Origin: a virus
Virus record (IMG/VR): IMGVR_UViG_3300042894_002178
Location: 1 to 31,539 of that record
Direction: 5' to 3' (one strand)
Length of the DNA: 31,539 bases
The first letter of the stretch is position 1. Each line of letters starts with the position of its first letter. A program made the translations under genes and the position numbers. Positions 1 through 31,539 of this stretch are shown piece by piece. The notes beneath the pieces are model-generated. The model made no database searches. It worked only from the letters and a program-made list of their open reading frames with translations, and was not told the DNA's origin.

Positions 1-369
1 TGAATCATCTGGATGAAACATGGGAAAGGTCAATGCATTCCAAGATGATTTGACATCTGCAAGAACTGCTTTTGTGTTGATGTCTGGTTTTCCAGTGATG
101 AAATCATTCACCAATCTTTGTTGTTCAGTTTCTGCATCCACATCAAACCAGTTCAGAACCTTTGATGCAAGTCTGATTGATGTCTTTTCATTCTGAATTC
201 CCTTTTCCAGATATTTTGAAGTGATGTCTTTTCTGAAACCATATTTGTCAAACAAGACAATTTCTTTCAATGCAGTCAGTGCTGTTGCACCGATTTTCTT
301 TCCACTTCTGTCATTTGTCATCAACTTTCCAATTTGTGATGCACGTGCAATGAATTGATTCTTTTCCAT
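1..369 (-). CDS. YqaJ-like viral recombinase / exonuclease, N-terminal part (cut by left edge)
   Basis: This is the first 123 codons of a gene that runs off the left edge. The family (YqaJ, lambda-exonuclease type, PD-(D/E)XK nuclease) resects double-stranded ends and hands ssDNA to an annealing protein. The start includes ARASQIGKLMTND (residues 9-20), then KYLEKGIQNE (52-61), whose Glu may be an active-site acid. The core follows as GKPDI (93-97) and LADVKSSW (103-110), giving the D96...D105-x-K107 arrangement of the nuclease fold. The C-terminal half expected for a protein of about 200 residues is missing. The ATG at 367-369 follows an AATCAATT stretch, also seen before the gene starting at 4927. 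It lies 20 bases downstream of the ERF gene, its expected functional partner. Family assignment is fairly sure; exact subfamily is not. Confidence 0.8.
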   Translation of the reverse strand, partial: MEKNQFIARASQIGKLMTNDRSGKKIGATALTALKEIVLFDKYGFRKDITSKYLEKGIQNEKTSIRLASKVLNWFDVDAETEQQRLVNDFITGKPDINTKAVLADVKSSWNALTFPMFHPDDS

Positions 370-389
370 AATTGATTGTTTTTTTGTTT

Positions 390-968
390 TTAAGCGTTTA
401 TTGAATTGATTGTGACTATTTGTTCAGATGTAAGGTCAAAAGTGTTCAAGACTTCTTCTTTCGTGTACTGACCAGCATTCACTGCACCAAGAATTGAAAT
501 GAACTGATGTTCGTTCAGTTTTTTCTTTGGAAATGGTTGTGCAAGTGCTGGTGTTGTTTGTTTCACTTGACCTTTTGCATCGATGTCTTCATCTTCACTG
601 AACACTGACAACATCGACAAAAGACAATACCTTTTGTAATATGTAAACTTTGCACCATCGGTTTGAAAAAGATTCATTCCTTTCAATTCTATTCCAGATG
701 GAAGGATGAAGTCAGTTTCAAGTGATTGTCCAGATTCAGTGTGAAAGATGATTGTCTTCAAATTTCCATTTCCATGAATCAGTTGTGTGAAACCGATTTG
801 ATTCTTGTGAAGAATCGGTCTGATGATTTCAATCGTTTTTGAAAGTTCAGCGTAATTATATCCATAACCTTTCTTTCCTTTTGGAATGATTGGACATTCT
901 GATTGAAATTGTGCAAGTGCTTTGAACAATTCAATCGGTTTTTCTGTTTTTTGCATTTCGAATTCCAT
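390..968 (-). CDS. erf: ERF-family single-strand annealing protein
   Basis: The 192-residue product matches the ERF superfamily of phage recombinases, which coat ssDNA and anneal complementary strands. Diagnostic stretches are FQSECPIIPKGKKGYGYNYA (21-40), a glycine-rich SELSKTIE-like helix start, HTESGQSLETDF (76-87) and FQTDGAKFTYYKRYCLLSML (101-120), followed by an acidic SEDEDID. The C-terminal 60 residues are variable, as is usual, with a short helical tail. It lies directly upstream of the exonuclease, so the pair forms an exonuclease/annealase recombination module. An alternative start at Met5 would remove only four residues. No Shine-Dalgarno site precedes the ATG. Confidence 0.9.
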   Translation of the reverse strand: MEFEMQKTEKPIELFKALAQFQSECPIIPKGKKGYGYNYAELSKTIEIIRPILHKNQIGFTQLIHGNGNLKTIIFHTESGQSLETDFILPSGIELKGMNLFQTDGAKFTYYKRYCLLSMLSVFSEDEDIDAKGQVKQTTPALAQPFPKKKLNEHQFISILGAVNAGQYTKEEVLNTFDLTSEQIVTINSINA

Positions 969-971
969 TTT

Positions 972-1301
972 TTAGTTGTTTTTAATTTGATTTTCAGTAA
1001 AATCTTCAAACATTGATTTTGCATTGAACATGACTTGAAATGATGCACTTGCTTCAAGATAGCATCTATCAACATCTTGTTCTGTCATTTCATCCACAAC
1101 AAACAATCTTGTCATCACATAAAACTTGATGAATAAATTTTCTTCAATGTCATCAAGAATCACATTTTCGATGATTTTCATGACTTCTGTTAATACTTTT
1201 TTCTTTTTTGCATCTTTTGAATTCTCATTCAATTGTCCGATTGTGAACATCAATTTTTCCATCGGTGTCAATTCATTGACCTTTTTTTCTTCTGATTTCA
1301 T
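972..1301 (-). CDS. Hypothetical protein, acidic and helical (109 aa)
   Basis: I do not recognise a family. The 109-residue product looks all-alpha, with a lysine-rich stretch KDAKKKKVLTEVMKIIEN near residues 30-46 and a Met/Phe-rich C-terminal half. It sits 3 bases upstream of the ERF gene and 4 bases downstream of an HTH gene, so it is surely co-transcribed with the recombination genes. By position it could be an accessory factor of recombination or replication, but nothing in the sequence proves that. Confidence 0.7.
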   Translation of the reverse strand: MKSEEKKVNELTPMEKLMFTIGQLNENSKDAKKKKVLTEVMKIIENVILDDIEENLFIKFYVMTRLFVVDEMTEQDVDRCYLEASASFQVMFNAKSMFEDFTENQIKNN

Positions 1302-1305
1302 TTTT

Positions 1306-1905
1306 TTAATATTTGATTGTAAATAATTTCAAACCGAAAATCTTCAATTCAAAGATTTTTTCTTTCGATTTGATGGTTCTTTTTTGTCTTTCTTTTGTAG
1401 TTCTTCTTTCCATTGCTTTTGATAAAGATGTTTCTGGAATAAAAACTTCACTAAATTCAGAAATACATGATGAATCGACAAGTGCTTCATCTTTTATCAA
1501 CATTTGTGTTTTTTGTGCAATCTGTTTCGAAACACGTGAATTCCAGTCTTCAAGTGATTCTTTGAATTGAAGTTCACCTTGTGGTGCAAGATTCTTTGGT
1601 TCTGATGTTCCAATAACGGTTTTTGAATTCTTTTTTATCACTGGAACATTGAACAATGACTTGACAGAATTGACCATTTGTGATGTGGGTGCAATTCCAG
1701 ACCAAAACAAACCATGTGCAGTTTCATTGATGATTCCAAGTTGTTTGAGTTTTGCAACACATACGTTTGAAATTCCAATTTCCTTACTGATTTTGGAAGT
1801 CTTGACCTTTGGATTCAGGTCAATTTCCATTTTCATCTTCTTGAATGCTTCAAGATAGTCCGATGTTGACAGATTCGGTCTTCTGGTTCTTTTCTGTTTT
1901 TCCAT
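1306..1905 (-). CDS. HTH-containing DNA-binding protein candidate (199 aa)
   Basis: Residues 33-62 (KVKTSKISKEIGISNVCVAK onward) fit a helix-turn-helix: a helix, the turn around GISN, then a recognition helix ending VAKLKQLG. The N-terminus is basic (KQKRTRRP) and the C-terminal 40 residues are again very basic (ERRTTKERQKRTIKSKEK), consistent with nucleic-acid binding. The middle is low-complexity and polar. It lies between an unknown 104-residue gene and the ERF operon. It may regulate or assist early replication genes. Function beyond DNA binding is inference. Confidence 0.65.
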   Translation of the reverse strand: MEKQKRTRRPNLSTSDYLEAFKKMKMEIDLNPKVKTSKISKEIGISNVCVAKLKQLGIINETAHGLFWSGIAPTSQMVNSVKSLFNVPVIKKNSKTVIGTSEPKNLAPQGELQFKESLEDWNSRVSKQIAQKTQMLIKDEALVDSSCISEFSEVFIPETSLSKAMERRTTKERQKRTIKSKEKIFELKIFGLKLFTIKY

Positions 1906-1923
1906 TTTATATTGGTTTATTGA

Positions 1924-2238
1924 TTAATTAAACATATTTGAATACAACATGGTTGTGTTTTTCATCACATCCATCATTGCTTTGAGTAAATTTTTAGCAA
2001 GTCTTTCTTCATCATCTTTTTTCATGCTGAATTCCATCACGATTGAATCATGATTATCAAATTCATTTAAAAACATTTCTGGATGCTGAATTTTCATGAA
2101 TTCTTTAACTTTTACACATTCAGTGTGATTTCTTACTGAATACTTTTTGCAATCTTCAATGGTGTTTTCCAATGACTTAATTAAAGCAAGTGCTTGATTT
2201 TCAACTGATTGTGTTTTTTTAGTCTTCATTTTTTCCAT
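1924..2238 (-). CDS. Hypothetical protein (104 aa)
   Basis: No family is recognised. The product is helical and charged, with the N-terminal KKTQSVENQALALIKSLENT forming a probable amphipathic helix. The start is the ATG at 2236-2238; a second ATG three codons later is equally possible. A promoter-like box (TATCTTTG) lies 10 bases upstream, so this may be the first gene of the left-most transcription unit (HTH, ERF, exonuclease). Confidence 0.65.
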   Translation of the reverse strand: MEKMKTKKTQSVENQALALIKSLENTIEDCKKYSVRNHTECVKVKEFMKIQHPEMFLNEFDNHDSIVMEFSMKKDDEERLAKNLLKAMMDVMKNTTMLYSNMFN

Positions 2239-2248
2239 TTTGTTTCTT

Positions 2249-2256
2249 CAAAGATA
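2249..2256 (-). promoter_or_regulatory. Promoter -7 box (TATCTTTG), Bacteroidetes type
   Basis: The minus strand reads GTATATCTTTGAAG, matching the TAnnTTTG -7 consensus of Bacteroidetes promoters. It lies in the 59-base gap upstream of the 104-residue gene starting at 2238. No clear -33 TTG is seen at the usual 19-21 base spacing, so this rests on the -7 box and position. Confidence 0.45.
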
Positions 2257-2297
2257 TACTTTTTTTCTTTTGTGATTCATATTTCAGAAAAAAAAAG

Positions 2298-2849
2298 TCA
2301 TTTCAATCTGATTTCTTTGATTCGTTTTTTCATTTCTTCAATCATTTCAATGATTTCGTGTTTCATGTAATGTGAAGGTCTTTGACTTTTGAATTCCAGT
2401 TCTTCCAGTTCTTGTTCAGTGATTCGTTTTGTGATGTTTTTTCGATATTCATGGACATTTCCACGAAGATGTTGATTGCAGTGAACACATTGACCATGAA
2501 TGTTTGTCAAATCAAATCTGATTGATGGATATGAACCGACTGAAAAGAAATGTCCAGCATCGAATTTTGCTTTCAATGGTTTGTTGCATGAAATGCATCT
2601 TTTGCTTCTGTCACGTAAACGAACAAACGTGTTCACCAGTGTCTGCAATTCTTGAAGATAGTCTTGCAATGTCTTCATTGATTCTTTCTTTTCCTTCCAT
2701 TTGATGTTGTCATCCAGTTTCTGTTTCTTTTTGATTTTTGACAACTTTTCCATTGCTTCAATCAGTTTGCAATCTTGATTCCAACAATATTTTTCAAGTG
2801 AACTGAATCGTGGTTCAAATGGTTCTTTGCAGTTTTTACATTTCTTCAT
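2298..2849 (-). CDS. ninG: NinG-like recombination protein
   Basis: The 183-residue product matches phage NinG (lambda Rap), a structure-specific DNA-junction nuclease. It opens with a zinc-finger-like CKNCKEPF (4-11) and CWNQDCK (22-28), continues through a basic coiled region and FVRLRDRSKRCISC (75-88), then DAGHFFSVGSY (97-107) and NIHGQCVHCN (116-125). This is the Cys/His nuclease core of the family. I chose the ATG at 2847-2849; an in-frame TTG two codons upstream is less likely. It overlaps the preceding gene by 14 bases, so the two are probably translationally coupled. Role: processing recombination intermediates with ERF and the exonuclease. Confidence 0.88.
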   Translation of the reverse strand: MKKCKNCKEPFEPRFSSLEKYCWNQDCKLIEAMEKLSKIKKKQKLDDNIKWKEKKESMKTLQDYLQELQTLVNTFVRLRDRSKRCISCNKPLKAKFDAGHFFSVGSYPSIRFDLTNIHGQCVHCNQHLRGNVHEYRKNITKRITEQELEELEFKSQRPSHYMKHEIIEMIEEMKKRIKEIRLK

Positions 2850-3051
2850 TTTCAAAAAGTGTTAATTGATTTTTATCAATCAAAATAATTTCTTCATTTT
2901 TAAGCATTCTAATGAACTTTTGATTGTTCATGACATGTTTCTTCATTTCTGATTCAATGTGCTTGTCAAACCATTCAAAATCATCACTGATGAAATCATT
3001 TGCATCATCTGAATGAATGATTTGTCTTGTTTCAATGATTTGTGCTTTCAT
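2836..3051 (-). CDS. Small acidic protein with C-terminal QLTLF clamp-binding-like motif (71 aa)
   Basis: No named family. I chose the ATG at 3049-3051, which shares a base with the helicase stop (TGATG) and suggests coupled translation; a longer reading into the helicase gene is possible but less natural. The protein is acidic at its N-terminal half (HSDDANDFISDDFEWFDK, 13-30) and helical in the middle. The tail reads DKNQLTLFENEEM, in which QLTLF (62-66) is close to the QL[SD]LF consensus by which polymerases and regulators bind the beta sliding clamp. Its place between helicase and NinG fits a replisome-linked role. Clamp binding is inference from the motif alone. Confidence 0.65.
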   Translation of the reverse strand: MKAQIIETRQIIHSDDANDFISDDFEWFDKHIESEMKKHVMNNQKFIRMLKNEEIILIDKNQLTLFENEEM

Positions 3052-4325
3052 CAGACAAATTTTGATGTCTTCAAATCCACCACCATTTCCCAAATTCCGA
3101 TTTCACCTTCACGATTCTTTGCAATTATTAATTCACACACATTCGTGGAATCATTTCCATTGTATGTTTCAGTTTCACCAAAGTATTCAGGTCGATGAAG
3201 GAATGCAACAATTGATGCATCTTGTTCGATTTCACCACTTTCTTTCAAATCTGGAAGTGATGGTCTTTTTCCAGTTTTTGATGAATCACGTGAAAGTTGT
3301 GCAAGTGCAAGACATGGAATCTGCAAGTTCTGACAAATCAATTTCAATCCATTGCTTATTTCAGACACAACTTCATATCTTGAACGTGATGATTTTGGTT
3401 GTATTTTTTGAATGTAGTCAACAAAGAACAAATCAATCTGGTGTTCCCTTTTCAATTTGTTCATTTCAGATGCAATGTCATTGATGGAATGTGAACCTTC
3501 GAAAATGAAAATATTGTTCCAGATGTCAAGTTCTTGAACTTTATAAATTCGATTCATTTCATCTTCATTGCAATTTCCAAACTTTATTTTATTGGAATCA
3601 ATACCAGATACATTTGCAAGAATTCTTCTGACCATCTGTTTTTTTGTCATTTCAAGTGCGAAGAATGCAACTTTCTTTCCTTGCATGACCATCTTCACCA
3701 TCGTGTTGACACCGAATGCAGTTTTTCCCATTGCTGGTCTTGCACCAACAACCATCACATCCACTGGTTCAAGAAGAACAACTTGATTCAGGAATGAATA
3801 ACCGATTTCAGTTCCACAAACAATTCCTTGTTTTGCATCAATATGGTCTTTCACAACATCAAAAATCACATCCACATTTGATTTGTGCTTCTTTTGTTCA
3901 AACTTCACATCATTTCCAGATTGAATGATTTCATGGAATTTGACCAGTGTCAAGTTTTCTGATTCCAGAAGAACATCAATCTGATTTCTGATGGAAATTG
4001 CTTGTTCAAATACAAGTTCTTGAATGCATTGTTCGAACATTGAAGACAATCGAAGTGTGCTTGTCAATGAATAGGATTGTGAAGTCAATTGTGAAATCTG
4101 GACAACCACTTTCTGGTCAAACCATCCATTTTCCTTGAATTGCATTGTGATTGTCAACAAGTCAATTGCTTTTTTTTCCTTGATAAGTTGACCAATAACT
4201 TGATGAAGTCTTTTTTGAAATCCAGTTTTCAAAAATCTTTCATCGATTCGATTAAATGTTTCAATGCAATCTTCTTTGGATTGATGCATCATCAAACCGA
4301 AAATTTGTTCAATTACTGACTTCAT
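3051..4325 (-). CDS. dnaB: Replicative DNA helicase, DnaB family
   Basis: The 424-residue protein is a DnaB-type hexameric helicase that unwinds DNA ahead of the phage fork. An N-terminal helical domain (about 1-130) precedes a RecA-like domain. Visible motifs are Walker A GARPAMGKT (194-202), FALEM (222-226), Walker B DLFFVDYIQ (298-306), LALAQLSR (339-346), DLKESGEIEQDA (359-370) and KNREGEIG (403-410). All are intact. Its ATG overlaps the stop of the upstream initiator gene (ATGA), and the small QLTLF protein starts at its stop codon, so the three are translated as a unit. The N-terminal domain is shorter than in bacterial DnaB, as often in phages. Confidence 0.93.
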   Translation of the reverse strand: MKSVIEQIFGLMMHQSKEDCIETFNRIDERFLKTGFQKRLHQVIGQLIKEKKAIDLLTITMQFKENGWFDQKVVVQISQLTSQSYSLTSTLRLSSMFEQCIQELVFEQAISIRNQIDVLLESENLTLVKFHEIIQSGNDVKFEQKKHKSNVDVIFDVVKDHIDAKQGIVCGTEIGYSFLNQVVLLEPVDVMVVGARPAMGKTAFGVNTMVKMVMQGKKVAFFALEMTKKQMVRRILANVSGIDSNKIKFGNCNEDEMNRIYKVQELDIWNNIFIFEGSHSINDIASEMNKLKREHQIDLFFVDYIQKIQPKSSRSRYEVVSEISNGLKLICQNLQIPCLALAQLSRDSSKTGKRPSLPDLKESGEIEQDASIVAFLHRPEYFGETETYNGNDSTNVCELIIAKNREGEIGIWEMVVDLKTSKFV

Positions 4326-4927
4326 AGTGTTGGAATGTATTTCGTTGAAACAATCTTCACTTCTGCAATTTCATCATTCCAGCATTCACCATTGAACCAT
4401 GTCAGAAGATTTTTTCTGAATTTTACATCTGGTGTTGATTGAACATATTTTCTTGCTTGTTCCTGAATAAATGTTCTTTTTGCTTTTGGAATCTTCTTCC
4501 ATGCTTTGAAACATTTCGATTTGTCAATCTTCTTTCCATAGACATTCCAAAAAATATCAAATAGAATTATATCATTATCATTATCATTATCACTATCATT
4601 ATCACTATCGTGGTTATTTGGGTTTGGTTCGGTTTCTTTGGGTTTTGAAATAACCATGTCGGTTTTTTCGGTTTCTGTCTTTTTTGGTCTTCCACCGAAT
4701 TTTCCATTTTCACGATTCTTTTCACATTTTACTTCATATTTTTCAAAGTCACGATTGAATTGATTTCTGAATGGAAGAAAACACATTTTCATTGCAAAAT
4801 CAAGTTCTGGTTCAATTCCATAATTGAAGTCATGAATTGCTTTGAATAGGATTCCTGATTGTTCATTTGTCAGTTCATCAAGAACCGAAAGTGCATCCAT
4901 GTGAAGGATGAATGATGTTTTTTTCAT
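4322..4927 (-). CDS. Replication initiator / helicase-loader candidate (DUF6291-like)
   Basis: Residues 1-82 (KKTSFILHMDALSVLDELT onward, NRENGKFGGRPKK at the end) resemble the DUF6291 domain of phage replication proteins. A polar linker with an Asp/Asn/Ser repeat (107-119) follows, encoded by a hexanucleotide repeat. The C-terminal domain (124-186) has FWNVYGKK...AWKKI and the ending LTWFNGECWNDE, typical of phage replisome organisers. Two domains joined by a flexible linker, directly upstream of and overlapping dnaB, suggest that one part binds the origin and the other loads the helicase. That role is inferred from architecture and position. A TATATTTG promoter box lies upstream. Confidence 0.75.
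   Translation of the reverse strand: MKKTSFILHMDALSVLDELTNEQSGILFKAIHDFNYGIEPELDFAMKMCFLPFRNQFNRDFEKYEVKCEKNRENGKFGGRPKKTETEKTDMVISKPKETEPNPNNHDSDNDSDNDNDNDIILFDIFWNVYGKKIDKSKCFKAWKKIPKAKRTFIQEQARKYVQSTPDVKFRKNLLTWFNGECWNDEIAEVKIVSTKYIPTL
4571..4610. repeat. Hexanucleotide microsatellite (ATCATT/ATCACT)n inside the initiator gene
   Basis: Forty bases consist of tandem hexamers of ATCATT with two ATCACT variants, coding (Asn-Asp/Ser-Asp) repeats in the linker of the initiator candidate. Being a multiple of three, unit gain or loss would change linker length without breaking the frame. Confidence 0.85.
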
Positions 4928-4950
4928 AATTGATTTTTTGATTGTTTTTG

Positions 4951-4958
4951 CAAATATA
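4951..4958 (-). promoter_or_regulatory. Promoter -7 box (TATATTTG) before the replication genes
   Basis: In the 36-base gap between the 80-residue gene and the initiator, the minus strand reads AAAAAGTATATTTGCAAAAAC, a full TAnnTTTG match. It is placed to drive initiator, helicase, clamp-motif protein and ninG. No clear -33 TTG is visible. Confidence 0.5.
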
Positions 4959-4963
4959 CTTTT

Positions 4964-5206
4964 TTATTCCATTTTTGATTTGATGACATGAAACCAAACA
5001 CCATCAATTTCAATTTCTTTGAAGTCTGATTTATTCATGAATTCCATCGAATAAGAAACAACTGCACTTCCATTTCGAAATTCATTGAATTGTGTTCCAT
5101 TCTTCAATTGATGTGACAACATGGTCATTGTTGATGAAATATCTGAAAGTTCATCAATTTGAATCTTGATGATAATTTCCTTTTTTTTGTTCAAATATTT
5201 CTTCAT
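4964..5206 (-). CDS. Hypothetical protein (80 aa)
   Basis: Unrecognised small protein with a lysine-rich N-terminus (KKYLNKKKEIIIKIQ) and a mixed alpha/beta C-terminus. Its ATG overlaps the stop of the preceding 61-residue gene (ATGA), so they are coupled. It is the last gene before the promoter of the replication genes. Many phage early genes of this size are host-takeover factors, but nothing here indicates which. Confidence 0.65.
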   Translation of the reverse strand: MKKYLNKKKEIIIKIQIDELSDISSTMTMLSHQLKNGTQFNEFRNGSAVVSYSMEFMNKSDFKEIEIDGVWFHVIKSKME

Positions 5207-5388
5207 GACATGTATTTTATTTCAAGATAATCAAGATATAATTGGACATTAAATGAACCACCTTTATCATCACATTCTTTCAGTGATTGGTTCTTCCAGA
5301 ATCGAATGCATTTCATGATGTCTGGTGGATATGCAATAAATACATTTTCCACTGCAATTTTTTCTGTTTTGATTCTTGAATTTTTCAT
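5203..5388 (-). CDS. Hypothetical protein (61 aa)
   Basis: Unrecognised 61-residue product with a central YPPDIMKCIRFWKNQ segment and two cysteines. Both ends overlap neighbours by ATGA junctions: its start with the stop of the 51-residue gene and its stop with the start of the 80-residue gene. This tight packing is the main support for its being real. Confidence 0.65.
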   Translation of the reverse strand: MKNSRIKTEKIAVENVFIAYPPDIMKCIRFWKNQSLKECDDKGGSFNVQLYLDYLEIKYMS

Positions 5389-5540
5389 TTTTGAATGATT
5401 TTTTTGATGATTGATGAATGCTTGTCAACTTTGATTTTTGCTTCTGCAAGACTTTCTGCTTGAATGATGGTCTTGTTTAGTGCAGTTCTTTTGAAGGTCA
5501 ATGAATTGATTTCAAACCAATGGAATTCAAATGTTTTCAT
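5385..5540 (-). CDS. Hypothetical small protein (51 aa)
   Basis: A short gene with ATG at 5538-5540 and TGA at 5385-5387 overlapping the next ATG. The product begins KTFEFHWFEINSLTFKRTA, then has TIIQAESLAEAKIKVDK, a beta-strand plus helix layout like small phage proteins with a short sandwich fold. The start is preceded by AAAAACAGAACATC, the shared start motif of this early region. The neighbouring 54-residue gene has a similar plan (aromatic N-terminal strand, then an Ala/Lys helix), so the two may be distant relatives. Confidence 0.65.
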   Translation of the reverse strand: MKTFEFHWFEINSLTFKRTALNKTIIQAESLAEAKIKVDKHSSIIKKIIQK

Positions 5541-5563
5541 GATGTTCTGTTTTTTGAGTTTAA

Positions 5564-5728
5564 TTAATATGCTTTGAAATTCTTGATTTTTACTACATCG
5601 TTATGTCTGCATTCAGCAAGATAATTATTTGCTATTTTAACTGCATCTTGTTTTGATGTACACCATGTTATTTTTTCTTCAATAACATTATTTTTTTTGT
5701 CTAAAAATTGGAATTTGTAAGGATTCAT
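5564..5728 (-). CDS. Hypothetical small protein (54 aa)
   Basis: I place the start at the ATG 5726-5728, giving NPYKFQFLDKKNNVIEEK then a helix TSKQDAVKIANNYLAECR. A longer reading would begin inside the upstream gene, but AAAAACAGAACAAA directly precedes this ATG, as at other starts in the region. The strand-then-helix layout resembles the adjacent 51-residue product. Function unknown. Confidence 0.65.
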   Translation of the reverse strand: MNPYKFQFLDKKNNVIEEKITWCTSKQDAVKIANNYLAECRHNDVVKIKNFKAY

Positions 5729-5759
5729 TTTGTTCTGTTTTTCGATTTTATGATTATTT

Positions 5760-6551
5760 TTAAATTGTTTCAAAGTCAATAACTTCAAACTGATGACCAT
5801 GATTTTCTTGTTCTTGTTTACTGAATTCTTTCAAGGTCAATTTCAATGTTCTTCCTTTGATTTTTGTTGATGCTGGATTATTTTCTTTTCGTGGTAATGC
5901 ATACGAATATCCATTGTATGACATTTGTGTGAAACGTGGAAAAATTACATCAGTAATATATTTTCCATCAATTTCAATTCTCAATGTTCCATTTGATGAT
6001 AAATTTCGAACACAATCAAATTCAAGTGTCATGGTTTTTTTGATTGTTTGAATAACTGATTCACGTGCATGAATACCATTGCATTGTTCAATTGTAAACA
6101 ATGATTCTGAACCATCTTCATGTTTCACAACACCAAATTCACCAGAATTCAAAAGAACTTGTTTTGCAAATTGATTTGATGTTTCTGAAAAATACCAGAA
6201 CAAATATTTGATGTCAGTGCATTCAGAAATTTTTTGGTCATCGTATTTTCCAAACTGAAAAACAGAACATTCTGATTTGTTCAATTCACAATAATTCTTT
6301 GCAGTTGTTGACCATGTTCTTGTTCCACGAAGACTTTCATCAATGAAAAATTCACTGATTCCTTTTGCTTGAACTTTTTCAATTGCTTTGTCTTTGCAGA
6401 TGGACAACTTTCCACAATATGTGAAAGTTGTTTTTGTTCCACTGACTGAATATTGACCATTGACTTCTGAATAAACATAGTCATTCTGAACATTCCACAA
6501 TGTGAAAAATTTTGTTGCAAATCCGATTCCATAAGTTGTTCCAGTCTTCAT
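5760..6551 (-). CDS. Hypothetical early protein, Cys-containing (263 aa)
   Basis: The largest gene of the early block; no family recognised. It begins TGTTYGIGFATKFFTLWNV (3-21), followed by a strand-rich region with cysteines near 46, 52, 88, 95 and 111 that could in part bind metal, although no classic zinc-finger spacing is present. The C-terminal third is also beta-rich. The start is preceded by AAAAACAGAAAATC, so the ATG at 6549-6551 is well supported. It lies between two small early genes and is probably transcribed from the promoter at 6883. Confidence 0.7.
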   Translation of the reverse strand: MKTGTTYGIGFATKFFTLWNVQNDYVYSEVNGQYSVSGTKTTFTYCGKLSICKDKAIEKVQAKGISEFFIDESLRGTRTWSTTAKNYCELNKSECSVFQFGKYDDQKISECTDIKYLFWYFSETSNQFAKQVLLNSGEFGVVKHEDGSESLFTIEQCNGIHARESVIQTIKKTMTLEFDCVRNLSSNGTLRIEIDGKYITDVIFPRFTQMSYNGYSYALPRKENNPASTKIKGRTLKLTLKEFSKQEQENHGHQFEVIDFETI

Positions 6552-6579
6552 GATTTTCTGTTTTTAGATTGATTAAAAA

Positions 6580-6849
6580 TTATTTATTGAAAGTTTTGAC
6601 AATTTCAAAACCATGTTCAAAATGACAAGTTGAATTGTTAATGAATTCCATTGCTTCGAATTCATTGTCAAAATCACATTGATGGTGTCTTGTCACTGCA
6701 AGTTCTTTGTCAAGAATCAATTCATTGTGCAAAAACACATTTCTGATGATTTCTTCTTCTTTTAAAGCGAAAACTTTGAATGTTATTTTCATGTTGTTTT
6801 TCACTTTAAGTGATTGATTTTCAAGTGTTTGTGTTGTTTCTGTTGTCAT
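6580..6849 (-). CDS. Hypothetical early protein (89 aa)
   Basis: First gene after the terminator that closes the lysis genes. The ATG at 6847-6849 follows AAAAACAGAAATT. An internal Met20 begins the folded-looking part (KITFKVFALKEEEIIRN), so the first 19 residues may be a flexible tail. There is a His/Cys-containing stretch (RHHQCDFDNEFEAMEFINN). No family recognised. Confidence 0.65.
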   Translation of the reverse strand: MTTETTQTLENQSLKVKNNMKITFKVFALKEEEIIRNVFLHNELILDKELAVTRHHQCDFDNEFEAMEFINNSTCHFEHGFEIVKTFNK

Positions 6850-6882
6850 AATTTCTGTTTTTGCTTGTCACCATTGACATCA

Positions 6883-6890
6883 CAAATATA
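6883..6890 (-). promoter_or_regulatory. Promoter for the early transcription unit (TATATTTG)
   Basis: The minus strand has TATATTTG, a full match to the Bacteroidetes -7 consensus. A TTG at 6913-6915 lies 22 bases upstream, close to the 19-21 spacing of known promoters. The site is downstream of the tandem terminators and 33 bases before the first early gene. Confidence 0.6.
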
Positions 6891-6922
6891 TCCTTTTTTT
6901 AATACGTGATACCAACAAGGTG

Positions 6923-6980
6923 AAAAAAAAACCAAAGAAACCATCATGGTTTTTAAAAAACCGAATGAATTCAATGGTTT
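6923..6980 (-). terminator. Tandem rho-independent terminators after the lysis genes
   Basis: Read on the minus strand, AAACC (6980-6976) pairs with GGTTT (6962-6958) across a 13-base loop and runs into six Ts. It is followed at once by the perfect inverted repeat AAACCATGATGGTTT (6952-6938), then GGTTTTTTTTT. Two hairpins with T tracts between the last lysis gene and an early promoter mark the end of the late transcription unit. Confidence 0.7.
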
Positions 6981-7008
6981 CAGAATCAAAAAAAATTTAA
7001 TTATTTTT

Positions 7009-7581
7009 TCAGAATTCCTTCAATAAGCAATAAGAAACAACTTTTTGTGCTTTCACAAGTTCGATAATTTCAAGATATTTCTTCATGTTATTCACCACTT
7101 GACAACCAAGTGACCATGCACCGATGATTTCCTTGATTTCAGTTGCTTTCAAATTGTATGTATTTGAATGAAAATTTATTCCACACATTACTGGAATTGA
7201 AAGACCTTCTTCAATCTTTTTGTCTTTGTCACCATCACGTGAAATTAAAAATGGTCTGACTTGTTTCAATGCTTCAATTTTTCCACGATGAAGACCAAAT
7301 TTCCAAACATTATAATAAAATTCGTTTGTCTTGATTACGGCAACACCTTCTGAATTATAAGTGTCATAATTCATCAATCCATTCTTTCCAGCATTCGTTG
7401 TTCCAGAAGTCACCATGATGAATTCTTGACCTTTGAAAATGTAAAATTTATCATCAAAAACATTGAATGAATCTTCTTGTGATTGAAGACCAAGAATCCA
7501 GTAATCTTTTGGAAAAACATGGAATGATGGAAGTGACTTGACTTTGTTCAGAAGTTGTGAATCAGTGTAATTTTTAACCAT
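7009..7581 (-). CDS. Putative lysis enzyme with L,D-transpeptidase (YkuD)-like His/Cys signature
   Basis: The 190-residue protein follows the holin and a small membrane protein, the usual place of an endolysin. It has no signal peptide. The C-terminal region has GINFHSNTYN (134-143) and GAWSLGCQVVNN (154-165), so H138 and C160 are placed like the catalytic His and the SxGC cysteine of YkuD-type enzymes (HG...SxGC). An earlier stretch GTTNAGKNGLMN (60-71) fits a strand-rich core. Seen: the motifs and the context. Inferred: that it cleaves or remodels peptidoglycan. It overlaps the preceding gene by 8 bases. No lysozyme, amidase or peptidase motif occurs elsewhere in the window, which strengthens the endolysin reading. 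Confidence 0.6.
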   Translation of the reverse strand: MVKNYTDSQLLNKVKSLPSFHVFPKDYWILGLQSQEDSFNVFDDKFYIFKGQEFIMVTSGTTNAGKNGLMNYDTYNSEGVAVIKTNEFYYNVWKFGLHRGKIEALKQVRPFLISRDGDKDKKIEEGLSIPVMCGINFHSNTYNLKATEIKEIIGAWSLGCQVVNNMKKYLEIIELVKAQKVVSYCLLKEF

Positions 7582-7924
7582 TTTTTTTCTTTCTATAAAT
7601 TAGTGCTGAAATGACAAAAGTGAAGACCAGAATGACCATCACTTTTTCAATTGATTTGTGTGAATCATCTTGAATGAACTTAAAAACTTCACGTTCAAGA
7701 ATGTTTTCAATGATAATTGTGTCCTGAATAACCAGATGACCATCAATTTCTTTCACATCATGTTTCACAATCGTATCTGAATACAACAATGAATCATCAT
7801 TTTGTGTTGTTTTTATCGTTTCTGGAAGACTTTTGGAAAGTTCTTGTCCATTCATGTCATTTCCTGAATAAAGTTCAGCAGATGCAATCAGAATGAAAAG
7901 AATTGAAATCATTGTTTTTTTCAT
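7574..7924 (-). CDS. Membrane protein of the lysis cassette, signal peptide plus C-terminal TM (116 aa)
   Basis: The N-terminus KKTMISILFILIASAELYSG looks like a signal peptide or anchor. Residues 24-90 are polar with acidic stretches, and VMVILVFTFVISALIYR near 95-111 is a transmembrane helix followed by a short basic tail (KKKNG). This topology would place the middle part outside the cytoplasmic membrane. Its ATG overlaps the holin stop (ATGA). By position and layout it could serve as a spanin-like or holin-regulating protein, but it has no lipobox or long coiled coil, so this is a guess. Confidence 0.7.
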   Translation of the reverse strand: MKKTMISILFILIASAELYSGNDMNGQELSKSLPETIKTTQNDDSLLYSDTIVKHDVKEIDGHLVIQDTIIIENILEREVFKFIQDDSHKSIEKVMVILVFTFVISALIYRKKKNG

Positions 7925-8238
7925 GGTTTATCTTTTTTAGAATTGAATTTTCTTCGAATCCATTCAATCACAATGTCATAAACATCATTCACGAATTCAT
8001 CCAGTTTTTCAGTCAGTTCATTTGCTATCCATCCAACACAAAATGAAATCAAAATGATGACCTTTTGTGAAAGATTAATAAAAAACATTTCAATCAGTCC
8101 AGTTGTCGCATACGTCAAAACGCCAGCAATTAACATTCCAATGAAAATTGTTGATTTATTGAATTTTTTCTTAATTCCTTTCAATAATGCACCAATGACA
8201 CCAATTGACATTGCAATAAAATCTGTAAAGTTTTCCAT
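7921..8238 (-). CDS. Holin
   Basis: The 105-residue protein (ATG at 8236-8238; an in-frame TTG lies three codons upstream) has three hydrophobic segments, roughly residues 8-21, 31-53 and 59-73. The charged C-terminal tail includes ELTEKLDEFVND and the basic WIRRKFNSKKDK. Size, three membrane spans and basic tail fit class I phage holins, which open the inner membrane at lysis. It is followed directly by a membrane protein and the lysis enzyme candidate. No named holin family is claimed. Confidence 0.75.
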   Translation of the reverse strand: MENFTDFIAMSIGVIGALLKGIKKKFNKSTIFIGMLIAGVLTYATTGLIEMFFINLSQKVIILISFCVGWIANELTEKLDEFVNDVYDIVIEWIRRKFNSKKDKP

Positions 8239-8258
8239 TTCTTTCAATTATTATGCTT

Positions 8259-8708
8259 TTACTGCACTTTATTCAATGTTTTTGTTAATGAAAAACCAGT
8301 ATTTTCAGAATAAAATGGAATCAAAACATCATCAAATGAACCTTCCACACCATCACAAATGAATTGATTGTTCAACAATTCAATAACTTGTTCAGTTGTA
8401 GTTTCACCAGTGTCATTTCCTTCTGAATCAAGAACTGGTTGTTCTTTTTGTGTCACGAATTCTGTATATTTCTGAAAAGTGAATGCATTTACATTGTTGG
8501 AAATAACCGATAAACCAATTCTTTCAAGTTCATCACTTTGAACCATTGAAAAATTCACAATTGAATTAATTCTTGAATTTGAAATCTGAATTTCAGTCAT
8601 TTCAATTAATCGTTTTTCTCTGGTGTCAATGTCCAGAAGAAATTCATTGATGAAAATATAATTTCCTTGTGTTGTCGATTCGTAATGTTTGATTTTTCTT
8701 TGTTCCAT
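8259..8708 (-). CDS. Hypothetical protein between tail and lysis genes (149 aa)
   Basis: No family recognised. Begins EQRKIKHYESTTQGNYIFI and looks strand-rich in its first half, with a Thr/Glu-rich loop DSEGNDTGETTTEQ around residues 94-107. It lies between the mosaic adhesin and holin. It has its own promoter-like box upstream, so it may be a tail-tip accessory or chaperone, or a lysis-timing gene. Function open. Confidence 0.6.
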   Translation of the reverse strand: MEQRKIKHYESTTQGNYIFINEFLLDIDTREKRLIEMTEIQISNSRINSIVNFSMVQSDELERIGLSVISNNVNAFTFQKYTEFVTQKEQPVLDSEGNDTGETTTEQVIELLNNQFICDGVEGSFDDVLIPFYSENTGFSLTKTLNKVQ

Positions 8709-8723
8709 CGTTTATTTTTTTTA

Positions 8724-8731
8724 CAAATTTA
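8724..8731 (-). promoter_or_regulatory. Late promoter-like box (TAAATTTG)
   Basis: Minus strand ACTAAATTTGTAAA, close to the ACTAACTTTGTAAA form seen upstream of the portal and protease genes, and matching TAnnTTTG. It lies 15 bases before the ATG at 8708 and would drive the lysis genes. Confidence 0.45.
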
Positions 8732-8741
8732 GTTACTATTT

Positions 8742-10232
8742 TCAGAAGTGTGTTCTTTTGTTTTTGTATTTGTCACCAACTTTGCAAGTCAAAATTGCAT
8801 ATCTTGACAAAGGAAGATAATTCAATTGTGCAGATTCTTCAAGAATGACTGGAAGGTCTTGAATTCGATATGAATGATTGTGTGCATTGTAGTCTGATAT
8901 GAACAAATCATTTTCTGACAATAAGAACAATTCAATCAAAGGTCTGGTGAAACATTCATAAACTGGTTCAGTGATGATTTCATATTGATTCAAATTTTCA
9001 CGAATCACGCTTTTCATTTCACGATTTTGATAAATTATATTGTCAATTTCAGTGTTTGGTTGTCGATTTCCGATAAAACCATAAAAACGAAATGATGATT
9101 CAACATTCGAATCAGTGAAATCAATTTGTTCGACTTCATGATATGCATTGAAGAATGCACGAACACGTGCAGTTTTCAAAGTGTTTTGAATTGAATATTT
9201 CTGCAATTTGAATTTTCCCCAAATTACAAAACCAACAATACCACTGATTTCATAATTAATTTTCAATGTGTAGCATCCTTCACCATCTGTATTCAATACA
9301 TCTTTCCATTTAATTGTTGAATAGAATGCAAAAGGTTCTTTGATGAATGGTTGTGGTATTGGAATATAATTTGTTGGATTTCCATTGGAATCTTCCAGAA
9401 TAAATGTCATGATGTCAGCAGAATCAGAAAGTTTCATCCATGCAGATGTCACATCATTTTCAAAAGTTGATGATGAACCATTTGCAAAAACCAAGTATTC
9501 GCATTGACAACAACCTTTCAGTCCTCGATTTGGTTCTTCAAAGTTTTCTGGAAGTTTTATTGCATCGTATTCACGATAAATTCTTTCTTCAATTCCACAA
9601 TTTTTACATTCAAGTGCAGTTGTCGTTATTCTCAAATATTTCCAAATTGAATACCATTGATTTGAATCACTAAAAGGACAATTCGAATCGTAATTCAAAT
9701 ATGAAAGGATACCATTAAGGTCTGATTTGAATGTCCATTGTATTCCATCCCAAATTATATGAAAATTATCCATTCCATAACCAATGTCACCAGTCCAAGA
9801 ATAAGAATTTCTTCCATTTTCAGTTCCAGTGATTTGAAGTTCAAAAGTTGTTATTGTTGTATTATACCCAATTTTAATGTCAATTCCACAATTACATGAA
9901 TCTTCAATTGGTGGTTCTGGAACACAATCAGATGTAGTAAACTCGTCAAATATACCACCTGGACCCCATACCGGCATACTTCCTAAAGGTGGACATGGTG
10001 GTAAAGAATTTTTCCATGCAGTTGCCATTGGATTTGGAGGTGACCCTAAACCACCAACTGAAACTTCCCATTCACCACCTCCCGTTGGATTATAATAAAG
10101 AAAATAATCTATTCCTAAATAATTCCATTGATAATAGTTTTCACCATTAAATGTACCTGAAACATTTATTTCAATCGTTGTAGAAGTTAGTTCATCACGA
10201 AGTCTGAACGTAATACTGACACAATCACACAT
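8742..10232 (-). CDS. Mosaic tail adhesin with duplicated Cys-rich N-terminal domains (496 aa)
   Basis: Residues 5-61 and 118-174 look like diverged copies of one beta domain: SGTFNGENYYQW (25-36) aligns with TGTENGRNSYSW (136-147), and GEWEVS with IQWTFKS. Between them is a Pro/Gly-rich linker (64-113). Cysteines are frequent up to about residue 240 (CDC, CNCG, CKNCG, CCQC). The C-terminal half (about 280-496) is a separate strand-rich domain ending ILTCKVGDKYKNKRTHF. The first 100 codons use TTA, ATA, GGA, GGG and ACG codons uncommon in the rest of the window, suggesting recent acquisition. Last large tail gene, so a receptor-binding or tail-tip role is likely but inferred. Confidence 0.7.
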   Translation of the reverse strand: MCDCVSITFRLRDELTSTTIEINVSGTFNGENYYQWNYLGIDYFLYYNPTGGGEWEVSVGGLGSPPNPMATAWKNSLPPCPPLGSMPVWGPGGIFDEFTTSDCVPEPPIEDSCNCGIDIKIGYNTTITTFELQITGTENGRNSYSWTGDIGYGMDNFHIIWDGIQWTFKSDLNGILSYLNYDSNCPFSDSNQWYSIWKYLRITTTALECKNCGIEERIYREYDAIKLPENFEEPNRGLKGCCQCEYLVFANGSSSTFENDVTSAWMKLSDSADIMTFILEDSNGNPTNYIPIPQPFIKEPFAFYSTIKWKDVLNTDGEGCYTLKINYEISGIVGFVIWGKFKLQKYSIQNTLKTARVRAFFNAYHEVEQIDFTDSNVESSFRFYGFIGNRQPNTEIDNIIYQNREMKSVIRENLNQYEIITEPVYECFTRPLIELFLLSENDLFISDYNAHNHSYRIQDLPVILEESAQLNYLPLSRYAILTCKVGDKYKNKRTHF

Positions 10233-10235
10233 AAT

Positions 10236-10862
10236 TTATAATTTATCAACTGTAACAATCAATGATGGTGTTGCTGGATGTGGAACGGTCAAGTCTGGTG
10301 CAACTGATGGAATTGTTATTCCAAGTGCAGTCACTGACCACATCAACTGAATTTCGTCACCAGATGCACAAGTGACAAATATATTCCAAGATGCAACTGA
10401 ATATCTTGAATTTGCAACAACATTCAAGTGTGTGTTTGACATTGGAATATCAACACCATTTTTTCTGAACCAGATTGAAACTTGTTCACTTGAACCACCA
10501 CTTGTTCTATAAATTTGTGCAGAAAATTGAAGATTATAAACACCAGTAAATGGAATGAAAATAATTGTTGGATTTCCAAATGAATCATTTATTCTTGTTA
10601 TTCCATTCGAAATGTCTTCATGACTTATATTCATTGCTTTTGCAACATTAGTCAATGTGTGAACTTGTGTTGTTTCATCGTGGAAAGAAGCAATAATTTG
10701 TGGAATCATTTCAAGTGTTCTGTCAACAATGACATTTGCACTTAATTGTTTTGAAATCCAACCAGAATCTGTTTGAACATCACAATCAATCATCACTGGA
10801 AGTGATTGAACATCAGAAAGTGTTGCAACATCAAGATATTCGTGTATTTTTTCGTTTGCCAT
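10236..10862 (-). CDS. Tail adhesin with C1q/TNF-like jelly-roll head (208 aa)
   Basis: Residues 95-208 follow the C1q/TNF-like pattern of trimeric phage adhesins: FIPFTGVYNLQFSAQIYRTS (102-121), SEQVSIWFRKNGVDIPMSNT (125-144), VASWNIFVTCASGDEIQLMW (156-175) and a final strand LIVTVDKL. The N-terminal part (HEYLDVATLSDVQSLPVM, then IDCDVQ) probably attaches to the tail tip. Such proteins usually bind host surface glycans or proteins as trimers. It is followed after only 3 bases by the mosaic adhesin gene, so the two may act together in host recognition. Confidence 0.78.
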   Translation of the reverse strand: MANEKIHEYLDVATLSDVQSLPVMIDCDVQTDSGWISKQLSANVIVDRTLEMIPQIIASFHDETTQVHTLTNVAKAMNISHEDISNGITRINDSFGNPTIIFIPFTGVYNLQFSAQIYRTSGGSSEQVSIWFRKNGVDIPMSNTHLNVVANSRYSVASWNIFVTCASGDEIQLMWSVTALGITIPSVAPDLTVPHPATPSLIVTVDKL

Positions 10863-10868
10863 TTTTTT

Positions 10869-13178
10869 TTATATTAAAGATTTTTGTTTAATTGTTCCAT
10901 CAGTCTTCATCTTCACCGTTCCATCAGATTTCAATTTTCCTGAAAGTTTGAATTCTGAACATCCTTTGATTTTTGTTGTGAATTTAACACCATTTGAAAG
11001 ATTTATTTTATCTGGATTGAAAAAACATTCCATTCTTGCAATTGTTGGTGTTGGAAATGTCAAGTCACACAATGCACCAGAAAGTGGTGACAATGGATTC
11101 AATGAATTGAAATCTGTCGGAACAATCGTGGAACAAATCCATCGTGGTGCAGATTCTTTCGGTTCAATGGTTAACATTCCCCAAATTGAAGACTGATTCC
11201 ATGCAGTTCCATCAACAAGTTCATGTGTACCAACAACACGCATCAAAAGACCTTCTGTAACGATTCCAACATTTTGATTCGTGGAATCGATAAAAAGTTC
11301 AATGTTTGATGTGATGTTGTCATTTGCATCGTAATTTTTCAAATCAATTATGTCATCAAAAATGTATGCAAGACCACCTTTCACAAGTTCAAGATGAAGA
11401 TTCAAATTCCAATCTGGATGATTTCCGTATTCAAACCAGTCTTTTGTTTGGTCATTAGGATAAAAATCGACATCTGCATTCAATTGTTGCAACCAGTATT
11501 CCCATCTGTAAAGGAAAGGAAAATAAATTTTCACACCATAATATGAAGGTTCATCAACTGATGAATCAAGAACCAAAAGTGCATTTCTTTTTACTGATGT
11601 GTTTGGAAGTGTTGTGATAATCGGTTGCGACTGATTCAGAATGTATTTTCCACCAACAAATGGAATTGATGCAATATTGAAGAAAGCATTTTGCAAAGTG
11701 AATGATTCACCAGTGACTGAATTCAATGCTTCAATTCGTGCAGTAAATGATTGAATGGTATTGTCATTCAATGGAAGGATGAATTTTCCAATGTATGAAA
11801 GGTCATCTTCAATGTCTGCTGAATAACCAGCAACAAAGTCAGATGAATCAGTGACATTTTCTGAATGGTCAAGGAAAGTTGAAACTTTCATCTTTAATTC
11901 ACCACCAATTGGTGGATTTGAAATCATCTGTCCATCAAAAACAAGAAGATTGATATTCCCAAATTTGAACCAAATTCGGAACAATCTGTCACCTTCATCA
12001 CATGAATCAATAAATGAATTTAGATTTGCATTCGGTGTGAATACCACATCAATTGTGTAAATTGTTCCAACTGATGTGAAGGAAATAATTTCCATTGAAT
12101 AACCAGCACCAACTGGATTCAAAGGTGAAAAAATTGGTGTAAACAAAGGAAGTGCATTCGTTGAAATTGTCATTCCAAGTTCAGACTGGCTTTGTGCTTT
12201 GCTTTTATAATATAGTTCGTTATCTGGAATATACGAAGAACCGATTCCAAATGATGAAGAAGATGAATCAATGACCACTTGAAATGTTGTCGGTGAATCG
12301 AATGCAAGTTCTGAAACACCTTGAATCAATGTTGCTTGTGGAATTCCAGTGTTGTATGCTTCATTGAACCATCCAGTATCTGCATCATCAGTCAATGAAC
12401 AAATGAAATTGTTTGATGGTTCACCAAGTATTCTTTGAAATCGCATATTTGAAATGAATTTCAAACAATTGGAAAAATCAAAATTGGATTGGTTATAAAT
12501 TCCTGACTGAATAATTTTGACATCAATTTGAAAATATAATGTATTTGAATTTGCTGGAAGTATTCCAGAATAACCGAATGTGTAATCTTTGATTTCAACG
12601 AATGCATCAAATTGTCCTGAACGATTTCCAACTTGAACCATTGTTTGTGGTGTTGTTGTCAATGATTGCAAGTTTGCAGTGAATCTTGTTGTTTCACCAT
12701 CAATCAAGGAAAAACTACTTCCAGCAGAACCATTTGCAACATGATTCAAATCCATCACTAATGATTCCCTTTTTTGACCATAGCCAATGTGAAGTGATGT
12801 GATTTGCATAAATTCACCAAGTGTTGGGTCAACCCATGCAATAGCTGGTAAAAAACTTACTTGCAATTCATTTGAAGTCACTAATGTCACAATGGACAAC
12901 CAACTCAAAATGACACCACCAAATTGTGAATATTTTGTAAACTGAACATAGTCACCATTTCTGAATCCTTCTGTTAAGAAATTAATTGAACCAGATGCAG
13001 TGACAATCTGGTCAATTGGATTCAAAACAAATGAAGTTCCAGCAGTTGCAGTTGATGTTTGAATGACTGATTTGACAACCATTCTTAAATTCACTTTGTC
13101 ACCAGCATTGCATCTGTAAAATGTGCTATTTGTACCAACTGAATCAACAAAATTCTTATAAACTATCTGAACCGGCAT
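10869..13178 (-). CDS. Large distal-tail / baseplate structural protein (769 aa)
   Basis: No named family. I chose the ATG at 13176-13178 (PVQIVYKNFVDSVG...); the longer reading starts with TTG. The protein is almost entirely beta-rich with Ser/Asn/Thr loops, as in phage tail-tip and fibre proteins. It ends in a short basic repeat (KLKSDGTVKMKTDGTIKQKS). It sits between the tail hub candidate and the C1q-like adhesin, in the place of a tail-tip or fibre-base protein. It overlaps the preceding small gene by 23 bases. Confidence 0.65.
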   Translation of the reverse strand: MPVQIVYKNFVDSVGTNSTFYRCNAGDKVNLRMVVKSVIQTSTATAGTSFVLNPIDQIVTASGSINFLTEGFRNGDYVQFTKYSQFGGVILSWLSIVTLVTSNELQVSFLPAIAWVDPTLGEFMQITSLHIGYGQKRESLVMDLNHVANGSAGSSFSLIDGETTRFTANLQSLTTTPQTMVQVGNRSGQFDAFVEIKDYTFGYSGILPANSNTLYFQIDVKIIQSGIYNQSNFDFSNCLKFISNMRFQRILGEPSNNFICSLTDDADTGWFNEAYNTGIPQATLIQGVSELAFDSPTTFQVVIDSSSSSFGIGSSYIPDNELYYKSKAQSQSELGMTISTNALPLFTPIFSPLNPVGAGYSMEIISFTSVGTIYTIDVVFTPNANLNSFIDSCDEGDRLFRIWFKFGNINLLVFDGQMISNPPIGGELKMKVSTFLDHSENVTDSSDFVAGYSADIEDDLSYIGKFILPLNDNTIQSFTARIEALNSVTGESFTLQNAFFNIASIPFVGGKYILNQSQPIITTLPNTSVKRNALLVLDSSVDEPSYYGVKIYFPFLYRWEYWLQQLNADVDFYPNDQTKDWFEYGNHPDWNLNLHLELVKGGLAYIFDDIIDLKNYDANDNITSNIELFIDSTNQNVGIVTEGLLMRVVGTHELVDGTAWNQSSIWGMLTIEPKESAPRWICSTIVPTDFNSLNPLSPLSGALCDLTFPTPTIARMECFFNPDKINLSNGVKFTTKIKGCSEFKLSGKLKSDGTVKMKTDGTIKQKSLI

Positions 13179-13383
13179 ATCTTTTTTGTATTTCAATTAT
13201 TTTTTCCATGTCACCATTTTTGACCAAATCCATCAATGATTCAATGTCATTTGTTGCTTTGATTTTCAAATTCATGTGTTCGTTTGGAATTTGATTGATT
13301 GCATTTTTTTGGAAATCAAGAAGACCTTCAAGATTTTTTGTCAATCCATCAATCATTTTCAAAGTTTCATTTTCTTTCATCAT
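13156..13383 (-). CDS. Small helical protein between tail genes (75 aa)
   Basis: ATG at 13381-13383 shares a base with the stop of the upstream tail gene (TGATG). The product is all-helical (MIDGLTKNLEGLLDFQKNAI, then DIESLMDLVKNGDMEKIIEI) and may form a coiled coil. Position between two large tail proteins suggests a tail-assembly chaperone or tip component. No family recognised. Confidence 0.6.
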   Translation of the reverse strand: MMKENETLKMIDGLTKNLEGLLDFQKNAINQIPNEHMNLKIKATNDIESLMDLVKNGDMEKIIEIQKRYAGSDSL

Positions 13384-15107
13384 CACGCATTGATTTGAAG
13401 TGTGTATACATGTCCAGTTGCATATTGATTTCTTTGTTTGTATGTGATTTGTGCGAAGGATTTTTCATCAATCCATTCACAATTCAAAATTTCAGACATC
13501 AAACCATCAATGATTGCAAAATTGTTGTCTTGCAAAGTTACGAAATCTTGTGATGTCATTCGAATTCGAACATTATTTTTGACAATCCAATCATTTTCCT
13601 GAATCTGATTGATATAATGGTATTGATTCCACAATGCAATTGCACTGACTTTGTCCTTGAATGAAATTGGTTGTCTTCCATTGATTGTCCACAATACTTT
13701 TGTTGTCGCAAAGAATTGTTTTGAAATCATCAAGACATTTTTTCTGTCACCGATTTGTTGTTCATAATTTGTTCCACCACCAAAAATTCCAGTCACTTTG
13801 TCAATCAGTTTTGCAAGATTTTTCACAATGTCTTCCAACCAATTTAACTTTTCTTTTCTTGCACCAAGTGCAAAAGGAATGTTTACATCTTGCAATCCTT
13901 TTATTGAAACAAGGTCTTCATTCACAAATGATGTTGGTTCAGTTGAAAATTCACAATTGTGGATGTCATAAAGTACACCATCAACTGAATGAAATTCGGT
14001 GAAATCTGTCTGATAATGGATGTAATATCTTTTCCAGACTTCATCGGTATTGTATTGGAATTCATCATCACGTTCTGATTGAAGTGAAAGTGATGGAATC
14101 AATTGATTTGTTGTTTGATTCATCCACCAATCACGTCTTTCAAAACGAACAACACCATTGTTGACTTTGATTTGTCCATTGAACATGGTTTGCATTCCTT
14201 CAATAAATGATTGAAGTGTTGGTGTTGTGTCTGATGAAGATGGAACACCTTTGTTGAATGCATTGTTCAAAAATGCTGGTTGGTAGTCAAAAATTGATTG
14301 TCTATTTTTCACAAGTGGAACTGGAAGAATTGTCCAGTTAGGTTCATCATCCAAAAGTGATGATTCAAATGAAAAACCAAGTTTTGCACATGATTTTGTC
14401 ATTAATTCCTTGAATTTACATCCTGAAAAATATCGAATCGGTGGAAATAACATCTGGAAAAGTTGTGTTGCAAGGTCAATCACAAGTGCAAGAATCAATG
14501 CAAAATATGCAATTCTTGCAATTGCTTTCAAAACTGCAACAATGATGTCACCAGTGTCAACTGATGGTGGTACACCAGTGTTGATTGTGCATGCTTGAAT
14601 TGTTTCTGAAATTGAATCAACAACTGCTTGTCCAGCAGAAATCAATTCTTTTCCCATCACATAAAGTGAAATTAAAAGTGAAATTGCTTGTTCCACTTGA
14701 TTTTCAGTGACAACAACATAAGGAATTGATTCAAGATTGTATTGAACACCTTGTGTCAACATCCATTCAAATGTTGCACCAGATGCTTTGTCAAAAAAAT
14801 CATCTTCACCTTTCCTTTTTTTCAATGCAATTTCACATTCAAAATTCTTGAATTTAGTGGATGAATCAAGAAGGTCAACATAATAATTCAGGATAACACC
14901 ACCATCAAGTTCAATTCGGTATGGAACACCTTCAAAAAGACCTTGTGACTGAATGTGATTTCTGATGATTTCATTTCCTTCACGTGGAAGTTTTATGTTG
15001 TCAGTTGTTAATTTCAGCACTTCTGGATTTCCAGTGAAATCAGAAACGATTCCAATGTCAGTCCTATTTCGTGGTGAAATTTCAATGTCATTCAAGAAGT
15101 GCTTCAT
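13383..15107 (-). CDS. Tail hub / distal tail protein candidate with internal hydrophobic segment (574 aa)
   Basis: Directly follows the tape measure (ATGA overlap), the usual place of Dit/Tal-type baseplate proteins. The N-terminal 100 residues (DIEISPRNRTDIGIVSDFTG onward) and the C-terminal half (RRDWWMNQTTNQLIPSLSLQ, then many strands) look like beta-rich hub domains. In between are hydrophobic segments at about 138-165 and, more strongly, 186-222 (IIVAVLKAIARIAYFALILA, then LVIDLATQLFQMLF). That is unusual for a hub and could insert in the host membrane during DNA entry. Function is inferred from position and layout. Confidence 0.65.
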   Translation of the reverse strand: MKHFLNDIEISPRNRTDIGIVSDFTGNPEVLKLTTDNIKLPREGNEIIRNHIQSQGLFEGVPYRIELDGGVILNYYVDLLDSSTKFKNFECEIALKKRKGEDDFFDKASGATFEWMLTQGVQYNLESIPYVVVTENQVEQAISLLISLYVMGKELISAGQAVVDSISETIQACTINTGVPPSVDTGDIIVAVLKAIARIAYFALILALVIDLATQLFQMLFPPIRYFSGCKFKELMTKSCAKLGFSFESSLLDDEPNWTILPVPLVKNRQSIFDYQPAFLNNAFNKGVPSSSDTTPTLQSFIEGMQTMFNGQIKVNNGVVRFERRDWWMNQTTNQLIPSLSLQSERDDEFQYNTDEVWKRYYIHYQTDFTEFHSVDGVLYDIHNCEFSTEPTSFVNEDLVSIKGLQDVNIPFALGARKEKLNWLEDIVKNLAKLIDKVTGIFGGGTNYEQQIGDRKNVLMISKQFFATTKVLWTINGRQPISFKDKVSAIALWNQYHYINQIQENDWIVKNNVRIRMTSQDFVTLQDNNFAIIDGLMSEILNCEWIDEKSFAQITYKQRNQYATGHVYTLQINA

Positions 15108-18100
15108 GGTTTGATTTTGTATCTGTTAAAAATTTTAGTGTTTCCAGTTTTTGTTGTCTTCACGATTTCCATCATTGATTGTGTGATTTCACCAAGTTCA
15201 ATATTCGTTTCTGGCTTGTTTCTGATGGTTTCAGTTAACAAGTCAATCTTGTTTGCCAGAAGTGCAGTGTCAAGTGCAGATGCAGATTGAAAGTCACCTT
15301 TCATCAAACTTCCAGTTCTTGATTCAGTTGCAAGTTTTGCAAGATGTTCATTTGACATTGAACCAATTTGTTGATTCAGATGCTTTGGAACAACTCTTTC
15401 ATTCGGATGAAGGATTGCATGGAATCCACCTTTTCCATCAACACCTTGACCATTTTTTCCAGTGTTTTCAGTTCCATCTTCGAATGCTGGAATAGTTGCA
15501 ATGAATGTTTGCAAAAGTGCAATGTCACGAATGGTATCTGCAAGTGGTGTCTTTGAATTATTTTCCACTTTTTGTGAATACGTTGTCAATGCAGTTTCTG
15601 CAAGTTTTATTCTTTGTATTCGTTTTTGTTCTTGTTCTTTTTTCTTGTTTGCATCATCGATGATTTTTTGATTTTCAGCAAGTGATTGTTGTGCAGTTAT
15701 ATTTCCATTTTTTGCAAGGTCTTCCAACATCGTTTGTGTCTTTGTTGCACCTTCAATTTCCTTGTCAAGTTGTGCAATTTTCTTTTCAGATTGTTTCACA
15801 AAATAGTCTGCACTTGCTTTCACAATTTCTTGAATTGCTTTTTGCTTTTCTGCTTCCTTTTTTATTGCAAGTTCATCTGCTTTTGCTTTTTCATCTGCTT
15901 CAAGTTTATTGTAATTTTTGTTTGATTCCAGAACCTTTTGATTTGAATCAGTCTTCATTTTGACTTTGTCATCTTCAAGTTTCTTCTGGTCATCAACAAG
16001 TTTTTCATCAAGAACAAGTGTTTTCATCCTCAAATCTTCATCACGTTGTGCGTTTTCAATGTCTAATTGTCCAACTTTTGTTTGAAAATCTTCTTCAATT
16101 TTTACTTTTGCTTCTTTTGTCAATCCTTCTTGTGAAAGAAGTTCAAGTTTTTCTGAAATCAACTTGTTCAGTTCTGCTTCTTTTGCAATTTCATTGTCAA
16201 TGACCATCTGATTGACTGCAAACTGCTTTCTTTGTTCAAGATTCTTTGCTTCAAGTGCAAATCTTTCTTCAATTTTTGCATTCAATTCAGTATTTGCAAT
16301 ATTCAATGCTTCCAGATTCGCTTTGTCAACTGCTTCTTGTTGGTCTGGTGAAGTTGCTTCTGTTAAAGTCACACCCATCACAACATTTCCACTTTGTGCT
16401 TGTGCTTTCCCTTTTTCAATCAGTGCATCAATTTCTTTTGTCATGTCAGCAATTGCACGATTCTGATATATTTCTTCCAATTCTTGCATCAAATTGATTG
16501 AATCCTGAATGTAATCATTGACATCAGACAATGAAGTTCTGAATTCTTTTGCCGAATCAGTTGCACCTTTGAATGATTCTGATGTCTTATTGATGTTTAC
16601 CGAATAATCTTGTGCATTTTGTGCAGATTCCAGAAGTGATACTTGTGCTTCATCGTTTATATCCTTGAATGATTTTGCATCAAGATTATATTGATTCATT
16701 GATGTACTTGTATTTGCAATTTCTTTGTTTAATGCAGTCAATGTTTTTTCTGGATTCCATCGGTCAATGTCAACACCTAATCTGGACAAATTTTCATGCA
16801 ATACATCAAATCTTTTTGTTTCATCAACTGATAAACCACCGAATGAACCATCAAGTTTTCCTTTCAATTTTAAGAATTCTTTTTTATAGTTTTCAAGTTC
16901 CCACAAATTTGCTTTTTGAAGTCCAAAACCTTTTTTTGCTTGTGTGATATATTTGTCTTGAATTTTGATGTTTGCTTCTGCAAGTTCTTTTTCAAGTTTT
17001 GTTTTTTCAATACTTGTTGTTGCAAGTGCAATTCTTTTCCGATATGCAAGTTCTGATTTTCTTATTTCTTCATCGTATGATTTTTTTGTTCTTTCAGAAA
17101 CTTTCAATGCAGTTTCTGCACCTTTTTCTTGTGCTTGTTTGAAAAGGTCTGCTTGCCTTCTTGCTTCTGCACTTGCAGATGCAACATTTGCCCACCAGTT
17201 ATAAAGTTCCACTAATAATGAAATAATCAAAACAAATGGAATTGCTTTCATTGTATTTCCAGCAGTTTTCATTGCATTTCCAGATGCAGTTGCACTTTCA
17301 CCAACTGCTTTTTGTGACCTTGCAAGTTGAATTTGTTCAAGTTTATAGGCACGTGTCATTGGAATGTTTTTCAACAATGTTTGTCCAAGTTTTTTGAATC
17401 CATCATTTGCCATCCATTGTTGAACTTCAATTGCTTTCATCGTGGATTTGTAAATTAACCACGTTCTGACAACCTTCCAGACAATTGACATAATTGTTCC
17501 AAGATTTGCACCAAGAAATTTGAAACCATCAATAAATGTCTGCATGACACCACTACCAGAACCAATATTTGTAAACAAAGCAAGAAAACCATTCTTCAAT
17601 TCCATCAATGCATGACCAAGTGTGTTTGTTCTTTGCTTTGCTTGTTCCAGATGTGTTCCTTGTGTGTACATCTGACCATTCAATTCTTTGATTCGGTCAG
17701 TATTTTGAAGAAGTGCAAGTGATGCAGTTGCATTTTCAGTTCCAAAAACCTTCATCAATGCACCAGTGTCTTTTGTCAATGGTTTCAACATTTCCAACTT
17801 TTGTGTGATGGACAATGCTGGATTCGATAATTCTTCAAGTGAAATACCAAGTGCTTCCAATCTTTTTTGTGCTTCAATTGGAAGTGCATCTGGTGCAGAT
17901 AGTTTCAACATTACATTTCGAAGTGCAGTTCCAGCTTCTGCACCTTTTAATCCTTTTTCACCAAGCAATTCAATCATTGCAGTTGATTCTTCCACTGATG
18001 TTCCAGTTGATTTTGCAACTGCACCAAATTTCAAAAGTGCTTCTGTAATTTGTGGAATTTCAGCAGAACCGAATTTTGCACCATTTGCAAGAACATTGAC

Positions 18101-19219
18101 AAATTTGTCTGCTTCTTCTGCACTTGCACCAAACTGATTCATTGCATCTGTCAATGCAGTTGCAGATTCTGGAAGTGTCATTCCAGATGCTTGTGACAAT
18201 GTGATTGCAGATTGTGTCACTGCATCAAGTGCTTTTGCATTGTTCAACAATTCAGGTTTTGCAGAACCGATAAGTTTGTATGCTTCAATAACTGCACTTG
18301 CACCACCTTCGACATTCACACCAAGTTTGTTTGCTTGTTCTGCATAAAATTCAAGGTCTGCACCACCAGCACCAGTAATTGCTTGCAAATCTGCAACTTG
18401 TTGATTGAAATTAATTAATTCTTTTGTACCAGTTTGAATGATTGAACCGATTCCAAAAGCAAGACCAAGTTGACCAAGACCATTCTTCAATTTATCAACT
18501 GCACCAGTGTAATTTCCAACATTTCTGAAATTGTCACCAACTGATGAATCAATTTTCTTCAATTGTGCATCTGCAAGTTGGGCTTGTTTTGTTACTTGAC
18601 CATATTTTGTTGCAAGTTTTGAATATTCATCAGAATTTTTCTTTCCAGCAAGTTCCAATGCAATCATTTGTGATGCAAGTTCCTTTGATGCATTCTTCAA
18701 TTCACGTGTTTTTCCAACAAGTTGACTATAAGCAGATGCTTCTTTTTTTGCAAGTGCTTCTGCTTTTGCAAGTTCTTTGTTTTTAAGTGCTTCTGCACGT
18801 TCCAATTCACGTGTCAATTTTGCTTGTTCACGTTTGGTTTTAATGCTTTCAGTATCTGCTTTTGATGCTTGTTGTTGTGCTTTTGCTGTTTCTTGAAGTC
18901 TTTTTGCATGAAGTGCTTCCAGTTTTTCAATTTCTTGTGTTGATTTTGTCAACTGCTGGTTTGCTTTGGATTTCAATGTTTCAATCTGAACTGCATCTTT
19001 CATCAATTTATTCGATTGATTTTGTGCTTTGTTCAGTTCATTGATTGATTTTGATGAATCAAACTTTGCACCACCGATTGATTTTTTCAATGTTTCAGCA
19101 GTTGTAATGACTTCAGTATTCATCAGTTCAAGTGTTTTGATTGTGCTTTCAGCACTTTCACGAACTGACTTGAAAATGTCTAATTCTTTGAATATATCAT
19201 CAATTCCAATTTTCTTCAT
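15104..19219 (-). CDS. Tail tape measure protein (TP901-type core)
   Basis: The 1371-residue product sets siphophage tail length and travels with the DNA. Residues 1-230 are coiled coil (many KAQ/EALKNKE repeats). Residues 265-550 are the TP901-type core, with LINFNQQVADLQAITGAGG (268-286), TLSQASGMTLPESATALTDA and GEKGLKGAEAGTALRNVMLK (420-439). Hydrophobic segments follow at about 556-590 and 658-680 (KAIPFVLIISLLVELYNWW). Next is a long Lys/Glu/Gln coiled coil to about 1240. The C-terminus has GGFHAILHPNERVVP, like the conserved tape-measure ending. At about 0.15 nm per residue, the length predicts a tail near 200 nm. No frameshift seen. Confidence 0.92.
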   Translation of the reverse strand: MKKIGIDDIFKELDIFKSVRESAESTIKTLELMNTEVITTAETLKKSIGGAKFDSSKSINELNKAQNQSNKLMKDAVQIETLKSKANQQLTKSTQEIEKLEALHAKRLQETAKAQQQASKADTESIKTKREQAKLTRELERAEALKNKELAKAEALAKKEASAYSQLVGKTRELKNASKELASQMIALELAGKKNSDEYSKLATKYGQVTKQAQLADAQLKKIDSSVGDNFRNVGNYTGAVDKLKNGLGQLGLAFGIGSIIQTGTKELINFNQQVADLQAITGAGGADLEFYAEQANKLGVNVEGGASAVIEAYKLIGSAKPELLNNAKALDAVTQSAITLSQASGMTLPESATALTDAMNQFGASAEEADKFVNVLANGAKFGSAEIPQITEALLKFGAVAKSTGTSVEESTAMIELLGEKGLKGAEAGTALRNVMLKLSAPDALPIEAQKRLEALGISLEELSNPALSITQKLEMLKPLTKDTGALMKVFGTENATASLALLQNTDRIKELNGQMYTQGTHLEQAKQRTNTLGHALMELKNGFLALFTNIGSGSGVMQTFIDGFKFLGANLGTIMSIVWKVVRTWLIYKSTMKAIEVQQWMANDGFKKLGQTLLKNIPMTRAYKLEQIQLARSQKAVGESATASGNAMKTAGNTMKAIPFVLIISLLVELYNWWANVASASAEARRQADLFKQAQEKGAETALKVSERTKKSYDEEIRKSELAYRKRIALATTSIEKTKLEKELAEANIKIQDKYITQAKKGFGLQKANLWELENYKKEFLKLKGKLDGSFGGLSVDETKRFDVLHENLSRLGVDIDRWNPEKTLTALNKEIANTSTSMNQYNLDAKSFKDINDEAQVSLLESAQNAQDYSVNINKTSESFKGATDSAKEFRTSLSDVNDYIQDSINLMQELEEIYQNRAIADMTKEIDALIEKGKAQAQSGNVVMGVTLTEATSPDQQEAVDKANLEALNIANTELNAKIEERFALEAKNLEQRKQFAVNQMVIDNEIAKEAELNKLISEKLELLSQEGLTKEAKVKIEEDFQTKVGQLDIENAQRDEDLRMKTLVLDEKLVDDQKKLEDDKVKMKTDSNQKVLESNKNYNKLEADEKAKADELAIKKEAEKQKAIQEIVKASADYFVKQSEKKIAQLDKEIEGATKTQTMLEDLAKNGNITAQQSLAENQKIIDDANKKKEQEQKRIQRIKLAETALTTYSQKVENNSKTPLADTIRDIALLQTFIATIPAFEDGTENTGKNGQGVDGKGGFHAILHPNERVVPKHLNQQIGSMSNEHLAKLATESRTGSLMKGDFQSASALDTALLANKIDLLTETIRNKPETNIELGEITQSMMEIVKTTKTGNTKIFNRYKIKP

Positions 19220-19225
19220 CTTTTT

Positions 19226-19681
19226 TTATTTTGCAGTTTTTAAACTTTTTTCGAATTCCTTCATCATGTCAAAGTATTCACGTGTTGTGATTTTTTTTGC
19301 ATCAATCCATTGATTCATCCATTTAGACAAATGAATCAGTGTTTGTTCGATTGTCATTCCATTTTTATTGTTGTTGACCAAATTTTCCAGTCTTGCAATT
19401 TGCATTTCAACTTCTGTTAATTTGAACCGATTTCTGGTCAATACGAAATCAAGTTCCAGAAGTGTTTTTTTGTGCATTGTTTTTAATAGTTTGATGTACA
19501 TTTCAGAAAGACCAAATTCTTTGATATAAGAATCAAAAATCATTTCAAAGTGTAATTCATCCAAAAAGTTATTTCCATGCTTCAAATCTTTCCTTACAAA
19601 TCGAATTTGACCACTTGTGCATTGAATCCAATTCTTCAATGGAAGGTCATCAATATTATTGTAGTAACTTATTGACTTCAT
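19226..19681 (-). CDS. Hypothetical tail-assembly protein upstream of the tape measure (151 aa)
   Basis: I place the start at the ATG 19679-19681 (KSISYYNNIDDLPLKNWIQC), overlapping the preceding gene by 26 bases; a longer reading would cover far more of that gene with an implausibly Lys-rich leader. The rest is helical (MYIKLLKTMHKKTLLELDF, then EVEMQIARLENLVNN). Its place just before the tape measure is typical of tail assembly chaperones, which coat the tape measure before tube polymerisation. No slippery frameshift site is evident. Confidence 0.6.
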   Translation of the reverse strand: MKSISYYNNIDDLPLKNWIQCTSGQIRFVRKDLKHGNNFLDELHFEMIFDSYIKEFGLSEMYIKLLKTMHKKTLLELDFVLTRNRFKLTEVEMQIARLENLVNNNKNGMTIEQTLIHLSKWMNQWIDAKKITTREYFDMMKEFEKSLKTAK

Positions 19682-20117
19682 CGATGAATCTTTTTTTGAT
19701 TTCAACTGCAAGTTTTTCTTTGTTTTCATCAGTAAGTCCGATAATACCTTCACCATATTGGTCAAAAAGGTCTGTTTTTTTTCCATCTTCATCAATTTTG
19801 ATTGGTTGTGCTTCAATTATAAATGAATCATTCAACACAACAATTTTCATCGAATCGTAAAATGCACCAGTGTCAAAAAGTGTGTAAGGTGTTCCAGCTT
19901 CTTTTTCTGGATTCAACATTTCAGTCCATTCAGAATACAATCCAATGATGTCACCATCTTCATCAATTCCTTTTTTGAATAATTGGTCTTGTTGAATCAT
20001 TTCAAGAATCATCTTTGTCAATGTCTTATCCATGAATACTTTGTGCCAAATATCTTGTGTCCGAATTGCTCGGAATTTATTCAAAACTGCACCAAGTTCT
20101 GTCTTCATCAAATCCAT
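19656..20117 (-). CDS. Tail completion / neck protein candidate (153 aa)
   Basis: Contains TPYTLFDTGAFYDSMKIVV (about 76-94) and a following strand pair, reminiscent of the DTG-x-(L/F)-x-x-S(I/M) signature of HK97-gp10-like tail completion proteins. The rest is DLFDQYGEGIIGLTDENKE and a C-terminal helix. Such proteins sit at the head-tail interface. The resemblance is short, so the call is tentative. It is the first gene after a hairpin terminator, with a promoter-like box only 4 bases from its ATG. Confidence 0.55.
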   Translation of the reverse strand: MDLMKTELGAVLNKFRAIRTQDIWHKVFMDKTLTKMILEMIQQDQLFKKGIDEDGDIIGLYSEWTEMLNPEKEAGTPYTLFDTGAFYDSMKIVVLNDSFIIEAQPIKIDEDGKKTDLFDQYGEGIIGLTDENKEKLAVEIKKRFIDEVNKLLQ

Positions 20118-20121
20118 TTCA

Positions 20122-20129
20122 CAAAGTTA
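20122..20129 (-). promoter_or_regulatory. Late promoter-like box (TAACTTTG) next to an ATG
   Basis: Minus strand TAGTAACTTTGTGAAATGG. The -7 box ends 4 bases before the ATG at 20117, so a transcript from it would be leaderless or nearly so. It follows the terminator at 20131-20163, which fits restart of transcription for the tape-measure block. Confidence 0.45.
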
Positions 20130-20130
20130 C

Positions 20131-20163
20131 TAAAAAAGGGAACACATTTCTGCATTCCCTTTT
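20131..20163 (-). terminator. Rho-independent terminator inside the late operon
   Basis: A 9-base perfect stem, AAAAGGGAA with TTCCCTTTT, across a 12-base loop, running on the minus strand into six Ts. It separates the tail-tube and chaperone-candidate genes from the tape-measure block. Because the stem is nearly symmetric with A/T flanks, it could act in both directions. Confidence 0.8.
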
Positions 20164-20187
20164 GTTTGATTTTATTCTTCAATCATG

Positions 20188-20541
20188 TTATTCAATGACT
20201 TCTGTCACTTCTTGTCTAATGACTGGAACTTTGAATTTGTTGTTCCATTTTTCAATTTCCATTTCAAAAACTCGATTCGTTCTTTCAAATGATTGTGCAT
20301 TTTTTACTTTGAAAGTCTTTAATAAAAACATTTTCAAGTCACCAGATTTTTGCAATTCCAAAACATTCACTGAATATTTTCCTGAAACAATCTGGAATGT
20401 TGATTGAAACAATGCAACAATTCGTTTTTGTGGAATTTTTCCATTTTCGGTGAAGTATTTCACTGCACTTCTGACATCCTTGAATGTTCTCATTCCTTGT
20501 TCATTGAATGGAATCATCAGTGTTGGTTTTTTCTTTGCCAT
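20188..20541 (-). CDS. Tail assembly chaperone candidate (117 aa)
   Basis: Follows the tail-tube gene, where siphophage chaperones are usually coded. The product is basic and helical (MRTFKDVRSAVKYFTENGK, then FLLKTFKVKNAQSFER) with an acidic end (RQEVTEVIE). No family recognised; the call rests on position, size and helical look. It is the last gene before the internal terminator. Confidence 0.5.
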   Translation of the reverse strand: MAKKKPTLMIPFNEQGMRTFKDVRSAVKYFTENGKIPQKRIVALFQSTFQIVSGKYSVNVLELQKSGDLKMFLLKTFKVKNAQSFERTNRVFEMEIEKWNNKFKVPVIRQEVTEVIE

Positions 20542-20551
20542 TTTTTAAGAA

Positions 20552-21442
20552 TTAAGCAGTCCAAGTGTATGAACCAGTAAAACCAGACTTGATGATTGTG
20601 ATTGTGTAATCAGTTAAGGCAACAAAAGCAAAAGACAATGTGTAATTTCCATCAACATTTTCAACAACTGAAATTGGTGACAATATACCACCAGCATCTG
20701 TCAATTGGAAGTCAGCAGTCACTGCACCAATAAATTTGATTGCGTTAAATGCAGTACCATAATCAAGAACTGCATCAAAAGTGATGTCAGTCAATGTTTC
20801 AACTGAATTGATTGCATTCACATCAACAAGACCTTCCAAATCATTGAAGTTGATTCCAGCTTCTGTCGGTGTCACCATGTACATTGTTGACTCATCAAAC
20901 AATCTGTCAAAGTCAAAAGCCACCATGATTTTTGAAGTTGTTGTGTCCGTTGCGAACATGTATTTCGGGTCAAATGAAGGATTGTCCACTGGTATTGGGA
21001 ACAAGAAACCATTCACTTTTGAACCGACAAGATTTCCATTCACATCCACGATGAAAACACCAAAATCAACACATCGGTTGTTCTGTAATTTTCCAAGCAA
21101 TGTTGGTGAAGAATCTTCTGACCATAATTCACCAGAAAAACTTCTTTTCCCTTGACGAATGTACACCATTCTTCCAGAATTTGCTTCTTCAAATGTTGTG
21201 TCTGCTTTTGCAAGTTCAACATTTTCGAATGCTGGAAGTGGAAACCATCTTTTTGATGCATCCAATTCATTCACCAAATCATCCCAAACTGGAATTGGTG
21301 CAGATAAATCAATCGAATTCAAAGTTCCATCAATTGCTTTCAAAGGAACAAGAATCAATTTCGAAGTAACCGATTGAATCGGTACACAATTCGGTCTTCC
21401 AGTATTGGACAAACCTGAATCACAATTACATCCTAATGACAT
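20552..21442 (-). CDS. Major tail (tube) protein candidate with C-terminal Ig-like domain (296 aa)
   Basis: The N-terminus is Cys-rich (SLGCNCDSGLSNTGRPNC). The middle (about 25-200) is strand-rich, with KRSFSGELWSEDS and a FGVFIVDVNGNLVG strand pair, compatible with a tube-forming fold. Residues about 212-296 look like an added Ig-like domain (VETLTDITFDAVLDYG, LSPISVVENVDGNYTLSFAF, ending SGFTGSYTWTA), as often decorates siphophage tubes. Position between neck and tape-measure genes supports this. No sheath gene is present nearby, so the tail should be non-contractile. Confidence 0.7.
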   Translation of the reverse strand: MSLGCNCDSGLSNTGRPNCVPIQSVTSKLILVPLKAIDGTLNSIDLSAPIPVWDDLVNELDASKRWFPLPAFENVELAKADTTFEEANSGRMVYIRQGKRSFSGELWSEDSSPTLLGKLQNNRCVDFGVFIVDVNGNLVGSKVNGFLFPIPVDNPSFDPKYMFATDTTTSKIMVAFDFDRLFDESTMYMVTPTEAGINFNDLEGLVDVNAINSVETLTDITFDAVLDYGTAFNAIKFIGAVTADFQLTDAGGILSPISVVENVDGNYTLSFAFVALTDYTITIIKSGFTGSYTWTA

Positions 21443-21483
21443 ATTTTTTTAGTTTTAATTTTTCTTTGCACCAAAATTGGTGA

Positions 21484-22170
21484 CTAACATTTACAATTTT
21501 CTTTGTACTTCACCAGTGTTAAACGTAATTCAACACCAGATAAGTCAGCATCCAGAATGCTTTGAAACATTCCATTTTCTTTTTCGACACCAAATCTTGA
21601 AAAAGTTAAGATTTCGAAGTCTTCAATACGTTTGAAAACACGATTTCCATGAACCGATTCGATGAAACCATTCACCAGTTCAGTCATCGGTCTGACAACA
21701 TTGTCACGATGGTCTTTTGTGTAGTAATTTCGAACATCTGTTTCATCAAGGAAGAAGATTCGAATTTCTGATTCGAATTCAATTGTTGATTCCCTTCCAA
21801 ATTGTTTGAATCTGATGAAATCCAAATACCACACAATTGGTGTTTTTGCAGTGACATCATTTGTGACAATTGTCCATTCACGATTTGCAGACATTTTTGT
21901 TCCAGTGATGAAATATGGTTCACCGATTGAAATAATTCCTTCCAGTGGTGGATTTGTTTGAACAATTGGTGTTGCAACAATCCATTCATCAATTGCGAAA
22001 TCAATGACCATGTATTCATTTCCAGAAGAATCAGTGACCTTTTTTCCTTTTCGAATCCATTTTGTTTTGCAGACATTTGTCCGATTCAACACAATATCGA
22101 ATTTTCCGACAATTGTGTTGTCGATGTCCAGAACAATCTGGTTTATAATATTTGAAAGGTCTTGATTCAT
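21484..22170 (-). CDS. Neck / head-closure protein candidate (228 aa)
   Basis: I chose the ATG at 22168-22170, overlapping the connector stop (ATGA); the longer reading starts with TTG. The product is mixed alpha/beta with VCKTKWIRKGKKVTD (near 33-47), IIFSIGEPYF-like strands in the middle (GIISIGEPYFITGTK) and a polar C-terminus ending ENCKC. The place between the connector and tail tube is that of a head-closure or tail-terminator protein. No named family recognised. Confidence 0.55.
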   Translation of the reverse strand: MNQDLSNIINQIVLDIDNTIVGKFDIVLNRTNVCKTKWIRKGKKVTDSSGNEYMVIDFAIDEWIVATPIVQTNPPLEGIISIGEPYFITGTKMSANREWTIVTNDVTAKTPIVWYLDFIRFKQFGRESTIEFESEIRIFFLDETDVRNYYTKDHRDNVVRPMTELVNGFIESVHGNRVFKRIEDFEILTFSRFGVEKENGMFQSILDADLSGVELRLTLVKYKENCKC

Positions 22171-23399
22171 ATCCAATACGCAAAAAGTTTCTGAATTCCA
22201 TTGAATTTTCGAAAGTCACCAGCACCAACTTTCACGATTTCAATCATGCAATTGTTGTCACCACCATCGATGATGAATTGTTCATTTACAAGATAATCGA
22301 TTCCATCTTCATTGATTTCAATCGAAGTGATTTCACCATTTGTCAAAGTGTCAATGTCAAATGTTGCATCAAAATTCCCACCATTGATTGTAATTGTTTC
22401 ACCGATTGCATATCCAAAACCAGTTTGAACAATTGTAATTGACAAAACACCACCAGAACCATCTTGAATGATGTCCACTTCCAAACCACTTCCAGAACCA
22501 CCAGTTGTTGTCACATTTTGTGAATCAACATATCCAGTTCCAGCACTTACTGGTGTGAAAGTAGCACAACCATCAATTCCAAGTGCAATGATGTCACATG
22601 TCAAGTCTGAACCGACTGATGAATTGATGACATTTGTGACAATAAGTGTTGCATCTTGACCACCAGCATCAATTGTGATGATGTCATCGACTGCATATCC
22701 ATTTCCAGCACTTGCAATTGTGAAAGAATCGATTCCACCAGAACCATCTTGAATGATGTTTAAAGTCAAACCGATTCCATTTCCACCAAGTGTTGGAACA
22801 TTCAATGCATTCACATATCCAGTTCCAATTGAAGTCAATGTCATTTCAGTTGTCATTCCAATTTGATTCACCTGAACATTGTTTCCAGTTAAATAACCAG
22901 AACCATGTGTTGTTTGTGATATTTGAACAACTTGACCAAAATGCAATGTCGAATTCAAAATAATGAATGACCGAATTGCATTGTATGTCTTCACTGCTTC
23001 ATTGTAACGTGTGAAAATCATTGAATTTAATGTGGTGACCTTCTTTGAATTTTCTGATAATTGTGCAACATTTCCAAATGGTGTTTGTTGGTTCATCTGG
23101 TCTTTCGAATACTCAAAATAAATGAATCCTTTCAACATTTCAAGAATACCTTCTGAAATCAATAAATGGTACAAATTCACATTCTGATGGAATTCATCGA
23201 ATATCTGAATGAAATTCGGTGATTCTGGTGCATTGTTGACATCAAGGTCAGCAATGAAATCATCAAAAAGTGTTGCACCAAACAATTCAATCAAATATCT
23301 TTTTTCATATTTGTTGATGTAGTCTTGCAATTTTTGCTGGTCATAAATACCAGTGTGCAATTCATATTTTCCAGTGAAATCTTGTGGTGTTAAAAACAT
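22167..23399 (-). CDS. Head-tail connector candidate with inserted GxGY beta-repeat domain (410 aa)
   Basis: Residues 1-150 are helical (KLQDYINKYEKRYLIELFGA, 23-42; IFTRYNEAVKTYNAIRSFII) and resemble small head-tail adaptors coded after the capsid in Bacteroidetes phages. The last 17 residues (GDFRKFNGIQKLFAYWI) look like the end of the same domain. Between them, about 155-393, lies a Gly-rich beta region with GxxY turns at 166, 192, 232, 287, 327 and 366 and two long repeats (192-250 and 287-345), each containing LNIIQDGSGG or VDIIQDGSGG. This looks like a decoration or adhesin-like insert in a connector. The connector role is inferred from position and helical part. Confidence 0.65.
   Translation of the reverse strand: MFLTPQDFTGKYELHTGIYDQQKLQDYINKYEKRYLIELFGATLFDDFIADLDVNNAPESPNFIQIFDEFHQNVNLYHLLISEGILEMLKGFIYFEYSKDQMNQQTPFGNVAQLSENSKKVTTLNSMIFTRYNEAVKTYNAIRSFIILNSTLHFGQVVQISQTTHGSGYLTGNNVQVNQIGMTTEMTLTSIGTGYVNALNVPTLGGNGIGLTLNIIQDGSGGIDSFTIASAGNGYAVDDIITIDAGGQDATLIVTNVINSSVGSDLTCDIIALGIDGCATFTPVSAGTGYVDSQNVTTTGGSGSGLEVDIIQDGSGGVLSITIVQTGFGYAIGETITINGGNFDATFDIDTLTNGEITSIEINEDGIDYLVNEQFIIDGGDNNCMIEIVKVGAGDFRKFNGIQKLFAYWI
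22450..22474. repeat. Direct repeat copy 1 in the connector insert
   Basis: A 25-base exact direct repeat with 22735-22759. It lies within longer imperfect repeats that code two IIQDGSGG-containing modules, offset by 285 bases (95 codons, in frame). Confidence 0.85.
22735..22759. repeat. Direct repeat copy 2 in the connector insert
   Basis: Partner of 22450-22474, identical over 25 bases. Together they mark an in-frame internal duplication that could expand or contract by recombination. Confidence 0.85.
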
Positions 23400-23403
23400 C
23401 TTT

Positions 23404-23709
23404 CTATTTTTTTATAAGTTTTCCAAGTCCCTTTTTCAAGAAAATTTTCAGCATTTCACCAGAAATCTTCCAGATTGTTCCTTTTGGCATGTGTTTATTT
23501 CCAAATGATTCAAATTCGTATTCTTTCAAATCATCAATTTCGATGTCCAATTTCAGACCACCTTCATCTTTTGTGAAGTGTGCATCAACTTTTTTGGTGT
23601 CAACATCTATTTTGACATTTCCTTCTGAATCACGATGGAATTCAATGTCAACATTTTTGGTGTCAATACTGATGTCAATCGGTTTTTTTGGTCTTTTTGG
23701 TGTCTTCAT
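23404..23709 (-). CDS. Small beta-repeat protein after the capsid gene (101 aa)
   Basis: Residues 11-66 form three tandem units of about 20: DISIDTKNVDIEFHRDSEGN, VKIDVDTKKVDAHFTKDEGG, and LKLDIEIDDLKEYEFE. The pattern suggests alternating beta strands and turns. A basic start (KTPKRPKKP) and a basic amphipathic C-terminus (LKIFLKKGLGKLIKK) flank them. Placed between major capsid and connector genes, it could be a capsid decoration or head accessory protein. No family recognised. Confidence 0.6.
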   Translation of the reverse strand: MKTPKRPKKPIDISIDTKNVDIEFHRDSEGNVKIDVDTKKVDAHFTKDEGGLKLDIEIDDLKEYEFESFGNKHMPKGTIWKISGEMLKIFLKKGLGKLIKK

Positions 23710-23756
23710 TGTGATGCTTTTTTAATTTATATCATTTTCTAAATGATTGAAAACCA

Positions 23757-24950
23757 TTAGATTGCAGGGTCAAGTGCAGTGATTGCAGTTGCAATTGTTC
23801 CACGAACAAATGCATTCACATCATTCAATTTCACATAATGAACTGCACGTGCTTCTGCAAGGATTGACACCATGTTTCTTTGGAAATCATCATTCACATA
23901 TCCAACTTGAATATTCACGTTTTCACGTATACGTAAGTTTGATTTTGTCATGTCACCTACCAAGAAATTTCCAGCAGTCATGTATGTTGTTGAAACAACA
24001 ATCAGATTTGCAACACGCATTTCATTGTTTTGTGATGGGTAAAAAATTGGTGTTGTGTATTCACCAGATGTTGTTTTTGTCAATTGCATTCTTGCAACAT
24101 CAACTGGATGTAAAACAACATGTGTTGGTGTGAATTTTGCAGTTTCAATTTGTGACATTGCAACACGAATAACATCAAGAATGTTTGCAGTTGGAATTGT
24201 ATTTGCAAAAGTACCAGCAGAAAATAATGGTGCAAAAGAAAGAATTCCTTCCAAATCTGTACCACCAGCACCATTCAAAATTGAATTGTCAAGTGCAGAA
24301 AGAACACCTTGAACAAGGTCAGTGTTGATTTCATTTTGAACAAATGATAAATCTGACAACATTTCTTTTGAAACCTTCACGATTCCAGCAACTTTTTTCA
24401 CTTGCTTTGAAACTTCTGTATATTTCACCTCGTATTCAGTCTTCGCAACTGCTTCACCAGTCCATGCAGATTGTGGTTGTGCAGTTTGTTGAATGTATGT
24501 CACATACATTGAATTCGTTGTTCCACGATTCACTGCATTTTGCAACAAATTCACTTGTCTTGCAATACGATTGACATCAGTGTCAAGTTCAGACAATGCA
24601 CGTGTTCCAGTGTAGTCACCAGCAATTGTTGTGTCTGCTTTCACTTCAAGGTCAATATTCTTTCCAGATTTCAATCCTTCAAGATTCAATTCAATTGATT
24701 TTACGATTTGTTCGCTGAAACCAAGTGGTTTTGCAACATTGTGGAATGCTTTTTCAGACATTGCTTCAAGTTTTCCTTCCATCTTTGCAATTGCTTTTTC
24801 GATGTCATTGCTTTTTGTTTCAAGACTTTTCAATCCATCAACATCACTTTTCAATGCAGTCACTTCTTCTGATGTTACCATCGAAGTCATTTTTTCTTGA
24901 ATCAAGTTGTTTAATTTTTCGACAACTTGTTCTGGTGTTAAATTTTCCAT
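23757..24950 (-). CDS. Major capsid protein, HK97 fold
   Basis: The 397-residue protein has an N-terminal coiled-coil region (about 1-105; EEVTALKSDVDGLKSLETKS) that matches the scaffolding delta domain removed by the prohead protease. The mature part follows, with EVSKQVKKVAGIVKVSKEML, NSILNGAGGTDLEGIL, TPTHVVLHPVDVARMQLTKT and FLVGDMTKSNLRIRENVNI, all typical of the HK97-type capsid family (Phage_capsid). The C-terminus AEARAVHYVKLNDVNAFVRG fits the P-domain end. Cleavage probably lies near residue 105 (EVKAD), by inference. It follows the protease gene, the standard HK97-type order. Confidence 0.93.
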   Translation of the reverse strand: MENLTPEQVVEKLNNLIQEKMTSMVTSEEVTALKSDVDGLKSLETKSNDIEKAIAKMEGKLEAMSEKAFHNVAKPLGFSEQIVKSIELNLEGLKSGKNIDLEVKADTTIAGDYTGTRALSELDTDVNRIARQVNLLQNAVNRGTTNSMYVTYIQQTAQPQSAWTGEAVAKTEYEVKYTEVSKQVKKVAGIVKVSKEMLSDLSFVQNEINTDLVQGVLSALDNSILNGAGGTDLEGILSFAPLFSAGTFANTIPTANILDVIRVAMSQIETAKFTPTHVVLHPVDVARMQLTKTTSGEYTTPIFYPSQNNEMRVANLIVVSTTYMTAGNFLVGDMTKSNLRIRENVNIQVGYVNDDFQRNMVSILAEARAVHYVKLNDVNAFVRGTIATAITALDPAI

Positions 24951-24977
24951 TTTTAGGATGTTTTTTTTAATTAATAC

Positions 24978-25727
24978 TTATTTTAAACTATTCACGACAA
25001 ATGACCAATCAAATTCTGGTATTATCGACTTGATTTCTTCTGAATGACCTTTCACAATCGGTTCAGTTTCTGCAAGTGAAACCAGTTGTTGGTTCAAATA
25101 CTTTATTTTCATTTCAATTTCAAACAATCGGTCATCAGTTCCTTTTCCATTGACCAATGATTTCACAAGAAGGTCAATTTCAGATGACAATTTCTTTGCA
25201 AAATCAATCTTTTCTGCTGACTTCATTACTTCGACAACATTTGTGAATTCATTCGAACCAAATGTCACTGCTGAACCTTCCCACAACATTAATTCTTTGA
25301 TGTCATAAAAACCACCAGATGGAAGTGTTGAATCTTCAATCCATTTCATTTTGTCTGCAATGTACTTGAAACCGATGGAATGTTCACGAATGATTCCTTC
25401 TTCATAATCTTTCCATGCATCTTCACCAATTGATGATGTTCCAAGTTGACCGACTGCATAAAGACCGACTTCATCTTCACCAAGTTGATTGAACTTTCCA
25501 ATCTGTTTTGTCCAGTCATGGTGACGTAAAAATGCAATCTTTCTATTTGATGATGAATTCACACCATGTTCATTGATTGATTTGGTAAATGCACCTTTTC
25601 TGATGATGTCAGAATCTGAATCAATGATGTCAAATTTTGACAGATATATTGCAACTTCACGTTTTCCAGCATCCATGTCTTTGACTTCGAATGCTTGTTT
25701 TGTTGAATAAAGTTGATTTTCTTTCAT
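24978..25727 (-). CDS. Prohead protease, HK97 family (peptidase U35)
   Basis: The 249-residue product carries the family landmarks: DIIDSDSDIIRKGAFTKSI (33-51), AFLRHHDW (65-72) with the catalytic His, GIIREHSIGF (111-120) with the catalytic Ser117, and LWEGSAVTFGSNEFT (148-162). The helical C-terminal part (170-249) is beyond the catalytic core. It trims the capsid delta domain and other head proteins during maturation. A late promoter-like box lies 5 bases before the ATG at 25727, inside the gap to the portal gene. Confidence 0.92.
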   Translation of the reverse strand: MKENQLYSTKQAFEVKDMDAGKREVAIYLSKFDIIDSDSDIIRKGAFTKSINEHGVNSSSNRKIAFLRHHDWTKQIGKFNQLGEDEVGLYAVGQLGTSSIGEDAWKDYEEGIIREHSIGFKYIADKMKWIEDSTLPSGGFYDIKELMLWEGSAVTFGSNEFTNVVEVMKSAEKIDFAKKLSSEIDLLVKSLVNGKGTDDRLFEIEMKIKYLNQQLVSLAETEPIVKGHSEEIKSIIPEFDWSFVVNSLK

Positions 25728-25732
25728 GTTTA

Positions 25733-25740
25733 CAAAGTTA
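25733..25740 (-). promoter_or_regulatory. Late promoter-like box (TAACTTTG) before the protease
   Basis: Minus strand ACTAACTTTGTAAACATG; the box ends 5 bases before the ATG. The 12-base core CTAACTTTGTAA is identical to the site upstream of the portal. A TTG 15 bases upstream is too close for a normal -33. The tiny leader would make the protease mRNA nearly leaderless if this is used. Confidence 0.4.
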
Positions 25741-25747
25741 GTGTTTT

Positions 25748-26950
25748 TTATATTCCAAGCAATTGCTTCATTTCATCTGATGTCATGTCTATTCCAAGAA
25801 CAGACAATTTTTCAAGTGTTTCTGCTTTCAATTTCATGGTTGTTGCAACTGCAACTTCATCATCTTGCATCACTGGAAGATGGTCAAATTCTGCAATCAG
25901 TTTCAATCCTTCATCAGTCAATCCAATTTGTTGACCGATTGCATCGTACATTTGTTGTGTTTCTGGAATGATTGTGTCTTGATATGTCATTCTGATTGAA
26001 TCACGTACATTGGTGAATGTTGCACCTTTTTCAGTTGAAAATATGTTCAAGGACATTCCAAACGTGTCAATAATTGCAATCTTGTCAGCAGTCAATTCTT
26101 CAAACAACATCAGTTCTTTTGTAGGGAATGACATTGGCTTCCAGTCAACTTGACTTTCAGTGATAATCAATTCATCCTTCTGTCTTCTGAACCAGTCTTT
26201 TTGAATCTGTTTCTTTTCTTCTGGTGTCATTGGAATTGCACCACCCATGTCATTGTTTTGTGTTGACAAGATACCAATTGCACCAATATTTTCCAGAAGG
26301 ACATTTCGTTTGTGATAGGATGCTTTGATGTTTGATAATGGATATTTCAACGATTCCATTCTTGAAACTGGTTTAACAATGTTCATTCCATCATTGGTCA
26401 TCAGATAAATCAAATCATCAAATGAAATTGTTTCAGTGTTTTTGTCATCGTATTGGAACACAAAAGAATCAATCAGACCTTCTTGTTCCATCTGCTTCAA
26501 TTTCTTTCCTGAAAGATTGATTTGAATCTTGTTGGAAGGTAAAGGAACAAACAGATTTCTGATGTCAAATGACCTTTTTGGTGCATAAATGAACGAATTT
26601 GAATACAATGCATCTTGAACTGATAAGGAATACACCAAATCAGACCATGATTGAACTGGATTCGGTTTGTTCAGGACATCATTGAACCAGTGATTGGTGA
26701 CTTCATTTCCATCTGCATCAACAAGAAGTGGTTTGTTGGATGACATCATTGATGCTCTTCTGTCAATAACCATTCGAAGTTCAGGAATTTCCAGATACAA
26801 TTTCCACCAGTCATTTGTGTCAATCCAGACTGCTTCCTTCACACCCCAAATTTGATTGACAAATGGAAAGATTCGATTCATATCATCAATGATTCGATTG
26901 TCTGAACTATTTCCCAAACCGAAAAATGCATCAAAAAAGTTAACATTCAT
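25748..26950 (-). CDS. Portal protein (HK97-type)
   Basis: The 400-residue product lies between terminase and protease. It has the portal-like run WWKLYLEIPELRMVIDRRAS (48-67), SWSDLVYSLSVQDALYSNSF (101-120), the GMNIVKPVSRMESLKYPL region near the middle, and EEKKQIQKDWFRRQKDELII. A Met/Asp-rich helix ends it (LSVLGIDMTSDEMKQLLGI). The dodecameric portal is the DNA channel and docking site for terminase and connector. Size and order match HK97-type portals. Confidence 0.88.
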   Translation of the reverse strand: MNVNFFDAFFGLGNSSDNRIIDDMNRIFPFVNQIWGVKEAVWIDTNDWWKLYLEIPELRMVIDRRASMMSSNKPLLVDADGNEVTNHWFNDVLNKPNPVQSWSDLVYSLSVQDALYSNSFIYAPKRSFDIRNLFVPLPSNKIQINLSGKKLKQMEQEGLIDSFVFQYDDKNTETISFDDLIYLMTNDGMNIVKPVSRMESLKYPLSNIKASYHKRNVLLENIGAIGILSTQNNDMGGAIPMTPEEKKQIQKDWFRRQKDELIITESQVDWKPMSFPTKELMLFEELTADKIAIIDTFGMSLNIFSTEKGATFTNVRDSIRMTYQDTIIPETQQMYDAIGQQIGLTDEGLKLIAEFDHLPVMQDDEVAVATTMKLKAETLEKLSVLGIDMTSDEMKQLLGI

Positions 26951-26971
26951 ATTTTTGTGATTTGATTTTTA

Positions 26972-26979
26972 CAAAGTTA
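26972..26979 (-). promoter_or_regulatory. Late promoter-like box (TAACTTTG) before the portal
   Basis: Minus strand TCACTAACTTTGTAAAAATC, overlapping the stop codon of the large terminase and 21 bases before the portal ATG. Shares CTAACTTTGTAAA with the protease site. No clear -33 TTG. Confidence 0.4.
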
Positions 26980-28347
26980 GTGAAGATTTTTGAACATTGA
27001 TTGCACAAAAATTGAAAGACCAGCACAACAATCTGGTGCATCATCATTTTTATTCCTTCCTTCTTTGGTAAATGAAAGAAGATTTTGAATGAAAAGTTCT
27101 TGATTTTGGTCACCAGTTTTGACAAAGATGAACCGATTCTGGATGAATGCAGATTGCATCATGATTCTGGTCATCTTATTGACTGAATTATGCACCAGAA
27201 GAATTCTTGTTTTTGTTTCTTTTTGAAGACTTCTTCCAAACATTGCACCGACATTGTTTGATTCAACACGACAATAATTGACATTCCATTCATTTAATTT
27301 TTGTGCAACCAATGGAATGGTCACATCAGTATTTTCCCGACTGAATACATAATCAACAATATACAAATCATTCTTGATGACTGCACAAATTGCAAGTGCA
27401 GTGTAATCGATTCCAGCATCTGCAACATCGACATAACCGATGCATCCTTCAATCTGGTATTTTATTGCTTCAAATTCATCCTTGTCAATGGTTTTGATGT
27501 CAGTGAATGTCCTTCCAGCAATGTCAACTGGTTCTTGTTGATATTCTGCACACCAGATTTCATTTGCAGTCTTTTTTCGTTTGTCCAGATATTCATCAGT
27601 TGACATGACTGCTTCACAAAATGATTGGTCATTGTCATCCAGTGCTTTGACCATGATGGTCTTCTGATATGAATGTGATTCGATATTTCTTCCAATGACA
27701 TCATTCAATGACCATCGTGTTCCAATGTCAATCCTTGCACATCCACGTTCAAATCTTGAATCATGTGTTGATTCTTTCCATGAATTGATTCGGTCATTGA
27801 TGGTGTCTGACAATGCATCTTCAATTCCACGATAAAGGTCATCAGTGATTGCAACATTTGATGCACCAAAACCGATGATTGTTCCACCAACACCAGCACC
27901 AAAATAGGCAACTTGTTTTGTCTTGTTGGTGTTCCATCCTTGAAGATTTGATTTGTCATCAGACAACACCACATCGGTGAATATCTGTTTGAATTTATCT
28001 GATTTCACGATTGTTCTGACATCGTAACTGAACTTTAAAAAGAGGGTTGCAGTACATGTATTTCGCATCACTGACTGGTCTGGATTCCTTCCAATTGTCC
28101 ATGCACAAAACAATGATGTGATGTAACTCTTTCCAGCACGTGGTGGTAAACTGACTGATAATGATGTGATGGTTCTTTCTTCGATTTCCTGAAATGCATC
28201 TGCAATTTCCTTCAAGAAAGGTCTGGAAATGAAGAATTCTTTGTCATAATGAAGACAGAACATCCAGAATTGTCTTCTGCACAATTCTAACTTCAATAAT
28301 TCCTTTAATTGTTGCGACTTAATCGATTGATTTTGTGTCATTTTCAT
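26977..28347 (-). CDS. terL: Terminase large subunit
   Basis: The 456-residue motor and nuclease drives DNA into the prohead and cuts it. ATPase motifs: Walker A PPRAGKS (68-74), Walker B NVAITDD (164-170), and the coupling motif IGTRW (208-212). The RNase-H-like nuclease domain has YVDVADAGIDYTAL (305-318, D307), VESNNVG (361-367, E362) and DDAPD (435-439). All key acids are present. The start overlaps the small subunit by 29 bases; a second ATG two codons in is equally possible. The QQEP and adaptor-like segments are normal for the family. Confidence 0.95.
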   Translation of the reverse strand: MKMTQNQSIKSQQLKELLKLELCRRQFWMFCLHYDKEFFISRPFLKEIADAFQEIEERTITSLSVSLPPRAGKSYITSLFCAWTIGRNPDQSVMRNTCTATLFLKFSYDVRTIVKSDKFKQIFTDVVLSDDKSNLQGWNTNKTKQVAYFGAGVGGTIIGFGASNVAITDDLYRGIEDALSDTINDRINSWKESTHDSRFERGCARIDIGTRWSLNDVIGRNIESHSYQKTIMVKALDDNDQSFCEAVMSTDEYLDKRKKTANEIWCAEYQQEPVDIAGRTFTDIKTIDKDEFEAIKYQIEGCIGYVDVADAGIDYTALAICAVIKNDLYIVDYVFSRENTDVTIPLVAQKLNEWNVNYCRVESNNVGAMFGRSLQKETKTRILLVHNSVNKMTRIMMQSAFIQNRFIFVKTGDQNQELFIQNLLSFTKEGRNKNDDAPDCCAGLSIFVQSMFKNLH

Positions 28348-28705
28348 TCAAAAGATTGATGATGTCATCGGTGGAAAGACCAGAAAAGTCAGGTGAAGTG
28401 TTCTGCACATCAAGTTGTGACCTTTCAATGTAGCCACGTTTCTTTCCTTGTGTCTTCAAAAAGAAGATTATCATGGTATCTGAACCATTTGTGATTCTTT
28501 CAAACATTTTCGATTCAACATAATCAAGTGCAGATTCACGTATGTCATCAACTTCCTTCTTGAATTCTTCATCTTCATTCATCCATTTATAGAATGTTGA
28601 CCGATTCATTTTGACAGATTGAATTGCAGTTGTGACAACACCATTCGATTCTTGAAGTGCTTCAATCATCTGTCTTTTATAATTGTCTATATTGTTTTGA
28701 TTCAT
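28319..28705 (-). CDS. terS: Terminase small subunit candidate
   Basis: The 128-residue protein has a helix-turn-helix near residues 22-45 (GVVTTAIQSVKMNRSTFYKW), then a helical oligomerisation part (FKKEVDDIRESALDYVESKM) and RITNGSDTMIIFFLKTQGKK, as in phBC6A51-type small terminases. The C-terminal tail (SGLSTDDIINLLNENDTKS) likely contacts the large subunit. It recognises packaging-start DNA. Immediately upstream of and overlapping terL. Confidence 0.85.
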   Translation of the reverse strand: MNQNNIDNYKRQMIEALQESNGVVTTAIQSVKMNRSTFYKWMNEDEEFKKEVDDIRESALDYVESKMFERITNGSDTMIIFFLKTQGKKRGYIERSQLDVQNTSPDFSGLSTDDIINLLNENDTKSID

Positions 28706-28739
28706 TTGATTAGTTTTTAATCATTTATTGATGCAGTTT

Positions 28740-28976
28740 TCAGTTGTCCATCATGATGATTATGTCATCTGGAAAACAAATTGATGTCCTGAACAAGAAA
28801 TCTTCTGCATCAATTTCATCAAGACCAAATGACTTCACCACTTTTATCATCTTCTTCCATGAATAGATGTTTTGACCTTCTTGTGATTCACCAATGATGC
28901 AACAATCGTATTGTTGTGACATACCTTCAAGATTATTGATGGACGAATCGAATGAATATTCTTCATTTTCTTCCAT
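28740..28976 (-). CDS. Hypothetical acidic protein upstream of terminase (78 aa)
   Basis: I start it at the ATG 28974-28976, which shares bases with the stop of the membrane protein (TAATG), rather than at a start about 100 bases inside that gene. The product is acidic (EENEEYSFDSSINNLEGM...) with a helical middle (SWKKMIKVVKSFGLDEIDAE) and an end DDIIIMMDN. No family recognised. It may be a partner of the preceding membrane protein. Confidence 0.65.
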   Translation of the reverse strand: MEENEEYSFDSSINNLEGMSQQYDCCIIGESQEGQNIYSWKKMIKVVKSFGLDEIDAEDFLFRTSICFPDDIIIMMDN

Positions 28977-29203
28977 TAGAACATCCAGATGATGAACTTC
29001 ACCAGAATAACAATTGCAGTGACCGCAACAATTCTGACTGATGATTGAATGATGTTGTTGACATTGTCGAACCACTTTCTGATGGTTAATAATTGCAAAT
29101 GTGGTAAAATGACCAAAAGTTGTCGGTCAATGAAGTACAATGCAAGAAGTATTGGTGTTAAAATTACACCGATGATAAATTTGAAAATTTCTTTTTTGTT
29201 CAT
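28976..29203 (-). CDS. Small two-helix membrane protein (75 aa)
   Basis: Two clear hydrophobic segments: residues 7-24 (FKFIIGVILTPILLALYF) and 55-75 (SVRIVAVTAIVILVKFIIWM). A basic/polar loop RQLL...TIRKWFDNVNNI lies between them. The N-terminus is short and charged (NKKEI). It could be a second holin, antiholin or superinfection-exclusion protein; position before the terminase does not decide. The ATG follows AAAAACAAAAAC, a weak version of the early start motif. Confidence 0.65.
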   Translation of the reverse strand: MNKKEIFKFIIGVILTPILLALYFIDRQLLVILPHLQLLTIRKWFDNVNNIIQSSVRIVAVTAIVILVKFIIWMF

Positions 29204-29220
29204 GTTTTTGTTTTTAAGTT

Positions 29221-29271
29221 AAAAAAATGATGATGCATCCAAACCAAAACAGAAAATCGAAAGATGCACCA
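29221..29271 (-). terminator. Rho-independent terminator
   Basis: On the minus strand TGGTGCATC (29271-29263) pairs with GATGCATCA (29239-29231), nine pairs with one G-T, followed by TCATTTTTTT. It lies between the 96-residue gene and the two-helix membrane protein, and shares its GTGCATC arm with the terminator at 31175-31206. Confidence 0.65.
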
Positions 29272-29289
29272 CCATTTCAAAACAATCAA

Positions 29290-29580
29290 TCATTGCAAAG
29301 TTACAAAATCTTTTTGTTTGAAAGTGATTGAATGAATTTGACCATCAAACTTGAATTTCTTCACTGGAATGTCATTGAATTCAAGAAATTTTCTGAATGT
29401 TGACATATTTTGTTTGATTGCGTTTTCCTTCCATAGTATTTCACATTTATTGGAATGACCGAATTCATCACTGAATGTGATTGCATCGAAGTCAATTCCA
29501 TAACCTGAAAGCAGACATTTGATTGTTCTTTCAGTTGGAAATCCATTTTCAAATTCAATTTTGCATCTGATTGTTTTCAT
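29290..29580 (-). CDS. Hypothetical protein (96 aa)
   Basis: No family recognised. Strand-rich start (KTIRCKIEFENGFPTERTIK), then GYGIDFDAITFSDEFGHSN and a basic end (FKFDGQIHSITFKQKDF). A minus-strand TAACTTTG overlaps its last codons; it could be a promoter for the downstream membrane gene but would lie before the terminator, so I do not list it. The 110 bases upstream hold only a 16-codon reading frame ending directly before this ATG. Confidence 0.6.
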   Translation of the reverse strand: MKTIRCKIEFENGFPTERTIKCLLSGYGIDFDAITFSDEFGHSNKCEILWKENAIKQNMSTFRKFLEFNDIPVKKFKFDGQIHSITFKQKDFVTLQ

Positions 29581-29690
29581 TTATCTTTGATTTGCGACAT
29601 GTTTGTCATCAATGTGAACCGAATACATCATTTTTGATTTTTTATGTTTCAGATGTAATGAATGACATCATTTTGACCATCTGGTGAATA

Positions 29691-30104
29691 TTATTGTGAC
29701 TGCAATTTGTTTTTTTGTTCATTTTGTTGATACATGAAGTATATTTGCGGAAAATTAAGTCTTTCCATGATTTCATTTGCATAAATTTCAGCATCTTTTG
29801 TGTCATTGTGAAGAAGGAATGACAATGTGTTTGTGCATTGTGTGATTTTTGATGCAGTTTTCCACATTGGAAGTTCATTCATCATCTTTTGATTCAGGAA
29901 AATGAATGGTTTTCCATTTATCGGTGAATAGCCACAAATCCATTTGATGTAAATGATTCCATTTTTCACTGATGTGTTTGCATCATCAAAATTGTATTCT
30001 TGAATTTCAGTCACATTGAAATATCTGAACAAATCTGTTTCATTTGAACCAATGAAGACAATGAAATCTTCAATGTAGTTTTTAAATTGGTGTTTTTCCA
30101 TCAT
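29691..30104 (-). CDS. Hypothetical protein (137 aa)
   Basis: Unrecognised. The N-terminal half mixes strands and helices (FKNYIEDFIVFIGSNETDLF; IIYIKWICGYSPINGKPFIF), the C-terminal half is helical and ends with a Gln/Lys/Asn-rich tail. The ATG (two in tandem) follows AAAAACAGAAAAA, the shared start motif, supporting this start. Part of the small-gene block upstream of the terminase. Confidence 0.65.
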   Translation of the reverse strand: MMEKHQFKNYIEDFIVFIGSNETDLFRYFNVTEIQEYNFDDANTSVKNGIIYIKWICGYSPINGKPFIFLNQKMMNELPMWKTASKITQCTNTLSFLLHNDTKDAEIYANEIMERLNFPQIYFMYQQNEQKNKLQSQ

Positions 30105-30116
30105 TTTTTCTGTTTT

Positions 30117-30290
30117 TTAGTCTTCAATATAAGGAATTTCAATCACGAATCCTTGCATATCTTCTGGAAGTTCAATTTCTTTTTCCTTGTCAATTCTCTT
30201 TTTTTCACCATTTACCATGACAAATTCATCATCTGGGAAAAAAAAACCGATTTTCATGATGTTCTTCTTTGTGTTTTCTGCTTTTTCCAT
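30117..30290 (-). CDS. Hypothetical small protein (57 aa)
   Basis: I start it at the ATG 30288-30290; a longer reading needs a TTG start. The product (EKAENTKKNIMKIGFFFPDD...) has a basic N-terminus, a short strand pair around EFVMVNGEKKRIDKEKEIEL and an acidic end (VIEIPYIED), the look of a small beta protein. A good promoter lies 12 bases upstream. Confidence 0.6.
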   Translation of the reverse strand: MEKAENTKKNIMKIGFFFPDDEFVMVNGEKKRIDKEKEIELPEDMQGFVIEIPYIED

Positions 30291-30302
30291 TGTCTTTTTT
30301 TT

Positions 30303-30310
30303 CAAAGTTA
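30303..30310 (-). promoter_or_regulatory. Promoter with -33 TTG and -7 TAACTTTG
   Basis: The best-formed promoter in the window: a TTG at 30330-30332, then 19 bases, then TAACTTTG, matching the Bacteroidetes arrangement. It precedes the 57-residue gene and could serve the small-gene block as far as the terminator at 29.2 kb. Confidence 0.6.
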
Positions 30311-30321
30311 GTCACTTATTT

Positions 30322-30705
30322 TCAAAGGTCAAGAACACGTGATGGACAACCAGCATACATTGTTGACCAGATTGTCGGTTCTTCATCGAAAAGAAGTTCA
30401 TCATGGTCATCAAAGTCAAAACCGAATGCAGTGACATCATCATTGATGACTTCTGCAATCAGATTGCAAAGAAGATTGGTATTCCTTTCATTGATGTCCA
30501 CTTTATCTGTTCTGGTGTCATCAAATTCGAATGAATGCAATGTGACATCGATGTCATCGAATCTTCCATTTCCATCATGTGACCTTTTGTTGATGTCAAA
30601 ATCAAATTGGAACAACAAATCTGTCTTTCCTTTAAATTTGATTGTTCCGAATCCTTCATCATTTTGAAAGTGTTCGATTTCCAGTGTCCAGTTTCTAATT
30701 TTCAT
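30322..30705 (-). CDS. Hypothetical acidic protein (127 aa)
   Basis: Unrecognised. Strongly Asp/Phe-rich in the middle and end (FGFDFDDHDELLFDEEPTIW) and strand-rich at the start (KIRNWTLEIEHFQNDEGFG). Its ATG overlaps the stop of the 135-residue gene (ATGA). Such acidic small proteins in phages are sometimes DNA mimics, but nothing specific supports that here. Confidence 0.6.
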   Translation of the reverse strand: MKIRNWTLEIEHFQNDEGFGTIKFKGKTDLLFQFDFDINKRSHDGNGRFDDIDVTLHSFEFDDTRTDKVDINERNTNLLCNLIAEVINDDVTAFGFDFDDHDELLFDEEPTIWSTMYAGCPSRVLDL

Positions 30706-31109
30706 GATTTCAGTGATTTTGTAAGGTCATCAAGTTGTCCTTGAAGGACATTGATTTGTGACTTGATTTGTTCATTTTCTTCATCAAGAATGACTTCCTT
30801 CAATTCAAGTTTTTCAATTTCAAGTGTCATTGCTGAAACCATCAATTTGATTTCTTTTGAAGTCAATAAATAACCAAATGACATTGTCTTTGAATAGTCA
30901 GCAATTTCAATTGTTTTTTTATAATCATCCAAGATTGAAAAATAAACTGACCATGTTTTTTTTGTATGGTCTGAAAAATACACCCTGACTTCCATGTTTG
31001 TTCCTTCAATTGGAAGGATTGTGAATCCAGTCATAAAGTTGTGATTTTGACCATAAAAAGAATATCTTTTTGAAAGGTCAATGAATTCTGAAATGATTTT
31101 TGTTGTCAT
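30702..31109 (-). CDS. Hypothetical protein with C-terminal coiled coil (135 aa)
   Basis: Residues 1-90 are mixed alpha/beta (FIDLSKRYSFYGQNHNF; WSVYFSILDDYKKTIEIAD) and 95-135 form a coiled coil (EKLELKEVILDEENEQIKSQ, then INVLQGQLDDLTKSL). The ATG follows AAAAACAGAAAATC. First gene after the terminator of the HTH gene. Function unknown. Confidence 0.65.
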   Translation of the reverse strand: MTTKIISEFIDLSKRYSFYGQNHNFMTGFTILPIEGTNMEVRVYFSDHTKKTWSVYFSILDDYKKTIEIADYSKTMSFGYLLTSKEIKLMVSAMTLEIEKLELKEVILDEENEQIKSQINVLQGQLDDLTKSLKS

Positions 31110-31136
31110 GATTTTCTGTTTTTTAATTTGTTTCTG

Positions 31137-31144
31137 TAAATATA
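31137..31144 (-). promoter_or_regulatory. Promoter-like box (TATATTTA)
   Basis: Minus strand AAAGTATATTTACAG, one base off TAnnTTTG and very like the AGTATATTTG box before the replication genes. It lies 27 bases before the 135-residue gene and just downstream of a terminator. Confidence 0.4.
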
Positions 31145-31174
31145 CTTTATTTTTTTACTTATAACGTAAAAGAT

Positions 31175-31206
31175 AAAAAAAGATGCACTTTTAATCATGC
31201 ACCTTT
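31175..31206 (-). terminator. Rho-independent terminator after the HTH gene
   Basis: On the minus strand AAAGGTGCA pairs with TGCATCTTT over a 10-base loop (nine pairs, one G-T), followed by seven Ts. It lies 6 bases after the HTH stop. A T-rich stretch on the other side would let it work in both directions. Confidence 0.7.
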
Positions 31207-31212
31207 TTTCTT

Positions 31213-31497
31213 TTATTTTTGATTCAAGAATTCACCAATTTTTTCAAGTGTGCTGGAATGCATTCCTTTCTTCTTGTCTTTGGTATTCATAAACTCCCAA
31301 AGATGTGACTGATGAATCTTTGCATTTCGTGCAAATTCGGTCAATGTGATTTGTGTTTTGTCAATGTGTGATTGAATCATTTGTTTCACATTTGAATTCA
31401 AGTCTTTCAATTCTTCTGATTTCATTCTTTCGTGTTTTTTTTCTGTATTTTCAACTTCTCTTATAGGTCTTTGAAATATATCATTTATTGACCACAT
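31213..31497 (-). CDS. Cro/C1-like HTH transcription regulator candidate (94 or 70 aa)
   Basis: Residues 33-92 fit a lambda-repressor-like HTH: NVKQMIQSHIDKTQITLTEF then ARNAKIHQSHLWEFMN, with helices 2 and 3 around TEFARNAKIHQSHLW, and an end STLEKIGEFLNQK. It has no other domain, so it is a minimal DNA-binding protein of Cro size. Two starts are possible: the ATG at 31497, and Met25 at 31425. Both are directly preceded by the same 14-base block AAAAACACGAAAGA. The shorter form (70 residues) would be a complete HTH domain. It follows SSB by 12 bases and ends in its own terminator, so it may regulate early genes. Confidence 0.7.
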   Translation of the reverse strand: MWSINDIFQRPIREVENTEKKHERMKSEELKDLNSNVKQMIQSHIDKTQITLTEFARNAKIHQSHLWEFMNTKDKKKGMHSSTLEKIGEFLNQK

Positions 31498-31509
31498 TCT
31501 TTCGTGTTT

Positions 31510-31539
31510 TTAAAATGGAAGGTCATCTGCTTCATCAAG
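31510..31539 (-). CDS. ssb: Single-stranded DNA-binding protein, C-terminal end only (cut by right edge)
   Basis: The last nine codons and stop of a gene entering from the right edge read LDEADDLPF. An acidic run ending in a D-D-x-P-F tip is the hallmark of bacterial-type SSB tails, which dock replication and recombination enzymes. So little is visible that the call rests on that tip alone, but the motif is characteristic and it fits a genome coding ERF and an exonuclease. The stop lies within the spacer before the HTH gene. Confidence 0.7.
   Translation of the reverse strand, partial: LDEADDLPF

Follow-up and report, generated by a model that had tools for sequence, protein, structure and literature searches.

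Head-tail adaptors are regarded as conserved parts of phage assembly. SPP1 gp15 has a four-helix core, an unstructured loop between helices and a flexible C-terminus which inserts into the portal clip (PMC9701221). Two further accounts describe a tube domain, an adaptor loop and a C-terminal hook in the RcGTA adaptor (PMC7296036), and a helical domain, a beta-sandwich and a lumen loop in neck 1 (gp14) of phage Milano (PMC10491603). In Milano, RcGTA and R4C, the added beta-domain of the adaptor is used on the capsid vertex (PMC10491603, PMC7296036, PMC10276861). Adaptors with added beta-domains are already known, as is the domain shuffling of neck passage proteins in Lactococcus phages (PMC10684548). 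What is new here, as far as the searchable literature shows, is a size-variable repeat cassette that is exchanged between the last helix and the C-terminal tail of a protein in the adaptor slot.

The protein in question is encoded in a 31,539-base IMG/VR virus record (the window), in which a preliminary description had placed an ORF at 22167-23399; the ORF is present there, on the minus strand (Table 1). The gene order runs portal, protease, capsid protein, small ORF, target and then tail genes, so that the target occupies the slot expected of an adaptor, after the capsid protein and before the stopper and tail genes, with one small ORF intervening. The portal gene lies at 25748-26950. No family match was given by Pfam or PHROGs for the gene that follows it. 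The order from capsid to tape measure is shared with Cellulophaga phi19:1, Polaribacter Freya_1 and Danklef_1, Tenacibaculum JQ and Leeuwenhoekiella Arctus_1, with phrog_6195 common to the tail gene at 19656-20117 and phi19:1 gp094, and the head part of the order also matches Olleya Harreka_1. Freya and Danklef are siphoviral and Harreka is myoviral (PMC8776804). The phage studied here is probably siphovirus-like and a phage of Bacteroidota.

Table 1. Coordinates of the target gene, its predicted parts and its neighbours in the window.
Feature	Position	Strand	Basis
Entire ORF (410 aa), predicted to be a head-tail adaptor with an inserted beta-repeat domain	22167..23399	-	ORF list, AlphaFold2
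Core helical domain, residues 1-152	22944..23399	-	AlphaFold2, homologues, profile relation to structural proteins of flavophages
Conserved loop, residues 104-122, between last two helices	23034..23090	-	Compared with adaptor/lumen loop (PMC9701221, PMC10491603)
C-terminal tail (residues 393-410), conserved, putative hook for the portal clip	22170..22223	-	Conservation; compare PMC9701221, PMC7296036
Insert cassette, residues 153-392, GxGY beta-repeats	22224..22943	-	
Repeat copy 1, residues 187-257	22629..22841	-	Short-form module profile at 185-255, E 2e-18
Repeat copy 2, residues 282-352	22344..22556	-	Short-form module profile at 281-349, E 2.5e-20
Exact repeat of 25 nt within copy 1	22735..22759	-	
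Exact repeat of 25 nt within copy 2	22450..22474	-	
ATGA stop/start overlap, target and next gene	22167..22170	-	
Major capsid protein, HK97 type, upstream; defines adaptor slot	23757..24950	-	PF05065 1.7e-35
Small ORF, 101 aa, between capsid protein and target	23404..23709	-	Flavophages: small ORF in equivalent position
Next gene, probable head-closure/neck protein	21484..22170	-	Position only, synteny

Profile comparison relates the core to a family of flavophage structural proteins comprising phi19:1 gp090 and its relatives (98.9%, P 2.8e-17, 154 columns), which are found in phages of Cellulophaga, Polaribacter, Olleya, Tenacibaculum and Leeuwenhoekiella, and also to phi46:1 gp08 (94.9%), a clear member of DUF6712 (1e-13). 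MS/MS underlies the annotation of both phi19:1 gp090 and phi46:1 gp08 as proteins of the virion. These DUF6712/phrog_24616 proteins share a related core with the target and, in phi19:1, the same gene slot, but they carry no repeat insert and the target itself lies below the Pfam cut-off. In searches of Pfam and PHROGs with the core no family exceeded its cut-off, the best homologues reaching 13.3-13.7 bits (E ~0.06) for DUF6712 (PF20459) against a curated cut-off of 25 bits. Given the profile match, the MS/MS-annotated homologues and the shared gene order, an adaptor role would be the best fit for the slot, and the target is most likely a small protein joining the phage head and tail. An unnamed DUF6712-related family of Bacteroidota phages is thereby tied to the adaptor position. 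Two other searches were uninformative: PDB sequence searches returned only chance matches (Cas9, glucokinase and aerolysin), and a scan of genome contigs for relatives (prophages) found none.

The AlphaFold2 model of the target, for which 31 sequences were supplied, has a mean pLDDT of 86.5 and a pTM of 0.70. It is helical to residue 148, with beta-strands from 157 to 391, and the core consists of helices at 21-40, 42-50, 61-67, 85-103 and 123-148 and a hairpin at 70-82. The loop at approximately 104-122 is mostly below pLDDT 50 in the monomer and belongs to the regions conserved across the family, with T106 and G109 invariant in the homologue alignments. The C-terminal tail (393-410) is retained in long, short and insert-less homologues alike. 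One short-form homologue (L035, 4001-4822) has unrelated sequence in place of this tail, reflecting either a contig-end error or genuine loss of the hook. The predicted helix-helix-hairpin-helix-loop-helix layout resembles published descriptions of adaptors (PMC9701221, PMC10491603, PMC7296036), a likeness drawn between predicted secondary structure and published text. Judged by predicted secondary structure and tail conservation, the target would have the helical tube and inter-helix loop of an adaptor and a candidate C-terminal hook. It is like SPP1 gp15 and HK97 gp6 in lying after the capsid protein, in its small core of helices, the last of which are joined by a flexible loop, and in its conserved C-terminal segment; unlike them, it has a beta-insert before the hook, and its sequence is not detectably similar to that of gp6. 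Indeed, Phage_connect_1/HK97 gp6 (PF05135) gave no Pfam match and just 0.1-0.2% in hhalign, a comparison that is not decisive, since the gp6 alignment comprises few, closely related sequences and adaptors of this type are highly divergent. Foldseek provided no useful match to a solved adaptor, the full-length model being dominated by the beta-repeats.

The gene in the adaptor slot could instead encode a different virion protein of the neck or head vertex, for instance one that decorates the head or forms a collar. The missing gp6/PF05135 match would be in keeping with this, as would the 101-aa protein that shares the slot and the arrangement in phi46:1, which differs in that the gp08 gene lies just after the portal gene and not after a recognised capsid gene. 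We nevertheless think it very unlikely, given that insert-less members of the family are small, single-domain proteins in the adaptor slot of six flavophages and that the loop and tail layout, as modelled, resembles that of adaptors. A fibritin- or whisker-type collar fibre was also considered and rejected, as such fibres are encoded by a separate coiled-coil fibre gene and the target is a single ORF with a helical core and an insert predicted to be all-beta.

The preliminary description had read the protein as a small adaptor split by an insert, with residues 1-150 as its helical start and 394-410 as its short end, and had proposed a comparison with homologues lacking the insert. Such homologues exist, and this reading finds support: residues 1-150 are a separate domain of a family that occupies the connector slot, and the insert-less forms together with the precise cassette junctions described below favour the split. 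Homologues collected by searching with the core domain fall into three length classes according to what lies between core and tail: long (about 240 aa), short (a single module of about 75-80 aa, carried by many of them) and none. In the insert-less homologues (L049, L050 and L051) the last helix continues directly into the tail, and on these comparisons the middle region of the ORF is an insert. The AlphaFold2 model of L050 has a pLDDT of 53 and a fold search with it was uninformative; a further insert-less relative of 170 aa, BFVD A0A6J5MVB5, is 42% identical, with a TM of 0.75 on its own length. Length class requires at least five changes on the core tree, and the AU test rejects the hypothesis that the long form arose only once (p 7e-6). 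That the core accepts inserts of 0, ~75-80 and ~240 aa fits a projecting domain.

Exchange of the insert can be followed in pairs of related phages. Between the window and L010, DNA identity is 87.3% to residue 148 and 86.0% from residue 392, with an unalignable middle. Compared with G006, the whole contig of the L010 comparison, the window has 88% identity in the capsid protein, and none of its insert (0%) can be aligned; further stretches that fail to align include the C-terminal part of 20552-21442, 20188-20541, 10236-10862, parts of 8742-10232 and of the tape measure gene, and the ORF at 5760-6551. L021 and L025 are mostly 89-94% identical (about 91%) through the core and both flanks and unrelated between, while the insert of L021 is 78-99% identical to that of L030, the two phages being 46-69% identical elsewhere, and the core rejects a grouping of L021 with L030 (AU test, p 1.2e-4). 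L021 thus looks like L025's genes carrying L030's insert, a direct swap visible in the alignments. Taken at the level of sequence, these cases show related phages gaining, losing and trading the repeat domain as a precise cassette, with junctions at approximately 148-152 and 392-395. Insert recombination had also been suspected between L003 and L005 but was dropped, as the core data fail to reject that pairing (p 0.38).

The exchange bears on the main rival explanation, a capsid-clamping or stabilising role, in which the repeats would form a peripheral ring fastening the neck to the capsid at its five-fold vertex, bridging 12-fold and five-fold symmetry, without host contact. It draws on precedent, since solved adaptors with an added beta-domain touch the capsid protein (PMC10491603, PMC7296036, PMC10276861), and the R4C authors argue against an adsorption role (PMC10276861). 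However, the solved beta-domains are N-terminal or lie between early helices and not before the hook. In addition, L030-like and L025-like phages share an insert though their flanking DNA is only ~46-66% alike, and inserts differ between phages whose capsid proteins are 88% identical, so that matching to the capsid looks weak and we consider the clamp unlikely. More broadly, the adaptors of Milano (neck 1), T4, T7, RcGTA and R4C resemble the target in combining a helical adaptor with an added peripheral beta-domain, but that domain is placed elsewhere, and neither repeats nor cassette exchange are described in the portions of these sources consulted. The target also differs from the neck passage and collar proteins of Lactococcus phages, which are encoded by a separate accessory gene, whereas here the shuffled domain sits inside the connector-slot protein.

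In close pairs among the window, L002-L005, L007 and L008, dN/dS is 0.06-0.18 for the core and 0.34-0.61 for the insert, which is approximately 2-10 times the core value, yet below 1. Relaxed constraint therefore accounts for the insert's more rapid evolution no less well than diversifying selection does. If one takes the relaxed dN/dS together with the existence of homologues without the insert (L049-L051) and the freedom with which its presence, absence and size vary, the insert might be a nearly neutral or mildly stabilising decoration with no specific ligand, easily acquired since GxGY repeats recombine readily. We regard this as rather unlikely; inserts of ~240 aa persist in diverged phages with their frames intact and under purifying selection (dN/dS <1).

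The short-form module profile finds two full copies in the window protein as well as part copies, and copies 1 and 2 are 52% identical in amino acids over 71 residues. The large internal duplication noted in the preliminary description is accordingly present, with a 95-residue period that also appears as a 184-nt direct repeat (22359-22542 / 22644-22827, 70%, spacing 285 nt or 95 codons). Within it lies the exact 25-base repeat that had been reported at 22450 and 22735, where the longest in 300 dinucleotide shuffles was 16. The six GxxY turns are likewise found, at residues 166, 192, 232, 287, 327 and 366. These turns hold every one of the insert's six tyrosines; in 20,000 shuffles the mean was 1.0 and the highest count 5.

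Repeats of this kind had been described as better known from fibres and surface-binding virion proteins, which captures part of their distribution. The GxGY repeat matches phrog_18802 by profile (5e-14, best stretch at residues 277-356), and its relatives (phrog_18802, 697, 19630 and 460; E 5e-14 to 5e-6) are mostly cyanophage proteins. Some are fibre-like, but the repeat also occurs in cyanophage proteins annotated as 'virion structural', 'YadA domain' and baseplate-wedge, in the head-closure protein Hc2 (phrog_460) and, among uncultured phages, in further structural proteins. The cyanophage proteins share the repeat with the target, though there it belongs to large fibre, baseplate and other structural proteins and Hc2, and not to an adaptor. 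Spread in this way over varied virion proteins, it is a decoration repeat common to virion proteins, not a signature of adhesins. Pfam gave no match between the insert and a carbohydrate-binding family. Foldseek matches of the full-length model to the PDB were meaningless, and its lectin and CBM rows (prob 0.01-0.03) were noise. The nearest solved match to the repeat is the protruding domain I of the T4 tail-sheath protein gp18, which is non-significant against the PDB (E 0.11) and recurs in Pfam (E 0.014-0.023); it offers a weak lead to the repeat fold.

Considering these data together, on balance we favour a head-tail adaptor with an exchangeable, outward-facing GxGY domain between the last helix and the portal hook. 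Residues 1-152 would form the helical tube domain in a ring under the portal, the loop at 104-122 would face the stopper or lumen, and the last 18 residues would engage the portal clip as a hook, in the manner of SPP1 gp15 and RcGTA. A 12-subunit ring would then carry up to 12 outward copies of the repeat domain around the neck. We infer the adaptor identity, the 12 copies and the outward display; adaptor precedents are the reason for expecting the repeats to project outward, and display of the domain on the outside is likely. Natural deletion and exchange at fixed junctions suggest that assembly is independent of any one particular insert.

What the repeat domain does is the least certain part of this explanation. 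We tentatively propose an accessory surface function, either binding of the host surface or matrix or alteration of the exposed virion surface, because variation in the insert goes together with variation in tail and fibre parts, against a background of similar capsid protein and connector core. Adhesion or glycan binding by the repeats is possible. It is conceivable, if somewhat doubtful, that the adaptor ring acts as an exchangeable display platform, in which the GxGY cassette is traded between lineages as a unit to provide up to 12 copies of an accessory binding domain at the neck, which could change with no effect on what capsid and connector do. Before the portal hook, a domain that evolves fast and is exchanged horizontally would occupy a site unused in the solved adaptors compared here. 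If the domain is displayed, the neck would be a site of surface variation, like tail fibres, and may be a place where phages alter their outer surface. The natural pairs of the window with L010, and of L021, L025 and L030, supply the comparison for testing neck display.

Further variable genes were seen alongside the adaptor insert. The 296-aa tail protein at 20552-21442, the probable major tail protein by position, has ~30% of its gene unalignable in DNA to G006 and is otherwise 84-92% identical, the divergence being C-terminal. A 117-aa ORF (20188-20541) is present in the window and G002 and missing from G006, and a 263-aa ORF (5760-6551) has no alignable counterpart in G006 or G002, both close relatives. 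Between close relatives, the fibre-region ORF at 10236-10862 and the ORF at 8742-10232 show full or partial replacement, as the adaptor insert does. Among the tail genes, the ORFs at 19226-19816 and 19656-20117, which are in different frames, have ~160 nt in common, and phi19:1 gp093/gp094 and Freya1_21/22 overlap near the same place; the pair at 19226-20117 could be a tail-chaperone style arrangement.
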